From contig NZ_CP109473.1 in the NCBI RefSeq assembly GCF_036227405.1, positions 6,882,001 to 6,946,000 of the forward strand: a DNA stretch of 64,000 nucleotides. The letters run 5' to 3'. Source of the stretch: Streptomyces sp. NBC_01460 (lineage in GTDB: Bacteria > Actinomycetota > Actinomycetes > Streptomycetales > Streptomycetaceae). The notes under the pieces were generated by a model. The model searched no databases, was not told where the DNA came from, and saw only the letters and a list, made by a program, of their open reading frames with translations. The stretch's first letter is position 1. Every line of letters begins with the position of its first letter. Made by a program: the position numbers and the translations under genes. Below, piece by piece: positions 1-64,000 of the stretch.

Positions 1-14
1 GAAGGAGCAGGACC

Positions 15-635
15 ATGGCGAAGCTGACCCTCACCACGTTCGTGTCCCTGGACGGAGTGATGCAGGCGCCAGGGGGCCCCGACGAGGACACCACGGGTGG
101 ATTCGCGTACGGCGGCTGGCTGGCGCCCTTCGCGGACGAGGACATGGGGGCCTTCATGAACGAGGTCTTCGACCGGTCGGGCGCCTACCTCCTCGGACGG
201 CGTACGTATGACATCTTCTCGGCCTACTGGCCCCAGGTCACCGACCCGCTCGATCCGATCGCCTCCCGCCTCAACACGCTGTCCAAGCACGTCGTCTCCA
301 CCACCCTGACCGACCCGGCGTGGGAGAACACCACCGTGGTCTCCGGCGATGTCCCCGCCGGGGTCGCACGGCTGAAGGAGGAGACGGCGGAGGGCGAGCT
401 CCAGATCCACGGCAGTGGCGCGCTCGCGCAGAGCCTCCTGCCGCACGGCCTGATCGACGAGGTCAACTTGCTCGTCCACCCGGTCTACCTGGGCAGCGGC
501 AGGCGGCTCTTCCCGGAGGGCGGGGAGCCGACGGCATTCGAACTGACCGATGTGCGGACCACCGGCAGCGGCATCGCCATCCACACCTACCGGCCCGCCG
601 GGCCCGCACGGTTCGGGACCGTCGGCGAGGTGTGA
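15..635 (+). CDS. dihydrofolate reductase family protein (RibD C-terminal domain)
   Basis: A 206-residue protein with the RibD_C/DHFR-like fold. It shows the N-terminal 'TTFVSLDGVMQAPGG' strand, the GRRTYD motif (about residues 61-66) typical of NADPH-dependent YyaP/YwjB-type reductases, and the C-terminal 'EVNLLVHPVYLGSGRRLF' segment. Such proteins are presumed cytosolic NAD(P)H reductases of unknown substrate; they are not the essential FolA. The ATG at 15 has a good GAAGGAG ribosome site. It is transcribed towards the opposite-strand gene that ends at 667, so it appears monocistronic here. Its upstream control region lies outside the window. Confidence 0.85.
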   Translation: MAKLTLTTFVSLDGVMQAPGGPDEDTTGGFAYGGWLAPFADEDMGAFMNEVFDRSGAYLLGRRTYDIFSAYWPQVTDPLDPIASRLNTLSKHVVSTTLTDPAWENTTVVSGDVPAGVARLKEETAEGELQIHGSGALAQSLLPHGLIDEVNLLVHPVYLGSGRRLFPEGGEPTAFELTDVRTTGSGIAIHTYRPAGPARFGTVGEV

Positions 636-666
636 GGAGAGCGTTCCGCGGGGAGCTCCCCGCGGA

Positions 667-1302
667 TCACGCCCCCCGGGGCGGTGTCCAGCCGGGGCTG
701 CGGCCCAGGGCCGCCAGGATCAGGGGCAGCGTGCCGGGTCCGTCGGGGCGGGTTCCCCCGTCCAGGGGGAGGCCGGGGCGGAACGCGGCGCCCGGTGCAC
801 GCCTGACGTCGCCGTCCGGTACGGCGCGGGCGATGGGCAGGGCCGCACGGAGCACGGGTTCCGGCAGGCGGACGGGGAACCCGAGCGCGGTGGCGACGTC
901 CCAGGCGTGTGCCACGTAGTCGATGAAGTGGAAGCCGACGGCCCGGAGGGCGGGCACCGGACGGGCGCTGATCTCCGGCAGCGCGAAAGGCTGTTCGGAC
1001 ATTCCGGGGGAGGCGAAGGCGTCGAGGACGGCCGTCGCGGCGGCCCGGTGGGCGCCGGCCGGGTCGTCCCCGAGGTCCGGCGTCCGCCAGGCAGCGGCGT
1101 CCGCCCCGCCTCCCCGGGCCGCCGCCGCGAAGCCGTGGTGCTGCGCGGTCATGTGCTCCACCAGCTCCCGCAGGGTCCACCGGTCGCACGGGGTCGGACG
1201 CTCCCAGTCGCCGGGGCGGGCCGCGTCCACGACACGGACGGACTCCAGGACGGCGGTGCGGTCGAGCAGGACGATGTCCGCGGGTGTCCCGGTCAGCTCC
1301 AC
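667..1302 (-). CDS. TIGR03086-type DinB/maleylpyruvate isomerase-like protein
   Basis: A 211-residue protein of the mycothiol-dependent maleylpyruvate isomerase-like (DinB-fold) superfamily, TIGR03086 type. The N-terminal helix carries the family pattern 'W..PTPCDRWTLRELVEHM', with a histidine expected to bind metal; a second signature is 'FHFIDYVAHAWDVATALG' in the middle. Members are often annotated as metal-binding proteins and the substrate is unknown. The GTG at 1302 was chosen because translation upstream of it has no homology-like character and the start falls inside the end of the preceding gene (10-base overlap), implying translational coupling. It is the last gene of a minus-strand group headed by a TetR gene. 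Confidence 0.75.
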   Translation of the reverse strand: MELTGTPADIVLLDRTAVLESVRVVDAARPGDWERPTPCDRWTLRELVEHMTAQHHGFAAAARGGGADAAAWRTPDLGDDPAGAHRAAATAVLDAFASPGMSEQPFALPEISARPVPALRAVGFHFIDYVAHAWDVATALGFPVRLPEPVLRAALPIARAVPDGDVRRAPGAAFRPGLPLDGGTRPDGPGTLPLILAALGRSPGWTPPRGA

Positions 1303-1751
1303 GGGCCGCCCCCGGTCAGGAGGCGTTCCGCGTCCGCCCAGAGAGGCGCGAGTCCGGTGCCGGCGGCCGGCGGGAGGCCGGCGCCGGCCTTGCCCAGCTC
1401 CGCCTCGCGGAGGTCCGACCGCATCACTCCGCGCCCCTGGAACGCCCGTACGACGCGCAGGTGGTCGGGTCGGGCGACGAACCGCATCAGGGAAGCCTCG
1501 TCGGCCCAGACGGTGACCGACCCCGACCGGTTCAGACGAGGGCCGGGCTCCATCCACAGCCGGACGGCGACTGCTCCCGGCGTCCGTGGCCAGCTGCGCC
1601 GGAGCCGCATGCCCTCGAAGGCGACGGCGGGCGTGCCCCACGGGCGGTGCGTGGTGAATTCGGTGATGCTGACGAGGACGGGCGAGCCGGGGCCGGTGCT
1701 GTGCGCCGCCGGACCGCTCTTCCAGGACGTCTTCCAGATGCCGGAGGGCAT
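1293..1751 (-). CDS. monooxygenase-like protein (spheroidene monooxygenase/DUF3291 type)
   Basis: A 152-residue protein. 'SGSVTVWADEASLMRFVARPDHLRVV' resembles the 'W.d..al..Fa....H' core of small dimeric alpha-beta barrel monooxygenase-like proteins (CrtA/DUF3291 group). No cofactor site is evident and the assignment is by pattern only. The ATG at 1751 is preferred over the upstream GTG at 1793 because a perfect GAAGGAG lies six bases ahead. It precedes and overlaps the TIGR03086 gene and follows the TetR gene on the same strand. A promoter with an adjacent palindrome lies between TetR and this gene, so the TetR protein probably controls the pair. Confidence 0.6.
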   Translation of the reverse strand: MPSGIWKTSWKSGPAAHSTGPGSPVLVSITEFTTHRPWGTPAVAFEGMRLRRSWPRTPGAVAVRLWMEPGPRLNRSGSVTVWADEASLMRFVARPDHLRVVRAFQGRGVMRSDLREAELGKAGAGLPPAAGTGLAPLWADAERLLTGGGPWS

Positions 1752-1813
1752 GACCGGCTCCTTCGTCGGAGGGGTGGGCCGGACCGGTGTCACGGCCTCC
1801 CGTCGACCATATA

Positions 1814-1830
1814 ACTATACGAACGGTCGT
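1814..1830 (-). promoter_or_regulatory. candidate promoter -10 and TetR operator
   Basis: Read on the minus strand, a TATAGT -10-like hexamer (1814-1819) directly abuts an imperfect palindrome ACGAccgtTCGT (1819-1830). It lies in the short gap between the TetR gene and the monooxygenase-like gene. Such an overlap is the usual place for TetR-family autoregulation or local repression. No convincing -35 was found, and repression is an inference. Confidence 0.4.
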
Positions 1831-1843
1831 GCAGCTTGTTTTC

Positions 1844-2485
1844 TCAGGCCGCCGGCAGGAGGGAGGGGTCCGTGGCGGCGGCGTGGAGGCGCCCCAGGAT
1901 GGCCCGCGCGGCCTTCGTGTAGCCCGGGTTGTTGTTGTGCAGCACCGACTCCGCGTTGGCCAGCTCCATGAACGCGATGAGCTCGAAGGCCAGTTGGGAG
2001 ACGTCGGTGTCCGCGTCGAGTTCGCCCCGGACCCTGGCCTCCTCCAGGGTCTCCTCCACGAAGGTGACCCAGCCCGTTTGGGTCGAGGCCAGCGCGTCGT
2101 GCACCTTGCCCTCCCTGGAGTCGAACTCGGCGATCGTCGCGTAGAAGAAGCAACCGCCGCTGAACACCCGGCGCTGGGAGTAGGAGAGCCAGCTCTCGCA
2201 CATCCGCCAGACACGGCCCAGGCCCGGCGGGGCCGCCCGGGTCGGGGTCAGCACGTGCTCCACGAAGACGGTGACGGCGGCGCGCACGGTGGCGAGCTGC
2301 AGTTCCTCCTTGGACCCGAAGAGGGCGAAGACGCCGCTCTTGCTCAGCTTCAGCTCCGTCGCGAGCCGGCCGAGCGAGAGGCCCTCCAGCCCTTCGGTCG
2401 AGGCGACGTGGACCGCGCGCCCCAGCACCAGCTGCCTGGTCTGGTTCCCCCGCTCGACCCGTCCGTCCAGCCGCGCTCCACCCAT
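1844..2485 (-). CDS. TetR/AcrR family transcriptional regulator
   Basis: A 213-residue regulator. The N-terminal helix-turn-helix is 'LSLGRLATELKLSKSGVFALFGSKEELQLA', with the 'SKSGVF.LF.SKEEL' recognition-helix pattern. The C-terminal ligand and dimerisation domain holds 'GGCFFYATIAEFDSREGKVHDAL', as in the TetR_C YcdC-like group with a conserved cysteine. The ATG at 2485 gives the standard short N-terminal arm before the HTH; longer frames upstream are not credible. It is divergent from the EamA exporter (223-base gap) and heads a group with the monooxygenase-like and TIGR03086 genes, so either direction may be its target. Confidence 0.9.
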   Translation of the reverse strand: MGGARLDGRVERGNQTRQLVLGRAVHVASTEGLEGLSLGRLATELKLSKSGVFALFGSKEELQLATVRAAVTVFVEHVLTPTRAAPPGLGRVWRMCESWLSYSQRRVFSGGCFFYATIAEFDSREGKVHDALASTQTGWVTFVEETLEEARVRGELDADTDVSQLAFELIAFMELANAESVLHNNNPGYTKAARAILGRLHAAATDPSLLPAA

Positions 2486-2708
2486 GTGCCAACTCCGTGT
2501 GTCCGAGCGTCCCAAGACCGACATTCTAGGAGGAGGCGGCACCGTCGGGGGACCGCTTCGGCCGGTGACGACCCCTGCGAACAGGTGGCCGGACCACCCT
2601 GCGGACAGAGGTTCCCGAGGGGGTCGTCCGTTCGGTACCGTGTGCGCTCCCTGTGCGAGCCGGCGAGGTCTCCACACCGTTCCTCTTGTGGAGAACCAGG
2701 AGAACCAG

Positions 2709-3629
2709 GTGTCCTCTGCCGTCCTGCCCGCGCTCGCCCCGTCCCGCCGCGCATGGGTCACCGACCTGCCGCTCCTGCTCGTCGCCGCCGTCTGGGGGGC
2801 CAGCTACCTCGCGGCCAAGGGCATCACCACGACGCACACCGTGATCGCCGTCCTCGTGCTGCGCTTCGTGATCGTGCTGCCCGCCCTGGCCGTCGCCGGA
2901 TGGCGCGGGCTGCGGGCGCTGAACGGAGCGCAGTGGCGGGGCGCGGGCGTGCTGGGGCTGGTGCTCAGCGGGATCTTCCTGCTCGAGACGTACGGCGTCG
3001 TGCACACGTCGGCGACGAACGCGGGGCTCATCATCAGCCTCACGATGATCTTCACGCCCCTGGCCGAGGCGGCCGTGACGCGGGTCCGGCCTCCGGCGTC
3101 CTTCCTCGCGGCGGCCGGCCTCTCGGTCACCGGCGTGGTGCTGCTGACCCAGGGCGGTGGTTTCACCAGCCCCTCGGCGGGCGATCTCCTGATGCTGCTC
3201 GCGGCCCTCGCCCGTACGGTCCACGTCCTCGCGATGGCCCGCATCAAGGCGGTCCAGGACGCCGACTCGCTCTCCCTGACCACGGTGCAGCTCGGCAGCG
3301 CCGTCGCCGTCTTCGCCGTGCTGGCAGCCGTTCCCGGGACCGGCCCCGCGCCCTGGACGGTGGCGGCGGACTTCGGCGCCACCGAGTGGGCGGGGCTGCT
3401 CTTCCTGTCCGTCTTCTGCACGCTGTTCGCGTTCTTCGTGCAGATGTGGTCGGTGCGCCGCACCTCGCCGTCCCGGGTCAGCCTGCTGCTCGGTACGGAG
3501 CCGCTCTGGGCCGCCGCCGTCGGCATCGCGATCGGGGGCGAACGCCTCGGTGTGCCGGGTCTGATCGGCGCGGTGCTCGTGCTGACGGGCACCGCGTGGG
3601 GACGCCGCCGCGCCGACGTCACGTCCTGA
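2709..3629 (+). CDS. EamA/DMT family transporter
   Basis: A 306-residue membrane protein with two EamA repeats and about ten hydrophobic helices. It shows the 'LLLVAAVWGASYLAAKGI' N-terminal signature and the end-of-repeat 'SLLLGTEPLWAAAVGIAIGGERLG' signature. The family exports metabolites or drugs across the cytoplasmic membrane; the substrate is unknown. The GTG at 2709 was chosen because AGGAGAA precedes it at correct spacing and the mature N-terminus then starts just ahead of helix 1. It is divergent from the TetR gene. Its last 11 bases overlap the end of the small membrane-protein gene on the other strand. Confidence 0.85.
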   Translation: MSSAVLPALAPSRRAWVTDLPLLLVAAVWGASYLAAKGITTTHTVIAVLVLRFVIVLPALAVAGWRGLRALNGAQWRGAGVLGLVLSGIFLLETYGVVHTSATNAGLIISLTMIFTPLAEAAVTRVRPPASFLAAAGLSVTGVVLLTQGGGFTSPSAGDLLMLLAALARTVHVLAMARIKAVQDADSLSLTTVQLGSAVAVFAVLAAVPGTGPAPWTVAADFGATEWAGLLFLSVFCTLFAFFVQMWSVRRTSPSRVSLLLGTEPLWAAAVGIAIGGERLGVPGLIGAVLVLTGTAWGRRRADVTS

Positions 3630-3822
3630 GGGAGTCCGCCGCGATCATCATGGCGCCGCCCGTCACCACCAGCACGATGCTGACGAAGAGTCCGTGGCCT
3701 TCCAGGACATCGAGCCGCGCCACCACCGCCCACAGCCGGAACCAGCCCGTCCACTCGTGCAGGAGCCCGGCGACGCCCTGCACGCACACGATGAAGCCGG
3801 CCGTCTCCACGAATTTCTTCAT
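3619..3822 (-). CDS. small hypothetical membrane protein
   Basis: A 67-residue protein with two predicted membrane segments ('FIVCVQGVAGLL' and 'LFVSIVLVVTGGAMMIAA') separated by a Trp-rich loop ('HEWTGWFRLWAVV'). No characterised family was recognised. The ATG at 3822 is the first start giving a protein of sensible composition; the longer frame upstream is Arg/Ser-rich out-of-frame sequence. It overlaps the EamA gene tail to tail and is divergent from the sensor kinase gene. Its small size and lack of motifs leave moderate doubt that it is expressed. Confidence 0.6.
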   Translation of the reverse strand: MKKFVETAGFIVCVQGVAGLLHEWTGWFRLWAVVARLDVLEGHGLFVSIVLVVTGGAMMIAADSLRT

Positions 3823-3967
3823 GGTCCGAGCCTGGAGCGGGGCACCCCGGGCCCGCGTCGGCCACCGGTCTGCGTGACCCCGACGAAAGTATCGGATCGC
3901 GCGACTTCGGTAGCGTCCTGGGGCGCGCGCACACGACGACGTCCGCCGGCTGCGTAGCTTTGTCGAC

Positions 3968-5185
3968 ATGACCCGTACGGAATACCCCTGGCTGCTGCCC
4001 TCGGCGCTGGCCGGTCACGAGCCGGCCGGCCACCCCGGCAGACCACGCAGGACCGTACGCGACTGGGTCGTCGACATCACCCTCTTCCTCTGCGCCGCCG
4101 CCTTCGGTATGGCCGCCCTCGCCGCGATCGAGGCCGACCCCACCACTCCCGACGGTGTCGTCCTGGCCGACTCCCTGCTCGGGGCGGCGGCCTGCTGCTC
4201 ACTCTGGGTCCGGCGCAGGTGGCCCGTGGCGGTCGCCTCCGTCCTCACGGTGCTGAGTGTGGTGGAGCCGGTCGCGGCGGGAGCGATGCTGATCGCCCTG
4301 TTCAGCCTGGCGGTGCACCGTCCCTTCAAGCCGGTGGCCGTCGTCGGCGCGGGCACCCTCGTCGTGGCACCCGTCCAGCCGATGCTGCGTCCGGACCCGG
4401 GCACGTCCTTCATCGCCTCCGTGATCATCGGGGTCCTGCTGATCCTGCTGATGTTCAGCTGGGGCATGGTCGTACGGTCGCGGCGGCAACTGGTCGTCAC
4501 CCTGCGCGAACGCGCGCGCCGGGCCGAGGCCGAGGCCGCGCTCCGGGCCGAGCAGGCCCAGCGGCTGGCGAGGGAGGCCATCGCCCGCGAGATGCACGAC
4601 GTCCTCGCCCACCGGCTGACCCTGCTCAGCGTCCACGCGGGCGCGCTCGAATTCCGTCCCGACGCACCCCCGGCCGAGGTCGGCAGGGCCGCCGGGGTCA
4701 TCCGCGACAGCGCCCACGAGGCGCTGCAGGACCTCCGCGAGATCATCGGCGTCCTGCGTGCCCCGGGCGAGAACGACGAGGGCAACAGGCCGCAGCCCAC
4801 GCTCGTCACCCTGGACGCCCTGATCGACGAGTCCCGCTCGGCCGGCATGGAGGTCACCTTGGACAACACCGTCGCCGAACCGGGCCGCGCGCCCGCCGCC
4901 ACCGGGCGGACGGTCTACCGCATCGCCCAGGAGGCGCTGACCAACGCCCGCAAGCACGCCCCCGGGGCCCCCGTCGGCGTCACGGTGGCCGGCGGGCCGG
5001 GCGCCGGCCTGACCATCGAGGTCGGCAACCCCGCGCCCGCCGAACCCTTCGAACCGGTCCCGGGGTCCGGCCAGGGACTCATCGGCCTCACCGAACGGGC
5101 GAGCCTGGCCGGCGGCAGTCTGGACCACGGGCCCCGGCCCGACGGCGGATTCACGGTCCGGGCCCGGCTACCGTGGCCGGCATGA
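3968..5185 (+). CDS. two-component sensor histidine kinase (NarL-partner type)
   Basis: A 405-residue membrane kinase. The first ~170 residues hold about four to five hydrophobic segments and no extracellular sensor domain. Next come a linker coiled coil rich in Arg/Glu/Ala ('RARRAEAEAALRAEQAQRLA') and the HisKA_3 dimerisation box 'REMHDVLAHRLTLLS', with phospho-acceptor His near residue 210. The C-terminal HATPase_c domain has the N-box 'QEALTNARKHAP' and G-boxes up to 'GQGLIGLTERASLAGGSL'. The stop overlaps the regulator start (ATGA), so it and the response regulator form one operon. The signal is unknown; the P450/thioesterase genes directly downstream are plausible targets. Confidence 0.92.
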   Translation: MTRTEYPWLLPSALAGHEPAGHPGRPRRTVRDWVVDITLFLCAAAFGMAALAAIEADPTTPDGVVLADSLLGAAACCSLWVRRRWPVAVASVLTVLSVVEPVAAGAMLIALFSLAVHRPFKPVAVVGAGTLVVAPVQPMLRPDPGTSFIASVIIGVLLILLMFSWGMVVRSRRQLVVTLRERARRAEAEAALRAEQAQRLAREAIAREMHDVLAHRLTLLSVHAGALEFRPDAPPAEVGRAAGVIRDSAHEALQDLREIIGVLRAPGENDEGNRPQPTLVTLDALIDESRSAGMEVTLDNTVAEPGRAPAATGRTVYRIAQEALTNARKHAPGAPVGVTVAGGPGAGLTIEVGNPAPAEPFEPVPGSGQGLIGLTERASLAGGSLDHGPRPDGGFTVRARLPWPA

Positions 5186-5910
5186 CCACTCCCCCCTCCC
5201 CGGAGTCACGACCGGTCCGGCTGGCCGTCGTCGACGACGACCCGCTCGTGCGGGCCGGTCTGGCCCTGATGCTCGGCGGCTCCGACGGCATCGACCTCGT
5301 CGGGGAGGGTGCCGACGGCACCGACGTCGCCGCCCTCGTCGCCCGCGCGCATCCCGACGTCGTGCTCATGGACATCCGGATGCCCGGCATGGACGGGCTG
5401 ACCGCGACCGAGGAGCTGCGGCGCCGGCCCGGCGCACCCGAGGTCATCGTCCTGACCACCTTCCACGCCGACGAGCAGGTCCTGCGGGCCATCCGCGCGG
5501 GGGCGGCGGGGTTCGTCCTGAAGGACACCCCGCCCGCGCAGATCGTCGAGGCGGTCCTGCGCGTCGCGGCCGGTGAGCCCGTCCTCTCGCCCGCCGTCAC
5601 CCGCAGGCTCATGGCCCGCGCGGCCGGAGAGCCCGCGGACGACCGCCGCTCCCGCGAGGCACGCGCCCGGGAGCGGTTCGCCGAGCTGGGGGAGCGCGAG
5701 CAGGAGGTGGCAGCCGGCGTCGGGCGGGGCGGGTCCAACGCGGAGATCGCGGCGGCGCTCCATCTGAGCGTGGCCACCGTCAAGGCCCACGTGTCCCGCG
5801 TCCTCGCCCGGCTCGGGCTCAACAACCGTGTCCAGATCGCCCTGTTGGTGCACGACGCCGGTCTCCTCCGCGAGGACGAGGACGGGGCGGGAGACGGCCG
5901 CCTACGCTGA
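5182..5910 (+). CDS. LuxR/NarL family response regulator
   Basis: A 242-residue regulator. The receiver domain carries acidic residues in 'AVVDDDPLVRAG', phospho-acceptor Asp64 in 'VLMDIRMPGMDG', Thr92 and Lys114 ('FVLKDTPP'). The C-terminal LuxR-type HTH is 'GERE..VA.GVGRGGSNAEIAAALHLSVATVKAHVSRVLARLG'. Partner of the overlapping sensor kinase (4-base ATGA overlap). It ends 35 bases before the first P450 gene, so read-through into the P450 cassette is possible. Unusually for the family, 'AAGVGRGGSN' replaces the common 'AxGxSN' turn before the HTH. Confidence 0.92.
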   Translation: MTTPPSPESRPVRLAVVDDDPLVRAGLALMLGGSDGIDLVGEGADGTDVAALVARAHPDVVLMDIRMPGMDGLTATEELRRRPGAPEVIVLTTFHADEQVLRAIRAGAAGFVLKDTPPAQIVEAVLRVAAGEPVLSPAVTRRLMARAAGEPADDRRSREARARERFAELGEREQEVAAGVGRGGSNAEIAAALHLSVATVKAHVSRVLARLGLNNRVQIALLVHDAGLLREDEDGAGDGRLR

Positions 5911-5945
5911 ACCCGGACCGGTCGGACCGGAAGAGGGGCGGGACC

Positions 5946-7118
5946 ATGTCGGTGGTCGATCTGCGCGGGGCGGAGGACTTCGCCGCGAACCCGTATCCGT
6001 ACTACGCGAAGCTGCGCGCCGAGGGGCCGGTGCACCCGGTCCGTACCGACGACCTGGAGCGGGTCTGGATGATCGTCGGATACGAGGAGGCCCGCGCGGC
6101 CCTCGCGGACCAGCGGTTCAGCAAGGACTGGCGGACGACGGAGACCCTGACGGCGACGAGCAACCCGATCAACGCCAACATGCTGGAGCTGGACCCTCCG
6201 CACCACACCAGGCTGCGGAAACTCGTCGCACGTGAATTCACCGCGCGGCGGATCGAGGCCCTGCGCCCGCGCGTCGAGCAGATCACCGCGGAGCTCCTCG
6301 ACGCGATGGTGCCCGCAAGGAGCGCCGACCTGATCGACGCGTTCGCCTTCCCGCTGCCGATGACCGTGATCTGCGAACTCATCGGCGTACCCGACATCGA
6401 CCGGGACGCCTTCCGCCGGATGTCCAACGCCATCGTCACGCCCGTCTCGGCCGAGAAGGAGGGCGAGGCGGTCCACGCGATGGGCGCCTACCTCGACGAG
6501 CTGATCGAGGACAAGCGCTGCTCCCCGGGCGACGACCTGCTGAGTGCCCTGATCCGGGCACGCGTGGAGGACGGCGAGGGCCTCTCCCGCGACGAACTGA
6601 CCGGCATGGCCTTCCTGCTCCTGGTGGCCGGCCACGAGACGACCGTGAACCTGATCGCCAACGGGGTGCGCGCGCTCCTCGACCACCCGGGACAGCTCGC
6701 CCTGCTCCGGGCCCGGCCGGAGCTGATCGACGGCGCGGTCGAGGAGATGCTCCGCTACGACGGGCCCGTGGCGACCGCGACCTTCCGCTTCACCCGGGAG
6801 CCCGTCACGATCGGCTCCGTCGTCATCCCCAGGGGCGAGGCGGTGCTGGTCGCCCTCGGCTCCGGGGACCGGGACGCCGGTCGCTATCCGGACCCGGACA
6901 CCTTCGACATCACACGCCAGGCCCAGGGGCATCTGGCCTTCGGGCACGGTATCCACTTCTGTCTGGGCGCCCCGCTGGCCCGCATGGAGGGCCGCATCGC
7001 CGTTCAGGCGCTGCTGGAGCGGTGCCCCGGCCTCGAACGGGACCCGGAGGGAGGCGAGCCGGACTGGCTGCCCGGACTGCTGCTCCGGGGGGTCCGCCGT
7101 CTGCCGGTGCGCTGGTGA
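5946..7118 (+). CDS. cytochrome P450 (first of two)
   Basis: A 390-residue soluble bacterial P450. It has the I-helix oxygen-activation motif 'LLVAGHETTVN', a K-helix ExxR-type region ('EEMLRYDGPV') and the haem-binding loop 'FGHGIHFCLGAPLARMEG' with axial Cys near residue 339. It looks closest to the CYP105/CYP107-like actinomycete groups, which hydroxylate macrolides, terpenoids or xenobiotics; the substrate is unknown. No ferredoxin gene lies beside it. ATG at 5946 follows an 'AGAGGGGCGGGACC' ribosome site. Two bases separate it from the thioesterase gene, and a very similar P450 follows that gene. Confidence 0.92.
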   Translation: MSVVDLRGAEDFAANPYPYYAKLRAEGPVHPVRTDDLERVWMIVGYEEARAALADQRFSKDWRTTETLTATSNPINANMLELDPPHHTRLRKLVAREFTARRIEALRPRVEQITAELLDAMVPARSADLIDAFAFPLPMTVICELIGVPDIDRDAFRRMSNAIVTPVSAEKEGEAVHAMGAYLDELIEDKRCSPGDDLLSALIRARVEDGEGLSRDELTGMAFLLLVAGHETTVNLIANGVRALLDHPGQLALLRARPELIDGAVEEMLRYDGPVATATFRFTREPVTIGSVVIPRGEAVLVALGSGDRDAGRYPDPDTFDITRQAQGHLAFGHGIHFCLGAPLARMEGRIAVQALLERCPGLERDPEGGEPDWLPGLLLRGVRRLPVRW

Positions 7119-7119
7119 G

Positions 7120-7548
7120 ATGGCTCCCATGACCGAACTCTCCTTCGGCGCAGCACAGCGGGTCCTCGACAGCCAGCCGTTCAGCGGTCTCATCGGCGCG
7201 CGGATCACGGAGTTCGGGGACGGCGTGGCCGTCCTCGAGGTCGACGTACGCGAGGAGCTCACCCAGCAGAACGGCTTCCTGCACGGCGGCGTGCTCTCCT
7301 ACGCGGCCGACAACGCGCTCACCTTCGCCGCCGGGACGACCCTCGGGCCCGCGGTGCTGACCGGCGGCTTCTCCATCCAGTACCTCCGGCCGGCGAGCGG
7401 CCGCACCCTGACCGCCCGCGCGGAGGTGGTCCACACCGGCCGGAGACAGGCCGTGGTGCGCTGCGATCTGCACACCGTGGACGAGGAGGGCGACGCGACG
7501 CTGTGCGCGGTGGCCCAGGGGACCGTTCTGTCCGCCCGACCGACCTGA
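7120..7548 (+). CDS. PaaI-family hotdog-fold thioesterase
   Basis: A 142-residue hotdog protein. 'QQNGFLHGGVLSYAADNALTFAAGT' is the PaaI/4HBT motif, with HGG and a nearby acidic residue that carry out acyl-CoA thioester hydrolysis, and 'SIQYLRPASGRTLTARAEVVHTGRRQAVVRCDL' is the typical second half. An in-frame ATG nine bases downstream is an alternative start. It is sandwiched between two related P450 genes in one transcription unit, suggesting it hydrolyses an acyl-CoA or acyl-carrier product that they also act on. Confidence 0.85.
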   Translation: MAPMTELSFGAAQRVLDSQPFSGLIGARITEFGDGVAVLEVDVREELTQQNGFLHGGVLSYAADNALTFAAGTTLGPAVLTGGFSIQYLRPASGRTLTARAEVVHTGRRQAVVRCDLHTVDEEGDATLCAVAQGTVLSARPT

Positions 7549-7559
7549 AGGGAACCACG

Positions 7560-8756
7560 TTGACCACGGATGTCCCGCTCGACCTCGGCGCGCTCGGTGA
7601 CGACTTCACCCGCGACCCGTATCCCGTCTACGCGCGGCTGCGCGCCCGCGGGCCGGTGCACCGGGTCCGCATCCCGGAGGGCGCGGAGGCGTGGCTCGTC
7701 GTCGGGTACGAGGCGGGCAGGGCCCTCCTCGCCGACCAGCGGCTCTCCAAGGAGTGGCGCAGGGCGTCGCCCTCGCTGGGCGTCGGCAAGGTCTCCGTCG
7801 GGACGTCCATGCTCAGCAGCGACGCTCCGGCACACACCCGGCTGCGCAGGCTCGTGGCCCGGGAGTTCACCCCGCGCCGGATGGAGCGGCTCGCCCCGCG
7901 CGTCCAGGAGATGACGGACGGATTCCTCGATTCCATGACCGGCGGGCCGGACCGGAGCGCCGACCTGGTCAAGGCGCTGTCGTTCCCCCTGCCGATGGCC
8001 GTCATCTGCGAGCTGCTGGGGGTGCCCACCCTGGACCGGGATGCGTTCCGTACCTGGTCCGGCACCGCCCTCTCGTCCCTCGACGCCGGAGCGCGCGGCC
8101 GGGCCACCACCGCGATGACCGGGTATCTGACCGGGCTGCTGGAGGAGAAGCGCGCGGCGCCCGGGGACGATCTGATCAGCGCGCTGATCCACACCGCGGA
8201 CGACGACGGTGACCAGCTCTCCGCCGACGAACTCATCGGCATGGCCTGGCTGCTGCTCGTCGCCGGGCACGAGACCACGGTCAACCTCATCTCCAACGGC
8301 GTCCTGAGCCTGCTGACCCACCCGGACCAACTGGCCCTGCTGCGCGACGACTACGGCCTCATCGGCAACGCCGTCGAGGAGACGCTGCGCTACGAGGGCC
8401 CCGTCGCGACCCCCACGTACCGCTTCACCACGGAGCCGCTCGACGTCTCGGGCACGGTGATCCCCGGCGGCGGCGAGCTGGTCCTGATCGCGATGGCCGA
8501 CTGCGACCGCGACCCCGCCCGCTTCCCGGACGCCGACCGCTTCGACCTCATGCGGGACGCCCGCGGGCACGTCGCCTTCGGTCATGGCATTCACTACTGC
8601 CTGGGCGCCCCGCTGGCCCGCATCGAGGCACGCATCGCCATCCGGACGCTCCTGGAGCGCTGCCCGGGGCTGCGGCTCGACACGGATCCGGCCCGGCTCC
8701 CCTGGCGGACGGGCATGCTGCTCAGGGGCCCGCAGAGCCTGCCGGTGGCCTGGTAG
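7560..8756 (+). CDS. cytochrome P450 (second of two)
   Basis: A 398-residue P450 strongly similar along its whole length to the one at 5946. Both share the N-terminal 'DPYPVYARLRARGPVH'-like block, the 'RLVAREFTPRRMERL' block, the I-helix 'LLVAGHETTVNLISNGV' and the haem loop 'FGHGIHYCLGAPLARIEA', with Cys near residue 347. The TTG at 7560 is used because it sits directly behind GAAGGGA and places the N-terminus level with the first P450. The two genes look like an old tandem duplication that has diverged. The next gene downstream is on the opposite strand. Confidence 0.9.
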   Translation: MTTDVPLDLGALGDDFTRDPYPVYARLRARGPVHRVRIPEGAEAWLVVGYEAGRALLADQRLSKEWRRASPSLGVGKVSVGTSMLSSDAPAHTRLRRLVAREFTPRRMERLAPRVQEMTDGFLDSMTGGPDRSADLVKALSFPLPMAVICELLGVPTLDRDAFRTWSGTALSSLDAGARGRATTAMTGYLTGLLEEKRAAPGDDLISALIHTADDDGDQLSADELIGMAWLLLVAGHETTVNLISNGVLSLLTHPDQLALLRDDYGLIGNAVEETLRYEGPVATPTYRFTTEPLDVSGTVIPGGGELVLIAMADCDRDPARFPDADRFDLMRDARGHVAFGHGIHYCLGAPLARIEARIAIRTLLERCPGLRLDTDPARLPWRTGMLLRGPQSLPVAW

Positions 8757-8762
8757 CGGGCC

Positions 8763-9767
8763 TCAGGCCTCGGGGATCTCCGTCATCCGCACCGGGCGGT
8801 GCTCCGCGCGCGACAGCTCGCACGCCTCGGCGATGCGCAGCGCGTGCAGCGCCTCCCGGCCGTCGCACGGGTTCTCACGCTCGCCGCGCACGACGCCGAG
8901 GAACGCGTCCAGCTCGGCCTCGTACGCCGGCGCGAACCGCTCCAGGAAGCCGGGCCACGGCTCGGCCGGTGCGGGCGGGCCCTGCGGCTCGGTGGAGGTG
9001 AGCGGCGTACGGTCGTCGAGGCCGACCGCGATCTGGTCCCGCTCGCCCGCCAGTTCCATGCGTACGTCGTAACCGGCCCCGTTGCACCGGGTGGCCGTGG
9101 CCGTGGCGAGCGTGCCGTCGTCCAGGGTCAGCAGCGCCGCCGCGGTGCCGACGTCGCCCGCCTCCCGGAACATCGCCGGGCCGGCGTCCGATCCGGTGGC
9201 GTACACCTCCGTCACCTCACGGCCCGTCACCCAGCGCAGGATGTCGAAGTCGTGCACCAGGCAGTCCCTGAACAGGCCCCCGGAGAGCGGCAGATACGCG
9301 GCCGGCGGGGGAGCGGGGTCGGACGTCGCCGCCCGTACGGTGTGGAGCCGGCCCAGGGCTCCGCCGCGCACGGCGGTGCGCGCGGCCGCGTACCCCGCGT
9401 CGAACCGCCGCATGAAGCCGAGCTGGAGCACGCTGCCCGCCCGCTCGACCTCGTGCAGGGCGCCGAGTGTTCCCGCCAGGTCCAGCGCGATCGGCTTCTC
9501 GCAGAAGGCGGGGAGGCCGGCGCGTGCCGCACGGCCGATGAGTTCCGCGTGCGCCGAGGTGGCCGACGTGATCACCACGGCGTCCACCCCCGCGCCGATG
9601 ACCTCCTCGGCGGACGCGACCGCGGTGGCTCCCGTCCGCGCCGCGGCCTCTCCGGCGCGGACGGGGTCCATGTCCGTCACGACCAGGGAGGCGACGGCCG
9701 GGTGCCGTGCCAGGACGCCCGCGTGGAAGGAGCCGATCCGGCCCGTGCCGATGAGTCCGATGCGCAT
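8763..9767 (-). CDS. Gfo/Idh/MocA family oxidoreductase (inositol 2-dehydrogenase-like)
   Basis: A 334-residue NAD(P)-dependent sugar or cyclitol dehydrogenase. The Rossmann motif is 'GLIGTGRIGSFHAGVLA' and the catalytic Lys is in 'FCEKPIALD'. The C-terminal Gfo/Idh domain follows, with 'DFDILRWVTG' containing the usual active-site Asp/His region ('HDFDILRW'). IolG-type enzymes oxidise myo-inositol or similar polyols. Start at the ATG that opens the Rossmann strand. It is divergent from a GntR/UTRA regulator and next to a sugar ABC importer and ROK kinase, all presumably one catabolic regulon. Confidence 0.88.
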   Translation of the reverse strand: MRIGLIGTGRIGSFHAGVLARHPAVASLVVTDMDPVRAGEAAARTGATAVASAEEVIGAGVDAVVITSATSAHAELIGRAARAGLPAFCEKPIALDLAGTLGALHEVERAGSVLQLGFMRRFDAGYAAARTAVRGGALGRLHTVRAATSDPAPPPAAYLPLSGGLFRDCLVHDFDILRWVTGREVTEVYATGSDAGPAMFREAGDVGTAAALLTLDDGTLATATATRCNGAGYDVRMELAGERDQIAVGLDDRTPLTSTEPQGPPAPAEPWPGFLERFAPAYEAELDAFLGVVRGERENPCDGREALHALRIAEACELSRAEHRPVRMTEIPEA

Positions 9768-9796
9768 GGACCCAACGTGCCGCCCCCCAGGCGCAC

Positions 9797-9817
9797 TGTC
9801 AACTATATGTCCTGACA
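9797..9817. promoter_or_regulatory. candidate GntR-family operator between the dehydrogenase and the regulator
   Basis: TGTCCTGACA (9808-9817) is a near-palindrome. With an upstream TGTCA (9797-9801) it also makes a longer TGTCA-N11-TGACA arrangement. It overlaps an AT-rich segment that reads TATAGT on the minus strand, a likely -10 of the dehydrogenase promoter. A closely related site occurs at 10652-10661 ahead of the importer operon, which supports a shared regulator, most simply the neighbouring GntR protein. Confidence 0.5.
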
Positions 9818-9860
9818 AATCGAAGGGTGCGGCGCGGCCGTACGGGGTACGCTCCGTGCC

Positions 9861-10622
9861 GTGCCCAAACCCGCCGCCGACTCCGCCGCCCTGGGGCTGG
9901 GCGTGGACCGCACCAGTCCCGTACCGCTCTACCACCAGCTGGCCCAGCAGCTGGAGGCGGCCGTCGAGCAGGGGCGGCTCGCACCCGGCAGCCTCCTCGG
10001 CAACGAGCTGGAGCTCGCCGCACGGCTCGGGCTCTCCCGGCCCACCGTCCGCCAGGCCATCCAGTCGCTCGTCGACAAGGGGCTGATGGTGCGTCGGCGC
10101 GGTGTCGGTACGCAGGTCGTGCACAGCCGTATCAAGCGCCCGCTCGAACTGAGCAGCCTCTACGACGACCTGGAGTCGGCCGGCCGGAAGCCGGCGACCC
10201 GGGTCCTGCGCAACGCGGTCGAGCCGGCCACGCCGGAGGTCGCCGCCGCGCTCGGGGTGGAGGAGGGCAGCGAGGTGCATCTCGTCGAGCGGGTGCGGTA
10301 CGCGCACGACGAGCCCGTGGCGCTCCTGCGCAACCACCTGCCGCCGCGGCTGATGGACCTCTCCACCGAGCGGCTGGAGTCGACCGGCCTGTACCGGATG
10401 ATGCGCGGCTCGGGGATCACCCTGCACAGCGCCCGGCAGACCGTCGGGGCCAGGGCCGCCACGGCGGAGGAGGGGGAACTGCTCGCCGAGCCCGCGGGCG
10501 CGCCGCTGCTGACCATGGAGCGCACCACCTTCGACGACGGCGGCCGGGCGGTCGAATTCGGTGCGCACGTCTACCGCGCCTCGCGGTACGCCTTCGAGTT
10601 CCAGCTGCTCGTCCGGTCCTGA
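9861..10622 (+). CDS. GntR family regulator with UTRA domain (HutC subfamily)
   Basis: A 253-residue regulator. The N-terminal winged helix contains 'LYHQLAQQLEAAVEQG' followed by 'ELAARLGLSRPTVRQAIQSLVDKGLMVRRRGVGTQV', the GntR signature. The C-terminal UTRA effector-binding domain spans roughly residues 95-245 ('LVERVRYAHDEPVALLRNHLPPRL', 'LLTMERTTFDDGGRAVEFGAHVYRASRYAFEFQLL'). HutC-type regulators bind small sugars or acids and are usually repressors. GTG start at 9861. Its position between the dehydrogenase and the sugar importer makes both likely targets; see the related sites at 9808 and 10652. Confidence 0.9.
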   Translation: MPKPAADSAALGLGVDRTSPVPLYHQLAQQLEAAVEQGRLAPGSLLGNELELAARLGLSRPTVRQAIQSLVDKGLMVRRRGVGTQVVHSRIKRPLELSSLYDDLESAGRKPATRVLRNAVEPATPEVAAALGVEEGSEVHLVERVRYAHDEPVALLRNHLPPRLMDLSTERLESTGLYRMMRGSGITLHSARQTVGARAATAEEGELLAEPAGAPLLTMERTTFDDGGRAVEFGAHVYRASRYAFEFQLLVRS

Positions 10623-10651
10623 GCTCCCGGGCCGCCGCCCTTCTGTAAGAA

Positions 10652-10696
10652 TGTTCGGACAAAAGCATTGACGTGGTCATGCTAGGTCGCTAGAAC
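10652..10696 (+). promoter_or_regulatory. operator and promoter of the sugar importer operon
   Basis: TGTTCGGACA (10652-10661) matches the site at 9808-9817 in 7 of 10 positions including both outer arms. It lies immediately upstream of a promoter-like pair, TTGACG (10668-10673) and TAGAAC (10691-10696), separated by 17 bases. The position just ahead of the -35 fits control of the importer genes by the GntR protein. Only the pattern is seen; binding is inferred. Confidence 0.5.
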
Positions 10697-10738
10697 GACG
10701 GAAGGGCGCGCCCCGCGCCCCTGCCGGGCCGTGACGGA

Positions 10739-10795
10739 CCGGGCTCGGGGATACTTGGCCCGCCGGGCGGCGGGCGTACGTATCCCCGAGCCCGG
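10739..10795 (+). other. long 5'-leader hairpin ahead of the sugar importer
   Basis: A perfect 16-base-pair stem (10739-10754 with 10780-10795). Its 25-base loop contains a second G+C-rich hairpin, CCCGCC with GGCGGG. It lies downstream of the predicted promoter and about 45 bases before the lipoprotein start, so it would be in the mRNA leader. No T-tract follows. It could be a terminator of the regulator gene, an attenuator, or a 5' stabilising element. Confidence 0.55.
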
Positions 10796-10840
10796 CTTCA
10801 CCAGGCAGCACAACGAGCAGCACTAGAAGGGCACGGCGTC

Positions 10841-11854
10841 GTGGCAAGGGTTCGGACAGGGGTACGCGCGATGGGCGCCGTGCTGGCAGCGGTACTGGCG
10901 GCCTCCCTCGCGGGATGCAGCAGCACCGGCGGCAAGCGGGCGGAGGAGCGTGCGGCCCAGCAGGCCGCCGAGGGCCGGTCCGCGGTGAACACGCCCCGCT
11001 GGACATTCGCGATGGTCACCCACTCGGGTGATGGCGACACCTTCTGGGACATCGTCCAGAAGGGCGCCAAGCAGGCGGCCGAGAAGGACAACATCAACTT
11101 CCTGTACTCGCACAACGACGAGGGCCAGCAGCAGGCCGAGCTCGTCCAGACCGCGATCGACAAGAAGGTCGACGGCCTGATCGTCTCGCTGGCCAAGCCC
11201 GACTCGATGAAGACCGTCGTGGCCAAGGCCGTCAAGGCCGGCATCCCCGTCATCACGGTGAACTCCGGCTCCGCCGAGTCCAAGGCCTTCGGCGCGCTCA
11301 CCCACATCGGCCAGGACGAGTCCATCGCCGGCGAGGCCGTCGGCGACGAGCTGAACGGGCGCAAGCGCAAGAAGGTCCTCTGCGTCCTGCACGAGCAGGG
11401 CAACGTCGGCCACGAGCAGCGCTGCGCCGGGGCGAAGAAGACGTTCGACGGGACGATGCAGAACCTCTACGTCGACGGCACCAACATGCCCGACGTCCAG
11501 TCCTCCATCGAGGCCAAGCTGAGCGCCGACAAGGACATCGACGCCGTCGTCACCCTCGGCGCCCCGTTTGCCGCGGCGGCCGTCAAGGCGAAGCGGACCG
11601 CGGGCAGCGAGACCGAGGTCGACACCTTCGACCTCAACGCCAGCGTCGCCGCCGGCCTGAAGGACAAGTCGCTCGGCTTCGCCGTCGACCAGCAGCCCTA
11701 CCTCCAGGGGTACGAGGCCGTCGACCTGCTCTGGCTCTACCGCTACAACCAGAACGTGCTCGGAGGCGGCCTGCCCGTCCTGACCGGCCCGCAGGTCATC
11801 ACGGCCGACGACGCCGACGCGCTCGCCGAATACACGAACCGGGGGACGCGATGA
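10841..11854 (+). CDS. sugar ABC transporter substrate-binding lipoprotein
   Basis: A 337-residue exported lipoprotein. The signal peptide has Arg near the start and a hydrophobic core ending in the lipobox LAGC (Cys near residue 25). The mature part is a periplasmic-binding-protein fold of the ribose/galactose (PBP type 1) group: '[24 protein letters not shown]', '[16 protein letters not shown]' and '[11 protein letters not shown]'. Its C-terminal '[23 protein letters not shown]' is typical of RbsB/inositol-type proteins. It delivers sugar or cyclitol to the permease encoded next, whose start overlaps its stop (ATGA). Start GTG at 10841. Confidence 0.9.
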
Positions 11855-12900
11855 CGGCGACCGGGCAACCGGCGGCGCCCCGCACCGACGAACGCCTCCT
11901 GCGCACCTCCCCGCTGCGCAAGCTGCTCGGCAGGCCCGAGCTCGGCTCGGTCGTCGGGGCCGCGGCCGTCTTCCTCTTCTTCGCGATCGTCGCCGACAGC
12001 TTCCTCCAGGCCTCCAGCCTCGGCACGGTGCTGTACGCGGCGTCCACCATCGGGATCATGGCGGCGCCCGTGGCGCTCCTGATGATCGGCGGCGAGTTCG
12101 ACCTCTCCGCCGGTGTGATGGTCACCAGCTCCGCGCTGATCTCCTCGATGTTCAGCTACCAGATGACGGCCAACGTCTGGGTGGGCGTCCTCGTGTCGCT
12201 CCTGATCACCCTCGGCTTCGGCGCGTTCAACGGCTTCATGCTGACCCGTACCAAGCTCCCGAGCTTCATCATCACGCTCGGCACGTTCCTCATGCTGACC
12301 GGCCTGAACCTCGGTTTCACCAAGCTGATCAGCGGCACGGTGTCCACCAAGGCCATCGGGAACATGGAGGGCTTCGACTCCGCCCGCAAGGTCTTCGCGT
12401 CCTACCTCACCGTCGGCGGCGTCGAGCTGAAGGTCACCATCCTGTGGTGGGCCGGGCTCGTCGCGATCGCCACCTGGATCCTGATCCGCACCCGCTTCGG
12501 CAACTGGATCTTCGCCGTCGGCGGCCAGTCGGACGCCGCGCGCGCGGTCGGCGTGCCCGTGATCCGCACCCGGATCGGGCTCTACCTCGGGGTCGCCTTC
12601 GCGGCCTGGGTCTCCGGGCAGCACCTGCTGTTCTCGTACGACGTCGTGCAGTCCGGCGAGGGCGTCGGCAACGAGCTGATCTACATCATCGCGGCCGTCA
12701 TCGGCGGCTGTCTGATCACCGGCGGCTACGGCTCCGCGGTCGGCTCCGCCGTGGGCGCGATCATCTTCGGCATGACCAGCAAGGGCATCGTGTACGCGGA
12801 GTGGAACCCCGACTGGTTCAAGTTCTTCCTGGGAGCGATGCTGCTCCTGGCCACCCTGCTCAACGCATGGGTACGCAAGCGTGCGGAGGCGACGAAATGA
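11851..12900 (+). CDS. sugar ABC transporter permease (RbsC/FrcB type)
   Basis: A 349-residue integral membrane protein of the BPD_transp_2 family with about nine to ten hydrophobic segments. The hallmark motif is '[22 protein letters not shown]', the conserved GGxDLSxG loop of ribose/xylose/inositol permeases. The EAA-like region is '[20 protein letters not shown]'. It forms the transmembrane channel with the lipoprotein encoded before it and the ATPase encoded after it; both gene junctions overlap by four bases, so the three are translationally coupled. Confidence 0.92.
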
Positions 12901-13757
12901 CGGCCACCCAGGCTCCGGCCCCCCGGGACACGGCCGGCCCGGCGCTCGTCGAGCTCGACGGCGTCAGCAAGTACTACGGCAACATCAAGGCCCTGGAGAA
13001 CGTCTCGCTGGTGGTCCACGCGGGGGAGATCTCCTGCGTCCTCGGCGACAACGGCGCCGGCAAGTCCACCCTCATCAAGATCATCGCGGGGCTCCACCGG
13101 CACGACGCCGGGACGTTCCTGATCGAGGGCGAGGAGACCACGCTCGTCAACCCGCGCGACGCGCTCGACCGGGGCATCGCCACCGTCCACCAGGACCTCG
13201 CCGTCGTTCCGCTCATGCCGGTCTGGCGCAACTTCTTCCTCGGCTCGGAACCGACGAAGGGCTCGGGCCCGTTCAAGCGCCTCGACGTGAAGCGGATGAG
13301 GGAGACGACCCGCGCGGAGCTGCTCCGCATGGGCATCGACCTGCGCGACGTCGACCAGCCCATCGGCACCCTGTCGGGTGGCGAACGCCAGTGCGTGGCC
13401 ATCGCCCGCGCCGTCTATTTCGGTGCCAAGGTCCTCGTCCTCGACGAGCCGACCGCGGCGCTCGGCGTCAAGCAGTCCGGGGTCGTCCTCAAGTACGTCG
13501 CGGCCGCCAGGGACGCCGGGCTCGGCGTGGTCCTCATCACGCACAACCCGCACCACGCCTACCTCGTGGGCGACCGGTTCGTCCTGCTCAAGCGCGGCGC
13601 GATGTCCGGAAGCCACACCAAGGACGACGTCACGCTGGACGAGCTGACCCGTCAGATGGCAGGTGGGAGCGAGCTCGACGAGCTCAGCCACGAGCTCGAG
13701 AGGGCCCCGTCGCCGGACCGCCTCGGCGGCCGTCCGGTCGGCGACGACACCCCGTAA
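12897..13757 (+). CDS. sugar ABC transporter ATP-binding protein (single NBD)
   Basis: A 286-residue ATPase with Walker A '[10 protein letters not shown]', Q-loop region '[13 protein letters not shown]', signature '[15 protein letters not shown]', Walker B '[11 protein letters not shown]' and switch His in '[10 protein letters not shown]'. Most ribose/xylose importers of this class use a fused double-domain ATPase of about 500 residues. This one has a single domain, like FrcA-type fructose systems, and would act as a homodimer. The acidic C-terminal tail ('[10 protein letters not shown]') is not part of the ATPase fold. ATGA overlap with the permease. Confidence 0.92.
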
Positions 13758-13889
13758 ACCCCGTCCCGCACCCCGTGCCCCCGACCCGGAGACCGGTTCC
13801 GGGGGCGCGGGAATGGCAGAATCGTGGGCGGCGGGCGCCGTCCGCCGCCGGACCGACCACCGCCCGGCCCCCCGACCTGCGCAGGGACG

Positions 13890-15053
13890 ATGAGCACGTA
13901 CCGCGACTTCACACACCGCGGCTCCGCCCGCGCCACCGTCCTGCGGACCGTCGGCACGAGGGAGCGGCGCTCGCACCTCACAGCGCCCCGGGTCCCCACC
14001 GTCGGCATCGACATCGGCGGGACGAAGGTGATGGCCGGCGTCGTCGACGCGGACGGCAACATCCTGGAGACCCTGAAGACCGAGACGCCGGACAAGTCCA
14101 AGAGCCCCAAGGTCGTCGAGGACACCATCGTCGAACTGGTCCTGGACCTCTCCGACCGGCACGACGTGCACGCCGTGGGCATCGGCGCGGCGGGCTGGGT
14201 CGACGCGGACCGCTCGAAGGTGCTGTTCGCCCCGCACCTCGCGTGGCGCGACGAACCCCTCCGCGACGCCATCGCCTCCCGGCTGGTGGTCCCCGTCATG
14301 GTCGACAACGACGCGAACACGGCGGCGTGGGCGGAGTGGCGCTTCGGCGCGGGACGCGGCGAGGACCACCTCGTCATGATCACGCTGGGCACCGGCATCG
14401 GCGGCGCGATCCTCGAGGACGGGCACGTCAAGCGGGGCAAGTACGGAGTCGCGGGTGAGTTCGGCCACATGCAGGTCGTGCCCGGAGGCCACCGCTGCCC
14501 CTGCGGCAACCGCGGGTGCTGGGAGCAGTACAGCTCGGGCAACGCCCTCGTGCGCGAGGCCAGGGAGCTGGCCGCGGCGGACTCCCCGGTGGCACACGGC
14601 ATCATCGAGCGGGTCAAGGGCAACATCCCCGACATCACCGGACCGCTCATCACCGAGCTGGCCCGCGAGGGCGACGCCATGTGCGTCGAGCTCCTCCAGG
14701 ACATCGGCCAGTGGCTCGGCGTCGGCATCGCCAACCTCGCGGCGGCCCTGGACCCGTCCTGCTTCGTCATCGGCGGCGGCGTCAGCGCGGCCGACGACCT
14801 GCTGATCGGCCCGGCCCGGGACGCCTTCAAGCGCCACCTCACCGGCCGTGGCTACCGCCCCGAGGCCCGGATCGCGAAGGCACAGCTCGGCCCCGAGGCG
14901 GGTATGGTCGGCGCCGCCGACCTGGCACGCCTGGTCGCCCGCAGGTTCCGGCGGACCAACCGCCGCCGGGTCGAGCGCTACGAGCGGTACGCGCAGTTCT
15001 ACGACCAGGCCGCGAGCACCATCCGGAACACCCGCAGCACCCGCACCGACTGA
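13890..15053 (+). CDS. ROK family glucokinase-like sugar kinase
   Basis: A 387-residue sugar kinase of the ROK family. The N-terminal phosphate loop is 'VGIDIGGTKVMAGVVD', the sugar-binding and catalytic segment is 'VDNDANTAAWAEW' (catalytic Asp of the DNDAN motif), then 'TLGTGIGGAI', and the zinc motif 'GHRCPCGNRGCWEQ' is preceded by the family's 'GEFGHM'. It has no N-terminal HTH, so it is an enzyme and not a NagC-type repressor. The ATG at 13890 follows GCAGGGA. An Arg-rich C-terminal tail after residue ~350 is unusual. It lies 130 bases after the importer ATPase and probably phosphorylates the imported sugar. Confidence 0.9.
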   Translation: MSTYRDFTHRGSARATVLRTVGTRERRSHLTAPRVPTVGIDIGGTKVMAGVVDADGNILETLKTETPDKSKSPKVVEDTIVELVLDLSDRHDVHAVGIGAAGWVDADRSKVLFAPHLAWRDEPLRDAIASRLVVPVMVDNDANTAAWAEWRFGAGRGEDHLVMITLGTGIGGAILEDGHVKRGKYGVAGEFGHMQVVPGGHRCPCGNRGCWEQYSSGNALVREARELAAADSPVAHGIIERVKGNIPDITGPLITELAREGDAMCVELLQDIGQWLGVGIANLAAALDPSCFVIGGGVSAADDLLIGPARDAFKRHLTGRGYRPEARIAKAQLGPEAGMVGAADLARLVARRFRRTNRRRVERYERYAQFYDQAASTIRNTRSTRTD

Positions 15054-15129
15054 TCCGCGGGCCGCGCGCCGCGGCACCCGGCCACACCCGCACCCCGCTC
15101 CGTACCGCAGCCTCGAGGGATCACCGACC

Positions 15130-15837
15130 ATGACCGCAGCCGAGCAGAACATCGTGCCGCGCCAGCCACCTTCGTCCGGCTCCTCCGGTGCCTCCGGTTC
15201 CTCGGAGGCACCGGGCCCGCAGGGCTCGACGGGAGCCGCCGGCCCTGCGGGCCCCTCCGGCCCGGCAGGCCCCGCCGGTCCCCCGTCCGGGGACGGCGAC
15301 GGGACTCCTCCCCAGGACCGGCGCAGGATGATCCGCCGTCGGCTGATCACGCTGACGATCATCGTGCTGCTCATCGGCATCCCGGCGGGCTACCTGGTGA
15401 TCTCCGCCGGCCAGAGCCGCCGCTCCGGCAAGGACAAGGAGGCCGAGGCCTCCGCCCAGGGACTGCGCGAGGACTGGCCGTCCGGGATGCAGCGGAGGAT
15501 CTTCGAGCTGCCGATCCCGGGCAATGCGATCGGCGTCCAGTACTACGAGACGAACAACTGGAAGGCCAGCCGGATGTACGTGAAGTTCCGTACGACGTCC
15601 GCCGGGCTCGACCGCTTCCTGAGCGGCGTAGGGACCGGCCGGGCCGCGCTGGAGACCGGCAAGGTGACCATCGCCGAACGGGACGTCAAGATCACCGGGT
15701 GGTACTTCGGACCCGGTGTCGACTGGGCGGGAACGGTCCACAAGAACAAGAAGCCGCGCCCCACCCAGAACATCACCGTCAACATGACCGATCCGGCTGC
15801 CCCGGTCGTCTACGTGGTCTCCGCGGCGACCCCCTGA
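15130..15837 (+). CDS. membrane protein with collagen-like N-terminal tract
   Basis: A 235-residue protein. Residues about 28-55 form a run of Gly-X-Y triplets rich in GPA and GPS ('GPAGPSGPAGPAGPP'), i.e. collagen-like. A single membrane helix follows ('LITLTIIVLLIGIPAGYLVISA', about residues 73-95) after an Arg-rich stop, then a ~140-residue C-terminal domain predicted to be outside the cell. No named family is recognised for that domain. The short gap after the ROK kinase and the same strand suggest cotranscription. The Gly-X-Y tract before the helix would be cytoplasmic if the positive-inside rule holds. Confidence 0.75.
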   Translation: MTAAEQNIVPRQPPSSGSSGASGSSEAPGPQGSTGAAGPAGPSGPAGPAGPPSGDGDGTPPQDRRRMIRRRLITLTIIVLLIGIPAGYLVISAGQSRRSGKDKEAEASAQGLREDWPSGMQRRIFELPIPGNAIGVQYYETNNWKASRMYVKFRTTSAGLDRFLSGVGTGRAALETGKVTIAERDVKITGWYFGPGVDWAGTVHKNKKPRPTQNITVNMTDPAAPVVYVVSAATP

Positions 15838-15873
15838 CGGGGAACGGACGGGCCGCTCATTACCCTGGAGCGA

Positions 15874-17667
15874 GTGAGTGACGTGAGCGAGACGACCCCC
15901 CAGCCCGCCCGGCCCCCGCTGACAGCCGACCCCGAGCCCTTGCGGGGCGAGGTGATCCGGCAGCTGCCCGAGGCTCCGGGGCTCGAGTCAGGCCCCTACG
16001 CACAGGCCCCCGGGCCCATGGGCGTCCAGCCTCGGACGGCCACACCGCCCCCGCCGCAGCCGGTTCCGGGGCGGTACGACACGCAGCCGCAGAGGGGACC
16101 GTACGAAGCCCAGCCGCAGCAGAATCCCGGGCAGTACGGCACCCAGCCGCAGCCCCAGCCGGTCTCCGGGCAGCACGAGACCCCGCCGCCGTCGCAGCCC
16201 GGGCCGCAATACGCCCAGCCCACGCAGCAATACGCCCAGCCCACGCAGCAGTACGCCCAGCCCACGCCGGCCCAGCCGTACACCCCGGCCGCGCCGCAGG
16301 CTCCCCAGCAGCCCCAGGACCTCCGCGGCGCGCAGCCGGGCGGCCCCCCGGCGCAGCAGGGGCCCCCGTCCGGCCCCGCGCCGCAGGCGCCGTCGCCGGG
16401 CCGGCTGCTCCAGTACCGTTTCGACGGCCCGGAAGACGCCCCGGTCCTCGTCCTGGGGCCCTCCCTGGGAGTCACCTGGCACATGTGGGACCGCCAGATA
16501 CCCGAGCTGTCCCAGCACTGGCGCATCTTCCGCTACGACCTGCCGGGGCACGGCGGGGCCCCCGCCCACCCCGCCGCCGCGGTCACCGACCTCGCCGACC
16601 GCCTCCTCGCCACCCTGGACAGCGTCGGTGTCCAGCGCTTCGGGTACGCGGGCTGCTCGATCGGCGGCGCCGTCGGCGCCGACCTGGCACTGCGCCACCC
16701 GCACCGGGTGGCGGCCCTGGCGCTCGTCGCCGCGTCGCCGCGCTTCGGAACCGCCGACGAATTCCGCCGGCGCGGGGTGGTCGTCCGCACCAACGGCCTG
16801 GAGCCGATCGCGCGTACCTCCCCGGAACGCTGGTTCACCCCCGGCTTCGCCGCCGCGCAGCCGGCCATCGTCGAGTGGGCCGTCCAGATGGTCCGCACCA
16901 CCGACCCCGGCTGCTACATCGCCTCCTGCGAGGCCCTGGCCGCCTTCGACATCCGGGCGGAGCTGCCCCGCATCGGTGTGCCGACCCTCGTCCTGGTCGG
17001 TGCCGAGGACAAGGTCACCGGCCCCGCCGAGGCCCGGAACCTCGTCGCGGGCATCCCGGACGCCCGGCTCGCCCTGGTCCCCGGCGCCTCCCACCTGGCT
17101 CCGGTCGAGCAGCCGGCCGCCGTCACCGACCTGCTGCTCATGCACTTCTCGACCGCGTGGCAGGACACCCTGGCGTCGATCCCCGTGCCGTCGTCCCCGG
17201 GCTTCGCCGCCCCGTTCGCCCCGGTCGTGCCCGTCGCGGAGATCACGGCCGCGGTCGTCCTGCCCGACGCCTCCCCGACCGGACGCAGCGACCGGTACGA
17301 GCGGGGGATGAAGGTCCGGCGCGAGGTGCTCGGCGACGCCCATGTGGACGCCGCGTCGGCAGCGTCGGACGGCTTCACCGACGACTTCCAGGAGCTCCTC
17401 ACCCGCTACGCCTGGGGCGAGATCTGGAGCCGGGAGGGACTCGACCGCAGGTCCCGCAGCTGTGTCTCCCTCACCGCGGTCGTCGCGTCGGGACACCTGG
17501 GCGGCCTCGCCCAGCACGTCAGGGCGGCTCTGCGCAACGGCCTCACGCCGGTCGAGATCAAGGAGGTGCTGCTGCAGACGGCCGTCTACTGCGGCGTCCC
17601 GGCGGCAGGCGCGGCGTTCGAGATCGCGCAGTCCGTGATCCAGGAGGAAACCACCCCGCCCGCGTAG
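15874..17667 (+). CDS. PcaD-PcaC fusion: 3-oxoadipate enol-lactonase / 4-carboxymuconolactone decarboxylase
   Basis: A 597-residue fusion. Residues ~175-430 are an alpha/beta hydrolase with nucleophile elbow 'GCSIGG' and catalytic His in 'PGASHLAPVEQP' (PcaD-like). Residues ~460-590 are a carboxymuconolactone decarboxylase domain ('RRSRSCVSLTAVVASGHLGGLAQHVRAAL', 'VLLQTAVYCGVPAA'). The pair catalyses consecutive steps of the protocatechuate branch of the beta-ketoadipate pathway, and fused PcaL forms are known in actinomycetes. Unusual here is a ~165-residue Pro/Gln-rich disordered N-terminal extension with QYAQPTQ repeats. No other pca gene is adjacent. GTG start at 15874 behind GGAG. Confidence 0.82.
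   Translation: MSDVSETTPQPARPPLTADPEPLRGEVIRQLPEAPGLESGPYAQAPGPMGVQPRTATPPPPQPVPGRYDTQPQRGPYEAQPQQNPGQYGTQPQPQPVSGQHETPPPSQPGPQYAQPTQQYAQPTQQYAQPTPAQPYTPAAPQAPQQPQDLRGAQPGGPPAQQGPPSGPAPQAPSPGRLLQYRFDGPEDAPVLVLGPSLGVTWHMWDRQIPELSQHWRIFRYDLPGHGGAPAHPAAAVTDLADRLLATLDSVGVQRFGYAGCSIGGAVGADLALRHPHRVAALALVAASPRFGTADEFRRRGVVVRTNGLEPIARTSPERWFTPGFAAAQPAIVEWAVQMVRTTDPGCYIASCEALAAFDIRAELPRIGVPTLVLVGAEDKVTGPAEARNLVAGIPDARLALVPGASHLAPVEQPAAVTDLLLMHFSTAWQDTLASIPVPSSPGFAAPFAPVVPVAEITAAVVLPDASPTGRSDRYERGMKVRREVLGDAHVDAASAASDGFTDDFQELLTRYAWGEIWSREGLDRRSRSCVSLTAVVASGHLGGLAQHVRAALRNGLTPVEIKEVLLQTAVYCGVPAAGAAFEIAQSVIQEETTPPA
16207..16269 (+). repeat. 21-bp tandem repeat, three copies, inside the PcaD-PcaC gene
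   Basis: Units 16207-16227, 16228-16248 and 16249-16269. The first two are identical and the third differs at two positions. Each encodes QYAQPTQ-type heptads in the disordered N-terminal extension. The near-identity at DNA level suggests recent slippage expansion, so the copy number may vary between strains. Confidence 0.85.
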
Positions 17668-17679
17668 CAGGATGGTGGC

Positions 17680-18327
17680 ATGAACGCTTCGCCTCTCACC
17701 CTCACGAAGAAGACCCACTCCTGCGTCCGCCTGGAGCGGAACGGGCAGTCGCTCGTCATCGACCCCGGCGGATTCACGGAGGACGACGCCGCGGTCGGTG
17801 CCGACGCGATCCTGGTGACGCACGAACACCCCGACCACTTCAGCGAGGCACGGCTGCGCGCGGGCCTGGAGGCCAACCCGGCCGCACAGGTGTGGACCCT
17901 GCGGAGCGTGGCCGAGCAGCTGTCGGCCGCGTTCCCGGGGCGTGTGCACACGGTCGGTCACGGCGACACCTTCACCGCCGCCGGGCTCGACGTCCAGGTG
18001 CACGGCGAACTGCACGCGGTGATCCATCCGGACATCCCGCGGATCACCAACATCGGCTTCCTGGTGGACGGTTCCGTCTTCCACCCCGGGGACGCGCTCA
18101 CGGTGCCCGACCACCCCGTGGACACGCTGATGCTGCCGGTCATGGCCCCCTGGAACAAGATCTCGGAGGTCATCGACTACGTACGCGAGGTGAAGCCGCG
18201 CCGGGCGATCGACATCCACGACGCCCTGCTCACCGACCTCGCGCGCCCGATCTACGACACGCAGATCGGCGCCCTGGGCGGAACGGACCACGGCCGGCTG
18301 ACCCCGGGTGACGCGACCCGTCTCTGA
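17680..18327 (+). CDS. MBL-fold metallo-hydrolase (UlaG/YcjY-like)
   Basis: A 215-residue metallo-beta-lactamase-fold protein of the short UlaG-like group. The strand 'THSCVRLERNGQSLVIDPGGF' and the metal motif 'VTHEHPDHF' are clear, with a later metal-ligand aspartate/histidine region ('GFLVDGSVFHPGD'). Such proteins are cytosolic Zn or Mn hydrolases of diverse phosphoesters or lactones; the substrate is not predictable here. It begins 12 bases after the PcaD-PcaC stop, so it is probably cotranscribed with it. ATG 17680. Confidence 0.85.
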   Translation: MNASPLTLTKKTHSCVRLERNGQSLVIDPGGFTEDDAAVGADAILVTHEHPDHFSEARLRAGLEANPAAQVWTLRSVAEQLSAAFPGRVHTVGHGDTFTAAGLDVQVHGELHAVIHPDIPRITNIGFLVDGSVFHPGDALTVPDHPVDTLMLPVMAPWNKISEVIDYVREVKPRRAIDIHDALLTDLARPIYDTQIGALGGTDHGRLTPGDATRL

Positions 18328-18361
18328 CCCCGTTGTCAGTGGGAGCGGTTAGGTTGGCGGC

Positions 18362-19141
18362 ATGCGCATCGCCACCTGGAACGTCAATTCCATCACCGCC
18401 CGGCTTCCGAGGCTGCTGGCCTGGCTGGAGAGCAGCGGCACCGACGTGCTCTGCCTCCAGGAGACCAAGTGCACCCTGGAGCAGTTCCCCGCCGACGCTT
18501 TGCGTGAGGCGGGCTACGAGTCCGCCGTCAACGCCACGGGCCGGTGGAACGGCGTCGCGCTGCTCTCCCGCGTCGGCCTCTCGGACGTCGTGACGGGCCT
18601 GCCCGACGGCCCGGAGTACGAGGGTGTGCAGGAGCCGAGGGCGGTGTCGGCGACCTGCGGGGGCGCGCGCGTCTGGTCCGTCTACGTCCCCAACGGCCGC
18701 GAGGTCGCCCACGACCACTACGCCTACAAGCTGCGCTGGCTGGAGGCCCTGCGGAAGGCCGTCGCCGCGGACGCGGCGGGGGCGCTCCCCTTCGCGGTCC
18801 TCGGCGACTTCAACATCGCGCCGACGGACGAGGACGTCTGGGACCCGGCGCTCTTCGTGGACTCCACCCACGTCACCCCCGCCGAGCGGGCCGCGCTCGC
18901 CGCGCTGCGCGAGGAGGGGCTCCTCGACGTGGTGCCGCGCCCCCTCAAGTACGACCACCCGTACACCTACTGGGACTACCGTCAGCTGCGCTTCCCGAAG
19001 AACAAGGGCATGCGCATCGACCTCGTCTACGGCAACGCTCCCTTCGAGGCGGCGGTCAAGGACAGCTACGTCGACCGTGAGGAGCGCAAGGGCAAGGGCG
19101 CCTCGGACCACGCCCCGGTGGTCGTGGACCTCGAGCTCTGA
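18362..19141 (+). CDS. xth: exodeoxyribonuclease III
   Basis: A 259-residue ExoIII/APE1-type DNA repair nuclease. It starts with 'MRIATWNVNSITARL' and has the metal-binding Glu in 'LCLQETKC', the catalytic 'VLGDFNIAPTDEDVWDP' block and the C-terminal 'GASDHAPVVVDLEL' (SDHxP). It cleaves the backbone 5' of abasic sites and has 3' phosphodiesterase activity in base-excision repair. The length is standard. It lies 34 bases after the MBL-fold gene on the same strand; several Streptomyces genomes show this pairing (established knowledge, recalled). Confidence 0.93.
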   Translation: MRIATWNVNSITARLPRLLAWLESSGTDVLCLQETKCTLEQFPADALREAGYESAVNATGRWNGVALLSRVGLSDVVTGLPDGPEYEGVQEPRAVSATCGGARVWSVYVPNGREVAHDHYAYKLRWLEALRKAVAADAAGALPFAVLGDFNIAPTDEDVWDPALFVDSTHVTPAERAALAALREEGLLDVVPRPLKYDHPYTYWDYRQLRFPKNKGMRIDLVYGNAPFEAAVKDSYVDREERKGKGASDHAPVVVDLEL

Positions 19142-19163
19142 AGGAGAGCGCACGAGCTTCGGC

Positions 19164-19211
19164 GTCAACTCCGGGTTGACGGACCCAGGGTGTCAACCTA
19201 GGGTTGACGCA
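19164..19211 (+). promoter_or_regulatory. two perfect palindromes overlapping a leaderless promoter
   Basis: Two 17-base inverted repeats GTCAAC-N5-GTTGAC (19164-19180 and 19192-19208) lie 28 bases apart centre to centre. The right arm of the first supplies a -35 (TTGACG, 19176-19181). The end of the spacer and right arm of the second supply a -10 (TAGGGT, 19199-19204) at 17-base spacing. A start site about seven bases beyond the -10 would coincide with the ATG at 19211, so the message is expected to be leaderless. A repressor bound here would block both hexamers. Confidence 0.75.
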
Positions 19212-19960
19212 TGACGAAGCCGTTGCGTCCCCGTCCGCCGATCCGCCTCGACGACCTCATCGACGCGATCAAGAGCACCCACACCGACACGCTGGAGCAG
19301 CTCTCCGGGGCCGTGGTTGCCGCGGATCACCTGGGCGAGATCGCCGACCACCTCATCGGCCACTTCGTGGACCAGGCGCGCCGCTCCGGCGCGTCCTGGA
19401 CGGACATCGGCCGCAGCATGGGGGTCACCCGGCAGGCCGCCCAGAAGAGGTTCGTGCCCAAGAAGCCCGGTGAGCCGTCGGACCTGGACCCGAGCCAGGG
19501 CTTCGGCCAGTTCGACACGGAGGCCAGGAACGTCGTCATGGGCGCGAGCAACGAGGCCCACGCCGCCCGCAACGACGAGGTGGGAGTGGAACACCTGGTC
19601 CTGGGCCTCCTGCTCGACCCGGCGTCCCTCGGTGCCCGGGTCGTCACCGGGCAGGGAGTCGCGCTGGAGGCGGTCCGGGAGGCGGCGACGCTCGCCCTCC
19701 CGGCCGCGGCCGACGAGGTCCCCGAGCTCATCCCGTACGACGCGGGGGCCCGCAAGGCCCTGGAGCTCACGTTCCGGGAGGCGCTGCGTCTCGGTCACGA
19801 CGTCGTCGGGAGCGGGCACATCCTGCTGGCCCTGCTGGAGTTCGAAGACGGCGCGGGCCTGCTCGCGGGGCTGGGCATCGACAAGGAGGCGGCGTCGTCG
19901 GCGGTCGCCGAAGGGGTCGCCCGCGAAATCGAGGAGTCAACTCCGGGCGCCGGAGGCTAA
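19211..19960 (+). CDS. HTH and Clp N-terminal repeat domain protein
   Basis: A 249-residue protein. Residues ~50-85 contain an HTH-like segment, 'SWTDIGRSMGVTRQAAQKRF'. Residues ~95-240 contain two Clp-N repeats ('FDTEARNVVMGASNEAHAARNDEVGVEHLVLGLLLD' and 'ALELTFREALRLGHDVVGSGHILLALLE') as in ClpC/ClpA N-domains, but no ATPase follows. It may be a DNA-binding regulator sensing clients or phospho-signals through the Clp-N fold, or an adaptor. The start has no ribosome site and sits three bases after the second palindrome, consistent with a leaderless mRNA and autoregulation. The permuted tRNA-like sequence begins nine bases after its stop. Confidence 0.85.
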   Translation: MTKPLRPRPPIRLDDLIDAIKSTHTDTLEQLSGAVVAADHLGEIADHLIGHFVDQARRSGASWTDIGRSMGVTRQAAQKRFVPKKPGEPSDLDPSQGFGQFDTEARNVVMGASNEAHAARNDEVGVEHLVLGLLLDPASLGARVVTGQGVALEAVREAATLALPAAADEVPELIPYDAGARKALELTFREALRLGHDVVGSGHILLALLEFEDGAGLLAGLGIDKEAASSAVAEGVAREIEESTPGAGG

Positions 19961-19968
19961 GGTGGCCG

Positions 19969-20115
19969 ATGAGCGCCCGGTGCGCAGGCGACGGATACTT
20001 CTTTCTGCAAAAAAGAGGACCCAGGTTCGAATCCTGGCGGTCCGGTTCCGGCCGGACCGTGGTGCAGCGGCCCAGCATCTTGTCTCCGTGGCCGACTTCG
20101 ATCTCGGGCGCTCAT
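19969..20115 (+). ncRNA. structured RNA: flanking helices enclosing the permuted tRNA
   Basis: The flanks of the tRNA-like core pair with each other. An 11-base-pair helix ATGAGCGCCCG (19969-19979) with CGGGCGCTCAT (20105-20115) is perfect. An inner helix, 19987-19995 with 20085-20093, has eight pairs around one G-G mismatch. These helices hold the two ends of the core, positions 26 and 27 of the tRNA numbering, side by side. No group I or II intron core is visible in the short intervening loops. The segment starts right after the Clp-N gene stop and is followed by a terminator hairpin, so it is probably in the same transcript. Confidence 0.7.
20000..20079 (+). tRNA. circularly permuted tRNA-Cys(GCA)-like gene
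   Basis: The 3' half comes first: anticodon arm TCTTT-CTGCAAA-AAAGA (20000-20016, anticodon GCA at 20007-20009, T33 and A37), four variable bases, T arm CCAGG-TTCGAAT-CCTGG (20021-20037) and acceptor 3' strand CGGTCCG (20038-20044). After a short loop comes the 5' half: acceptor CGGACCG (20053-20059), T8 G9, and D arm GTGC-AGCGGCCCA-GCAT (20062-20078) with A14, G15, G18G19 and A21. Rejoined as 5' half then 3' half it folds as a complete cloverleaf of about 73 bases, with U8, Levitt pair G15-C48 and a seven-pair acceptor. No CCA is encoded. The base after the seven-pair acceptor is G; an eighth pair is possible, which would make the next base U73, the Cys discriminator. Maturation by ligation, or a tRNA-mimic role, is inference. 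Confidence 0.8.
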
Positions 20116-20125
20116 GAACCTGCCG

Positions 20126-20152
20126 ATGCCGCCCCCTCACCGGGGGCGGCAT
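20126..20152. terminator. terminator hairpin after the permuted tRNA
   Basis: A perfect 11-base-pair stem (20126-20136 with 20142-20152) around the loop TCACC. It lies between the RNA gene and the stop of the convergent SDR gene, so it can serve both directions. It lacks a long T-tract, as is usual in high-GC actinomycetes. Confidence 0.75.
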
Positions 20153-20171
20153 CCCGCGTTTCCGGAGCGCC

Positions 20172-20951
20172 TCAGTGCACCGAGAACCCGCCGTCCACGA
20201 ACAGCGACTGTCCCGTGACGTAGGCCGAGGCCCTGCTCGCCAGGAACACCGCGGCCCCCGCGAAGTCCTCGGCCAGTCCGTTGCGCCCCACCATCGTGCG
20301 CGCAGCGAGAGCGGCCACCCGCTCCGGGTCCGACGACAGCCGCTGGTTGAGCGGCGTCATCACGAATCCTGGCACCAGGGTGTTGCAGGTGACTCCGTGC
20401 GGCGACCACGCCTCGGCCTGCGAGCGGGCCAGGGACTCCAGGGCACCCTTCGAGACCCCGTACGCGCCGCTCTGCACGAATGCCCGGTGGGCCTGCTGGG
20501 AGGTGATGTGGATGATCCGGCCGAAGCCGCGCTCGGCCATTCCCGGGCCGAAGCGGCGGCCCAGCAGATGGGGCGCCTTGAGGTTCACCGCCATCGTGGT
20601 GTCCCACACGTCCTCGTCGAGCTCGCTCATCGGCGGCCGCAGGTTGACGCCCGCGCAGTTGACGAGGATGTCGGGTTCGCCGAAGACCGCCGCGGCCTCG
20701 TCGCCGGCCGCGCGCACCCCCTCGCCGGTGCCGAGATCGGCGCTCACCCAGGCCGCTCGGCGGCCCTCCGCGGTGAGTTCGTCCACGGTCCGCACGAGCT
20801 CCGACTCCCTGCGGGCCACGATCACCACCTTGGCGCCCGCGCGGGCGAGGGCGTCCGTGATGCCCCGGCCGATGCCGGAACTCCCGCCGGTCACCACGGC
20901 GACCCGGCCTTCCAGCGAGAAGAGTTCGGAGAGATAGTTCTGCGACGTCAT
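20172..20951 (-). CDS. SDR family oxidoreductase
   Basis: A 259-residue classical short-chain dehydrogenase/reductase. The cofactor motif is 'VVTGGSSGIGRGI', 'NCAGVN' replaces the usual NNAG, the catalytic Ser region is 'RIIHITSQQAHRAFVQSGAYGVSKGAL' with YxxxK, and 'PGFVMTPLNQRLSSDPER' is the substrate-loop segment. The C-terminus 'YVTGQSLFVDGGFSVH' is typical of gluconate 5-dehydrogenase/ketoacyl reductase-like members. Arg in 'VARRESEL' favours NADP(H). The substrate is unknown. ATG at 20951. It converges on the structured RNA locus across a terminator. Confidence 0.9.
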   Translation of the reverse strand: MTSQNYLSELFSLEGRVAVVTGGSSGIGRGITDALARAGAKVVIVARRESELVRTVDELTAEGRRAAWVSADLGTGEGVRAAGDEAAAVFGEPDILVNCAGVNLRPPMSELDEDVWDTTMAVNLKAPHLLGRRFGPGMAERGFGRIIHITSQQAHRAFVQSGAYGVSKGALESLARSQAEAWSPHGVTCNTLVPGFVMTPLNQRLSSDPERVAALAARTMVGRNGLAEDFAGAAVFLASRASAYVTGQSLFVDGGFSVH

Positions 20952-21058
20952 CCCCGTACCTTAGATAGATGGCCGGATCATGTACGGCGCGGGTCCCGGA
21001 TTCGGAACGGTCGCGCGCCCTGCGATGCGGAACGCCCCCGGGATGGGATCCTGGTGGT

Positions 21059-21520
21059 ATGAACATCTCCTTCCTGGACAACTGGCGCAAGCGCATGGGC
21101 GGTACGCGGGAGGCGGCTCTCGCCGCCGCCGTCGAGGCCGACCCGGAGGGTGTGGCCGAGCTGTTCGCGGAATGCGAGCTGCTACGCGCCCGGGCCGCGC
21201 AGTGCGGCCTCGAACTCGACGACAGTCCCGCCTCGTTGTCCGCGCTGGACCAGCTGCCGCCCATCTGGCGAGACGACCCGGAGGAGCTGCCCTGGGTGGG
21301 CAACGACGCCGGTCTCTACCTGGGGACCGTACTGGTGCGCACCGTCAGCGGGGCCGCCTGGGGCATCCTCGCGGGCGGAAAGCCCGTGGTGCGCCTGGCG
21401 TCCGGACGCGAGATCGATGTGGTCACCGCCGGCCTGGACTGGGCGATGTCGGGCAGCCCCGAGCTCTCGGAGATGTACGCGGAGTCGGCGGAGAGCGGCC
21501 CCGAGGCCAAAACGCGATAA
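21059..21520 (+). CDS. DUF6278-like hypothetical protein
   Basis: A 153-residue soluble protein beginning 'MNISFLDNWRKRMGG'. An acidic central region precedes a C-terminal domain with 'VGNDAGLYLGTVLVRTVSGAAWGILAGGKPVVRLASGREIDVVTAG'. It resembles the Streptomyces-restricted DUF6278 family, of unknown function. It ends about 100 bases before the glutamate-type importer and is on the same strand, but it looks like an independent unit. The ribosome site before the ATG is weak. Confidence 0.7.
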   Translation: MNISFLDNWRKRMGGTREAALAAAVEADPEGVAELFAECELLRARAAQCGLELDDSPASLSALDQLPPIWRDDPEELPWVGNDAGLYLGTVLVRTVSGAAWGILAGGKPVVRLASGREIDVVTAGLDWAMSGSPELSEMYAESAESGPEAKTR

Positions 21521-21622
21521 ACAGCCTTATGTGCCGCCGGTGCGTGTCGCCCCCGGCGTGCGTGTCCACCCCGGATAGTTTGCGCTGACCTCGACACCAG
21601 CGATAAGTGGGTAGGGCAGCGT

Positions 21623-22366
21623 ATGGCCGTCGATCCGTTGATCGAACTGCGGGACGTCAACAAGCACTTCGGGACGTTGCACGTACTGCAGGACATCAAT
21701 CTCACCGTCGGCCGCGGGGAGGTGGTGGTGGTCATCGGCCCCTCCGGATCGGGTAAATCAACGCTCTGCCGGACCATCAACAGACTCGAGACGATCGAGT
21801 CCGGCTACATCGCCATCGACGGGAAGCCGCTCCCCGAGGAGGGGAAGGGGCTCGCGGAGCTCCGGGCCGAAGTGGGCATGGTCTTCCAGTCGTTCAACCT
21901 CTTCGCCCACAAGACCGTGCTGGCGAACGTCTCGCTCGCCCAGCTCAAGGTCCGCAGGCGCAAGAAGGACGAGGCCGACCAGCGCTCCCGGGAACTGCTC
22001 GAACGCGTCGGGCTCGCCTCGCAGGCGGACAAGTTCCCCGCCCAGCTCTCCGGCGGACAGCAGCAGCGCGTCGCCATCGCCCGGGCCCTCGCCATGGACC
22101 CCAAGGCACTCCTCTTCGACGAACCCACCTCCGCGCTCGACCCCGAGATGATCAACGAGGTCCTCGAGGTCATGCAGCAACTCGCCCGCGAGGGCATGAC
22201 CATGGTGGTCGTCACGCACGAGATGGGCTTCGCCAGGTCCGCGGCCAACCGCGTGGTCTTCATGTCCGACGGACGCATCGTGGAGGACCGCACCCCGGAG
22301 GACTTCTTCACCGCCCCGGAGAGCGATCGTGCCAAGGACTTCCTGTCCAAGATCCTCAAGCACTGA
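21623..22366 (+). CDS. gluA: glutamate-type amino acid ABC transporter, ATP-binding protein
   Basis: A 247-residue ATPase of the polar amino acid uptake family. It has Walker A '[10 protein letters not shown]', Q-loop '[17 protein letters not shown]', signature '[15 protein letters not shown]', Walker B '[14 protein letters not shown]' and H-switch '[10 protein letters not shown]'. It leads a four-gene operon (ATPase, binding lipoprotein, two permeases) in the order of the glutamate uptake gluABCD operon of actinobacteria. A plausible promoter is TTGCGC (21580-21585) with GATAAG (21602-21607) at 16-base spacing. Confidence 0.92.
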
Positions 22367-22377
22367 CAGGGGGCACC

Positions 22378-23292
22378 GTGTTGCGTACGAAGAACCTCGC
22401 GGCCGCGCTGGCCTGTCTCCTGGTCGCCGTGTTCTCCGCAGGCTGTGGCAGGGACGGCAGCCCGCCGGTCAAGGGACCGAAGGCGGAGGCCCTGCCCCAG
22501 TACAAGGTCGACACCGGCTTCCAGCTGCCGGAGTCGAAGACGTGGAAGAAGGCCGAGCGGCGGGGCCACCTCGTCGTCGGCGCCAAGGAGGACCAGCCCT
22601 ACCTCGGCGAGAAGGACCCCGCGACGGGTGTCTACTCCGGCTTCGACATCGAGATCGCCCGCATGATGGCCGCCTCGCTCGGCTTCGAGCCCGACACGAT
22701 CCAGTTCCGGACCATCGCCTCCGCCAACCGCGAGACGGCGCTCCAGAACGGGCAGATCGACTACTACGTCGGCACCTACACGATCAACGACATGCGCAAG
22801 AAGCTGGTCGGCTTCGCCGGGCCGTACTACATGGCCGGGCAGGGCCTGCTGGTGCGCACGGATGAGAACGACATCAACGGCCCGCAGGACCTGGCGGGCA
22901 AGACCGTCTGCTCGGCCGCCGGATCCACGCCGTACCAGCGCATCGCCGCCGACCACCCCGAGGCCGACCTCGTCGCCTACGACACGTACTCGATCTGCGT
23001 CGACAACCTGCTGACCTTCCAGGTCGACGCCGTCACCACCGACGACGCCATCCTGCTCGGGTTCGCGGCCAAGGCGCCGGACGAGATGAAGGTCGTCGGC
23101 AAACCCTTCTCCGAGGAGCCGTACGGCATCGGTGTCCCGCGGAGCGACAACGCGCTGCGCTTCGCGCTCGACGACGCGCTGGAGGTCAACGAGAAGAACG
23201 GCAACTGGAAGAAGGCGTTCGAGGCGACCCTCGGACTGTCCGGCGTGCCCGCGCCGCAACCTCCGCCCATCGACCGCTACCCGGCGAACTGA
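22378..23292 (+). CDS. gluB: glutamate-binding lipoprotein of ABC transporter
   Basis: A 304-residue lipoprotein. The signal peptide ends in the lipobox FSAGC (Cys near residue 23). The mature region is an SBP_bac_3 domain: 'RGHLVVGAKEDQPYLG', 'YSGFDIEIARMMAASLGFE', 'FRTIASANRETALQNGQIDYYVGTYTIN' and 'LAGKTVCSAAGSTPYQRI'. It captures glutamate or a similar amino acid outside the membrane. GTG at 22378 follows AGGGGG; a TTG directly after it is an alternative. It lies 11 bases after the ATPase gene. Confidence 0.92.
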   Translation: MLRTKNLAAALACLLVAVFSAGCGRDGSPPVKGPKAEALPQYKVDTGFQLPESKTWKKAERRGHLVVGAKEDQPYLGEKDPATGVYSGFDIEIARMMAASLGFEPDTIQFRTIASANRETALQNGQIDYYVGTYTINDMRKKLVGFAGPYYMAGQGLLVRTDENDINGPQDLAGKTVCSAAGSTPYQRIAADHPEADLVAYDTYSICVDNLLTFQVDAVTTDDAILLGFAAKAPDEMKVVGKPFSEEPYGIGVPRSDNALRFALDDALEVNEKNGNWKKAFEATLGLSGVPAPQPPPIDRYPAN

Positions 23293-23308
23293 GGGGCCGG
23301 CCACCACC

Positions 23309-23953
23309 ATGGACGTACTGACAGACAATTTCTCGCTCTACGGCAAGGGCTTCCTCGGCACCCTGGAACTCACCGTCTACGCCTCGGTCCTGGCTCTGGT
23401 GCTCGGCTTCGTCATGGCGTCCTTCCGGGTCGCACCCGTCGGCTCGCTCCGGGTGATCGGCACGGTCTGGGTCGCGGTGCTCCGCAACACCCCGCTGACC
23501 CTGCTGTTCTTCGCCGTGCTGCTCGGCCTGCCGCGCTTCGGTCTGGTCCTGCCCTTCCAGGTCTTCGCGGTCCTCGCCCTCGGCTGCTACACCTCGGCCT
23601 TCATCTGCGAGGTGCTGCGCTCCGGTATCAACACCGTGCCCACGGGGCAGGGTGAAGCCGCCCGCAGCCTCGGCATGTCCTTCAGCCAGACCCTGGGCAA
23701 CGTGGTGCTTCCCCAGGCCTTCCGGTCGGTGATCCCGCCGGTCGGGTCGACCCTCATCGCCCTCGCCAAGAACTCGGCGATCGCCGGGGCCTTCAGCGTC
23801 ACCGAGCTGCTCGGTACGTACAAGCCACTCAACGAACTCGGCTACAGCATCATCTGGTCCTTCGTCTGGATCGCAGTCGGCTATCTGATCATCACCCTCG
23901 CCATCAGTGCGCTCTTCAACCTGATGGAGAAGCGCTGGGGAGTCGCCCGATGA
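23309..23953 (+). CDS. gluC: glutamate ABC transporter permease
   Basis: A 214-residue HisM/GlnP-type permease with five membrane segments. It carries the EAA loop 'GEAARSLGMSFSQTLGNVVLPQAFRSVIPP' and the N-terminal signature 'GFLGTLELTVYASVLALVLG'. It pairs with the second permease to form the channel. Start at the ATG at 23309, 16 bases after the lipoprotein stop; the upstream in-frame extension is read-through of lipoprotein sequence in another frame. It overlaps the next gene by ATGA. Confidence 0.92.
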   Translation: MDVLTDNFSLYGKGFLGTLELTVYASVLALVLGFVMASFRVAPVGSLRVIGTVWVAVLRNTPLTLLFFAVLLGLPRFGLVLPFQVFAVLALGCYTSAFICEVLRSGINTVPTGQGEAARSLGMSFSQTLGNVVLPQAFRSVIPPVGSTLIALAKNSAIAGAFSVTELLGTYKPLNELGYSIIWSFVWIAVGYLIITLAISALFNLMEKRWGVAR

Positions 23954-24822
23954 CCCACACCACCGCCTCCGCCACCGCGCTGTACGACATCCCGGGGCCC
24001 GCGACCCGCAAGCGGCACTTCCTCTACGGGGTCATCTCGACCGTCGTGATCATCGCGCTGCTCGGCTGGATCCTCTACCTGCTCTTCGACACCGACCAGT
24101 TCACCAGCGAGAAATGGACCCCCTTCACCTACAAGGGCATCCAGGAACTGCTGCTGCGCGGGCTCGGCAACACCCTCAAGGCCTTCGCCTACGCGGCTGT
24201 CCTCTCCCTGGCGCTCGGGGCGGTCCTCGCGGTGGGGCGGCTGTCCGACCACAGGCCGGTGCGCTGGATCGCGACCCTGCTGGTCGAGTTCTTCCGGGCG
24301 ATGCCCGTACTGGTGATGATCTTCTTCATCTTCGTCGCGCTCAAGGTCCAGCCGCTGCCGGCGCTGGTCGCCGGGCTGACCCTCTACAACGGCTCCGTGC
24401 TCGCGGAGGTCTTCCGTACGGGGATCAACTCCGTGGAGCGGGGGCAGCGGGAGGCCGCCTTCGCGCTGGGGATGCGCAAGACACAGGTCACCACCCACGT
24501 CCTGGCCCCGCAGGCCGTCCGGGCGATGCTGCCCACCATCATCAGCCAGCTGGTGGTGGCGCTCAAGGACACCTCCCTCGGCTATCTGATCACCTACGAG
24601 GAGTTTCTCCACGCGGGCAAGCTGATCGCGTCGAACCTCGACTACGGCCTGCCGTTCATCCCCGTGGTCATGGTGATCTCACCCATCTACATCGGCATGT
24701 GCATGTTGCTCTCCTGGTTCGCCACCTGGGTGGCCAGACGGCAGCGGCGCAATCCGAAGACGGAGGGGACGGGTGTCTCCGCCGCCGAACCGGGGACGGT
24801 CCTGCCGGGCCGCCTTCGATAG
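23950..24822 (+). CDS. gluD: glutamate ABC transporter permease
   Basis: A 290-residue HisM/GlnP-type permease. A cytoplasmic N-terminus is followed by a first helix ('YGVISTVVIIALLGWILYLLF'), then the family core with 'GLGNTLKAFAYAAVLSLALG' and the EAA loop 'QREAAFALGMRKTQVTTHVLAPQAVRAMLP'. The C-terminal ~25 residues are polar. It is longer than the first permease by its extra N-terminal helix, as in gluD. Last gene of the operon; a very strong terminator follows at 24981. Confidence 0.92.
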   Translation: MTHTTASATALYDIPGPATRKRHFLYGVISTVVIIALLGWILYLLFDTDQFTSEKWTPFTYKGIQELLLRGLGNTLKAFAYAAVLSLALGAVLAVGRLSDHRPVRWIATLLVEFFRAMPVLVMIFFIFVALKVQPLPALVAGLTLYNGSVLAEVFRTGINSVERGQREAAFALGMRKTQVTTHVLAPQAVRAMLPTIISQLVVALKDTSLGYLITYEEFLHAGKLIASNLDYGLPFIPVVMVISPIYIGMCMLLSWFATWVARRQRRNPKTEGTGVSAAEPGTVLPGRLR

Positions 24823-24980
24823 ACACCGGCGAGTCCGTCCGGCAGCAGCCGGTGATCACTTCCCGCACCGTCGCGGAACCGGGATGCGCCCCGGGGCCGT
24901 ACCCGGTGGGGAGAAGGTCAGCTGCGTGCCGGCCGGAGCGAGGCCGTGGAGAGTGAGGGGGCGCTACCGAACAGTCCGCC

Positions 24981-25033
24981 GGAAGGAGGGCGGTCCCACG
25001 TGCCGGCAGGCGGCGTGGGACCGCCCTCCTTCC
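24981..25033. terminator. strong hairpin terminator after the glutamate operon
   Basis: A perfect 20-base-pair inverted repeat (24981-25000 with 25014-25033) has a 13-base loop containing TGCCGGCA. It sits in the 267-base space between gluD and the convergent TetR gene, and probably terminates both. The rest of the space shows no gene. Confidence 0.85.
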
Positions 25034-25089
25034 GCGCGTGGGACGGCCGCCCGTGCCACGCACGGAGGCCGGCCGGTCCACGACGGCGG

Positions 25090-25701
25090 TCAGCCGGTCG
25101 CGGGGCGGGTCGCGATGCCCTCAAGGATCATCAGGACGAAACGGGCACTCCCGTCACGGTCGGCCGGGCTGTTCTCCCGCACCCAGGCGGCCCCGCTCAT
25201 CAGGTCGAAGAGCTCGTCGGCGGTGAGGTCCCCCCGCACCTGACCGGCGACCTGCGCCGCCCGCAGTAGGCGCGCCCCACTGCTGTGCATGGCGTTGCAC
25301 GCGGCGTACGACGGAGTCCCCTCGTCGTACATGCTCCGGGTCAGGATGCCGACCAGTCCCCGGAACGTGCTGAAGTGCCGTACGGCCCTCCGCATCCACT
25401 CGGCCAGGGCGGCCAGGGGGTCCGGGGCGCCGGACAGTTCCTCGGCCCGGCCGATCAGCTCCGCCAGACCTTCCCTGGTCGCCGCCTCCACGAGCGACGC
25501 CCTCGTGGGGAAGTGCCGGTAGAGCGTGCCGATCGCGACCCCCGCCTGCCCGGCGATGTCCTCCAGCGAGGCGTCGGCGCCCTGCGATTCGAAGGCCTTG
25601 CCGGCCGCGGAGAGGATCGCGTCGTAATTACGGGCGCCGTCGGCACGCTTGGGTCGACGGGCGATGTACGGCTGGGCGTCCGGCACGGATTCCGCCTCCA
25701 C
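25090..25701 (-). CDS. TetR/AcrR family repressor of the adjacent MFS exporter
   Basis: A 203-residue regulator. The HTH is 'ASLEDIAGQAGVAIGTLYRHFPTRASLVEA', with a typical TetR 'GTLYRHF' recognition helix. The C-terminal domain ('LRAAQVAGQVRGDLTADELFDLMSGAAWVRE') resembles the TetR_C group that controls drug exporters. GTG at 25701 is used; a GTG five codons later is an alternative. It is divergent from an EmrB-type MFS gene across a 94-base region with palindromes, the standard arrangement for repression relieved by the exported drug. Confidence 0.9.
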   Translation of the reverse strand: MEAESVPDAQPYIARRPKRADGARNYDAILSAAGKAFESQGADASLEDIAGQAGVAIGTLYRHFPTRASLVEAATREGLAELIGRAEELSGAPDPLAALAEWMRRAVRHFSTFRGLVGILTRSMYDEGTPSYAACNAMHSSGARLLRAAQVAGQVRGDLTADELFDLMSGAAWVRENSPADRDGSARFVLMILEGIATRPATG

Positions 25702-25708
25702 TTGACTA

Positions 25709-25770
25709 CCTGAGGGAGCCTCAGGTTAACTGCGGTCCGACATAACCTGAGGCTGTCTCACTATAGCCTC
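25709..25770. promoter_or_regulatory. TetR operator region between regulator and MFS exporter
   Basis: CCTGAGG-GAG-CCTCAGG (25709-25725) is a perfect palindrome next to the regulator start. The same half-site CCTGAGG recurs at 25746-25752. It forms part of a second inverted repeat, GAGGCT (25749-25754) with AGCCTC (25765-25770), which brackets a TATAG -10-like element of the exporter promoter. Two sites sharing a half-site fit joint control of both divergent genes. Confidence 0.6.
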
Positions 25771-25795
25771 GACCGCTGGACGTGGAGGCACACCC

Positions 25796-27220
25796 ATGAC
25801 CGCAGACACCGTCCCCGACGGCGTTCCCGCACCCCGGGCACCGTCCAGGGCCTGGGGCCTCGCTCTCACGGCGATCGTCGGAGCGGAGTTCATGCTCCAG
25901 CTCGACGGCACGATCGTGAACGTCGCCCTGCCCACGCTCCAGGAGGACCTCGGGGTCTCCGTCACCGGCGGGTCCTGGGTCCCGAACGCCTTCCTGCTGG
26001 CCTTCGGCGGGCTGCTGCTGTTAGCCGGACGCCTCGGTGACGTGCTCGGCCACCGCAAGGTCTTCCTCGGCGGGATCGGCCTGGTGGTCATCGCCTCCCT
26101 GATCGCAGGCCTCGCCCCCGACCTCGAGGTCCTGCTCGTCGGCCGCGTGCTCCAGGGGGCGGGCGCGGCCGTCGCCGGCCCGACCGGACTGGCCCTGCTG
26201 ACCCTCGCCTTCGAAGGGGAGCACCGCCGCCGCGCCTTCGGTCTCTACTCCACGGTGACCGGACTCGGCGCCTCCGCGGGCATGGTCCTCGGCGGTGTGC
26301 TGACCTGGCTGGGGGACTGGCGCTGGAGCCTGCTGGTCAACGTGCCCATCGGTCTGGCCGTCATCCTCATAGGCCTCCGCACGCCGGGGCTCAGGGACGA
26401 CGCCACTCGGGCCCGGTCGCTCGGCCTGCCCAGCGCGCTGCTGGTCACCCTCGCCGTCACCTCCGGCGTCTACGGACTCGTGCACGCCGCCGAGAAGGGC
26501 TGGGGCGACGGTGCGACCCTCGGCTCGCTCGCCGCATCGGTGGTCCTGTGGGGCGTTCTGCTCGTCGTGGACCGTCGCGCGGCCGAACCCCTGCTGCCGG
26601 GCGCGATCTTCGCCGACCGGGCCCGGGCCGGAGCCTTCGTGAACCTGCTCCTCCTCGCGGCCGTGCTCACCAGCTTCCTGATCTATCTGGTGCAGTACCT
26701 CCAGAACGTCCTCGGCTTCGACGCCCTGGAGAGCGGATTCGCGATCCTGCCGTTCGGCGCCGCCCTGCTGGTGTCCACCCAGGCACTCACGAAGCTCGTC
26801 GCCACCGTCGATCTCCGGGTCCGTGCCGTGGTCGGCCTTCTCGTCGTGCTCGCCGGCATCGGCTGGCTGACCCCGCTGGACGAGCACAGCTCCTACGCGA
26901 CGGGAGTGCTGCCCCAGATCGTGCTGATCGGCCTCGGGGTCGGTGTGGCGATCATCCCGTTCAACCTGGTGATCCTCACCACCGCGCCGCCCGAGCACGC
27001 CGGGATCGCCGCCGGTGTGCTGCAGACCGCACTCACCATCGGCGGATCGGTCGGACTCGCCGTACTCCTCATCCCCTTCACCGACGGCGCGGGAGCGGCG
27101 GACACCATCTCCCGTGTCTTCGTCTGGGCCTCGCTGATCACCGTGCTCGCGATTCTGGCGACACTCGCCTTCTGGTTCGGCCCGGGAGCGAGGAAGGCCT
27201 CCCCGGCGGCCGGAGGGTGA
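25796..27220 (+). CDS. MFS transporter, DHA2 (EmrB/QacA) family
   Basis: A 474-residue drug:H+ antiporter with about 14 hydrophobic helices. Helix 1 carries motif D1, 'LQLDGTIVNVALPTLQEDL'; loop 2-3 has motif A, 'GRLGDVLGHRKVFLGG'; motif C lies in 'GLGASAGMVLGGVLTWLGDWRW'. It exports hydrophobic compounds or antibiotics; the substrate is unknown. The ATG at 25796 follows TGGAGG. It is divergent from its probable TetR repressor. Confidence 0.92.
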   Translation: MTADTVPDGVPAPRAPSRAWGLALTAIVGAEFMLQLDGTIVNVALPTLQEDLGVSVTGGSWVPNAFLLAFGGLLLLAGRLGDVLGHRKVFLGGIGLVVIASLIAGLAPDLEVLLVGRVLQGAGAAVAGPTGLALLTLAFEGEHRRRAFGLYSTVTGLGASAGMVLGGVLTWLGDWRWSLLVNVPIGLAVILIGLRTPGLRDDATRARSLGLPSALLVTLAVTSGVYGLVHAAEKGWGDGATLGSLAASVVLWGVLLVVDRRAAEPLLPGAIFADRARAGAFVNLLLLAAVLTSFLIYLVQYLQNVLGFDALESGFAILPFGAALLVSTQALTKLVATVDLRVRAVVGLLVVLAGIGWLTPLDEHSSYATGVLPQIVLIGLGVGVAIIPFNLVILTTAPPEHAGIAAGVLQTALTIGGSVGLAVLLIPFTDGAGAADTISRVFVWASLITVLAILATLAFWFGPGARKASPAAGG

Positions 27221-27255
27221 GGCGGAGGGGCCGGCGGGAGGAACGGCATCACACC

Positions 27256-28002
27256 TCAGGTCGCGGCGCGGTGGGAGGTGCGGGGTGCGGTGGGGAGCGG
27301 GGCCTGGGCGGTGCGGGTGACGTCGCCGATCAGCTCCACCACATCGGGGCCGTACGCCTGGGAGTTGACCACCTTCAGGAGCAGTACGAAGGACCCGTTG
27401 CGGTGCTTGCGCCGCAGCTTCTCGTAGTTGCGCATCAGGTAGCGCGAGGCGGCCTGGTTGGTGATGGCGCGCTGTCCGCAGAGCAGGAAGACGGGCCGGG
27501 CGTCCTGGCCGCCCGTCAGCCGGGCGAGCAGGACGTGCTCGGAGGTGCCCGGCTCCAGCCGGTAGCGCTCCGAGCCCACCTGGAAGGCCGCGCGGTCGGG
27601 GCCCGGTTCGGTCCCGGTGCTGATCTGAACGCCCGGAAGGAGCGACTGGAGGTGGGCCGCCATACGCCGGTTGGATCCCGGCCCGCCGACGCAGAACTCG
27701 GTACGTTCTCCGAAGCCCTGCTGGGCGGTGTCGTGGGACACGATCTGGGCGTGGGCCTCGCAGTCCTTGATGAGGGCGGAGAGTTCCAGCAGGGCGAAGA
27801 CGTCGTGGCGGTGGACCGCGCCGTCACCGCCGGCGTCGCGGTTGACGACGAGCAGGCACTCGGAGTTCCCCGGGAGCCCGAAGAAGGCCTGCTTGCGGCG
27901 GAGCCCGCGCCGCCAGAGGTACGTACGGGCGACCCAGCCGAGGGCGGCGCTGATTCCGGCGGCTATGAGACCGAGCACGATGTTGCGTACGTCGTCATTC
28001 AT
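27256..28002 (-). CDS. membrane-anchored protein of unknown function
   Basis: A 248-residue protein with one N-terminal membrane helix ('IVLGLIAAGISAALGWVA') followed by a basic stretch and a soluble domain. Recognisable blocks are 'SECLLVVNRDAGGDGAVHRHDVFALLEL', 'GPGSNRRMAAHLQSLLPGV' and 'PVFLLCGQRAITNQAASRYLMRNYEKL', which suggest an alpha/beta (Rossmann-like) fold. No characterised family was identified. ATG at 28002 places the helix at the extreme N-terminus. It lies downstream of the PP2C phosphatase on the same strand, separated from it by a strong terminator. Confidence 0.7.
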   Translation of the reverse strand: MNDDVRNIVLGLIAAGISAALGWVARTYLWRRGLRRKQAFFGLPGNSECLLVVNRDAGGDGAVHRHDVFALLELSALIKDCEAHAQIVSHDTAQQGFGERTEFCVGGPGSNRRMAAHLQSLLPGVQISTGTEPGPDRAAFQVGSERYRLEPGTSEHVLLARLTGGQDARPVFLLCGQRAITNQAASRYLMRNYEKLRRKHRNGSFVLLLKVVNSQAYGPDVVELIGDVTRTAQAPLPTAPRTSHRAAT

Positions 28003-28015
28003 GAGCGGGCATGGT

Positions 28016-28069
28016 AGCGGTCCGTTCGGACACCTGCCCGAAGCAGCCCTGACAGGTACGGCCGGTGCC
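28016..28069. repeat. dispersed ~53-bp direct repeat, copy 1
   Basis: This segment matches 29522-29573 at roughly 46 of 53 positions with one gap, in the same orientation. It lies just upstream of the start of the membrane-anchored unknown protein. The two copies bracket the PP2C phosphatase gene. Neither copy is inside a credible gene. Confidence 0.6.
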
Positions 28070-28107
28070 CCGTTCCCCGCCGCCGACGGTGGGGAACGGG
28101 GCACCGG
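28062..28107 (-). terminator. terminator of the PP2C phosphatase gene
   Basis: A perfect 17-base-pair stem (28062-28078 with 28091-28107) with a 12-base loop begins four bases beyond the stop codon of the phosphatase gene. Its position identifies it as the transcription terminator of that minus-strand gene. It overlaps the right end of the dispersed repeat. Confidence 0.8.
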
Positions 28108-28110
28108 TGG

Positions 28111-29346
28111 TCACAGACGGATGATGACCAGCGCGGTGTCGTCGGTGTTGCCCGTGGGCGGCAGGAGGTCTGCCAGGAGGGCGTCGGCCAGCGTCTCGGG
28201 GTCCGACCGCCGATGGAGGACGAGGGCCCCGGCGAGGCGGGCCAGACCGGCGTCGATGTCCTCGTCACGGCGCTCGATCAGCCCGTCGGTGTACAGCACC
28301 AGGGTGGCGCCCTCGACGAAGGGCACCGTGGCCTCCGGGCGGGGGACGTGATGGGGGCGGGCGCCCAGCGGCGGGTCGGTCGCCCGGTCGAGGAAGACCA
28401 CGGTGCCGTCAGGACCGAGCAGCGCGGGGGGTGGGTGGCCGGCGCTGCTGTACACGACGGTGTGAGTGCTCCAGTCGATGAAGGTCTTCACCGCGGTGGT
28501 CGACTCGGCGCCGTCGACATGGCGGGCGTAGAGCCCGAGGGCCTCCAGCGCACGTGCCGGGCCTTCGGCGACACGGGCCGCCGCGCTCAGGGCGCTGCGC
28601 AACTGCCCCATGACACATGCCGCCTTGAGGCCGTGACCGACGACGTCGCCGACGGCGACCGCGATGCGGTCACCGGGCAGGTCGACCAGGTCGTACCAGT
28701 CGCCGCACACGTTCAGGGTCCCGACCGCGGGCTGGTAGCGGACCGCGGCCCGGTGGTGCCCGACCGGAGTGGGGGCGGGAAGCATCGCCTCCTGCAGGGC
28801 CAGGGCGACCTCGCGATCGCGCTCGTGGGCCCGGCGCAGACGCTCGTTGATCTCCTGGAGTTCGCGGGCGCGGGTGTAGAGCTCGGCCTCCAGCACACGG
28901 GCGCGGTCGTCGTTGTCGGGCCCGCCGCCGTCGCGGGCCTGGATGAGCTCGGTGACCTCCTCGACGCGGTGGACGACCAGCATCACGTTTCCGTCCGGGT
29001 CGAGCACGGGCGCGTTGACGGGACTCCAATAGTGCTTCACCCAGTGGCCCGGCCGCTCGCGCTCCTCGATGTCGTACCGCACCAGGGCCATGGTGTCGCG
29101 CTCCCCGCCGGCCACCACGCGCAGCATGGACTCCCGGGTCTCCCGCATGCCGGCGGCGGCGGGATCGTTGGGGTTCTCCGGGAACACGTCGAAGATGTAC
29201 TGGCCGAGCAGCTGCTCGCGTGTGCGTCCGGCCAGGCGGAGGAAGTCCTCGTTCGCGTCGGCGTACACCAGGTCGGGGGTGAGCAGGGCGACCATGCCGG
29301 GGAGGGCGTGGAAGACCGCCGCGTAATCGATCTGCGGTTCCCTCAT
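28111..29346 (-). CDS. PAS domain PP2C-type serine/threonine phosphatase (RsbU/SpoIIE-like)
   Basis: A 411-residue protein. The N-terminal PAS domain (about residues 8-125) begins 'VFHALPGMVALLTPDLVYADANEDFLRLAGRTREQLLG'. A coiled linker follows ('ARVLEAELYTRARELQEINERLRRAHERD'), then a SpoIIE/PP2C phosphatase with metal-binding 'CGDWYDLVDLPGDRIAVAVGDVVGHG', 'SSAGHPPPALL' and 'LVLYTDGLIERR'. Such proteins dephosphorylate anti-anti-sigma factors in response to a PAS signal. No partner anti-sigma gene is adjacent, as is common in Streptomyces. The ATG at 29346 is preferred to a GTG 42 bases upstream, which would overlap its ribosome site. Confidence 0.9.
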   Translation of the reverse strand: MREPQIDYAAVFHALPGMVALLTPDLVYADANEDFLRLAGRTREQLLGQYIFDVFPENPNDPAAAGMRETRESMLRVVAGGERDTMALVRYDIEERERPGHWVKHYWSPVNAPVLDPDGNVMLVVHRVEEVTELIQARDGGGPDNDDRARVLEAELYTRARELQEINERLRRAHERDREVALALQEAMLPAPTPVGHHRAAVRYQPAVGTLNVCGDWYDLVDLPGDRIAVAVGDVVGHGLKAACVMGQLRSALSAAARVAEGPARALEALGLYARHVDGAESTTAVKTFIDWSTHTVVYSSAGHPPPALLGPDGTVVFLDRATDPPLGARPHHVPRPEATVPFVEGATLVLYTDGLIERRDEDIDAGLARLAGALVLHRRSDPETLADALLADLLPPTGNTDDTALVIIRL

Positions 29347-29521
29347 GTGCTGTCCGCCTCGGTGCCGACCGGTACTGTGCGGTTCCACCTTAGGAGGAGC
29401 CGGGCCCCCGGGCGCGGGAGCGACCCCCTGGGGCCGGGAGAATCACCTGGGCGTCCACAGGAGGGCCCCGGAACGACCCGGGCGCGAGGCGCGCCGGCCG
29501 TCGTTCACGCGCGGGAGCGGC

Positions 29522-29573
29522 AGCGGTCCGTCCGGACACCTGACCGAGGCGGTCCTGACGGTACGGGCGGTGC
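29522..29573. repeat. dispersed ~53-bp direct repeat, copy 2
   Basis: Second copy of the repeat at 28016-28069, located about 40 bases upstream of the gamma-glutamyltransferase start. It lies in the 267-base space between that gene and the divergent phosphatase gene, which shows no other gene. Confidence 0.6.
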
Positions 29574-29613
29574 GGCGCTACCCTGCGCGGACGATCCTTC
29601 ACTGGAGGTACGG

Positions 29614-31419
29614 ATGCGTCATTCCGTCGGCCGGAATGTGTCGTTCCTAAGCGTGATCGCTGTCATCGGCTCGCTCGGCGCCGCGGCCCCCGCGGCCTCG
29701 GCGCCACCCGTACCGCCTCCCAAGTCGCCGGTGGCGGTGGGATACGGGGGAGCGGTGTCGAGCGTCGACGCGGATGCCTCGGCTGCCGGGATCGAAGTGC
29801 TCCGAAAGGGGGGAAACGCCGTTGACGCGGCCGTCGCCACCGCCGCCGCGCTGGGGGTCACCGAGCCGTACTCGGCGGGCATCGGGGGTGGCGGGTACTT
29901 CGTCCACTACGACGCCAGGACGGGCCGCGTGCAGACCGTCGACGGGCGCGAGACCGCCCCGCGCAGCGCGGACTCCTCGCTCTTCCTGGAGAACGGGCAG
30001 CCGATCCCCTTCAACGACGCCGTCACCAGCGGCCTGGGCGTCGGCACCCCCGGCACGCCGGCCACCTGGGAGAAGGCGCTCGACGCCTGGGGCAGCAAGC
30101 CGCTCGGACGGCTGCTCGAACCGGCCGAACGGCTGGCCCGTGACGGATTCGTCGTGGACGAGACCTTCCGGTCCCAGACCGCGGCCAACCAGGCCAGGTT
30201 CGCCGACTTCCCCGCCACGTCCGAACTCTTCCTGCCGGGCGGACAGTTGCCCGTGACGGGATCGGTGTTCAAGAACCCCGACCTCGCCCGTACGTACAGG
30301 ACGCTCGGCCGCGAGGGGGTCGACGAGCTGTACCGGGGCGACCTGGCCCGGGACATCGTCTCGACGGTGCGGAAACCGCCCGTGGACCCGGCGGCCACCC
30401 GAGTGGTGCGCCCCGGGGATCTGACTGCCGCGGACCTGAAGGCGTACCGCGCGCTCCGCCAGGCTCCGACGAGAATCGGCTACCGGGGCCTCGACGTCTA
30501 CGGCATCGCACCCTCCTCGTCCGGGGGCACGAGTGTGGGTGAGGCCCTCAACATCCTGGAGTCGACCGACCTCTCGAAGGCGAGCACCACCCAGTACCTG
30601 CACCGCCTCATCGAGGCGAGCAGGATCGCGTTCGCCGACCGGGGACGCTGGGTCGGTGACCCGGCGTTCGAGGACGTGCCGACGCGGGAGCTGCTCAGCC
30701 AGCGCTTCGCGGACTCGCGCGAGTGCCTCATCAAGGACGACGCGGTCCTCACCAGCCCGCTCGCCCCCGGCGACCCGCGCGACCCGGCCCGCTGCGCCAC
30801 CGGGGGAGAGGCCGCCCCGACGACGTACGAGGGTGAGAACACGACGCATCTGACCACTGCCGACAAGTGGGGCAACGTCGTCGCGTACACCCTGACGATC
30901 GAGTCGACGGGCGGCAGCGGCATCACCGTGCCGGGGCGGGGATTCCTGCTCAACAACGAGCTGACCGACTTCTCCTTCGCACCGGCGAATCCGGCGGTGC
31001 ACGATCCGAACCTGCCGGGCCCGGCCAAGCGTCCGCGGTCGTCCATCTCGCCGACCATCGTGCTGGAGCACGGGAAGCCCGTCCTGGCCCTCGGATCGCC
31101 GGGCGGCGCCACCATCATCACCACCGTCCTGCAGTCGCTGACCGGGCACCTGGACCGGGGCCTGCCGCTGGTCGAGGCGATCGCCGCGCCGCGCGCCAGC
31201 CAGCGGAACTCCGCCACGACGGAGATCGAGCCGGGGCTGTGGGACAGCCCGGTGCGCGGGGAGCTGGAGGCCCTCGGACACGTGTTCAAGGCGAACCCGG
31301 AGATCGGGGCCGCCACCGGCATCCAGCGGCTGCCCGGAGGGCGCTGGCTCGCCGCCGCCGAAAAGGTGCGGCGCGGTGGTGGCTCGGCCATGGTGGTGCA
31401 TCCGAGCGGCCGTTCCTGA
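29614..31419 (+). CDS. ggt: secreted gamma-glutamyltransferase
   Basis: A 601-residue exported enzyme. The Sec signal peptide (about residues 1-32) ends with 'AAPAASA'. The GGT fold starts 'GGAVSSVDADASAAGIEVLRKGGNAVDAAVA'. The nucleophile Thr for autocleavage is in 'ENTTHLTTADKWGNVVAYT', and the oxyanion and substrate region is 'PRSSISPTIVLEHGKPVLALGSPGGATI'. It hydrolyses or transfers the gamma-glutamyl group of glutathione-like peptides outside the cell. ATG 29614 follows GGAGGT. A second, cytosolic GGT homologue lies in the antibiotic cluster at 56109. Confidence 0.92.
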   Translation: MRHSVGRNVSFLSVIAVIGSLGAAAPAASAPPVPPPKSPVAVGYGGAVSSVDADASAAGIEVLRKGGNAVDAAVATAAALGVTEPYSAGIGGGGYFVHYDARTGRVQTVDGRETAPRSADSSLFLENGQPIPFNDAVTSGLGVGTPGTPATWEKALDAWGSKPLGRLLEPAERLARDGFVVDETFRSQTAANQARFADFPATSELFLPGGQLPVTGSVFKNPDLARTYRTLGREGVDELYRGDLARDIVSTVRKPPVDPAATRVVRPGDLTAADLKAYRALRQAPTRIGYRGLDVYGIAPSSSGGTSVGEALNILESTDLSKASTTQYLHRLIEASRIAFADRGRWVGDPAFEDVPTRELLSQRFADSRECLIKDDAVLTSPLAPGDPRDPARCATGGEAAPTTYEGENTTHLTTADKWGNVVAYTLTIESTGGSGITVPGRGFLLNNELTDFSFAPANPAVHDPNLPGPAKRPRSSISPTIVLEHGKPVLALGSPGGATIITTVLQSLTGHLDRGLPLVEAIAAPRASQRNSATTEIEPGLWDSPVRGELEALGHVFKANPEIGAATGIQRLPGGRWLAAAEKVRRGGGSAMVVHPSGRS

Positions 31420-31438
31420 CGGTACGACGTCTGCATGG

Positions 31439-31486
31439 GCCTCGGGGCCGGTACGACGCTTCCGCGCGTCGTGCCGGCCCCGAGGC
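31439..31486 (+). terminator. terminator of the gamma-glutamyltransferase gene
   Basis: A 21-base-pair inverted repeat (31439-31459 with 31466-31486) with one wobble pair and loop TTCCGC begins 20 bases after the ggt stop codon. Confidence 0.85.
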
Positions 31487-31526
31487 TGTGCAGCGGGGGG
31501 CCGCTCCGGCAAGGGAGGGCCCGCCA

Positions 31527-32252
31527 GTGCCCTCCGCGTCCAGTGAAAGGGCATCTCCCACGGTGCGTAAGCGCATGCTCGCCCTCGCCGCGGCCTCGGG
31601 CGCCGTCGTCCTCGCCGCGTCGGCCCTCCCCGCATCGGCCGAATCCTCCGCCGGCGGCCCGGCCGAGGGCACGGTCGGCGCCGCCGAGCTCCTCGCGCGG
31701 GTGAAGACCTGCAGCCGGATCTCCCACGGGATGTACCGGACGGACCAGGGCACCCCGGCGGACATCCCCGTGTGCGGGACGAAGGAAGCCGTGTTCTGGA
31801 AGGCGGACATGGACATCGACTGCGACGGGAGGACCACCACCGCATGCAACAAGAAGACGGACCCGTCCTTCCAGGCGCAGACGGCGTTCACGACGTCGGC
31901 CGGCAAGCCGCTGGACGCCGCCGCGCTGCCGTACATCGTGGTCCCGGGCCCCGGGCCGATCTGGAAGTACTCCGGGGCCGGAATCGTGGGAGGCGGGGTG
32001 GCCGCCGTCATCCACGACGGGAAGGTCCGGTACGCCGTCGTCGGGGACACCGGCCCCACCGGGATCATCGGCGAGGCGTCGTACGCGACGGCCCGGGAGC
32101 TCGGGATCGACCCCGACCCGAAGACCGGCGGCACCGCGTCCGGCGTCACCTACATCCTCTTCCGGAATTCCGAGGTGTCGCCCATCGAGGACCACGCGGC
32201 CGCCGTCGCGGAGGGCGAGGCACTCGCCCGGAAGTTCGTCGCAGGCAACTGA
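31527..32252 (+). CDS. secreted GH75-type chitosanase-like protein
   Basis: A 241-residue exported protein. The signal peptide (about residues 1-38) ends 'LPASA'. The mature domain shows the GH75 chitosanase pattern: 'VFWKADMDIDCDGRTT' containing the catalytic Asp, 'DPSFQAQTAF', 'PYIVVPGPGPIWKY', 'AAVIHDGKVRYAVVGDTGPTGIIGEASYATARELGI' with the second acidic residue, and 'GVTYILFRNSEV'. It would cleave chitosan outside the cell. GTG at 31527 follows AAGGGAGGG; the GTG at 31563 also leaves an intact signal peptide. Confidence 0.82.
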   Translation: MPSASSERASPTVRKRMLALAAASGAVVLAASALPASAESSAGGPAEGTVGAAELLARVKTCSRISHGMYRTDQGTPADIPVCGTKEAVFWKADMDIDCDGRTTTACNKKTDPSFQAQTAFTTSAGKPLDAAALPYIVVPGPGPIWKYSGAGIVGGGVAAVIHDGKVRYAVVGDTGPTGIIGEASYATARELGIDPDPKTGGTASGVTYILFRNSEVSPIEDHAAAVAEGEALARKFVAGN

Positions 32253-32357
32253 CAGGCGGCTGACGGACGGTCGGCCGACGGCGGGACCCCGTCCCCGCGT
32301 TGCCGTCAGAACCGGGGGACCTCCCGCTCACGGCACAGGCCGAGTAGGGTCGCGCCC

Positions 32358-32738
32358 GTGACTCTCCAGGATTTCGCCCGCAGTGAGTACGTCAGCCTGA
32401 CCACCTACCGGAAGGACGGCACGCCCGTCGCCACGCCCGTCTGGGCCGCGGCCGACGGCGGGGTGCTGTACGTCTGGACCCGGTCGGACTCCTGGAAGGT
32501 GAAGCGGCTGCGCAACGACAGCCGGGTCCGTGTCACCGTCTGCGACGTCCGCGGCCGGATCGCCGAGGGTGCGCCGAGCGCCGAGGGGACGGCCCGGCTG
32601 CTCGACGGCGACGGGACCCGCGCGGTGCGCAAGGTGCTCGCCCGCAAGTACACGTGGAAGTTCTGGCTCGTGGACTGGCCCGCCATGGTCGCGCGGCTCG
32701 GCAAGCGGCCCCACACGGGGATCGCCGTCACCCTCTGA
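32358..32738 (+). CDS. PPOX class F420-dependent oxidoreductase
   Basis: A 126-residue split-barrel flavin/F420-binding protein. 'FARSEYVSLTTYRKDGTPVATPVWAAADGGVLYVWTRSDSWKVKRLRND' is the typical PPOX_F420 N-terminal half, with Lys and Arg residues that would hold the cofactor phosphate. Family members reduce small molecules with F420H2; the substrate is unknown. GTG start. It stands alone between two unrelated genes. Confidence 0.85.
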   Translation: MTLQDFARSEYVSLTTYRKDGTPVATPVWAAADGGVLYVWTRSDSWKVKRLRNDSRVRVTVCDVRGRIAEGAPSAEGTARLLDGDGTRAVRKVLARKYTWKFWLVDWPAMVARLGKRPHTGIAVTL

Positions 32739-32869
32739 CGGGCGCCCGGCCCGGTCGCGCCCGGCCGCACCACGCCGGAAAAGCTCGCGTAGCCCGTCCG
32801 TAACACGCCTGCGGTCCAATGCCCGGCAGACTGGAATGCTCCAGTCCCGGGCGACCGGTGAGGGCGACG

Positions 32870-34243
32870 GTGACAGTGGATCAACATGAGCCGGATGTAA
32901 GGGCGTTCGCACAGTACCTGGGTGACCTGGCAGCCCTGCTCGACCCCGGGCGAGGCTGGTACGGGGTCTTCCGCGCGCGCGACCCCGAGGGCATGCGCGC
33001 CTGCTTCGACGGCGCCGAGGTGCCGCCCTGGGACGTGGTCGAGTCGCTGCTCCAGGACCTTGCCGCGGTGCGCGGCACCGCGTTCGCCGCGCGGGAGTCG
33101 GTACGGGCTGCCGCGCTGTGCGCCGCCTCCGCGGCCGCCTACGACCGGCGCCCGGGCGGGCGGCAGGCACTCGCCGACCGGCTGTCCGTGATGCTCCAGG
33201 AACAGACGTACGCGGCGCACCGGATGCGGGCCGCCGGTGCGGAGGAGGCCGGCGCGCGGGGCGGGGAGACGGAGGCGCTGGCCTGGGCGCGCGACGACCA
33301 CGTCCGCGCCACGGCCCGTTGCTCCGAGCTCCGCAGCCGGCTGGCGGCGGTCGAGCGGACACCACCGGACGCCTGGTTCCGGGAGCAGCGGGCCGACGGC
33401 GCGGGCGTACCGGAGCGCGGCCTCGCCCCCGCGGTCCCGGGACCGCGCCGCCCGGAGGAGCCCCGGGCCCCTCGCGTGGACGCCCCCTCCGCGGTGGAGC
33501 CGGCCACGGGGAAGAAGCGCGGGAAGCCGCGCGGGGCACGGTTCGCCGGCCTGGAGGTCGAGGACGGCGCGCAAGCCGATCCGGTCCCCCCGAGCGGGCC
33601 CGTACCGGCGGCCCCCGCGCCGGACGCCGCCGCGCCGCGTGGGGCGCGCTTCGGCGCCGTACGGGCGGAGGAGGGCGCGCCGGGGGTCCCACGATCCGCG
33701 GAGCCCGACCCGGTCGCGCGCCGGGCCGCGGAGGACACCGTCGCGCTGCTCGGGCGGCTGCGCGCGGAGGGCCGCAGCGGCGAGGCGCACGTCGTGCTCT
33801 GCGAGGCGGCCGGCCGGCCCGCGGAGCACCTGCCCGTCCTCGCCGTGGCACTGCACGCGGCCGGTCTGGCCGCCGACTGGGCGACGCTGCTGTGGGAGGT
33901 GTCCTCCCTGCCGCCGGCCGGACTCGCCGCCGCCGCCGGTGCGCTGGCCGCCGCGGGCCGCGCGGACGACTGCGGGCAGCTGCTCCGCCAAGGGGTCGCC
34001 CGGCCCGCCGGCGAGATCGCCGATGCCGTGGTCGCCCTCGACCGGGCCGGACTGGAACCGGAGGCGCGCGCACTGCTGGGGGCGTTCGTCCGCGTACGGA
34101 CCCCGCAGGACGCGGCGCGGATCGCCGAGGGCGGGCCCCGCCATCTGGTGCCCCAACTGCTCGCCGCGGCGCGCGAGGTGTCCGCGGCCCGGGAGTGGGA
34201 CCTGGTCCACGCGCTCCGGGTGGCGGGCATCGCGGCGCCGTAG
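32870..34243 (+). CDS. hypothetical protein with central disordered region
   Basis: A 457-residue Streptomyces-type protein. An N-terminal helical domain (about residues 1-165) begins 'VTVDQHEPDVRAFAQYLGDLAALLDPGRGWYGVF'. A ~130-residue Pro/Ala/Arg/Glu-rich linker contains two 'GARF' motifs. A C-terminal helical-repeat domain (from ~residue 280) has successive 'LLGRLRAEGRSGEAHVVLCEAA' and 'LAAAGRADDCGQLLRQG' helices reminiscent of TPR/HEAT-like packing. No catalytic motif is seen. GTG at 32870 follows GAGGGCG. The function is unknown. Confidence 0.75.
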   Translation: MTVDQHEPDVRAFAQYLGDLAALLDPGRGWYGVFRARDPEGMRACFDGAEVPPWDVVESLLQDLAAVRGTAFAARESVRAAALCAASAAAYDRRPGGRQALADRLSVMLQEQTYAAHRMRAAGAEEAGARGGETEALAWARDDHVRATARCSELRSRLAAVERTPPDAWFREQRADGAGVPERGLAPAVPGPRRPEEPRAPRVDAPSAVEPATGKKRGKPRGARFAGLEVEDGAQADPVPPSGPVPAAPAPDAAAPRGARFGAVRAEEGAPGVPRSAEPDPVARRAAEDTVALLGRLRAEGRSGEAHVVLCEAAGRPAEHLPVLAVALHAAGLAADWATLLWEVSSLPPAGLAAAAGALAAAGRADDCGQLLRQGVARPAGEIADAVVALDRAGLEPEARALLGAFVRVRTPQDAARIAEGGPRHLVPQLLAAAREVSAAREWDLVHALRVAGIAAP

Positions 34244-34292
34244 GAGCGCCGCCCGCCGCGCACCGTCGTCGGTGAGGGCGCGCGGTGACCCG

Positions 34293-35267
34293 TCAGGTGC
34301 GGCCCAGGAGGCCGCCGAGCAGACCTCCGACCAGGTCCCCGACCAGATCTCCGAGGGGGCCGCTGCCCGAGGCCGGGTCGTCGGGCTCCGAGCCCTGGCC
34401 GCCGTCACCGTTGCCGGCCGGGGTCTCGGATCCGGCGCCGGTCCCGGGGCCGGTGGAGGGCTCCGCCGTCGATGAGCCGCCGCCGCCCGCGTCCTGCGCG
34501 GGCGGCCCGGACGCGGAGGCCCTGGGGGGCGCGGTCGGCCGGGCGTCCACCACGGGGACGTCCGACGGGCCGGGGGACGCCCGGAGGACTTCGCGGGCGG
34601 TGGGCCCGGCGCTCAGGGACGGCCCGGCGGCGGCGAGTACCCCGGGACCGGTCGTCCCGTCGGCCGGTCCGGGGGACGGCGAGGCCGACCGGCTGCTGTC
34701 CGAGGACGGGGCCGGACGCGGTCCGGTCTCGCGGTCCAGGCCCATCGCCCTGGGCAGCCGCAGGAACGGCGCGCTGGAATCGCTCCCGATCAGCGTGGCG
34801 ACCAGGGTCGTGGCGTAGCAGACACAGCAGAGCGCGGCGATGGTGCCCGCCCGACGCCAGGTACGGCTGCGCCGCCCGCTCAGGTCGAGGAAGACGGGGC
34901 CGGTGGACGGGGCTGGGACGCGGGTGGCGGGCCGACCGTCGGCCGACGTCGGCGGGGAGTCCGTGGCTGTCCTCGGGCGTTCGTCGGCCGGTGTGGGCGG
35001 GGAGACCGTGGTTGTCCTGGGGCCTTCGTCGGCCGACGTCGGCGGGGAGTCCGTGGCCGTCTCCGGGTCTCCGTCGGCCGGAGAGCCCGCGGCGCGGAGA
35101 ACGTCGGCGGGATCGCCCGTGCTCCCGCCGCCCGCGCTCCCCTCGCCCGCGGCCCCTTCTCCCGTGCCCGCTAAGGCCTGTTGTCTCCGGCGTTCCCGTA
35201 CCTCGTCCGCCGGCGCACTGGCTATGCCCACGTACCGTCTCCACTTCGTCGGCCTGCCGGGCCGCAT
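34293..35267 (-). CDS. single-pass membrane protein with low-complexity repeats
   Basis: A 324-residue protein. A basic N-terminus ('MRPGRPTKWRRYVGIA') is followed by a cytoplasmic low-complexity region with three 15-residue repeats around 'DSPPTSADEGPRT'. One membrane helix follows ('AGTIAALCCVCYATTLVATLIG', about residues 178-199). The long Ser/Pro/Gly-rich extracellular tail ends in '[19 protein letters not shown]', an amphipathic Gly/Leu repeat. No domain was recognised. The ATG at 35267 has GGAGGG upstream; the ATG at 35285 is an alternative. It converges on the hypothetical gene ending at 34243. Confidence 0.65.
   Translation of the reverse strand: MRPGRPTKWRRYVGIASAPADEVRERRRQQALAGTGEGAAGEGSAGGGSTGDPADVLRAAGSPADGDPETATDSPPTSADEGPRTTTVSPPTPADERPRTATDSPPTSADGRPATRVPAPSTGPVFLDLSGRRSRTWRRAGTIAALCCVCYATTLVATLIGSDSSAPFLRLPRAMGLDRETGPRPAPSSDSSRSASPSPGPADGTTGPGVLAAAGPSLSAGPTAREVLRASPGPSDVPVVDARPTAPPRASASGPPAQDAGGGGSSTAEPSTGPGTGAGSETPAGNGDGGQGSEPDDPASGSGPLGDLVGDLVGGLLGGLLGRT
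34939..35083 (-). repeat. 45-bp tandem repeat, three copies plus a fragment
   Basis: Units start at 34939, 34984 and 35029, with a partial fourth at 35074. Units one and three are more alike than either is to unit two. They encode the 15-residue repeats in the cytoplasmic part of the single-pass membrane protein. The DNA-level similarity suggests repeat expansion. Confidence 0.75.
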
Positions 35268-35876
35268 GCCCGCAGGGCCCTCCATTGCCGGGGTCCACGT
35301 CGCATCCGTGCCGAGGAGGCCCGGCAACCGCGCCGGAACGATCCCGTCCCCTACCGGTTCGGAGCCGGCAGCTGTACGGATTGGTCGGATCGACCGGCAA
35401 ACCGAACAACTGCCGACCGCGACCCCAGGGCGCGGCAAGCCCGCCGACGATGTCCGTCACCGGCGGGACCGGGCGGATCCGGCGCATGCCCACCACTCTC
35501 CCCGATCTCGAGGTGGCCGTGGTGGCTGTCATGTGAACTGCCGTCGCACCATGTCGACTTGATGTACGGAGATGGCGTGCGGGGTGTCCACTCCGGAGTG
35601 GAACGCACCTGTGAGGGGCACGGAGGTACCCGGCGGCCGGAGCCGTCGGAATCCTGCGCCGGCGTGCGCCCCCCGGGTGGGCTGTCCCGAGCTCCCGCGC
35701 CTGTCCTCGGCGGAGTGGGCCACGAGCGCTGGACGGGGCCCTCCGGGCCCTGTGGCCCATGCACATGGCCAGTGCGCACGGACTTGCGGAGAGATTTTCC
35801 GGCCCACCCTTTAGGGTCGGTCGAGGCATAACCACACAAGTGGTACATGTCCCCCCAGTGATGTGGAGGCACCACC
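35268..35876. other. 609-base intergenic region
   Basis: No credible gene was found. The open frames in it lack family motifs and have out-of-frame composition. It should contain the divergent promoters of the membrane protein gene to the left and the peptide operon to the right. A TTTAGGGT element near 35810-35817 and GTGATGTGGAGG ahead of the peptide ATG are the only regulatory-looking sequences. Confidence 0.5.
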
Positions 35877-36059
35877 ATGCTTACCCAGGAGATCACTCTC
35901 ACCGCGACCCCGGCGCAGGCGACCACGCTCAGCGCCCTGATGGCGGAGCCCGAGGCGGTCGTCAGCGACGCCCCGCTCTACACCCCCGAGGCCGCGGGCT
36001 TCCTGCTCGCGCTCCTCCTCCTGTCTCCCAAGGAGCCGAAGGAGCCCCGGGGCAAGTGA
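35877..36059 (+). CDS. 60-residue peptide heading a coupled operon
   Basis: A 60-residue peptide starting 'MLTQEITLTATPAQATTLSALM', with an acidic middle ('AEPEAVVSDAP'), a hydrophobic stretch 'AAGFLLALLLLS' and a charged Pro/Lys tail 'PKEPKEPRGK'. A strong TGGAGG precedes the ATG. The next gene starts inside its stop codon (GTGA overlap). It could be a modified-peptide precursor, a small membrane-associated signal, or a structural partner of the proteins encoded after it. No known precursor family is recognised. Confidence 0.7.
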   Translation: MLTQEITLTATPAQATTLSALMAEPEAVVSDAPLYTPEAAGFLLALLLLSPKEPKEPRGK

Positions 36060-36781
36060 GTTCCCACTCCGCATTCGCCGAGGCGGCCGACGCCCTGGCG
36101 GTACACGTCCTCGGTGCCCTCGACGGCACCGGGGGCGCTGTGCAGCCGGCGCGGTACGTCGACGACGCCCCCGACACCCTCGCGGCGCTGGCCGCCGTCC
36201 GGGTGCTGGGTGCCGACGTCTTCAGCCCACACCTCCTGGCAGGCCAGGCGTTCGAGCCGCAGGACGCGGCCGTCGTCGTCAAGGCCTTCGACGCCTTTCC
36301 CGCGTCCGACACCACGGAAGAGGCGACCGTCGCCCGGCGCGACCACGCGACGGCGGTCCTGCTCGCCCGGCTCTCCCGTGACGACAGCCTGCGCGCACTC
36401 GCGCCCGAGCCGGCGGACGACGTGCTCCCCACCACCGGGGAGTGGAGCGCCTGGTCCGTCCGGATGGCCCAACTCGCCCCCCTGGCCACGCTCGGTCTCG
36501 ACGGCCCGGTGCACGCGGCCGCCCGTGGCGGAGCCCTCCCGCTGAGCAGGGGATTCAGCCGGTCGATCCTGCGCCGTGACTTCCCCACGGCCGGACGCCT
36601 CGTCCGCTGGCTGGCCTGGCTGCGGCACGAAGGAGTCGGCCTGCCCCTGGACCCGGACGTCGCCGTGGAGCACGTGCACCTGGTGGGCGGAGCGGGTCCG
36701 CGCGCCGCCCTCGACCTGGCGATCGCACGTCACTTCCTCGAACGGTCTTCCGGCACGGCTCCTGAGGCGGCACGCACATGA
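36056..36781 (+). CDS. helical hypothetical protein of the peptide operon
   Basis: A 241-residue, Ala/Leu/Asp-rich, probably all-helical protein starting 'VSSHSAFAEAADALAVHVLGALDGTGG', with 'WSAWSVRMAQLAPLATLGLDGPVH' in the middle. No catalytic motif or membrane helix is seen and the family is not recognised. The GTG overlaps the peptide gene stop, and its own stop overlaps the next ATG (ATGA), so the three are translationally coupled and likely form one complex or pathway. Confidence 0.75.
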   Translation: MSSHSAFAEAADALAVHVLGALDGTGGAVQPARYVDDAPDTLAALAAVRVLGADVFSPHLLAGQAFEPQDAAVVVKAFDAFPASDTTEEATVARRDHATAVLLARLSRDDSLRALAPEPADDVLPTTGEWSAWSVRMAQLAPLATLGLDGPVHAAARGGALPLSRGFSRSILRRDFPTAGRLVRWLAWLRHEGVGLPLDPDVAVEHVHLVGGAGPRAALDLAIARHFLERSSGTAPEAART

Positions 36782-37698
36782 CGACGATCCCCGAGCCGGT
36801 CACCCGGGCGGCCCGCAGCATGGCGGACCGCGCCCTCTCGTGGCTGCACGCCAATCGCGACCTGGGCGGTCTCCCGCCCGGCACCACCGAGACGATGGCC
36901 GACCCCGACAGCGTCTACAAACCCCTGGGGGAGACCACACTCGCGGCCTCCCTCATCCTGCGGGACGGCGTCGCCGGACCAGGACGGCTGGCCGCCGCCC
37001 AGAGCCTGATGGACTTCACCTGGGAGCAGTTCCGGCACGGCGACATGATCTACGAACGCCAGCTGCGCCACACGCTGATGACCGACCCGCTGGAGATGTA
37101 CGCCCCCTTCGTGCGCAGCGGCTACCGCCACGAGGAGCTCGACCGGCTCCTCGCGCACCGCTCCCGTATGCGGTCGGCCGGCAGCGTCGAGGTGCTGCCG
37201 AACCGGCGGCTCGCCGTCGCCAACGCCGCCCGTGTCGTCGGCCTGGACCACACCGAGGACATGAACGCCCTGGCGGCCGCCACCTGGCTCGGGGCACGGC
37301 CGGAGCCGTGGGCCATCAACTGGATCACGGCCTACGCGATGACCCACACGGTCTTCCACCTCACCGACTGGGGCGGGAACCCGGGCGGCCTGCCGCCCGA
37401 GCTCGCCGACTACGTACGCACCTGGCTCCCCGTGTGGATCGACGTATGGCGGGAGGTGGGCCAGTGGGACCTCGTGACGGAACTCCTCGTCGTCGGGGCC
37501 TCGATCGAGGACCCGTACTGCCGGCCGGAGGACTGGGAGGCCGTCGCGGCGCTCCAGCACGAGGACGGACTCGTCCCCCGGGACAGCGACCCCGTCGACG
37601 ACGACCCCCAGCAGCGGTTCACGGACCATCAGCACACCGTCGTCGTCGCCGCCGTCGCCGGGTCCATCGCGCTCGCCCGGGCGGCTGAGCAGGGGTGA
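36778..37698 (+). CDS. DUF6895-like protein (alpha-toroid-like)
   Basis: A 306-residue soluble protein. Helical repeats with 'ALSWLHANRDLGGLPPGTTETMADPDSVYKPLGETTLAASLIL', 'YERQLRHTLMTDPLEMYAPF' and 'YAMTHTVFHLTDWGG' resemble the DUF6895 family and, at fold level, alpha/alpha-toroid enzymes. The conserved His and Asp residues in 'MTHTVFHLTDWG' could form an active or metal site. The function is unknown. It sits in the middle of the peptide operon, four bases before the serine hydrolase gene. Confidence 0.75.
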   Translation: MTTIPEPVTRAARSMADRALSWLHANRDLGGLPPGTTETMADPDSVYKPLGETTLAASLILRDGVAGPGRLAAAQSLMDFTWEQFRHGDMIYERQLRHTLMTDPLEMYAPFVRSGYRHEELDRLLAHRSRMRSAGSVEVLPNRRLAVANAARVVGLDHTEDMNALAAATWLGARPEPWAINWITAYAMTHTVFHLTDWGGNPGGLPPELADYVRTWLPVWIDVWREVGQWDLVTELLVVGASIEDPYCRPEDWEAVAALQHEDGLVPRDSDPVDDDPQQRFTDHQHTVVVAAVAGSIALARAAEQG

Positions 37699-37702
37699 GG
37701 GC

Positions 37703-38737
37703 GTGACAGGACCGCCGTTGGCCGACCGCCTGGGCCCTCTCTTGGCGGCCGCCGGGGGCCCGGTGGCGGCGGTCGCCGCGGTGCGCGGCGCCGAGCGCGC
37801 GGTGCTCTTCCGCGGCCCGGTGGGCGAGGACAGCAGATTCGAGACCGGTTCGCTGACGAAGACCTTCACCGCCCTGCTGCTCGCCGAGCTGGCCGCACGG
37901 GGCGAGGTCCGCTACGGCGACCGTGCCGACCGCTACCTCCCCTTCAGGCTGCCCGGGCCGCCGCTCACCCTGCTCCACCTGGCCACCCACACCTCCGGCC
38001 TGCCCCGACTGCCTCCCGGGCTGCTGTCCCGGGCGGTCCGCAGCGGCTGGCTCAGCAACCCGTACGCGGGGTTCTCCGAGGACGACCTGCTCGCCTCCCT
38101 GCGCCGCACCCGGCTGCGCCACCGCCCCGGTACCAGGGTGCTCTACTCCAACTTCGGCGGCGCACTGCTGGGCCACGTCCTCGCCAGGGCGGCGGGCGGC
38201 ACCGGGGGCGACTACCCCGCCCTGCTCGCCGACCGGATCACCGCTCCGCTCGGTCTGTCCCACACCGACTGCGACGCCGACACCCCTCAGATCACCGGGT
38301 ACTGGCACGGCCGTCCCCGTCCGGCACTGCGGATGCCGGGGCTGGTCGCGGCCGGCGCGGTGCGCTCCAGCGTCCGCGATCTGCTGCACCTCGTCGGCGC
38401 CCTGCTCGACCCGGACTCCGTACCGGATCCCGCACTGCGCACCGCGCTGACGGAGGTGCAGCGGCCCCGGCTGGGCGTGCCGAGGACCGGGGCGCGGCTC
38501 TGCCTCGTCTGGAACCTCCGTCCGCGCCCGGACGGCGCGCTGCTGCACCACTCCGGGGGGACCCGGGGATTCACCGCCTTCACGGGGTTCCTCCCGGTCT
38601 CCGGCACGGGGCTCGTCGCCCTGACGAACACGGCGCCCACCCCGCTCGCCCCCTTCGTCCAGGCGGCGTACGGGACCCTGCACGCACTGGACGCCCGGCC
38701 CCCGGAGGGGTGTGGACCGCTCGGGTGCGAAACATGA
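37703..38737 (+). CDS. serine hydrolase, beta-lactamase/DD-peptidase family
   Basis: A 344-residue class C beta-lactamase-fold protein. SxxK is in 'FETGSLTKTFTALLLAELAARG' (Ser50, Lys53), YxN in 'VLYSNFGGALLGHVL', and the third motif is 'HHSGGTRGF'. No signal peptide is visible, so it is predicted cytosolic. That is unusual for a penicillin-binding-type enzyme and suits a role in peptide or ester hydrolysis within the operon. GTG at 37703 follows AGGGGTGAGG, four bases after the DUF6895 gene. Confidence 0.88.
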   Translation: MTGPPLADRLGPLLAAAGGPVAAVAAVRGAERAVLFRGPVGEDSRFETGSLTKTFTALLLAELAARGEVRYGDRADRYLPFRLPGPPLTLLHLATHTSGLPRLPPGLLSRAVRSGWLSNPYAGFSEDDLLASLRRTRLRHRPGTRVLYSNFGGALLGHVLARAAGGTGGDYPALLADRITAPLGLSHTDCDADTPQITGYWHGRPRPALRMPGLVAAGAVRSSVRDLLHLVGALLDPDSVPDPALRTALTEVQRPRLGVPRTGARLCLVWNLRPRPDGALLHHSGGTRGFTAFTGFLPVSGTGLVALTNTAPTPLAPFVQAAYGTLHALDARPPEGCGPLGCET

Positions 38738-38767
38738 TCGACTCCGCCGGTTCACGGCGATGGTCTT

Positions 38768-38787
38768 GCCCCGTTGTGTGACGGGGC
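38768..38787 (+). terminator. small hairpin after the peptide operon
   Basis: GCCCCGT and ACGGGGC form a seven-base-pair stem around TGTGTG, followed by TTACG. It lies 30 bases after the serine hydrolase stop and may terminate the operon. Confidence 0.45.
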
Positions 38788-38812
38788 TTACGTTCTCCTC
38801 CTGTGCACCGTG

Positions 38813-38836
38813 TCTACGGGCGTAGAGATACGTAGA
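38813..38836 (+). promoter_or_regulatory. candidate operator upstream of pyrimidine catabolism genes
   Basis: TCTACG-GG-CGTAGA (38813-38826) is a perfect palindrome, and its right arm CGTAGA is repeated ten bases further on (38831-38836). It lies about 35 bases before the beta-ureidopropionase-like start. It may be a binding site for a pathway regulator not encoded in this window. Confidence 0.4.
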
Positions 38837-38868
38837 GGCTCTCTGACGCCGCGTCGAAGGAGCAGCTC

Positions 38869-39711
38869 ATGTCCCACGTGGTACGCGCCGCGCTCGTCCA
38901 GGCGACCTGGACCGGCGACACCGAATCCATGATCGCCAAACATGAGGAACACGCGCGCCAGGCCGCCCGGCAGGGCGCGAAGATCATCGGCTTCCAGGAG
39001 GTGTTCAACGCCCCCTACTTCTGCCAGGTCCAGGAGCCCGAGCACTACCGCTGGGCCGAAGCCGTCCCGGACGGGCCGACCGTCCGGCGCATGCGGGACC
39101 TGGCCCGTGAGACGGGCATGGTGATCGTCGTGCCGGTCTTCGAGGTCGAGCGGTCCGGCTTCTACTACAACACCGCGGCGGTGATCGACGCCGACGGCTC
39201 GTACCTCGGGAAGTACCGCAAGCACCACATCCCGCAGGTCAAGGGCTTCTGGGAGAAGTACTACTTCAAGCCGGGCAACGTCGGCTGGCCGGTCTTCGAC
39301 ACCGCCGTCGGCAAGGTGGGCGTCTACATCTGCTACGACCGGCACTTCCCCGAGGGGTGGCGGCAACTCGGCCTCAACGGAGCCCAGTTGGTGTACAACC
39401 CGTCCGCCACCTCCCGAGGGCTCTCCGGCCACCTCTGGCAGCTCGAACAGCCCGCGTCGGCCGTCGCCAACGAGTACTTCATCGCCGCGATCAACCGCGT
39501 CGGCCAGGAGGAGTACGGCGACAACGACTTCTACGGAACGAGCTACTTCGTGGACCCGCGCGGTCAGTTCGTGGGAGAGGTCGCGAGCGACAAGGAGGAG
39601 GAACTCCTCGTGCGTGACCTCGACTTCGGCCTGATCGAGGAGGTCCGCACACAGTGGGCGTTCTACCGGGACCGCAGGCCGGACGCGTACGACGGGCTGG
39701 TGGAGCCGTGA
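38869..39711 (+). CDS. nitrilase-superfamily hydrolase, beta-ureidopropionase-like
   Basis: A 280-residue carbon-nitrogen hydrolase with the complete triad Glu44 ('IIGFQEVFNAPYF'), Lys118 ('KYRKHHIPQ') and Cys155 ('GVYICYDRHFPEGWR'). In this context, with dihydropyrimidinase and a class III aminotransferase, it most likely hydrolyses N-carbamoyl-beta-alanine, the last ring-derived step of reductive uracil/thymine degradation. N-carbamoylputrescine amidase is a close alternative. GAAGGAG precedes the ATG. Its stop overlaps the aminotransferase start. Confidence 0.87.
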   Translation: MSHVVRAALVQATWTGDTESMIAKHEEHARQAARQGAKIIGFQEVFNAPYFCQVQEPEHYRWAEAVPDGPTVRRMRDLARETGMVIVVPVFEVERSGFYYNTAAVIDADGSYLGKYRKHHIPQVKGFWEKYYFKPGNVGWPVFDTAVGKVGVYICYDRHFPEGWRQLGLNGAQLVYNPSATSRGLSGHLWQLEQPASAVANEYFIAAINRVGQEEYGDNDFYGTSYFVDPRGQFVGEVASDKEEELLVRDLDFGLIEEVRTQWAFYRDRRPDAYDGLVEP

Positions 39712-40991
39712 CCGGACTGCACGAGCGGCACCTGGCCGTCAGCCCCGAGTGGCTGGCGCTCTACTACCGGCACCCCCTGGAGCTCACCCACGGCGAAGGC
39801 CGCCACGTCTGGGACGCCGACGGCACCCGCTACCTCGACTTCTTCGGCGGCATCCTCACCACGATGACCGCGCACGCCCTGCCCGAGGTGACCAAGGCCG
39901 TCTCCGAGCAGGCCGGCCGTCTCATCCACTCCTCGACCCTCTACCTCAACCGTCCGATGGTCGAGCTCGCCGAGCGGGTGGCGGCGCTCTCCGGCATCCC
40001 GGACGCCCGTGTCTTCTTCACGACCTCGGGCACCGAGGCCAACGACACCGCCCTGCTGCTCGCCACCGCCCACCGGGGGTCGAACCAGATCCTGGCGATG
40101 CGCAACAGCTACCACGGCAGGTCGTTCTCGGCGGTGTCCGTCACGGGCAACCGGTCCTGGTCGACGACGAGCCTCTCCCCGCTGCAGACGCTGTACGTCC
40201 ACGGCGGGGTCCGCACCCGGGGACCGTACGCAGAGCTCAGCGACGAACGGTTCGTCAAGGCGTGCGTGGCCGACCTGGAGGACCTGCTCGGACACACCAG
40301 GGGGGTGGCGGCGCTCATCGCCGAGCCCGTCCAGGGCGTCGGAGGCTTCACCGCGCCGCCCGACGGGCTGTACGCGGCGTTCCGCGAGGTCCTCGACCGG
40401 CACGGCATCCTCTGGATCTCCGACGAGGTGCAGACCGGCTGGGGGCGTACGGGCGACCACTTCTGGGGCTGGCAGGCGCACGCCTCGAGCGGTCCGCCGG
40501 ACATCCTGACCTTCGCCAAGGGCATCGGCAACGGCATGTCCATCGGCGGGGTCGTCGCCCGCGCCGAGGTCATGAACTGCCTGGACGCCAACTCCATCTC
40601 GACGTTCGGCGGATCCCCGGTCACCATGGCCGCCGGCCTCGCCAACCTCTCGTACCTGCTGGAGCACGACCTCCAGGGCAACGCCCGCCGGGTCGGCGGG
40701 CTGCTCATCGAGCGGCTCCGGGCCCTCGGTGCCGGTCTTCCGGCCGTACGGGAGGTGCGCGGCCGGGGGCTCATGATCGGCATCGAGCTGGTGAAGCCCG
40801 GCAGCGACGACGCCGACCCTGACGCCGCCGCGGCCGTACTCGAAGCGGCCCGCGAGGGCGGACTGCTCATCGGGAAGGGAGGCGGCCACAACACCAGCGT
40901 CCTGCGGATCGCGCCGCCCCTCTCGCTCACCGTCGCCGAGGCCGAGGAGGGCGCGGAGATCCTGGGTGAGGCACTCCGGGCCGCGAGCTGA
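39708..40991 (+). CDS. class III aminotransferase (beta-alanine/omega-amino acid type)
   Basis: A 427-residue PLP enzyme of the AGXT2-like group. 'HVWDADGTRYLDFFGGILTT' is in the N-terminal domain, 'TTSGTEANDTALLLA' binds the cofactor phosphate, 'LWISDEVQTGWGRTG' holds the Asp that contacts the PLP nitrogen, and Lys271 in 'TFAKGIGNG' forms the Schiff base. In this operon it would transaminate the beta-alanine released by the preceding hydrolase. GTG start within the previous stop (GTGA). Confidence 0.88.
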   Translation: MTGLHERHLAVSPEWLALYYRHPLELTHGEGRHVWDADGTRYLDFFGGILTTMTAHALPEVTKAVSEQAGRLIHSSTLYLNRPMVELAERVAALSGIPDARVFFTTSGTEANDTALLLATAHRGSNQILAMRNSYHGRSFSAVSVTGNRSWSTTSLSPLQTLYVHGGVRTRGPYAELSDERFVKACVADLEDLLGHTRGVAALIAEPVQGVGGFTAPPDGLYAAFREVLDRHGILWISDEVQTGWGRTGDHFWGWQAHASSGPPDILTFAKGIGNGMSIGGVVARAEVMNCLDANSISTFGGSPVTMAAGLANLSYLLEHDLQGNARRVGGLLIERLRALGAGLPAVREVRGRGLMIGIELVKPGSDDADPDAAAAVLEAAREGGLLIGKGGGHNTSVLRIAPPLSLTVAEAEEGAEILGEALRAAS

Positions 40992-41043
40992 ACCGGGCCG
41001 CGCCGGCCGGGAACCCCTGATCCGAAGCGAATGGAGCTGAGCT

Positions 41044-42432
41044 GTGGCACGCACGCTGATCACCGGTGGTCTGGTCATCACCGCGTCCGACGAACTCCAC
41101 GTGGACGTCCTCGTCGACGAGAGCCAGGTCGTCGCCCTGGCCACTCCGGGAAGTCACGGGTGGACGGCCGACCGGGTCATCGACGCCCGGGGGAAATACG
41201 TCATCCCGGGCGGGGTGGACGGCCACACGCACATGGAGATGCCCTTCGGCGGCACCCTGTCCGCCGACACCTTCGAAACGGGGACCCGGGCGGCCGCGTG
41301 GGGAGGCACCACGACGATCGTCGACTTCGCCATCCAGCCGAAGGGCGGCTCGCTCCGGGAAGGGCTCGACGCGTGGCACGAGAAGGCCGACGGCACCTGC
41401 GCCATCGACTACGGCTTCCACATGATCATGTCCGACGTGAACGAGTCGTCCCTCAAGCAGATGGACAGGCTGATCGAAGCCGGCGTGACCTCGTTCAAGC
41501 TCTTCACCGCGTATCCCGGAGTGTTCTACTCGGACGACGGCCAGATCCTCCGGGCCATGCAGCGGGCCGGCGACAACGGCGGTCTGATCATGATGCACGC
41601 GGAGAACGGCATCGCCATCGACGTCCTCGTGGAACAGGCCCTCGCACGCGGGGAACGCGACCCGCGCTACCACGGGGAGGTCCGGAAGGCCCTCCTGGAG
41701 GCCGAGGCCACCCACCGCGTCATCCGGCTGAGCCAGGTCGCCGGTTCCCCCGTCTACGTCGTCCACGTCTCCGCGCGGGAAGCCCTGGCCGAGCTGACCC
41801 GGGCCCGTGACGAGGGCCTGCCGGTCTTCGGAGAGACCTGCCCGCAGTACCTCTTCCTGTCCACCGACAACCTGGCCGAGCCGGACTTCGAGGGTGCCAA
41901 GTACGTCTGCTCGACACCGCTCCGGCCGAAGGAGCACCAGGCGGCCCTGTGGCGGGGGCTGCGGACCGACGACCTGCAGGTCGTCTCCACGGACCACTGC
42001 CCGTTCTGCTTCAAGGGCCAGAAGGACATGGGCATCGGCGACTTCTCGAAGATCCCCAACGGCATGCCGGGCGTGGAGAACCGGATGGACCTGCTGCACC
42101 AGGCCGTGGTGGACGGGCACCTCTCCCGCCGCCGCTGGATCGAGATCGCCTGTGCCGCTCCGGCGAGGATGTTCGGCCTCTACCCCAGGAAGGGGACGAT
42201 CGCGCCCGGCTCGGACGCGGACATCGTCGTGTACGACCCCGAGGCCGAGCAGACGATCTCCGCCGCGACGCACCACATGAACGTGGACTACTCGGCGTAC
42301 GAGGGAAGGCGGATCACCGGGCGGGTCGAGACGGTGCTGTCGCGTGGCGTCCCGGTCATCGAGGGCGGCGCGTACGTGGGGCGCGCGGGACACGGGGCGT
42401 ACGTACCCCGGGGGTTGTGCCAGTACCTGTGA
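41044..42432 (+). CDS. hydA: dihydropyrimidinase
   Basis: A 462-residue cyclic amidohydrolase. Metal-binding 'GGVDGHTHMEMP', carboxylated Lys152 in 'GVTSFKLFTAYPGVF', 'MMHAENG', 'VYVVHVSAREA' and 'DDLQVVSTDHCPF' give the full D-hydantoinase/dihydropyrimidinase site set. It opens dihydrouracil to N-carbamoyl-beta-alanine, the step before the hydrolase at 38869. GTG start. The dihydropyrimidine dehydrogenase gene is not in this window; an LLM oxidoreductase of the associated type is found at 47440. Confidence 0.92.
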   Translation: MARTLITGGLVITASDELHVDVLVDESQVVALATPGSHGWTADRVIDARGKYVIPGGVDGHTHMEMPFGGTLSADTFETGTRAAAWGGTTTIVDFAIQPKGGSLREGLDAWHEKADGTCAIDYGFHMIMSDVNESSLKQMDRLIEAGVTSFKLFTAYPGVFYSDDGQILRAMQRAGDNGGLIMMHAENGIAIDVLVEQALARGERDPRYHGEVRKALLEAEATHRVIRLSQVAGSPVYVVHVSAREALAELTRARDEGLPVFGETCPQYLFLSTDNLAEPDFEGAKYVCSTPLRPKEHQAALWRGLRTDDLQVVSTDHCPFCFKGQKDMGIGDFSKIPNGMPGVENRMDLLHQAVVDGHLSRRRWIEIACAAPARMFGLYPRKGTIAPGSDADIVVYDPEAEQTISAATHHMNVDYSAYEGRRITGRVETVLSRGVPVIEGGAYVGRAGHGAYVPRGLCQYL

Positions 42433-42477
42433 GCGGGAGCGCGCCGGGCCCGCCCGGTTCAGCAGGCCGGCGGACCT

Positions 42478-42512
42478 CCCCCCGACCGGGTGGAGAGCGC
42501 CCGGTCGAGGGG
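42478..42512. terminator. terminator between dihydropyrimidinase and the discoidin protein
   Basis: CGACCGGG (42483-42490) pairs with CCCGGTCG (42500-42507), extended by flanking C and G runs with a small bulge. It lies in the 90-base gap between two convergent genes. Confidence 0.55.
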
Positions 42513-42522
42513 TGGCGGGGCT

Positions 42523-45500
42523 CTACTCGGGGAGTACCGACAGCGCCCTGAGCCGTGCGTGCCCGCTGCTCCAGCCCGACACGTCGAGCGCCACGTAGCG
42601 AGCGGTGGTGCGCGCGGAGAGACTTCCAGTGCCGCCCCGCACCCGCAGGCGCCCGCCGGACCGGTAGGTGACGCCGTCGGCGCTGAACTCGACGCTCGCC
42701 TCGGGAACCCTGCCCGGGGTCCACTCCGCGAGAACGCGCCCGACGGGGAGCGGCGCCCCCAGATCCACCACCATCCGCGCGCGGTCCTGCCCCGGTGTCC
42801 ACGAGGTGTGCGCGTTGCCGTCGACCGCGGCCGAGGGATCCGACATGCCCGTGGGGAACGGGCCGTTGGGGAAGGTGTCGCAGCCGAGCGCGGCGTCAGC
42901 GAGCGGGTGGGCGACGGTGCCCGGCACCGACAGGGTCACAGGCCTGCCCCGTCGCAGCCGGACCTTCTCGCGTCGGCCGTCGACCGCGGTGACGACCAGG
43001 TCGCACGCCGGCCCGGTCAGGCGCAGGGTCGAGCCGTCGAGCACCTCCGCCCGGACCCCCGTCGGGACCGCCGCCCCCGTCGCCGAGCGCAGGGTGAACC
43101 GAGCCGCGGCGACCTTCGCCGTGGCGCCGTCCAGCTCGGCGGTGAAGTCCGTCCCGGTGGCGGTCACGAGCTGCGAGCCGGCGTAGAGGCGGAGGCCGGC
43201 TCCCTCCCGGTCCACGGCCACCACGGTGGAGACGGGGTCCGGCGAGAGGTTGAACAGGCTCAGGTGCCCGCCGACGGTGCTGGCACGGACCGCGGGATCC
43301 GCGGCGCGCGGTGCCTCCTGGGAGGCCGCCGCACGCACCGCGGCGGGATCGCCCGACGGATGGCCCTCCACGGTCAGGGCCTCGGCCGGCCCGTCCGACA
43401 GCACGACCACATCGCCGTACACCGCGAGGGGATTGTTCGCGCCCCGGACCACCAGTCCGGCCCTTCCGTCCACGGACAGCCAGCCGCCACGGCTCGTGAG
43501 GTCGGGCTCGGGGTACCGGATCAGCTCGGCCCAGGTCTCACCGTCGTCGGAGCCCTGCACCTGGTACGCGGACGCGGCGGCGGACTCCCACGCCAGGGTG
43601 AGGTGGTCGAACGCCGTGACGCTGCCGAGGTCCACGGTCAGCCAGCTGTCCTGACGGTTCCGTTCGCCGACGGCGACGGCCCAGCGGCTCGTGTCGTCGC
43701 CGTCCACCGCGCGTTCCGCCTCCTTGCCGGGCGTCGCCGACGAAGCGGTGGCGACACGGCCGCGCGCGAGGTCCGCGCCCTCGGCGCCGTCACGGACGGA
43801 GAGGGTGAACAGGGAGTACCCGTACTGCGGGTGGCCGGAGATCCCCTGCATCCGGACGAAACGGTGGGAGCTCCGGGGGAGTGCCAGGGTGTCGACGCGC
43901 GGCCCCGGCCCGACCGGGGTGGTGCCGCTGTCCGCGGAATCCACCTGGGCCGACCCCTCGGCCGCGGTGTACGTGCGCCGGCCGTCCAGGCCCGCCAGCC
44001 CCGGCATGGTCAGGTTGTGAAGCTGCAGGCGCCCTTCACCGGCGGCCGTGCCGCTGGTGGCGTAGACGACCGCGCCGGAGGGCAGGGTGGTGAACCCCGC
44101 GAATCCGGAGTCGAGCCGGAGCAGTGTGGCCGTCGCGTCGAAGCCGTCGCGTAGCGCCCGGTAGGTCGTGACCGACCGCCGCAGTACCTTCCTGCCGGTG
44201 GACGGCAGGAACATCGGAGTGCTGCCGCTGAGCGCGAACAGCCAGTCGTCATGCGCCGGCTGCCACGCGAACTTGACGAAGCCCGGCTTGCTGACCGAGG
44301 CGGCCCAGGCGGACGAGGTCTGCTGGACCACCAGGCCGGGGCCTTCGCCGAAGTCCTTCACTCCCGCGGCCTGCTCGAAGAACTCCCGGTCGGACAGCGG
44401 CCGCACGGGGCCGCCGTGTGCCGCGCGCCACCGGTGCAGGAGGTAGCTGATGGCGATCTCGGCCCGCGCCTCGGGCTCGTACTTCGCCTCTCCTGAGAAC
44501 TTCGCGAGCCGGTGGGCCGGGGCGTAGGCCTGGTAGGGCGCCAGCCGCTCCGCCAGCGCCGCCTCGGCCCAGGCGGCGGCGCGGTCGCCGGTCACCTGGG
44601 CGAGGAAGGCCAGCGGGATCACGTCGCGTCCGTACAGGTGCTCGCGGTCGGCCACCATCGGCATCAGCGGCTCGCCCGCGTCGCTCATGACCATCCGGAG
44701 TGTGCGCCACAGAGGCGACGCGTTCGGCTGAGCGGTCAGGACCTCGGGCATGGGCTGCCCCGCGGTGATGAAGTGCGCGGCGTTGCGGCCGGAGGTACGC
44801 CACAACTCCGCCTGGTAGTGGGGGCCGAAAGAGTTGTGGTTCTCGACGATGAACGAGTCGTACAGGTTCGTCGCGGTGTTGGCGCTCACGGCCACGCCGT
44901 CGACCAGCGCGGGATTGGCCAGGTCCGCCGCGGGCAGCCCCGCTTCGTTCCTGGTCCACCGGCCGAAGGCCGCCGCCCAGTCGGCGTGGCGGGGATCGGA
45001 GCCGGCCCAGGCGAGGCCGGGCGCGAGTGACTGGGCGTAGACGCCCATCTCCTCCAGCTTCGTGTCGCCCACATGGCCGCCCTCGAGCCCGTTGGGCGTC
45101 CAGCTCCCGGAGGTGGGGTCGTTGCCGCTGCCCAGCGACGCGGTGTACTGGGCCTGTCCCGCCACGATCGTGTCGACGTTCTGCCGTGTCGTGGGGTCCA
45201 GCCGCTCCCAGAGCAGCTTGGCCGCGAGCACGAAGTACAGCTGGAACGTCGTGTCGAAGAACAGGGTCCGCCCCCACTCCGTGCCGCCCACGAGACGGTT
45301 GGACGCGGCGAAGTGCTTGACGGTGGCCAGGGTGCGGGCCAGGAGGGCGTCCTCGGCGATGCCGGCCCGCTCGGAGTCGTACGTCCCCTGGGTCAGCAGT
45401 ACGGCGTTGCCGAGCACCACCGCGAAGCCGAAGTCCTTGGCCGTGTAATGACCGAGAGCGGAGTCCCACTGCGTCTCCGCCCAGCGGGTGTGTGTCAGCA

Positions 45501-45690
45501 GGACCTGGTAGTAAGTCTCCGCCACGCTGTCCCCGCCGGCGTCGGGCGCGTGGGGTCCGGTGGTGGCGGAGGGCGATGCGGCGGCTGCGGAACCACCTGT
45601 GAAGGACAGTGGGCCGACGGTCAAAAGGCTCGCGATACCCGCGAGTTGGAGGAAGGTGCGCCTGTCGTGGTGGGTGGCGTCGCTTGGCAT
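42523..45690 (-). CDS. Tat-exported discoidin-domain, alpha-toroid carbohydrate-active protein
   Basis: A 1055-residue secreted protein. The twin-arginine signal 'HDRRTFLQLAGIASLL' (residues ~8-23) ends with an Ala-rich cleavage site. The large N-terminal helical part ('ETYYQVLLTHTRWAETQWDSALGHYT', 'WTPNGLEGGHVGDTKLEEMGVYAQSLAPGL') looks like the alpha/alpha toroid of polysaccharide lyases, followed by beta-rich domains. Two F5/8-type C (discoidin) modules are recognised, one near residues 650-760 ('RVATASSATPGKEAERAVDGDDTSRWAV') and one at the C-terminus ('SDPSAAVDGNAHTSWTPGQDRARMVVDLG'). The likely role is extracellular glycan degradation; the exact family is uncertain. Confidence 0.75.
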   Translation of the reverse strand: MPSDATHHDRRTFLQLAGIASLLTVGPLSFTGGSAAAASPSATTGPHAPDAGGDSVAETYYQVLLTHTRWAETQWDSALGHYTAKDFGFAVVLGNAVLLTQGTYDSERAGIAEDALLARTLATVKHFAASNRLVGGTEWGRTLFFDTTFQLYFVLAAKLLWERLDPTTRQNVDTIVAGQAQYTASLGSGNDPTSGSWTPNGLEGGHVGDTKLEEMGVYAQSLAPGLAWAGSDPRHADWAAAFGRWTRNEAGLPAADLANPALVDGVAVSANTATNLYDSFIVENHNSFGPHYQAELWRTSGRNAAHFITAGQPMPEVLTAQPNASPLWRTLRMVMSDAGEPLMPMVADREHLYGRDVIPLAFLAQVTGDRAAAWAEAALAERLAPYQAYAPAHRLAKFSGEAKYEPEARAEIAISYLLHRWRAAHGGPVRPLSDREFFEQAAGVKDFGEGPGLVVQQTSSAWAASVSKPGFVKFAWQPAHDDWLFALSGSTPMFLPSTGRKVLRRSVTTYRALRDGFDATATLLRLDSGFAGFTTLPSGAVVYATSGTAAGEGRLQLHNLTMPGLAGLDGRRTYTAAEGSAQVDSADSGTTPVGPGPRVDTLALPRSSHRFVRMQGISGHPQYGYSLFTLSVRDGAEGADLARGRVATASSATPGKEAERAVDGDDTSRWAVAVGERNRQDSWLTVDLGSVTAFDHLTLAWESAAASAYQVQGSDDGETWAELIRYPEPDLTSRGGWLSVDGRAGLVVRGANNPLAVYGDVVVLSDGPAEALTVEGHPSGDPAAVRAAASQEAPRAADPAVRASTVGGHLSLFNLSPDPVSTVVAVDREGAGLRLYAGSQLVTATGTDFTAELDGATAKVAAARFTLRSATGAAVPTGVRAEVLDGSTLRLTGPACDLVVTAVDGRREKVRLRRGRPVTLSVPGTVAHPLADAALGCDTFPNGPFPTGMSDPSAAVDGNAHTSWTPGQDRARMVVDLGAPLPVGRVLAEWTPGRVPEASVEFSADGVTYRSGGRLRVRGGTGSLSARTTARYVALDVSGWSSGHARLRALSVLPE

Positions 45691-45708
45691 GAGCGGTCTC
45701 CAGCATAG

Positions 45709-45722
45709 TGACAACGTTGTCA
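45709..45722 (-). promoter_or_regulatory. perfect LacI-type operator TGACAACGTTGTCA
   Basis: A 14-base perfect palindrome with the central CG typical of LacI-family sites, located 19 bases upstream of the start codon of the discoidin protein gene. LacI repressors of carbohydrate genes in Streptomyces commonly bind such sites. No LacI gene lies in the window, so the regulator acts from elsewhere. Confidence 0.7.
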
Positions 45723-46113
45723 GATGTGAGGGCATCCTTTCCCCGGGTCCGATGACAGTCAAGGGTTCTCGCTCTCCCACCCCGCCTCACCCCGGCGTCG
45801 GGGGCCCGTGGTCCTCCCTCGGGGGATGCCGTCGCGTCGTGTGAGCGTCCGTCGCCGCGGAGCCGGACGGTGAACGGAGGGGGAGTGCTTCACCCCCGCC
45901 GGGCCGGCATTCTCTCCGCTGCCGGATCCCTCGCGTGACCGAAGGTGTTCAGCCCCGGTGTCGGGGTCCACGGCGCGACGAGCGCCGTCGCGCCTGCCCG
46001 TCGCCGCCCAGGGCGCCGGTGCCCGGCCCCGGCCGTCGGACGTGCGGCCAGGGCCGAGGTGTTCAGGCGGGACAGGGGTTCGCTCCCCGCCCGCCGGGGT
46101 GTCCTGCGCCGGC
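45723..46113. other. 391-base intergenic region
   Basis: No credible gene is seen. Near 45878-45897 a small G5/C5 hairpin could terminate the hydrolase transcript coming from the right. The left end holds the promoter region of the discoidin protein gene. Confidence 0.4.
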
Positions 46114-46944
46114 CTACTCCTGCACGAAGGCCAGGAGGTCCGGGTTGATGACCTCCGGGTGCGTCGAGAGCATGCCGTGCGGGTAGCCCTCGTAGCTCTT
46201 GAGCCTGCCGTTCGTCAGCAGTTCCGCCGACAGGGGGCCCGCGTCCTCGTAGGGCACGACCTGGTCGTCCGTGCCGTGGGCGACGAGGACCGGCACCTGG
46301 ATCTTCTTGAGGTCCTCGGTGAAATCCGTCTCGGAGAAGGCCTTGATGCACGCGTAGTGCGCGTTGGCCGCGCCCCGCATCCCCTGCCTCCACCAGTTGT
46401 CGATCAGCCCCTGGGACACCTCGGCGCCGGGGCGGTTGAAGCCGTAGAAGGGGCCCGAGGCCACCTCGATGTAGAACTGCGCGCGGTTGGCGGCGAGGGA
46501 GGCGCGGAAGCCGTCGAACACCTCGATCGGCAGCCCGCCCGGATTGGACGCCGACTTCACCATGACCGGTGGTACCGCGCTGACGAGCACGGCCTTGGCG
46601 ACCCGTCCGGGCTCGGCCCGGGCGACGTACCTGGCCACCTCGCCGCCGCCGGTGGAGTGGCCGATGTGCACCGCTCCCCGCAGGTCGAGCGCGTCGGTCA
46701 CCGCCGCCACATCGGCGGCGTAGGTGTCCATCTCGTGCCCGGTGGCGCTCTGGCTGGAGCGCCCGTGGCCCCGCCTGTCGTGGGCGACGACGCGGTAGCC
46801 CTGGCCGAGGAAGAACAGCATCTGGTTGTCCCAGTCGTCCGCGCTGAGCGGCCAGCCGTGGTGGAACACGATCGGCTGCGCGTCGCGCGGGCCCCAGTCC
46901 TTGTAGTAGATGCTCGTGCCGTCGCTCGTGGTGACCGTGCCCAT
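46114..46944 (-). CDS. alpha/beta hydrolase, non-haem chloroperoxidase type
   Basis: A 276-residue alpha/beta hydrolase. The oxyanion region is '[17 protein letters not shown]', then '[12 protein letters not shown]', nucleophile Ser97 in '[10 protein letters not shown]', the acid in '[11 protein letters not shown]' and the His in '[11 protein letters not shown]'. The length and the 'HGWPLS.DDW' block match cofactor-free haloperoxidases/perhydrolases of Streptomyces. The physiological substrate is probably an ester. It has no signal peptide. The ATG follows AAGGATCGAC. Standalone gene. Confidence 0.9.
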
Positions 46945-47439
46945 GTCGATCCTTCCGATGAATCGCTGAGTCGCTGGTGCGAGGAGGGGGACCTGCCGGC
47001 CGCGCGGGCCCAGGGGCCGCCCGGCAGAAAGCCGCAGGTGCGACCAGCCACCACAAAACGATACCTTTCTGCGATAAAACCCTCATTTCGACCCCAGATG
47101 TCGCCGTCCCGACGGGAGCCCGCGCGACGGCGTCCGAACCGCCGCCCACGCCTCCGGCATGCCAAAGCTCCGCGCGTAGACTCCCCCTTCCCAAAGGCCG
47201 GGAAGCGGTCCAGGATTGTCCCCCCGCGACTCGCGCTCCGAGGGGGCCGCGTCGACGGGGCAGGCGCGGCTCCATGTGGAAGGCTCTGCCGGAACACGTC
47301 TCCGGGAGCGGCGCCCGCGGTCCTTCCGCCTGCTCGCGGCGGCCGTCCGGCGCACGCCGGCAGGCGGCTCACCGCCGGTCCGGTCACGGCTTCCCGACCC
47401 GCGCGCCACGTGTCAGTTCTTCCACAAGGAGCATCTGTC
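46945..47439. other. 495-base intergenic region with an AT-richer patch
   Basis: No credible gene is seen. The segment near 47050-47095 is clearly AT-richer than its surroundings and probably contains the divergent promoters of the hydrolase and the LLM oxidoreductase. Confidence 0.4.
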
Positions 47440-48441
47440 ATGGATTTTGGACTCGTCCTCCAGACCGACCCACCCGCCTCGGCCGTCGTCGGACTCATGC
47501 GCCGCGCGGAACGGAACGGCTTCCGCTACGGCTGGACCTTCGACTCGACCGTGCTGTGGCAGGAACCCTTCGTCATCTACAGCCGGATCCTGGAACACAC
47601 CGAGCGGCTGGTCGTCGGCCCGATGGTGACGAACCCGGGCACCCGCTCCTGGGAGGTCACCGCCTCCACGTTCGCCACGCTCAACGAGATGTACGGCAAC
47701 CGCACCGTCTGCGGCATCGGACGCGGGGACTCCGCGATGCGGGTGGCCGGCCGCAAACCCAACACCTTGGCCAGGCTGGGTGAGGCCATCGACGTGATCC
47801 GGGACCTCGCCGAGGGCCGCGAGGCCACCGTCGACGGACAGCCGGTCCGGATCCCCTGGGTGAAGGACGGCAGGCTGCCCGTCTGGATGGGGGCGTACGG
47901 ACCCAAGGCGCTCGCCCTGGCCGGGGAGAAGGCCGACGGGTTCATCCTCCAGCTGGCCGACCCCTTCCTCACCGAATGGATGGTCAAAGCGGTGCGGGAG
48001 GCGGCTGCGGCGGCCGGACGCGACCCGGACTCCGTCACCATCTGCGTCGCGGCGCCCGCGTACGTGAGCGAGGACCTGGAGCACGCGCGGGAGCAGTGCC
48101 GCTGGTTCGGCGGCATGGTCGGCAACCACGTGGCCGACCTCGTCTCCCGGTACGGGGAGCACTCCGGCCTGGTGCCCGAGGCACTCACCGCGTACATCGC
48201 GGGCCGCTCCGGATACGACTACAGCCACCACGGCCGCGCCGGGAACCCGGACACGGCCTTCGTCCCCGACGAGATCGTGGACCGCTTCTGTCTGCTGGGA
48301 CCCCCCGAGGCCCACATCGCGAAGCTCCAGGTCCTGCGGGGCCTGGGCGTGGACCAGTTCGCCGTCTACAACATGCACGACGCGCGGGAGGCGACCATCG
48401 ACGCCTACGGCTCGACGGTCATCCCCGCACTGTCCGCCTGA
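47440..48441 (+). CDS. LLM class F420-dependent oxidoreductase (TIGR03842-like)
   Basis: A 333-residue TIM-barrel flavin/F420 enzyme. The sequence begins 'MDFGLVLQTDPPASAVVGLMRRAERNGF'; 'VGPMVTNPGTRSWEVTASTFATLNEMYGNRTVCGIGRGDSAMR' is the family core, followed by 'PVWMGAYGPKALALAGEKADGFILQ'. It matches the TIGR03842 type, which often accompanies dihydropyrimidinase genes. In this genome it is separated from them by the discoidin and hydrolase genes. It may act in pyrimidine catabolism; this is inference from context. ATG behind AAGGAG. Confidence 0.83.
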   Translation: MDFGLVLQTDPPASAVVGLMRRAERNGFRYGWTFDSTVLWQEPFVIYSRILEHTERLVVGPMVTNPGTRSWEVTASTFATLNEMYGNRTVCGIGRGDSAMRVAGRKPNTLARLGEAIDVIRDLAEGREATVDGQPVRIPWVKDGRLPVWMGAYGPKALALAGEKADGFILQLADPFLTEWMVKAVREAAAAAGRDPDSVTICVAAPAYVSEDLEHAREQCRWFGGMVGNHVADLVSRYGEHSGLVPEALTAYIAGRSGYDYSHHGRAGNPDTAFVPDEIVDRFCLLGPPEAHIAKLQVLRGLGVDQFAVYNMHDAREATIDAYGSTVIPALSA

Positions 48442-48613
48442 CGCCCTCCGCACCCGCAGCGGCCGTCCATGCCCCGCACCCGCCCCTCCGACCGGACGAC
48501 CGGACGACCGGCACCGGAGGGGCGTCGTGCGGAGACGGACCGGTCGGCAGCCGGTACACGGGGCAGGAGCACGAGGAGCACTGTTGTTCGGCTGATCGGA
48601 ACGGAGAACGCCC

Positions 48614-50059
48614 ATGCGTGAAGCCACGCAGACGGAAGTACGCCGCGCCTTCGACAGCGGCATGCCGGGACTACGGCCCCCGCGGTCCGTGATCGTCATC
48701 GGTGCGGGCCTGGCCGGCCTGGCCGTCGCCCATGAACTCGCGGCGCGGGACTGCGAGGTGACCGTCCTGGAGGCGGACACCCGGCCCGGCGGGCGCGCCT
48801 ACACCTTACGGGCCCCGTTCGCCGACGGGCTGCACGCGGAGGCGGGGGCGATGACGCTGACGCCGCACTGCCACTACGCCATGCACTACCTACGCGAACT
48901 CGGCGTGGAGACAGAGACCGCCGATCTCTTCGACACCACCTTCTCCTACTACGCCCGGGGGCGGTTCTTCACCCCCGACCCGGACGACGTGGCGGCGGCG
49001 GGGCTGGCACTCCACCCGCACGAGGCGGAACTGGGCGTCTCGGGCATGATCAAGCGGTACGTGACCGCCGTCGGCGACAGCCTCCAGCCCGACCTCGGCG
49101 CCCCCGACTGGGAGGCCACCGAACGGCTCGCCCCCTACGACGGGCGGTCCGTCCACCAGGTCCTCACGGACCGCGGCGCCTCCCAGGCGGCCATCGACCT
49201 CATGGAACCCATGTTCCTGGAGATGCGCGGAGGCGACCTGAAGACGGCGTCCGCGCTCTCCTGGCTGCGCCACGAGGCGAGCCCGCACTCGCTCAGCAAC
49301 GCCGACCCCCGCTGGGCGAAGGTGAAGGACGGAACCGACCGGTTCCCGCAGGCGTTCGCGGAACGGCTCAAGAGCAGGATCCGCTACCGCAGTCCCGTGG
49401 TCCGCGTCGAGCAGGACGAGGAGCGGGCCAGGGTGACGTACCTCGACCACGGCAGCCTGCGGACGGTGGAGGCCGAACGGGTCGTCGTCACCGTCCCGTT
49501 CAGCGCGATCCGGCACATCGACTTCACCGACGCGGGCCTCTCCGACGCGAAGCACGACGTGATGCGCCGGGTGAAGTACTCGTCCGTGGTCCGGGTGTAC
49601 CTCCAGATGCGCCGTCAGTTCTGGCCGCAGCGCAACGCGAGCTTCTCGACCGACCTCCCCATACGCTGGATACGCGACGCGACACCCCAACTGCCGGGAC
49701 CCAGGAAGATCATGGAGTGCCTGATGACGGGGTGGCGTGCCAGGGCGGTCTCGGTCATGACGGAGGAGGAGCGCCAGAACTTCGTGCTCACCGAACTCGA
49801 AGGGATGCTCCCCGGGGCCCGCGAGCACTTCGAGACCGGCACGTCCGTCTGCTGGGACGAACGGCCGTACGCGGAAGGGGCGTACATCCTTCCCGAGCGC
49901 GGACACAGCGCCCTCATGCCGGTGATCCGCAGGCCCGAGGGGCGCGTCCACTTCGCCGGGGACCACGCCGGATTCGAGCCCAACGGAGGCTCGATGACCT
50001 TCGCCCTGGAGTCCGCGGCCCGTACCGTCCTGGAGCTCGGCCGGACCACCACCCCCTGA
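48614..50059 (+). CDS. flavin monoamine oxidase family protein
   Basis: A 481-residue FAD enzyme. The dinucleotide-binding motif is 'VIVIGAGLAGLAVAHELAARDCEVTVLEADTRPGGRA', followed by the substrate and dimer regions, and the C-terminal FAD motif is 'VHFAGDHAGFEPNGGSMTFALESA'. It resembles L-amino acid oxidase/monoamine oxidases. It oxidises an amine or amino acid to an imine, producing peroxide. It lies between the LLM oxidoreductase and the anthranilate-synthase-like gene of the antibiotic cluster; whether it belongs to the cluster is undecided. ATG at 48614. Confidence 0.87.
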   Translation: MREATQTEVRRAFDSGMPGLRPPRSVIVIGAGLAGLAVAHELAARDCEVTVLEADTRPGGRAYTLRAPFADGLHAEAGAMTLTPHCHYAMHYLRELGVETETADLFDTTFSYYARGRFFTPDPDDVAAAGLALHPHEAELGVSGMIKRYVTAVGDSLQPDLGAPDWEATERLAPYDGRSVHQVLTDRGASQAAIDLMEPMFLEMRGGDLKTASALSWLRHEASPHSLSNADPRWAKVKDGTDRFPQAFAERLKSRIRYRSPVVRVEQDEERARVTYLDHGSLRTVEAERVVVTVPFSAIRHIDFTDAGLSDAKHDVMRRVKYSSVVRVYLQMRRQFWPQRNASFSTDLPIRWIRDATPQLPGPRKIMECLMTGWRARAVSVMTEEERQNFVLTELEGMLPGAREHFETGTSVCWDERPYAEGAYILPERGHSALMPVIRRPEGRVHFAGDHAGFEPNGGSMTFALESAARTVLELGRTTTP

Positions 50060-50072
50060 GGGCGGTCCGGCC
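50039..50072. terminator. terminator between the amine oxidase and the PhzE-like gene
   Basis: GGCCGGACC (50039-50047) and GGTCCGGCC (50064-50072) form a nine-base-pair stem. It spans the amine oxidase stop codon and lies immediately before the stop of the convergent gene. Confidence 0.6.
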
Positions 50073-50076
50073 GGAC

Positions 50077-52008
50077 TCAGCTCAGGAGTGAGCCCAGCAC
50101 ATCGGCCCCGCAGGAGGTCATGACCGACTCCGGGCGGAACTGCACGCCACGGACGGCCGCGCCGTGCATCGCGATCAGCTCCCGCCCGTCCGGGCCCAGG
50201 CACAGGGTGGACGGGCCGTGGTGCGCGGGCGCGGCGGCCGGGCCGGGCGTGACCGCGTAGGTGTTGCGGAACGCGGCCGTGATCCGCCGGCCGAAGACCT
50301 CGACGTCCCTGCCGAGTCCGGTGCCGGTCCTGGCCGTGACCCGCGCGCCCGGTACGGCGGCGAGGGCGAGCAACTGGAAGCCGAGCCCCACCCCGGCCAC
50401 CGGGGCGCCGCCCGGCGGCCGTCCACGCACGAGGGACGCGCTCACCTCCCGGAGCGCCTCCATCCGGGGGTCGTCGGGGTCGTCGGGCCGGCCAGGCCCG
50501 GAGGCCAGCAGCACGGGCCCCCGGTGCCGGGACAGGGTGGCGCCCGCGTCGGGATCCTCGTACCGGACGACCTCGGCGGGTCCGTGCACCGAGGCCACCA
50601 TGTGGACCAGGGAGGTCAGGTCCTCGCCGCCCGTGGAGAGCACGAGCACCCGGCCGGCGCGCGATGCCGGCGCGCCTTCGCCGCTCGTCCAGAACGACGA
50701 GAGCGCCGCGCGCCGCCGGGCCAGGGCGTCCCGCACGGGTCCGTGGGCGTCGTCGTCCGGGCCGTCGTCGGCGGCGGTAAGTGTGGCGTCGTCCGGCTCC
50801 CGGTGCGACGGGGAAGCCGTCGTGAGGGCCGTCAGCAGGGCACGTGCCTTGGTCCGCGTCTCGGCCGCCTCCGACGGCGGTGACGACCGGCTGCCGACAG
50901 TCGCCCCCACCGACAGCCGCGCGCGGCCCAGATGATCGATGTCCAGGGTGCGTATCACCGCGGCGGAGTCCAGCTCCTCGTCGCCCCGCTCGTCGCGGCC
51001 GATCAGCGCGAGGAGCCCGCCGTAGTACCCCCGGCCCGTCGTCTCGTGGCGGCGGATGGCACCGCACGCCTCGGCGTAGGGGCTTCCCACCGCGGTGGAG
51101 GCGAACATCGCCCGCGCAAGGGTCTCGCGGGCACCCGCCACCGCGGGTCCGCTGATCCGGCACTGGGTGTGCAGCAGATGGGCCATCCTCCGCAGGAACG
51201 GCCCCTCCACCCGGACCTCCGGGCCGGCCAGCCCGCACAGCACCGCGAGCTCGGCGTCCACCGTGGTCGCCAGTTCCTCGGACTCCTTGCGGTCGGCGAG
51301 GAAGTCGAGCAGTTCCCCGGTGCGCGGCCCGTGCGGCGGGCGGCGGTACGTACCGCACAGGGGGTTCATCACCACCCTCTGGTCCTCGATGGCCACATGG
51401 CCCTGGGGGGTCGCCCCCACCAGGGTGGTCGGCCGCTCACCACCGGTGTGCACGAGGAACGTCCAGTAGGCTCCCGCCTCGCCGGTCAGCAACCGCCGGA
51501 ACAGCTCGACCGCCACCGCGGGGCGGAAGCCGGGCAGCAGGGCGGTGCAGTCGCGCCGGAGCAGGACGTTCAGCCCCCCACGGGCCGCGTCCGACGCGGC
51601 GAACTCGCGTACCAGTCCCTCGTAGTGGGCGTCGTCCGTCGTGAAACCCACGTCCTGCCACCGCACCGGCCCGCCATCGAAGGCGTCGAGCGCCGTCTCC
51701 GGCAGCACGTGGTGCTCGGAGATCCGCAGGACGCGTAAGGGGGTGTGGTCGTCGTGGCAGCGCAGACCGTGCTCGGCCATCTGCCGGAAGGGCATCAGGA
51801 CCAGCGAGCCGGGGCCCCGCGAGGCGTCGGCCGGGCCGGCCTCCTCCAGCGAGCCGATCGTCTCCATCTCCCCGAACATGACCTCCACCGGGCCCGGGCC
51901 GTGCCCGTCGGCGCGATCCCTGCGCAGCAGGGCGAAGGGCGGCGGAGCCGCGCCGTGCAGACGCTCCAGTACGCGAACGCCGTTCATGCCGGAGTCCTTC
52001 GGTCCCAT
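50077..52008 (-). CDS. PhzE-like anthranilate/ADIC synthase with degenerate glutaminase domain
   Basis: A 643-residue fusion. Residues 1-~400 are a chorismate-utilising domain, beginning 'PPPFALLRRDRADGHGPGPVEVMFGEME' and ending with the active-site block 'MFASTAVGSPYAEACGAIRRHETTGRGYYGGLLALIG', which is PhzE-like. Residues ~440-643 are a GATase1 domain. Its nucleophile elbow reads 'GVGLGFQ' in place of GVCLGHQ, and the catalytic His motif reads 'QFRPES' in place of QFHPES, so it cannot hydrolyse glutamine by the normal mechanism. It probably supplies the anthranilate half of a benzodiazepine. ATG 52008. Confidence 0.85.
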   Translation of the reverse strand: MGPKDSGMNGVRVLERLHGAAPPPFALLRRDRADGHGPGPVEVMFGEMETIGSLEEAGPADASRGPGSLVLMPFRQMAEHGLRCHDDHTPLRVLRISEHHVLPETALDAFDGGPVRWQDVGFTTDDAHYEGLVREFAASDAARGGLNVLLRRDCTALLPGFRPAVAVELFRRLLTGEAGAYWTFLVHTGGERPTTLVGATPQGHVAIEDQRVVMNPLCGTYRRPPHGPRTGELLDFLADRKESEELATTVDAELAVLCGLAGPEVRVEGPFLRRMAHLLHTQCRISGPAVAGARETLARAMFASTAVGSPYAEACGAIRRHETTGRGYYGGLLALIGRDERGDEELDSAAVIRTLDIDHLGRARLSVGATVGSRSSPPSEAAETRTKARALLTALTTASPSHREPDDATLTAADDGPDDDAHGPVRDALARRRAALSSFWTSGEGAPASRAGRVLVLSTGGEDLTSLVHMVASVHGPAEVVRYEDPDAGATLSRHRGPVLLASGPGRPDDPDDPRMEALREVSASLVRGRPPGGAPVAGVGLGFQLLALAAVPGARVTARTGTGLGRDVEVFGRRITAAFRNTYAVTPGPAAAPAHHGPSTLCLGPDGRELIAMHGAAVRGVQFRPESVMTSCGADVLGSLLS

Positions 52009-52211
52009 GTCGGTTCCCTCCTCGCACGACGGGCGGCGATGTGCCGGTCCGTCTGATTCAACTGGTCCTCATCGGACAGGAGTTATGGCCTGACGGCCTT
52101 CACGTCGTCCGTCGGAAGGTCCACCTGCTCCGGCCGGGACGATTCCGCGGCCGGACGCCACGGCTGCCCCGCGCGCCGCCGAACCACTCGACCGAGTCCC
52201 AGTGAGGTGTC

Positions 52212-53405
52212 ATGCGTATCGCGATCATCGGAGCCGGCCCCGGCGGCCTCTACACGGCCGCGCTCGTCAAGCGGCTCCGGCCCGGATGCCGGATCGACGT
52301 CTGGGAGGCCGGCGCCCCCGACGAGACCTTCGGTTTCGGCGTGGTCTTCTCCGAGGGGGCGCTCGGCGGCATCGAGGCCGCGGACCCCCAGCTCTTCGCC
52401 CGTCTGGAGGCCGCGTGCGCGCAGTGGTCCAGGATCGACGTCCACCACCGCGGCCAGGTCATGCGCAACGGGGGCTACCGCTTCTCGGCGATCGGCCGCC
52501 GTGTCCTGCTGAGCATGCTGCGCACCCGCTGCACGGACCTGGGTGTGACCATCCGGTACGGCACCCGCGCCCCCGACGCGGCCCTGCTGGCCGGCACGTA
52601 CGACCTGGTGGTGGCGGCCGACGGCGTCAACTCCTCGACGCGTGAGGCCCACCGCGAGGAATTCGGCACCGAGGGTGGCACGCGCGGATCGCGGTACCTG
52701 TGGCTCGGCACCGACCGGACCTTCACCGCCCTGACCTTCGCCGTCGCCGAGACGGAGTTCGGCCCGATGCACGCCCACGCCTATCCCTACGCCCCCGGGC
52801 TCAGCACGTTCATCGCGGAGGTCGACGACCACGTCCGCGAGGCCGCCGGGTTCACCGACCGGGACGCACCGGGTGGTGGCGGGCGGGACGACGACGGCAC
52901 GGCCGACGCCGACCGGATCGCCGGATTCTTCGCCGGCGTACTGGAGGGCCACCGGCTGCGGACGAACCGGTCGCGGTGGGCGCGCTTCTCCGTCGTACGC
53001 AACCGGCGCTGGAGCCTCGGGAACATCGCCCTCCTCGGCGACAGCGCCCACACCACGCACTTCTCCATCGGATCGGGGACCAGGCTGGCCATGGAGGACG
53101 GGCTGTCCCTCGCCCTGGCGGTGGACGCACACGGAGCGGTGCCCGACGCCCTCACCGCCTACGAGGCGGAGCGCAGGCCGGACGTGGAGTCCATGCAGCG
53201 GACCGCGCGGATCAGCCAGGAGTGGTTCGAGGAGCTGGACCGGTACACCGACCTCGGCCTGGAGGCGTTCAACGCCCACCTGGTCACCCGCAGCGGGCGG
53301 CTCACCCAGGAGGACATGCCCTCCTGGTCCCCGGACCGCGTCGAGCTGATCCGCGACCGCTTCGCCCGCGCGGACGGCCGGCTCCGCGGTGCCCCCGCCC
53401 GCTGA
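52212..53405 (+). CDS. FAD-dependent aryl hydroxylase (salicylyl/anthraniloyl-CoA hydroxylase-like)
   Basis: A 397-residue class A flavin monooxygenase. It has GxGxxG 'IAIIGAGPGGLYTAALVKR', 'FGFGVVFSEGALGGI', DG motif 'LVVAADGVNSSTRE' and GD motif 'NIALLGDSAHTTHFSIGSGTRLAMEDGLSLALAV'. The sequence resembles the hydroxylase part of SdgC/2-aminobenzoyl-CoA monooxygenases. In a benzodiazepine cluster it would hydroxylate the anthranilate ring or its thioester. It is divergent from the PhzE-like gene across 203 bases; GAGG precedes the ATG. Confidence 0.83.
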   Translation: MRIAIIGAGPGGLYTAALVKRLRPGCRIDVWEAGAPDETFGFGVVFSEGALGGIEAADPQLFARLEAACAQWSRIDVHHRGQVMRNGGYRFSAIGRRVLLSMLRTRCTDLGVTIRYGTRAPDAALLAGTYDLVVAADGVNSSTREAHREEFGTEGGTRGSRYLWLGTDRTFTALTFAVAETEFGPMHAHAYPYAPGLSTFIAEVDDHVREAAGFTDRDAPGGGGRDDDGTADADRIAGFFAGVLEGHRLRTNRSRWARFSVVRNRRWSLGNIALLGDSAHTTHFSIGSGTRLAMEDGLSLALAVDAHGAVPDALTAYEAERRPDVESMQRTARISQEWFEELDRYTDLGLEAFNAHLVTRSGRLTQEDMPSWSPDRVELIRDRFARADGRLRGAPAR

Positions 53406-53422
53406 CCCGGCGGCCGTCCCGA

Positions 53423-53455
53423 CGGGCCCCCCGGCCGGAGCGGCCGGGGGGCCCG
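53423..53455. terminator. bidirectional terminator
   Basis: A perfect 15-base-pair stem (53423-53437 with 53441-53455) with a three-base loop lies between the convergent aryl hydroxylase gene and the end of the proline-branch operon. Confidence 0.85.
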
Positions 53456-53494
53456 ACGCCCGTGCTCCGCCGCACCGGGCCACGAGGAGGCGGG

Positions 53495-53695
53495 TCACGA
53501 GGAGTCGGAGCGCCGTTCGGCCACCGACCTGCCGCCCACGAACCAGTGGGCCGGTGACGCCTCCTCCACGATCACCCGCACGGCGTCCACCGGGGTGCCG
53601 AGCGTCTCGTGCACGGCGTCGGTGAGCGCCCGCCCGAGGGACGCCACCTCCTCGGGCGACCGTCCGTCCAGCAGGGTGACGTGGATGAGAGGCAT
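53495..53695 (-). CDS. 4-oxalocrotonate tautomerase family protein (TomN-like)
   Basis: A 66-residue tautomerase. After Met removal the N-terminal catalytic Pro is exposed ('MPLIHVTLLDGRSPEEVASLGRALTDAVHETLG'), and 'VRVIVEEASPAHWFVGGRSVAERR' completes the 4-OT fold. A 4-OT homologue is a known component of pyrrolobenzodiazepine clusters (TomN of tomaymycin), placed in the alkylproline branch. It is the last gene of the seven-gene minus-strand operon; a good AAGGAG precedes the ATG. Confidence 0.88.
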   Translation of the reverse strand: MPLIHVTLLDGRSPEEVASLGRALTDAVHETLGTPVDAVRVIVEEASPAHWFVGGRSVAERRSDSS

Positions 53696-53742
53696 TGCGA
53701 ACTCCTTCCGGCAGGGACGTGCCGCGGGTGGCGGGACGTGCT

Positions 53743-56043
53743 TCAGGACGAGGCCTTCTCCCGGTCGCGCAGGTCCGCGGCGAGACTGCTGCCCGTGTGC
53801 GAGCCCTTCGCCCGGGCCAGCTCGGCGGGCGTGCCCTCGAAGACCACGCGCCCCCCGTGGGTGCCGGCCTCCGGACCGAGATCGACGACCCAGTCGGCGT
53901 GCTTGACGACGTCGAGGTCGTGCTCGATCACGACCACGGTGTTGTCGCCGTCCACGAGCCGGTCGAAGAGCTCCAGCAGCCGGTCGATGTCGCTCATGTG
54001 GAGGCCGGTGGTCGGCTCGTCGAAGAGGTAGACGCTGCCCGTCTCCTTGAGCCGGTGCGCCAGCTTGAGCCGTTGCCGCTCACCGCCGGAGAGGGTGGAC
54101 AGCGGCTGGCCCAGCGTCAGGTAGCCGAGCCCCACCTCGGTGAGGAGGGCCAGTTTCCGCAGCGCGGGCGCGTCGTCGAAGAAGCCCGCGGCCTCCTCGA
54201 CCGTCATGTCCAGGACGTCGACGACGGTTCTGCCGTCCACGGTGTGGCGCAGGGCCTCGTCGTTGAACCGCCGGCCCTCGCAGCGCTCGCACACCGTGGT
54301 GACCGGGTCCATGAAGGCCAGGTCCGTCTCGATGACGCCCTTGCCCTTGCACTCCGGGCAGGCGCCCTCCGAGTTGAAGCTGAACAGGCCCGGCTTCTCG
54401 CCCGAGGCACGCGCGAACCGCCGCCGCAGGACGTCCATGACGTCGGTGTACGTCGCCGGGTTGGAGCGCGGGGAGATGCCGATCGACGACTGGTCGATCA
54501 CGATGGCCCCGGGGTGCTGCGCGGTGAACACCCGGGAGATGAGGGTGCTCTTGCCGGAACCGGCCACACCGGTCACCGCCGTCAGCACCCCGGTGGGGAT
54601 GTCGACCGTGACGTCGTCGAGATTGTGCAGACGGGCGCCGCGCACCGTCAGGGCGCCGGTGGGGGAGCGGTACCGCTCCTTGAGCCCGGGGACGCGCCTC
54701 AGCTGCTCGCCGGTCACGGTGCGGGACCGCCGCAGTCCCGCCGGGGTGCCCTCGAAGGTCACCTCGCCGCCGTCGCGGCCGGCCCCGGGGCCCATGTCGA
54801 CGACGTGGTCGGCGATCGCGATGACGTCCCGGTCGTGCTCCACGACCAGCACGGTGTTCCCCCTGTCGCGCAGCGCGAGCAGGATCTCGTTCATGCGGCG
54901 CACGTCGCGAGGATGGAGGCCGACGCTGGGCTCGTCGAAGATGTACGTGAGCCCCGTCAGGCTGCTGCTCAGGTGGCGCACCATCTTGAGCCGTTGGGCC
55001 TCGCCGCCGGACAGGGACGTGGTCCGCCGCCCGAGCGACAGATAGCCGAGACCGACGGAGCTGATGCGCTCCAGCGCCGCCCGCGCACCCGCCACCACCG
55101 GCTTGACGGCCGGCGTGTCGACCCGGGCGAGCCGCTCGATCAGCTCGGTGATCTCCAGCGCGGCGAAGTCCGCGATGTTGTCCCCGTCGATGCGCGAGGC
55201 GAGGGCCGCCTCGTTGAGCCGGCCGCCGTGGCACACGGCGCAGGGGCCCTGGGTCACCACCCGTTCGATGGCCTCGCGCTCTTTGCCCTTCGCGTGGTCC
55301 AGGCCGGGTTTGACGTACCGGCGGGTGAAACGCTCTACGATCCCCTCGTACTCGTTCTTGTACACGCCGTTGCGGCCGGCGCGGTCGACCGTGAACCCCT
55401 TGCCGTGCAGCAGCAGTTCGCGGTCCTTCGCGGAGAAGTCGCGTAACGGCAGGTCCGGGTCGAAGAGCCCCGACTCGCCGTAGAGCTGCCACTGGAAGGT
55501 GCCGACGGCGAACGACGGGAAGCCGATGGCCCCCTCGTTGAGGCTCTTGCTCTCGTCGAGCAGCCGGTCGAGTTCCAGCCGGACCGTCGTACCGAGCCCC
55601 TGGCAGGCCTCGCACATGCCGCGCGGGTCGTTGAAGGAGTACATGTGGGAGGGGCCCGCGCCGGGGCTGCCCGCGCGGGAGAAGAGCACCCGCAGCATCG
55701 GCAGGATCTCGGTCATCGTGCCGACCGTCGAGCGGGCGTTGCCGCCGACCTGCCGCTGGTCGATGACGATCGCCGTGGTGAGGTTCTCCATCACCTCGGC
55801 TTCCGGCCGCTCGTACTTGGGCATCCGGTTGCGGACGAAGGCGGGCAGGGTCTCGTTCAGCTGCCGCTGGGACTCGACCGCGAGGGTGTCGAACACCACC
55901 GAGGACTTCCCCGATCCGGAGACCCCGGTGAAGACGGTCAGCTTTCTCTTCGGGATGCGCAGGTCGACGCCCTTGAGATTGTTCTGCCGGGCCTCGCCCA
56001 GCACGATGAAGTCCTCGGGGTCGGTCTTCCGGTGAGCCGCCAT
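53743..56043 (-). CDS. UvrA-like ABC protein, probable benzodiazepine self-resistance
   Basis: A 766-residue short UvrA paralogue. It has two ABC domains with Walker A 'GVSGSGKSSVVFDTLA' and 'GVAGSGKSTLISRVF', signatures 'SLSGGEAQRLKM' and '[13 protein letters not shown]', and zinc-finger cysteine pairs 'CEACQG', 'CAVCHG', 'CPECKGKG' and 'CERCEG'. Housekeeping UvrA is about 950 residues and binds UvrB; the shorter type (DrrC-like) is found in clusters for DNA-binding drugs, including pyrrolobenzodiazepines. It is thought to remove drug from DNA. ATG at 56043 is preferred to the GTG 15 bases upstream because GGAAGGGG precedes it. Confidence 0.92.
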   Translation of the reverse strand: MAAHRKTDPEDFIVLGEARQNNLKGVDLRIPKRKLTVFTGVSGSGKSSVVFDTLAVESQRQLNETLPAFVRNRMPKYERPEAEVMENLTTAIVIDQRQVGGNARSTVGTMTEILPMLRVLFSRAGSPGAGPSHMYSFNDPRGMCEACQGLGTTVRLELDRLLDESKSLNEGAIGFPSFAVGTFQWQLYGESGLFDPDLPLRDFSAKDRELLLHGKGFTVDRAGRNGVYKNEYEGIVERFTRRYVKPGLDHAKGKEREAIERVVTQGPCAVCHGGRLNEAALASRIDGDNIADFAALEITELIERLARVDTPAVKPVVAGARAALERISSVGLGYLSLGRRTTSLSGGEAQRLKMVRHLSSSLTGLTYIFDEPSVGLHPRDVRRMNEILLALRDRGNTVLVVEHDRDVIAIADHVVDMGPGAGRDGGEVTFEGTPAGLRRSRTVTGEQLRRVPGLKERYRSPTGALTVRGARLHNLDDVTVDIPTGVLTAVTGVAGSGKSTLISRVFTAQHPGAIVIDQSSIGISPRSNPATYTDVMDVLRRRFARASGEKPGLFSFNSEGACPECKGKGVIETDLAFMDPVTTVCERCEGRRFNDEALRHTVDGRTVVDVLDMTVEEAAGFFDDAPALRKLALLTEVGLGYLTLGQPLSTLSGGERQRLKLAHRLKETGSVYLFDEPTTGLHMSDIDRLLELFDRLVDGDNTVVVIEHDLDVVKHADWVVDLGPEAGTHGGRVVFEGTPAELARAKGSHTGSSLAADLRDREKASS

Positions 56044-56108
56044 GTCAGCCCCTTCCACAGCTGGACGGGTGGTTTCCGTGGGGAAACCATTTCATGTGCT
56101 CCCTCCTC

Positions 56109-57902
56109 CTACCCGGCGACGGCGTAGGCCTGCGCGCCGCGCGGGCTGGCCGCTCCGAGCACCAGGCCGTCGCCGGCCGGGCCGGTGGCGCAGACCTTGC
56201 CCAGGGAGTAGTCGGGCGCGAGCTCCACCGCGTGGCCCCGTCGCCGCAGCAGCTCCAGCTCCCCGGCCGGCCAGCCGCTCTCCAGCACCACGGTCCCGGG
56301 GCGGAACCGGCGCGGGGCGAACGACGTGGGCACGTGGTCGGTGTGGAAGGCCCGCGCCTCGACGGCCGCCTGCGGGCCCATGCCGTGGTCCACGTGGTTG
56401 AGGAAGAAGCCCAAAGTCCACTGGTCCTGCTGGTCGCCGCCCGGTGTGCCGAAGGCCAGCTGCGGCTCCCCGTCCCGCAGGACCATGGTCGGGCTGAGCG
56501 TGGTGCGCGGCCGCTTTCCCGGCGCCAGGGTGTTGGGGTGACCCGGCGTCAGCGTCGCCATCTGCCCGCGGGTGCCGAGGGGGAAGCCCAGCCCCGGTAT
56601 CACCGGAGAGCTCTTGAGCCAGCCGCCGCTGGGCGTCGCCGCCACCATGTTGCCCGCGGCGTCGGTGGCCGTGATGCAGCAGGTGTCGCCGGTGGAGGCG
56701 GTCAGCTTCATGATGGCCGGAATGCCCTGCTCCAGCTCACCCAGCCAGGCCGGGTCCGCCGGCGCGGTGCTCCCGTCGTGCAGCGGCGGGAGCAGGGGCT
56801 CACGTCCGCCGGGCCTGCCGGGCCGCAGCTCCCCCGACGCCTCGGACCCGATGAGCGCGCGCCGTTCGGCCGTGTACGCGGGGTCCAGCAGGGCCCCCAT
56901 CGGCACATCCGCGTGCTCCGGGTCGCCGAACCACGCCTCACGGTCGGCGAACGCGAGCTTGGCGGCCTCGACCACCGTGTGCACGTACGCGGCGCTCCCC
57001 GGCCCCATCCCCGCCAGGTCGAAGCCCTCCAGCAGCGCCAGCTGCTGGAGGAAGACCGGGCCCTGCGACCACGGGCCTGCCTTGTGCACCGTACGGCCCC
57101 GGTACTCCAGGCTCAGCGACCGCTCCAGCCCCGGCCGCCACGCGGCCATGTCCGCACCGGTCAGCAGCCCGCCGTTGCGCCGCCCCGTGGAGTCCATCTC
57201 CTCCGCCTTGGCCAGGTAGGTGTCGATCGCCTCCGCCACGAAGCCGGTGTAGAACACCTCCGTCGCCGCGTCGATCACGCCTTCGCGGTCCCGCCCCGAT
57301 GCCTTCGCCTCGCTGACGACGCGCCGGAAGGTCCGGGCCAGCACGGGATTGGTGACCCGCTCCCCGGCCCGCGGGGCGACGCCCCGCCTCAGGTAGGTGC
57401 GGCCCGACTCCGTCCAGGTGTCGCGGAAGAGTCCCGACAGCGCGCCGATCATCGCCGCCGCCTTGGGGAGCAGGGGATAGCCCCGTTCCGCGTACCCGAC
57501 GGCGGGCTCCAGGACGATCTCCAGGGGCAGCGTGCCGTACTCCTTCAGCAGCCGCAGCCAGGCGCCGAAGGCCCCCGGGACGACGGCCGGCAGCAGTCCG
57601 GAACCGGGGACCACGGCCAGGCCCCGCTCGGTGAAGGCGTCGACGGTCGCCGCCGCGGGCATCGGTCCCTGCCCGCAGACGACGTCGACCACACCGGACC
57701 CGGAACGGTGGGCGAGGATGGGCACGTCGCCGCCCGGCCCGTTGAGGTGCGGTTCCACCACCTGGATGACGAAGGCGGCGGCGGCAGCGGCGTCGAAGGC
57801 GTTGCCGCCCCGGTCGAGCATGGACATTCCAGCGGTCGAAGCCAGCCAGTGGGTGGACGCCACGGCACCGCGGGTGCCGTGCAGTTCCGGTCGGAAGAGC
57901 AC
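56109..57902 (-). CDS. gamma-glutamyltransferase-like enzyme of alkylproline biosynthesis (LmbA/TomL type)
   Basis: A 597-residue Ntn-hydrolase of the GGT family. 'GAVASTHWLASTAGMSMLDRGGNAFDAAAAAAFV' opens the fold, the putative nucleophile Thr is in 'STGDTCCITATDAAGNMVAATP', and 'RPRTTLSPTMVLRDGEPQLAFGTPGGDQQDQ' follows. It has no signal peptide, unlike the housekeeping GGT at 29614. Homologues in lincomycin, hormaomycin and pyrrolobenzodiazepine clusters act as C-C bond hydrolases on an intermediate derived from cleaved L-DOPA. GTG at 57902 behind AAGGGA. Confidence 0.87.
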   Translation of the reverse strand: MLFRPELHGTRGAVASTHWLASTAGMSMLDRGGNAFDAAAAAAFVIQVVEPHLNGPGGDVPILAHRSGSGVVDVVCGQGPMPAAATVDAFTERGLAVVPGSGLLPAVVPGAFGAWLRLLKEYGTLPLEIVLEPAVGYAERGYPLLPKAAAMIGALSGLFRDTWTESGRTYLRRGVAPRAGERVTNPVLARTFRRVVSEAKASGRDREGVIDAATEVFYTGFVAEAIDTYLAKAEEMDSTGRRNGGLLTGADMAAWRPGLERSLSLEYRGRTVHKAGPWSQGPVFLQQLALLEGFDLAGMGPGSAAYVHTVVEAAKLAFADREAWFGDPEHADVPMGALLDPAYTAERRALIGSEASGELRPGRPGGREPLLPPLHDGSTAPADPAWLGELEQGIPAIMKLTASTGDTCCITATDAAGNMVAATPSGGWLKSSPVIPGLGFPLGTRGQMATLTPGHPNTLAPGKRPRTTLSPTMVLRDGEPQLAFGTPGGDQQDQWTLGFFLNHVDHGMGPQAAVEARAFHTDHVPTSFAPRRFRPGTVVLESGWPAGELELLRRRGHAVELAPDYSLGKVCATGPAGDGLVLGAASPRGAQAYAVAG

Positions 57903-58000
57903 GTGACAGGTCCCTTCTCCTCGTACGGGATCTCGGACGGTGGGCGCCAGGCGGGCCAGACGGGCCTGGCGGGCCTGGCGGTTCAGGCGGGCCAGGCGGT

Positions 58001-58864
58001 TCAGGGCCGTCCCGGTGCGGTCAGCCGGCCGGACGCGGTGGCGGTGACCCTGCCGTGGACCGTGGCGGCCGTGGCCCGGCCCTCCCGCAGGTCGACGGTG
58101 CAGGTGAGGGTGGCCGGCCGGCCCAGCCCCTCGCCCTGGAGCACCCGGTAGGAGTGCCGGCCGTCCGTGCCGGGCAACCCCTTCTCCCGGGCCAGCCAGG
58201 CGCCGAGCCCGAGGGCGGCGGAGGCGCAGGCCGGGTCCTCGGGCATGCCGTATCCGGGCGCGAACACCCGGACGCGGGCGGTCCGGTTCTCGTGGTCGTA
58301 CGCGACGAGCACGGCGTCGGGGCAGTCCTCCCAGACCGGGTCGGCCAGGTCGGCCGACGCCCCGGCCAGCGCTTCCTCGCAGACGGGCAGGAAGTGGAAG
58401 GCCGGTCCGAAGCCGGTCAGGTGGGGTGTCGCGGTGAGGTCGGAGCCGGACAGACCGCACGCCGCCAGGAGCGGGTCGGGGTCCCACTCGGGCCGCAGCA
58501 GGGGGGTACCCCCCACGGTCAGGGCGGAGCCGTCCGGCCCGGCCGTCACGGTGAGCTGCCGGCCGCCGCACTCCTGCACCGCCTCGCCGGGCGCGAGCCG
58601 TCCGGTCCGGACCAGGACACTGGCCGTGCCCACGGCGCTGTGGCCCCCGTACGGCGACTCCCCGCCCGGGGTCATCACCCGCACCCGGTAGGCGGACCCG
58701 GGCAGGCCGGGCGGGAGGACGAACGCCGTCTCGGTCAGGGCGATCTCCCGGGCGACGGCGAGCATGTCCGCCTCCGAGAGGCCCTGCGCGTCGGGTACGA
58801 CACCGAGGGCGCAGCCGTCGAACGGGACGTCGGTGAACATGTCGACGATCTCGTATCCGATCAT
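58001..58864 (-). CDS. PhzF-family isomerase of alkylproline biosynthesis (LmbX/TomK type)
   Basis: A 287-residue PhzF/DAP-epimerase-fold protein. 'MIGYEIVDMFTDVPFDGCALGVVPDAQGLS' and the catalytic Glu in 'ALTETAFVLPP' mark the N-terminal lobe; 'GHSAVGTASVLVRTG' and 'GMPEDPACASAALGLGAWLA' complete the two-lobe active site. In this neighbourhood it is expected to isomerise a double bond of the pyrroline intermediate and not to make phenazine. Its start overlaps the stop of the F420 reductase gene by four bases. Confidence 0.9.
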   Translation of the reverse strand: MIGYEIVDMFTDVPFDGCALGVVPDAQGLSEADMLAVAREIALTETAFVLPPGLPGSAYRVRVMTPGGESPYGGHSAVGTASVLVRTGRLAPGEAVQECGGRQLTVTAGPDGSALTVGGTPLLRPEWDPDPLLAACGLSGSDLTATPHLTGFGPAFHFLPVCEEALAGASADLADPVWEDCPDAVLVAYDHENRTARVRVFAPGYGMPEDPACASAALGLGAWLAREKGLPGTDGRHSYRVLQGEGLGRPATLTCTVDLREGRATAATVHGRVTATASGRLTAPGRP

Positions 58865-59817
58865 CGTGTGCCTCCCGCGCCGTCGTGCTCCGTGGTGTCC
58901 TGACGGGCTCCCGTGGTGGCGCCGCCGATCCGCTCGCGGGGGAGGAGGACCTCCTCCGCGATGGCCTCCAGCACGCGCGGATCGCCCTGGTACGGGAAGG
59001 AGGGGCGCGGCCAGTGCACGACCAGGTCGGTGATGCCCAGCTCGCCGAACCGGCCCACCGCGTCCCGGTAGGACTCCACGGAGTCGAGCACCCCGCCGAC
59101 GAGGGCGCCGGTGAGCAGGAGCCGGTTCAGCGTGGCCGGGTCGCGTCCGGTCGCGGCGCAGGCGGCGTCCAGGCCGTCCAGCTGGCGTGCGATGTCGGGC
59201 AGCGCCTTCTCGTAGGGCAGGGCGTCGAAGCGGCCCGGTGGGCCCGCGGTGACCCACGTGTCCGCCTGCCGGGCGGCCAGCCGCATGCCGCGCGGCCCGG
59301 TCGCGGCGACGGCGAACGGCACCCGGGGGCGCGTCAGGCACCCCGGGTGCACGGGCACGTCGCGGAAGTCGTAGTGGGTGCCCGTGTACGAGGAGACCCG
59401 GTCGGTGAGCAGCAGGTCCAGCGCCTCGACGAACTCGGCGAAGCGGTCGGCGCGTTGTCGCGGGGTGCGCTCGGCGGGGTCCACCACCCGGTCGTCCAGG
59501 CCGCCCGCCCCGGCCCCCAGGCCGCAGACGAACCTGCCCCCGGCGATGTCCTCCAGGGACATCAGCTCCTTCGCCAGCGTCACCGGATGGCGGTAGGTGG
59601 GGGTGGCGACCATCGTGCCCAGCGTGATCCGCGAGGTGACGGCTGCGGCGGCGGCCAGGGTGGGCACGCAGGCGAACCAGGGTTCGTCACGCAGCCAGCG
59701 CCACATCAACTGGTCGTAGGTCCAGGCATGGTCGAAACCGAGGCGCTCGGCCAGTACCCACTGGTCGCGCGCCTGCGACCAGCGCTGTTCGGGCAGGATC
59801 ACCACTCCGTGGCGCAC
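58861..59817 (-). CDS. F420-dependent reductase of alkylproline biosynthesis (LmbY/TomJ type)
   Basis: A 318-residue LLM-class TIM-barrel enzyme. 'MRHGVVILPEQRWSQARDQWVLAERLGFDHAWTYDQL' and 'SLEDIAGGRFVCGLGAGAGGLDDRV' are typical of F420H2-dependent reductases. Homologues in lincomycin and pyrrolobenzodiazepine pathways reduce the pyrroline ring of the 4-substituted proline precursor. GTG start at 59817. Coupled to the PhzF-like gene by ATGA overlap and 48 bases after the tyrosine hydroxylase gene. Confidence 0.88.
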   Translation of the reverse strand: MRHGVVILPEQRWSQARDQWVLAERLGFDHAWTYDQLMWRWLRDEPWFACVPTLAAAAAVTSRITLGTMVATPTYRHPVTLAKELMSLEDIAGGRFVCGLGAGAGGLDDRVVDPAERTPRQRADRFAEFVEALDLLLTDRVSSYTGTHYDFRDVPVHPGCLTRPRVPFAVAATGPRGMRLAARQADTWVTAGPPGRFDALPYEKALPDIARQLDGLDAACAATGRDPATLNRLLLTGALVGGVLDSVESYRDAVGRFGELGITDLVVHWPRPSFPYQGDPRVLEAIAEEVLLPRERIGGATTGARQDTTEHDGAGGTR

Positions 59818-59865
59818 TCGTCCTCACTCCGTTCCGTGTCGGGATCCCCCTGCGGTGACGGCCGG

Positions 59866-60819
59866 TCAGGGGGCCGTGGTGTGCAGCACCTTCGGCTTGA
59901 GCTGCCGGGCGGCGACGTCGATCCGGCTCAGGGCCAGGGCGAAGTCCTTCTCGTAGCGCCGCACCTCCGTGCTCCGCAGCTCGTGGGGGAAGGCCTCGTC
60001 CTCCTCGGGCGTGAGGCCCGGGTAGAGCCCGTTGGTCGCGACGTCGAGCGAGATCGCGCGCAGCCGGCTCCGTAACTGGTCGACCAGCTCCACCGTGCCG
60101 ACCGGCGCCCGCAGGGTCAGGAAGTAGTGGTCGTAGAGCAGCGCCTGCGTCTCGGGGTGCGTCGGCGTGGTCTCGGCCGCGGACTCCTGGAGCAGGGACC
60201 GGCCGCCGGGCACCAGCTTGGCCGCCACCCCCGCGTGCACCGTGTGGTAGGTCCGGACGGCGTGCTGGAGCCTCTCGCTCTCGGGCGTGTTCTCCCACTC
60301 CGGCTTCCTGCCCCTCAGCAGTCCCCGTACGGGCACGAAGTCCGGGGCCCAGGTGCCGCTGAAGCTCCGGTGCTGCAGGTACATGCTCGGCCGGATGACC
60401 GTGCCGTAGACGTCGGCCGGGCACGAGCTGGTGTAGAGCAGCATCGAGGTGTACGCGTCGGTGAGGTCCGTCATCGCGCGCAGGGACGGGGCGGGGTCTG
60501 ACCGGGTGCGGGCCTGGTGCAGGGCGTGTGCGGTCAGCTGCCAGACGGCGAAGGTGGCCTGGTGGCCCGTGATCCAGCGGAACCAGAAGAGCTGGTGGGA
60601 GAAGTCGGTCGTGGAGAGGGCCGCTCCCGCCCGCGGGCAGACCGTGCTCCGGTCCACCAGGGTCTCGTCGGCCGGCAGCACGTCCGGCATGCCGTCCCCG
60701 GACTCGGGAGTCGGCGGCTCGGGCAGCGTCAGCGGTTCCAGGCCGTACGGGAAGTCCCCGAAGTCCCAGCCGTCGGGCACGGGCAGTTCGGTCACGGTGC
60801 GGTGGACGCGCGTGTTCAT
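59866..60819 (-). CDS. haem-dependent L-tyrosine 3-hydroxylase (LmbB2/TomI type)
   Basis: A 317-residue protein. The N-terminus 'DGWDFGDFPYGLEPLTLPEPP', followed by 'HQLFWFRWITGHQATFAVWQLTAHAL' and 'LRAMTDLTDAYTSMLLYTSSC', matches my recollection of the LmbB2-type tyrosine hydroxylases, a family without resemblance to ordinary aromatic hydroxylases. It would convert L-tyrosine to L-DOPA, the first step of 4-alkyl-L-proline formation. The gene order directly after the dioxygenase (ATGA overlap) and before the F420 reductase strongly supports this. Confidence 0.85.
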   Translation of the reverse strand: MNTRVHRTVTELPVPDGWDFGDFPYGLEPLTLPEPPTPESGDGMPDVLPADETLVDRSTVCPRAGAALSTTDFSHQLFWFRWITGHQATFAVWQLTAHALHQARTRSDPAPSLRAMTDLTDAYTSMLLYTSSCPADVYGTVIRPSMYLQHRSFSGTWAPDFVPVRGLLRGRKPEWENTPESERLQHAVRTYHTVHAGVAAKLVPGGRSLLQESAAETTPTHPETQALLYDHYFLTLRAPVGTVELVDQLRSRLRAISLDVATNGLYPGLTPEEDEAFPHELRSTEVRRYEKDFALALSRIDVAARQLKPKVLHTTAP

Positions 60820-61319
60820 CGGTCTCCTCCTGGCGGGACGTAGGTGAACTCGAACTCCAGCCCGTTGACGTCCAGGACGTAGCAGCTCTGCACGCCGTCC
60901 GCGTCGATGACGATGTCGGTGGGCTGTTCGTCGCCGGCGAAGGTGTAGCGGCCGGAGTCGTACAGGTGGATCCAGCGGTCACGCCAGGCCCGGAGCTCCT
61001 CGGCCGATCCGGTGGACAGGCAGATGTGCTGGAACTGGCGAGTGTTGCCGCCGGGTACGGCGTCGTCGTGCCCGGTGCGTTCGAAGAGGTGGAAGCGGAG
61101 CCCGGCCACCGCCAGCTCCGTCAGCCGGGTGATGCCGGGCAGACGGCTCAGGGTGAGGTCGGAGAACGCGTCCAGGGTCCAGTTCGGCCGGCAGCCGAAG
61201 AACTCCTGGTACCAGGCGAGGCAGTTGTCGAGGTCGCCCGTCTGCACTCCCACGTGGTGGAGCTCCGGTATGAGGTCGAGGCCCGTCGGGCGCTCGGTCG
61301 CGGTCCGGGTTCGGGACAA
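60816..61319 (-). CDS. L-DOPA 2,3-dioxygenase (LmbB1/TomH type)
   Basis: A 167-residue VOC-fold protein. 'IPELHHVGVQTGDLDNCLAWYQEFFG' holds the first metal His, 'TRQFQHICLST' the second, and 'YVLDVNGLEFEFTYVPPG' the Glu. It is expected to cleave the L-DOPA ring extradiol-fashion to give the precursor that cyclises to the pyrroline. It is the first gene of the seven-gene minus-strand operon ending with the tautomerase. The start is TTG at 61319 behind GAGGAG; no ATG or GTG is available at this position. Confidence 0.88.
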   Translation of the reverse strand: MSRTRTATERPTGLDLIPELHHVGVQTGDLDNCLAWYQEFFGCRPNWTLDAFSDLTLSRLPGITRLTELAVAGLRFHLFERTGHDDAVPGGNTRQFQHICLSTGSAEELRAWRDRWIHLYDSGRYTFAGDEQPTDIVIDADGVQSCYVLDVNGLEFEFTYVPPGGDR

Positions 61320-61577
61320 GGTTCTGCGCTCCTCTCGTTCCGGAAGGGATCGATTATTCTTCTTCTCGTTATTCAGGCTAGCGATTTCCCGGAAATCAGG
61401 TCAAGTGACGAAAGGGGATTCCTCAAGTTTTCCGATGCGGTGGTGCAGATGTCATGGAAAGCAATTTCAGGGCAGCCCAAAACAAGGGGCCGAGGTATTC
61501 GGGAAGTGTCATCAATTCCTGTGAAAATTTCCTCGAACGCTTGCCTTGTGCCCCCCTTTCCGAGGAATACTGGTGCC
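61320..61577. promoter_or_regulatory. AT-rich divergent control region of the benzodiazepine genes
   Basis: This 258-base region is conspicuously AT-richer than anything around it (for example 61360-61380 and 61450-61490) and has no gene. It lies between the divergent proline-branch operon and the O-methyltransferase gene, so it should contain both promoters and operator sites for any pathway regulator. No unambiguous -35/-10 pair was fixed by eye. Confidence 0.6.
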
Positions 61578-62246
61578 ATGACACAGAATCAGTGGAGCGC
61601 GGTGGACGACTACTTCGACGCGGTTCTCGGCGACGAGGACCCGGCTCTGGCGGCCGCCGCCCAGGCGCACATCGCATTCGACCTTCCTGATATCGGGGTC
61701 TCCCGGTCCCAGGGGAAACTGCTGCACCTGCTGGCCCGCATCCAGGGCGCCGGGCGCATTCTCGAGATAGGCACCTTCGGCGGGTACAGCACGATCTGGC
61801 TCGCCCGGGCGCTGCCCCCGGGCGGGCGGCTGGTCACCATCGAGTGGGAGCGCACGTTCGCCGAGGCGGCCGCCGGACACCTGGAGCGGGCCGGCGTCGC
61901 CGACGTCGTCGAGCAGCACGTGGGCAGGGCGCTGGACATCCTGCCCGCCCTCGCGAAGGCCGGAGACCCGCCGTTCGACCTCGTCTTCATCGACGCCAAC
62001 AAGCCCGACACACCGGAGTACTTCACCTGGGCGCTCGAGCTCTCCCGCCCCGGCGGGGTGATCGTCGTCGACAACGTCGTGCTCGGCGGTGCCGTGGGCG
62101 AGGCCGCCGACCAGGACGGAGGCGTCCGGGGGATGCGGCGGTTCCACGAGATGCTGGCCGCCGAGCCCCGGGTCAGCGCCACCTCGATCCAGACGGTGGG
62201 GAGCAAGGGGTACGACGGGTTCACCCTGGCGCTGATCCTGCCCTGA
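61578..62246 (+). CDS. class I SAM-dependent O-methyltransferase (TomG-like)
   Basis: A 222-residue catechol-type O-methyltransferase. The SAM motif is 'ILEIGTFGGYSTIWLARALPPGGRLVTIE'; the metal-binding Asp residues are in 'DLVFIDANKPDTPEYFTWAL' and 'GGVIVVDNVVLGG'. Members methylate vicinal aromatic hydroxyls using Mg2+. In this cluster it would methylate a hydroxyl of the anthranilate-derived ring, as proposed for TomG. ATG at 61578. It converges on the HpaB-type hydroxylase gene. Confidence 0.88.
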   Translation: MTQNQWSAVDDYFDAVLGDEDPALAAAAQAHIAFDLPDIGVSRSQGKLLHLLARIQGAGRILEIGTFGGYSTIWLARALPPGGRLVTIEWERTFAEAAAGHLERAGVADVVEQHVGRALDILPALAKAGDPPFDLVFIDANKPDTPEYFTWALELSRPGGVIVVDNVVLGGAVGEAADQDGGVRGMRRFHEMLAAEPRVSATSIQTVGSKGYDGFTLALILP

Positions 62247-62258
62247 CGCACCGCGGAG

Positions 62259-62303
62259 CCGGGGGCGGCGGCGGACCGGACACCGGCCGCCGGCCGCCCC
62301 CGG
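62259..62303. terminator. terminator between O-methyltransferase and HpaB-type gene
   Basis: CCGGGGGCGGC (62259-62269) pairs perfectly with GCCGCCCCCGG (62293-62303), with further partial pairing inside. It lies between two convergent genes. Confidence 0.7.
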
Positions 62304-62325
62304 ACGTGTTCCGCCGCCCCGGTCC

Positions 62326-63903
62326 TCATGTGTGGTCGGGCCCGATCAGGTCGGGAGCGGTCCAGCCGTCGAGGTCGTACTCGGACATGCACTCCTCCGC
62401 GAAACCCCGGTAGCCGTCGATCTGGCCGGAGGCCGTCTGGGCCATCAGGAGCTCGATGCGCACGTTCTCGTGGTTGCCCGAGTAGTTCCGCTCGTACAGT
62501 TCGTGCCGCCCCGCGAACTCCGTGCCCACGGAATCCCAGATCAGCTTCATCAGCTTGACCCGCTCCACCGAGTCGTAGCCGTTCGAACCCCGCATGTACC
62601 GGTCCAGATGCGGGCGCAGCTCGGGGTTCTGGAAATCCTTGGCGTGCGAGTTCAGATAGATGAGGCCGCTGCTGAGATCCTGCAGAATGATCTCGCGCAC
62701 GCGCGGATATCCGATGGTCATGAACCAGCGGTACGCCATACCGTAATCCAGATTCGGCAGGAGCCCGTCGCCGTGCCACGCATGAGGATTGTGCGCCATG
62801 GCGTCACTGAGGCCCCAGAACATGTTGCGCCAGGCGAGCACCTCGCCGACCCGGGTCTGAATTCCCCGGAAATCCTTCGTCCCGGTCACGTCCAGTCCCT
62901 TGAGCAGCAGACCGGCCAGGAAGTCGAGCTTGACCGCGAGCCGGGTGACACCGTGGAACGTCAGCCGGTGGGTGAATCCGGACGTGTTCAGGAAGGTGCC
63001 GGCCTTCGCCGTGTCCCCGTAGATGAAGACGTTCTCCCAGGGGATCTTCACCTTGTCCAGGATGAAGACGGTGTCGTTCTCGTCCAGCCGGCTCGACAGC
63101 GGGTAGTCGAACGGGCTGCCCATGCGGCTGGCGGCCAGCTCGTAGGACTGACGGCAGATCAGCTTCACCCCCGGCGCCGCCATCGGCAACGTGGCCACCA
63201 GGGCGAACTCCTTCTTCTTCACCGGCAGCCCGTAGTGCGCGACGAAGTTGAAGTGGGTCAGGGCCGACCCCGTGGCCACCACCTTCGCCCCGCTGACGAC
63301 GAGGCCGTCGTCGCACTCCTTCTCGACGTGCACGAACACGTCGTCGACCTCGTCCGACGGCCGGTGGCGGTCCACGGGCGGGTTGATCACCGCGTGGTTC
63401 CAGAACAGCACCCGCTCCTGCGCCTCGGTGTACCAGCGCCGGGCGTTGTCCGCGAACTCCCCGTAGTACTCCGGGTTCGCGCCCAGCGTCACCAGGAAGC
63501 TCGCCTTGTAGTCCGGGCTCCGTCCCATCCAGCCGTACGTGAGCCGGGCCCACTCGGCGATGGCGTCCCGGTCCCCGACCATGTCCTCCACACTGCGCGG
63601 CACCCGGAAGAACTTGTGCGTGAAGCCGTCGCTGCCCGTGTCGGTGGGCGCGGTCAGCGTGTCGTGGTGCTCGGGGTCGTGCAGGGCGTCGTACAGGCGG
63701 GCCGTCATCCGCGCGGTGTTGCGGAACGCCGGGTGCTTCGTGACGTCGTCGACCCGTTCCCCGTACGCCCAGATCTCCCTGCCGTCGCGGATGCTCTCCA
63801 GGTACTCGTCACCGGTCATCGGCCGGGTCACGCGGCGCGGTGCCCCGTCCGTCCGGTCGCCGGAGTCCGCCGCCGTGCCGGTCACATCGTCCTTCTCCGT
63901 CAT
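62326..63903 (-). CDS. 4-hydroxyphenylacetate 3-hydroxylase (HpaB) family flavin hydroxylase
   Basis: A 525-residue two-component flavin monooxygenase of the HpaB family with an acyl-CoA-dehydrogenase-like fold. '[25 protein letters not shown]' is the family N-terminus; '[36 protein letters not shown]' and '[19 protein letters not shown]' lie in the beta-barrel part, and '[17 protein letters not shown]' starts the helical domain. It would hydroxylate the aromatic ring of the anthranilate-derived unit, using reduced flavin from a separate reductase not identified here. GAGGGA before the ATG; five bases after the truncated gene. Confidence 0.9.
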
Positions 63904-63908
63904 GTGCG

Positions 63909-64000
63909 TCAGTCCCTCGTCTCGTCGGTTTCGTCACGGGCGTGGAAGTGCTCCACCGGGTCCATGCCGTCCAGGCACTGCGACCAGGCCTCACCGGTCT
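63909..64000 (-). CDS. 3' end of an unidentified gene, cut by the window edge
   Basis: Only the last 29 residues are visible ('[19 protein letters not shown]' and an acidic tail ending 'DETRD'). The stop lies five bases before the HpaB-type start, so it is the upstream member of the same operon. It is too short to identify. A flavin reductase or another cluster enzyme is possible. Confidence 0.6.

Follow-up and report, generated by a model that had tools for sequence, protein, structure and literature searches.

A probable YrlA-type Y RNA with a closed anticodon arm, encoded away from rsr in Streptomyces sp. NBC_01460

The window analysed here is a stretch of 64,000 nucleotides from Streptomyces sp. 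NBC_01460 (contig NZ_CP109473.1, positions 6,882,001 to 6,946,000). Positions 19969-20115 of its forward strand lie between a gene for a protein with a Clp N-terminal domain (19211-19960, + strand, PF02861) and a convergent short-chain dehydrogenase gene (20172-20951, - strand, PF13561). A possible -10 element, TAAGGT (19958-19963, +), was recognised by eye and overlaps the stop codon of the upstream gene. At threshold, a promoter scan gave no sigma-70-type promoter for the RNA encoded between the two genes; since no promoter of its own was found, this RNA may be cut out of the transcript of the upstream gene. Downstream, a perfect 12-bp hairpin (20125-20153, +, seen by eye) possibly acts as a shared terminator outside the RNA. 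It was not called by a terminator scan that requires a T run, and similar hairpins were seen by eye in some relatives whose corresponding site is devoid of the RNA. Inverted GTCAAC...GTTGAC motifs at 19164-19180 and 19192-19208 precede the Clp-like gene, and GTCAACTCCGGG recurs at 19936-19947, near the end of that gene and before the RNA.

The RNA is composed of a double basal stem and a tRNA-like module, all on the + strand. The outer stem is formed by the 5' and 3' ends (19969-19979 with 20105-20115, 11 of 11 pairs) and is followed by an internal loop with GUGCGCA on its 5' side (19980-19986) and GACUUCGAUCU on its 3' side (20094-20104). GUGCGCA is invariant in alignment A2, near-invariant in alignment A1 and replaced by GUGCGAA in many other copies with a closed anticodon arm; the GANCU of the 3' side is seen repeatedly in both alignments. 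The inner Y stem (19987-19995 with 20085-20093) has 8 of 9 pairs, its sole mismatch (19990/20090) being a non-pair in 7 of 7 rows of A1 and G-C in the relatives G343 and G353. These pair counts, 11 of 11 and 8 of 9, agree with what the first-pass annotation had stated for the helices clamping the module.

Within the module, a closed anticodon hairpin of 5 bp with a 7-nt loop (20000-20016; loop CUGCAAA at 20005-20011, positions 34-36 at 20007-20009) is followed by the equivalent of a variable loop (20017-20020) and by a T arm (20021-20037) with loop UUCGAAU (20026-20032). The T-stem pair 20023/20035 is A-U in the window and G-C in three relatives. The acceptor-stem equivalent consists of 8 pairs between its 3' strand in tRNA numbering (20038-20045) and its 5' strand (20052-20059), as seen in covariation and in the computed fold. 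A 6-nt loop (20046-20051) caps this stem and leaves neither a free 3' end nor a CCA; judged by eye, the length of the cap varies between relatives. The D arm (20062-20078), with the G18G19 equivalents at 20069-20070, completes the module and is apparent in sequence, covariation and fold. The elements therefore stand in permuted order: the chain first runs through the anticodon hairpin, the T arm and one of the acceptor strands (20000-20045) and only then reaches the other acceptor strand and the D arm (20052-20078).

All six helices are present when 19969-20115 is folded to minimum energy, along with a small number of additional pairs in the internal loop and where helices end; one U-G pair extends beyond the 8 acceptor pairs. 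This fold has an energy of -72.8 kcal/mol; 200 dinucleotide shuffles averaged -56.56 (sd 4.07), which corresponds to z -3.99, and none of them folded as low.

A covariance model, R1, was trained on four orphan relatives with the window excluded. A MAFFT alignment of seven closed forms had misplaced the anticodon and acceptor gaps and alignment A3 had misplaced L004, hence the use of alignment A4, which holds four sequences that align cleanly. R1 recovered the window RNA at 19971-20114 with 94.8 bits (E 2.8e-22 over 162 kb; E 1.5e-20 over the whole genome). At E 0.001 it gave some match in 149 of 150 genomes, many of the weak ones being partial and presumed to be ordinary tRNAs. In an earlier genus-wide search, the piece 19975-20004 recurred in addition to the tRNA-like part, with some match in 62 of the 150 genomes (E 0.001). 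In a class-wide scan, R1 matches at E 1e-12, closed or canonical, were obtained from 26 of the 296 genomes and from 10 of the 114 genera.

Covariation was assessed in 68 distinct relatives (alignment A7). Standard pairs occupy 99.5% of the cells, in an alignment that was fitted to the R1 structure, includes the four training rows and is biased towards that structure. Under the same bias, two-sided changes are found in 24 of 35 pairs (shuffled mean 12.8) and in 209 cells (shuffled mean 38.6, sd 5.0), and sliding the partners by 1-3 columns brings pairing down to 32-47%. Two-sided changes affect two or more pairs in each helix: the outer stem shows them in 4 of 6 modelled pairs, with 100% of cells paired, the inner stem in 7 of 8 and the anticodon hairpin in 3 of 5. 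In the independent MAFFT alignment of seven sequences, two-sided changes are seen in the outer, inner, T and D stems, and the gaps are misplaced in the other two helices. The permuted tRNA-like fold of the first-pass annotation is thus borne out by the minimum-energy fold, its z score and covariation, and the compensatory changes that it had proposed to look for in all helices, including 19969-19979/20105-20115, are present in the relatives. Judged from these sequence comparisons, the window RNA is a real and conserved RNA. The sets used for covariation, for the hairpin letters and for the distance to rsr, described below, each number 68 and differ in membership.

Bacterial Y RNA genes usually lie beside the gene for Ro60 (Rsr), and this is where most strong relatives of the window RNA were found. 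R1 gave 68 matches with scores of 82.9 bits or more in the 150 genomes; of these, 52 are located within 350 nt (24-344 nt) of rsr and 16 are not, counted against 88 strong Rsr matches in 80 genomes and leaving out weaker R1 matches away from rsr (e.g. L110 and L111). The Rsr scan gave some match in 93 of the 150 genomes; the weaker and partial pieces were dropped, and none of them is on a contig of the 16 orphans. One of these orphans (G122:C52) is about 1 kb from a contig end, with no Rsr match in that stretch. When named actinobacterial genomes were searched with a DNA pattern, 102 hits were classed among the matches listed (80 of at least 120 stretches), and 84 of them share their stretch with an Rsr gene. 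Seven genomes (G013, G016, G030, G039, G100, G109 and G133) have two near-full-length Rsr matches each, the second being 65-72% identical to the query, and three Rsr matches contain one internal TGA (G114:C1:103365-104954, G055:C12:103349-104938 and G005:C1:1411130-1412191).

RNAs at rsr loci often occur in tandem and have two motifs in common, a 5' one that ends in UACUUC and a 3' one of GANCU plus stem; in some of these RNAs a T arm, a capped acceptor and a D arm are inserted between these motifs. Tandem neighbours that have no tRNA module are called YrlB-like here, a label borrowed from the rsr-yrlBA operon of Salmonella. R1 revealed a further Y RNA, mostly with a closed arm, at the head of 15 of the clusters examined (the arm is missing in L012), resulting in the order closed-arm Y RNA, YrlB-like RNA, canonical YrlA and rsr. 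The rsr cluster of the window genome holds only the last two RNAs, YrlB-like and canonical YrlA. There, the TROVE/Ro60 gene (C1:1966069-1967646, - strand) lies 71 nt downstream of a match to the Rfam YrlA family RF02553 (C1:1967717-1967818, - strand), and a second copy of the piece 19975-20004 is found just upstream of the same gene. The encoded Rsr has 526 aa, with TROVE above and VWA below the Pfam cut-off, and the PDB entries related to it in sequence bear the name TROVE domain-containing protein; a TROVE family search gave a match in 1 of 14 control genomes, a Deinobacterium. The rsr-linked RNA scores 51.1 bits against RF02553 (cut-off 69), and since this family also gives below-cut-off matches in 7 of 14 control genomes, the YrlA assignment at rsr rests mainly on the place beside that gene. 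The window RNA itself is located 4.93 Mb from rsr, adjacency to which we take as usual and not as defining for Y RNAs (16 of 68 without it).

The bacterial Y RNA YrlA was reportedly studied in Wang et al. 2018 and Chen et al. 2014, and PDB entry 6CU1, from Salmonella, represents it. This bacterial Y RNA (6CU1) is described as superposing on tRNAs with a circular permutation (PMC11472068). In a review, the YrlA module is likened to the D, T and acceptor arms of tRNA, with Rsr at the stem and PNPase at the module, and it is modified by DusA and TruB; the role proposed for Y RNAs is to tether nucleases and to gate them (PMC8394870). The window RNA shares with YrlA the long stem formed by its ends, which we find both in the fold and in the covariation of the two stems, and the circularly permuted order of T arm, capped acceptor and D arm, which the canonical YrlA RNAs of the same genomes also display, the rsr-linked copy doing so in its RF02553 alignment. 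It differs in the anticodon arm. In RF02553 and canonical YrlA the anticodon stem is made by the flanking strands of the module and the chain enters through an open anticodon loop, whereas in the window RNA a closed 5-bp/7-nt hairpin is present, the flanking-strand stem is absent and entry of the chain falls between positions 26 and 27. Such across-module pairs number five in 14 and four in 7 of the canonical copies, counted as the best of three offsets in the 21 of 33 copies with a recognised D arm, the other 12 being dropped. RF02553, with its cut-off of 69 bits, gave no match to the window RNA up to E 10, and the window RNA is not among the three RF02553 matches in its own genome. YrlB-like RNAs have the same basal-stem motif as the window RNA and are devoid of T, acceptor and D arms. 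Two of them (L014 1464-1541, - strand, and L031 1416-1493, + strand) carry the loop CUGCAAA on a short hairpin that resembles the anticodon arm of the window RNA and has the corresponding location. Another Y RNA, L015 1375-1488 (G057), has a T arm and a capped stem and no evident D arm, and is possibly an intermediate between YrlB-like RNAs and YrlA.

The letters of the closed arm were compared in 68 of 106 rows, taken because they form a stem of 5 bp and a loop of 7 nt at whichever of four offsets fits best; stem pairing was thereby selected for, the loop letters were not, and rows with four pairs, two of which look closed (L010 and L127), were left out. Loop position 32 is C in 66 of these 68 hairpins, position 33 is U in all 68, position 37 is A in 60 and position 38 is A in 67. 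Positions 34-36 in the same hairpins take 17 values (CAU 20, CUU 10, GAU 9, CUC 6, GUU 5, GCA 3, others fewer). Even close relatives differ: the anticodons of G343 and G353, both 92% identical to the window RNA, are CCA and CUC, and that of the 89% relative G169, at the same site, is GCA. With 17 anticodon values in 68 hairpins, the GCA of the window therefore hardly means cysteine. That C32, U33 and A38 are kept while 34-36 vary suggests selection on the shape of the loop rather than on a codon; by its letters, the closed-arm family conserves the anticodon-loop shape and not the codon. A fixed U33 beside a free anticodon in the Streptomyces set also suggests that something reads the shape of this loop. 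The permuted architecture as such was already known in Y RNAs; the closed arm, the free anticodon and the copies away from rsr are the parts for which we found no description, with titles and abstracts as the scope of the search for the closed arm and the primary YrlA papers outside it.

We consider it probable that 19969-20115 is, judged by sequence and structure, a Y RNA of the YrlA kind, with a basal stem predicted to bind Rsr and a permuted but complete tRNA-like module that would likely tether or gate an exoribonuclease such as PNPase. The fold, the covariation, the kinship with rsr-side RNAs, the rsr gene and YrlA-like RNA of the genome itself and the closed hairpin are observed. Expression of the RNA is presumed, and the binding of Rsr through the stem, the recognition of the module by tRNA enzymes and the recruitment of PNPase are carried over by analogy from published work on YrlA (PMC8394870, PMC4726728). 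Once transcribed, the RNA would fold as a linear molecule. The basal stem, including the conserved internal loop, would be the site for Rsr; tRNA enzymes would meet the tRNA-like end, and so would PNPase, as proposed in other species, so that the Y RNA would tether or gate RNA decay. The copy is an orphan, likely gained between the Clp-like and dehydrogenase genes before the window genome and one other sampled genome, G169, parted, and would work in trans, with the single Rsr that we found in the genome as its partner. Such a mechanism has no need of splicing into a tRNA, and none of its steps needs an RtcB ligase. Given its rsr-side kin and the free anticodon, the copy is likely to serve as a mimic of tRNA rather than as a tRNA itself, which is the second of the two options that the first-pass annotation had offered and is supported by the Y RNA kinship and the rsr-linked relatives.

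It is less likely that the copy is a decaying and unexpressed relic of a Y RNA cassette, a reading that we regard as improbable. It agrees with the orphan position at 4.93 Mb from rsr, the outcome of the promoter scan and the absence, judged by eye, of an upstream block seen in a stand-alone class of orphans described below. Moreover, the Clp-like and dehydrogenase genes adjoin directly, by eye, in 7 of 8 relatives (G052, G029, G064, G071, G005, G148 and G114), the eighth (G074) having no dehydrogenase gene within the stretch examined. R1 gave no Y RNA in the loci of 29 relatives (L067-L095, to 1.5 kb beyond the Clp-like gene). Against a relic stand the intact helices and basal-stem motif of the window RNA and its retention at the same site in G169, beside a Clp-like gene of 77% and a dehydrogenase gene of 89%. 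A scan of 392 genomes at E 1e-9 gave matches in 14 genomes, the window genome included. Between the window and G169, 9 of 40 helix pairs differ, of which 6 stay standard, one by a double change (20023/20035, A-U versus G-C). The other three are non-pairs (19972/20112, 20002/20014 and 19990/20090), the last being a non-pair in the window too. Substitutions affect 11 of the 80 positions that are paired and 6 of the 63 that are not, and are thus no rarer in stems, a point in favour of a relic, as are the uncompensated changes; taken together, the comparison with G169 fits an upkeep of the RNA structure, if weakly. In G343 and G353 the RNA is the second of a pair (L299 and L300) and is preceded by a YrlB-like RNA; no Rsr match was found within about 10 kb of this pair, in a search in which three positive-control loci matched. 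The more distant relatives L266-L271 are linked to rsr.

A reading compatible with a Y RNA is that of a full tRNA decoy, in which the closed arm would occupy anticodon nucleases or loop enzymes and Ro60 would be a carrier or uninvolved. The near-invariant C32, U33 and A38 around a free anticodon speak for it, and for the tRNA-like domain of the Salmonella YrlA a role as competitive inhibitor is raised as a possibility (PMC7790460). Conversely, YrlB-like RNAs have a similar hairpin without a tRNA module, which may thus be a general Y RNA tip, and the same report did not detect fragments of the Salmonella YrlA and did not take it as a nuclease substrate (PMC7790460). We regard a decoy of this kind as unlikely. 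In a broader and tentative form, actinobacteria would have made the Y RNA into a full, unchargeable tRNA decoy that spread as stand-alone and plasmid-borne copies and is offered to Ro60 or to an enzyme that cuts or modifies anticodons; this remains speculative.

The first-pass annotation had read the locus as a circularly permuted tRNA-Cys(GCA) gene whose transcript is matured by an unknown cut-and-ligate route. The transcript would be cut between positions 26 and 27 and joined, and the acceptor would be opened and given a CCA for use in translation. In permuted tRNA genes of archaea and algae the 3' half likewise precedes the 5' half and a loop joins the acceptor strands; a permuted bacterial RNA with a tRNA-like end is known as two-piece (permuted) tmRNA. 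The window RNA shares the order of the halves and the acceptor-joining loop with the former and the permutation and tRNA-like end with the latter. It differs from archaeal and algal genes in its unconserved anticodon, its kin tied to Ro60 and a genome without a splicing endonuclease match, and from two-piece tmRNA in its 147 nt and an acceptor closed by a short loop; ARAGORN called no tmRNA in the window. A complete cloverleaf with GCA, U33, T-loop consensus and G18G19, an RtcB ligase encoded in the genome and the GCA retained at the same site in G169 favour a tRNA. However, the tRNA-splicing endonuclease family PF01974 has no match in the window genome, while 4 archaeal controls match, and an ordinary tRNA-Cys(GCA) is encoded at C1:1498501-1498574. 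Together with the varying anticodon, which denies the family the conserved amino-acid identity of a tRNA (17 kinds in 68, with CCA and CUC at 92% identity), and the capped acceptor without CCA, these findings speak against a permuted tRNA gene. CysRS uses U73 as an identity element; in the window RNA a 7-bp acceptor would be followed by G instead. Most strong relatives (52 of 68) also adjoin rsr. A maturation into tRNA-Cys thus finds no support and is highly improbable; the expectation that typical bacteria lack the splicing endonuclease agrees with the PF01974 search, and the presence of an RtcB-type ligase, which had been suggested, is not counted against the earlier reading. The claim of a bacterial permuted tRNA gene is hereby removed and replaced by a testable family of closed-arm Y RNAs.

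Least probable of all is an ordinary tRNA-Cys in normal order, or a pseudogene of one, at 19977-20046, as read by ARAGORN and hinted at by a score of 25.7 bits for the Rfam tRNA family (RF00005), since this score is below the cut-off of 29, the alignment has non-standard acceptor pairs, and the reading builds its acceptor and D arm from a different 5' strand and ignores the downstream acceptor strand and D arm that covary with the upstream half (20038-20045 with 20052-20059, helix 5). No Rfam family matched anywhere in the window at its gathering threshold. As a tRNA scanner called this probable Y RNA a tRNA-Cys, such annotations deserve re-inspection. ARAGORN also called a tRNA-His of 88 nt at 25000-25087 (- strand), which has no Rfam match at the gathering threshold and is likely a false call.

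Forms labelled as closed occur in at least 12 actinobacterial genera among the matches listed, a label that demanded U33 and A38 and is uninformative on loop conservation. These genera include Streptomyces, Kitasatospora, Amycolatopsis, Rhodococcus, Nocardia and Nocardiopsis, and further Actinomadura, Nonomuraea, Planomonospora, Planobispora, Sciscionella and Dactylosporangium. A second, stand-alone class of orphans comprises 12 loci (L036-L047) and the more distant L097, which are similar in sequence and mostly at unrelated sites, three sharing their flanks. By eye, its members have an upstream block like AATTCGCGTGC...GCTACCGT, which a specific sigma factor could use as its promoter and which is missing from the window copy, and a GC-rich hairpin downstream. 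Phage records gave no match to the window RNA, and plasmid records gave two, one from a Streptomyces plasmid with 73.5% over 85% of the query and the other spanning 37% of the query. The copies that lie apart from rsr, including the one carried by a Streptomyces plasmid, provide natural cases in which a role of Y RNA without the operon can be studied. A closed-arm Y RNA lies on a 678-kb Streptomyces plasmid at L262 4001-4130 (NZ_CP109366.1, 298581-298710), with no gene listed under it.
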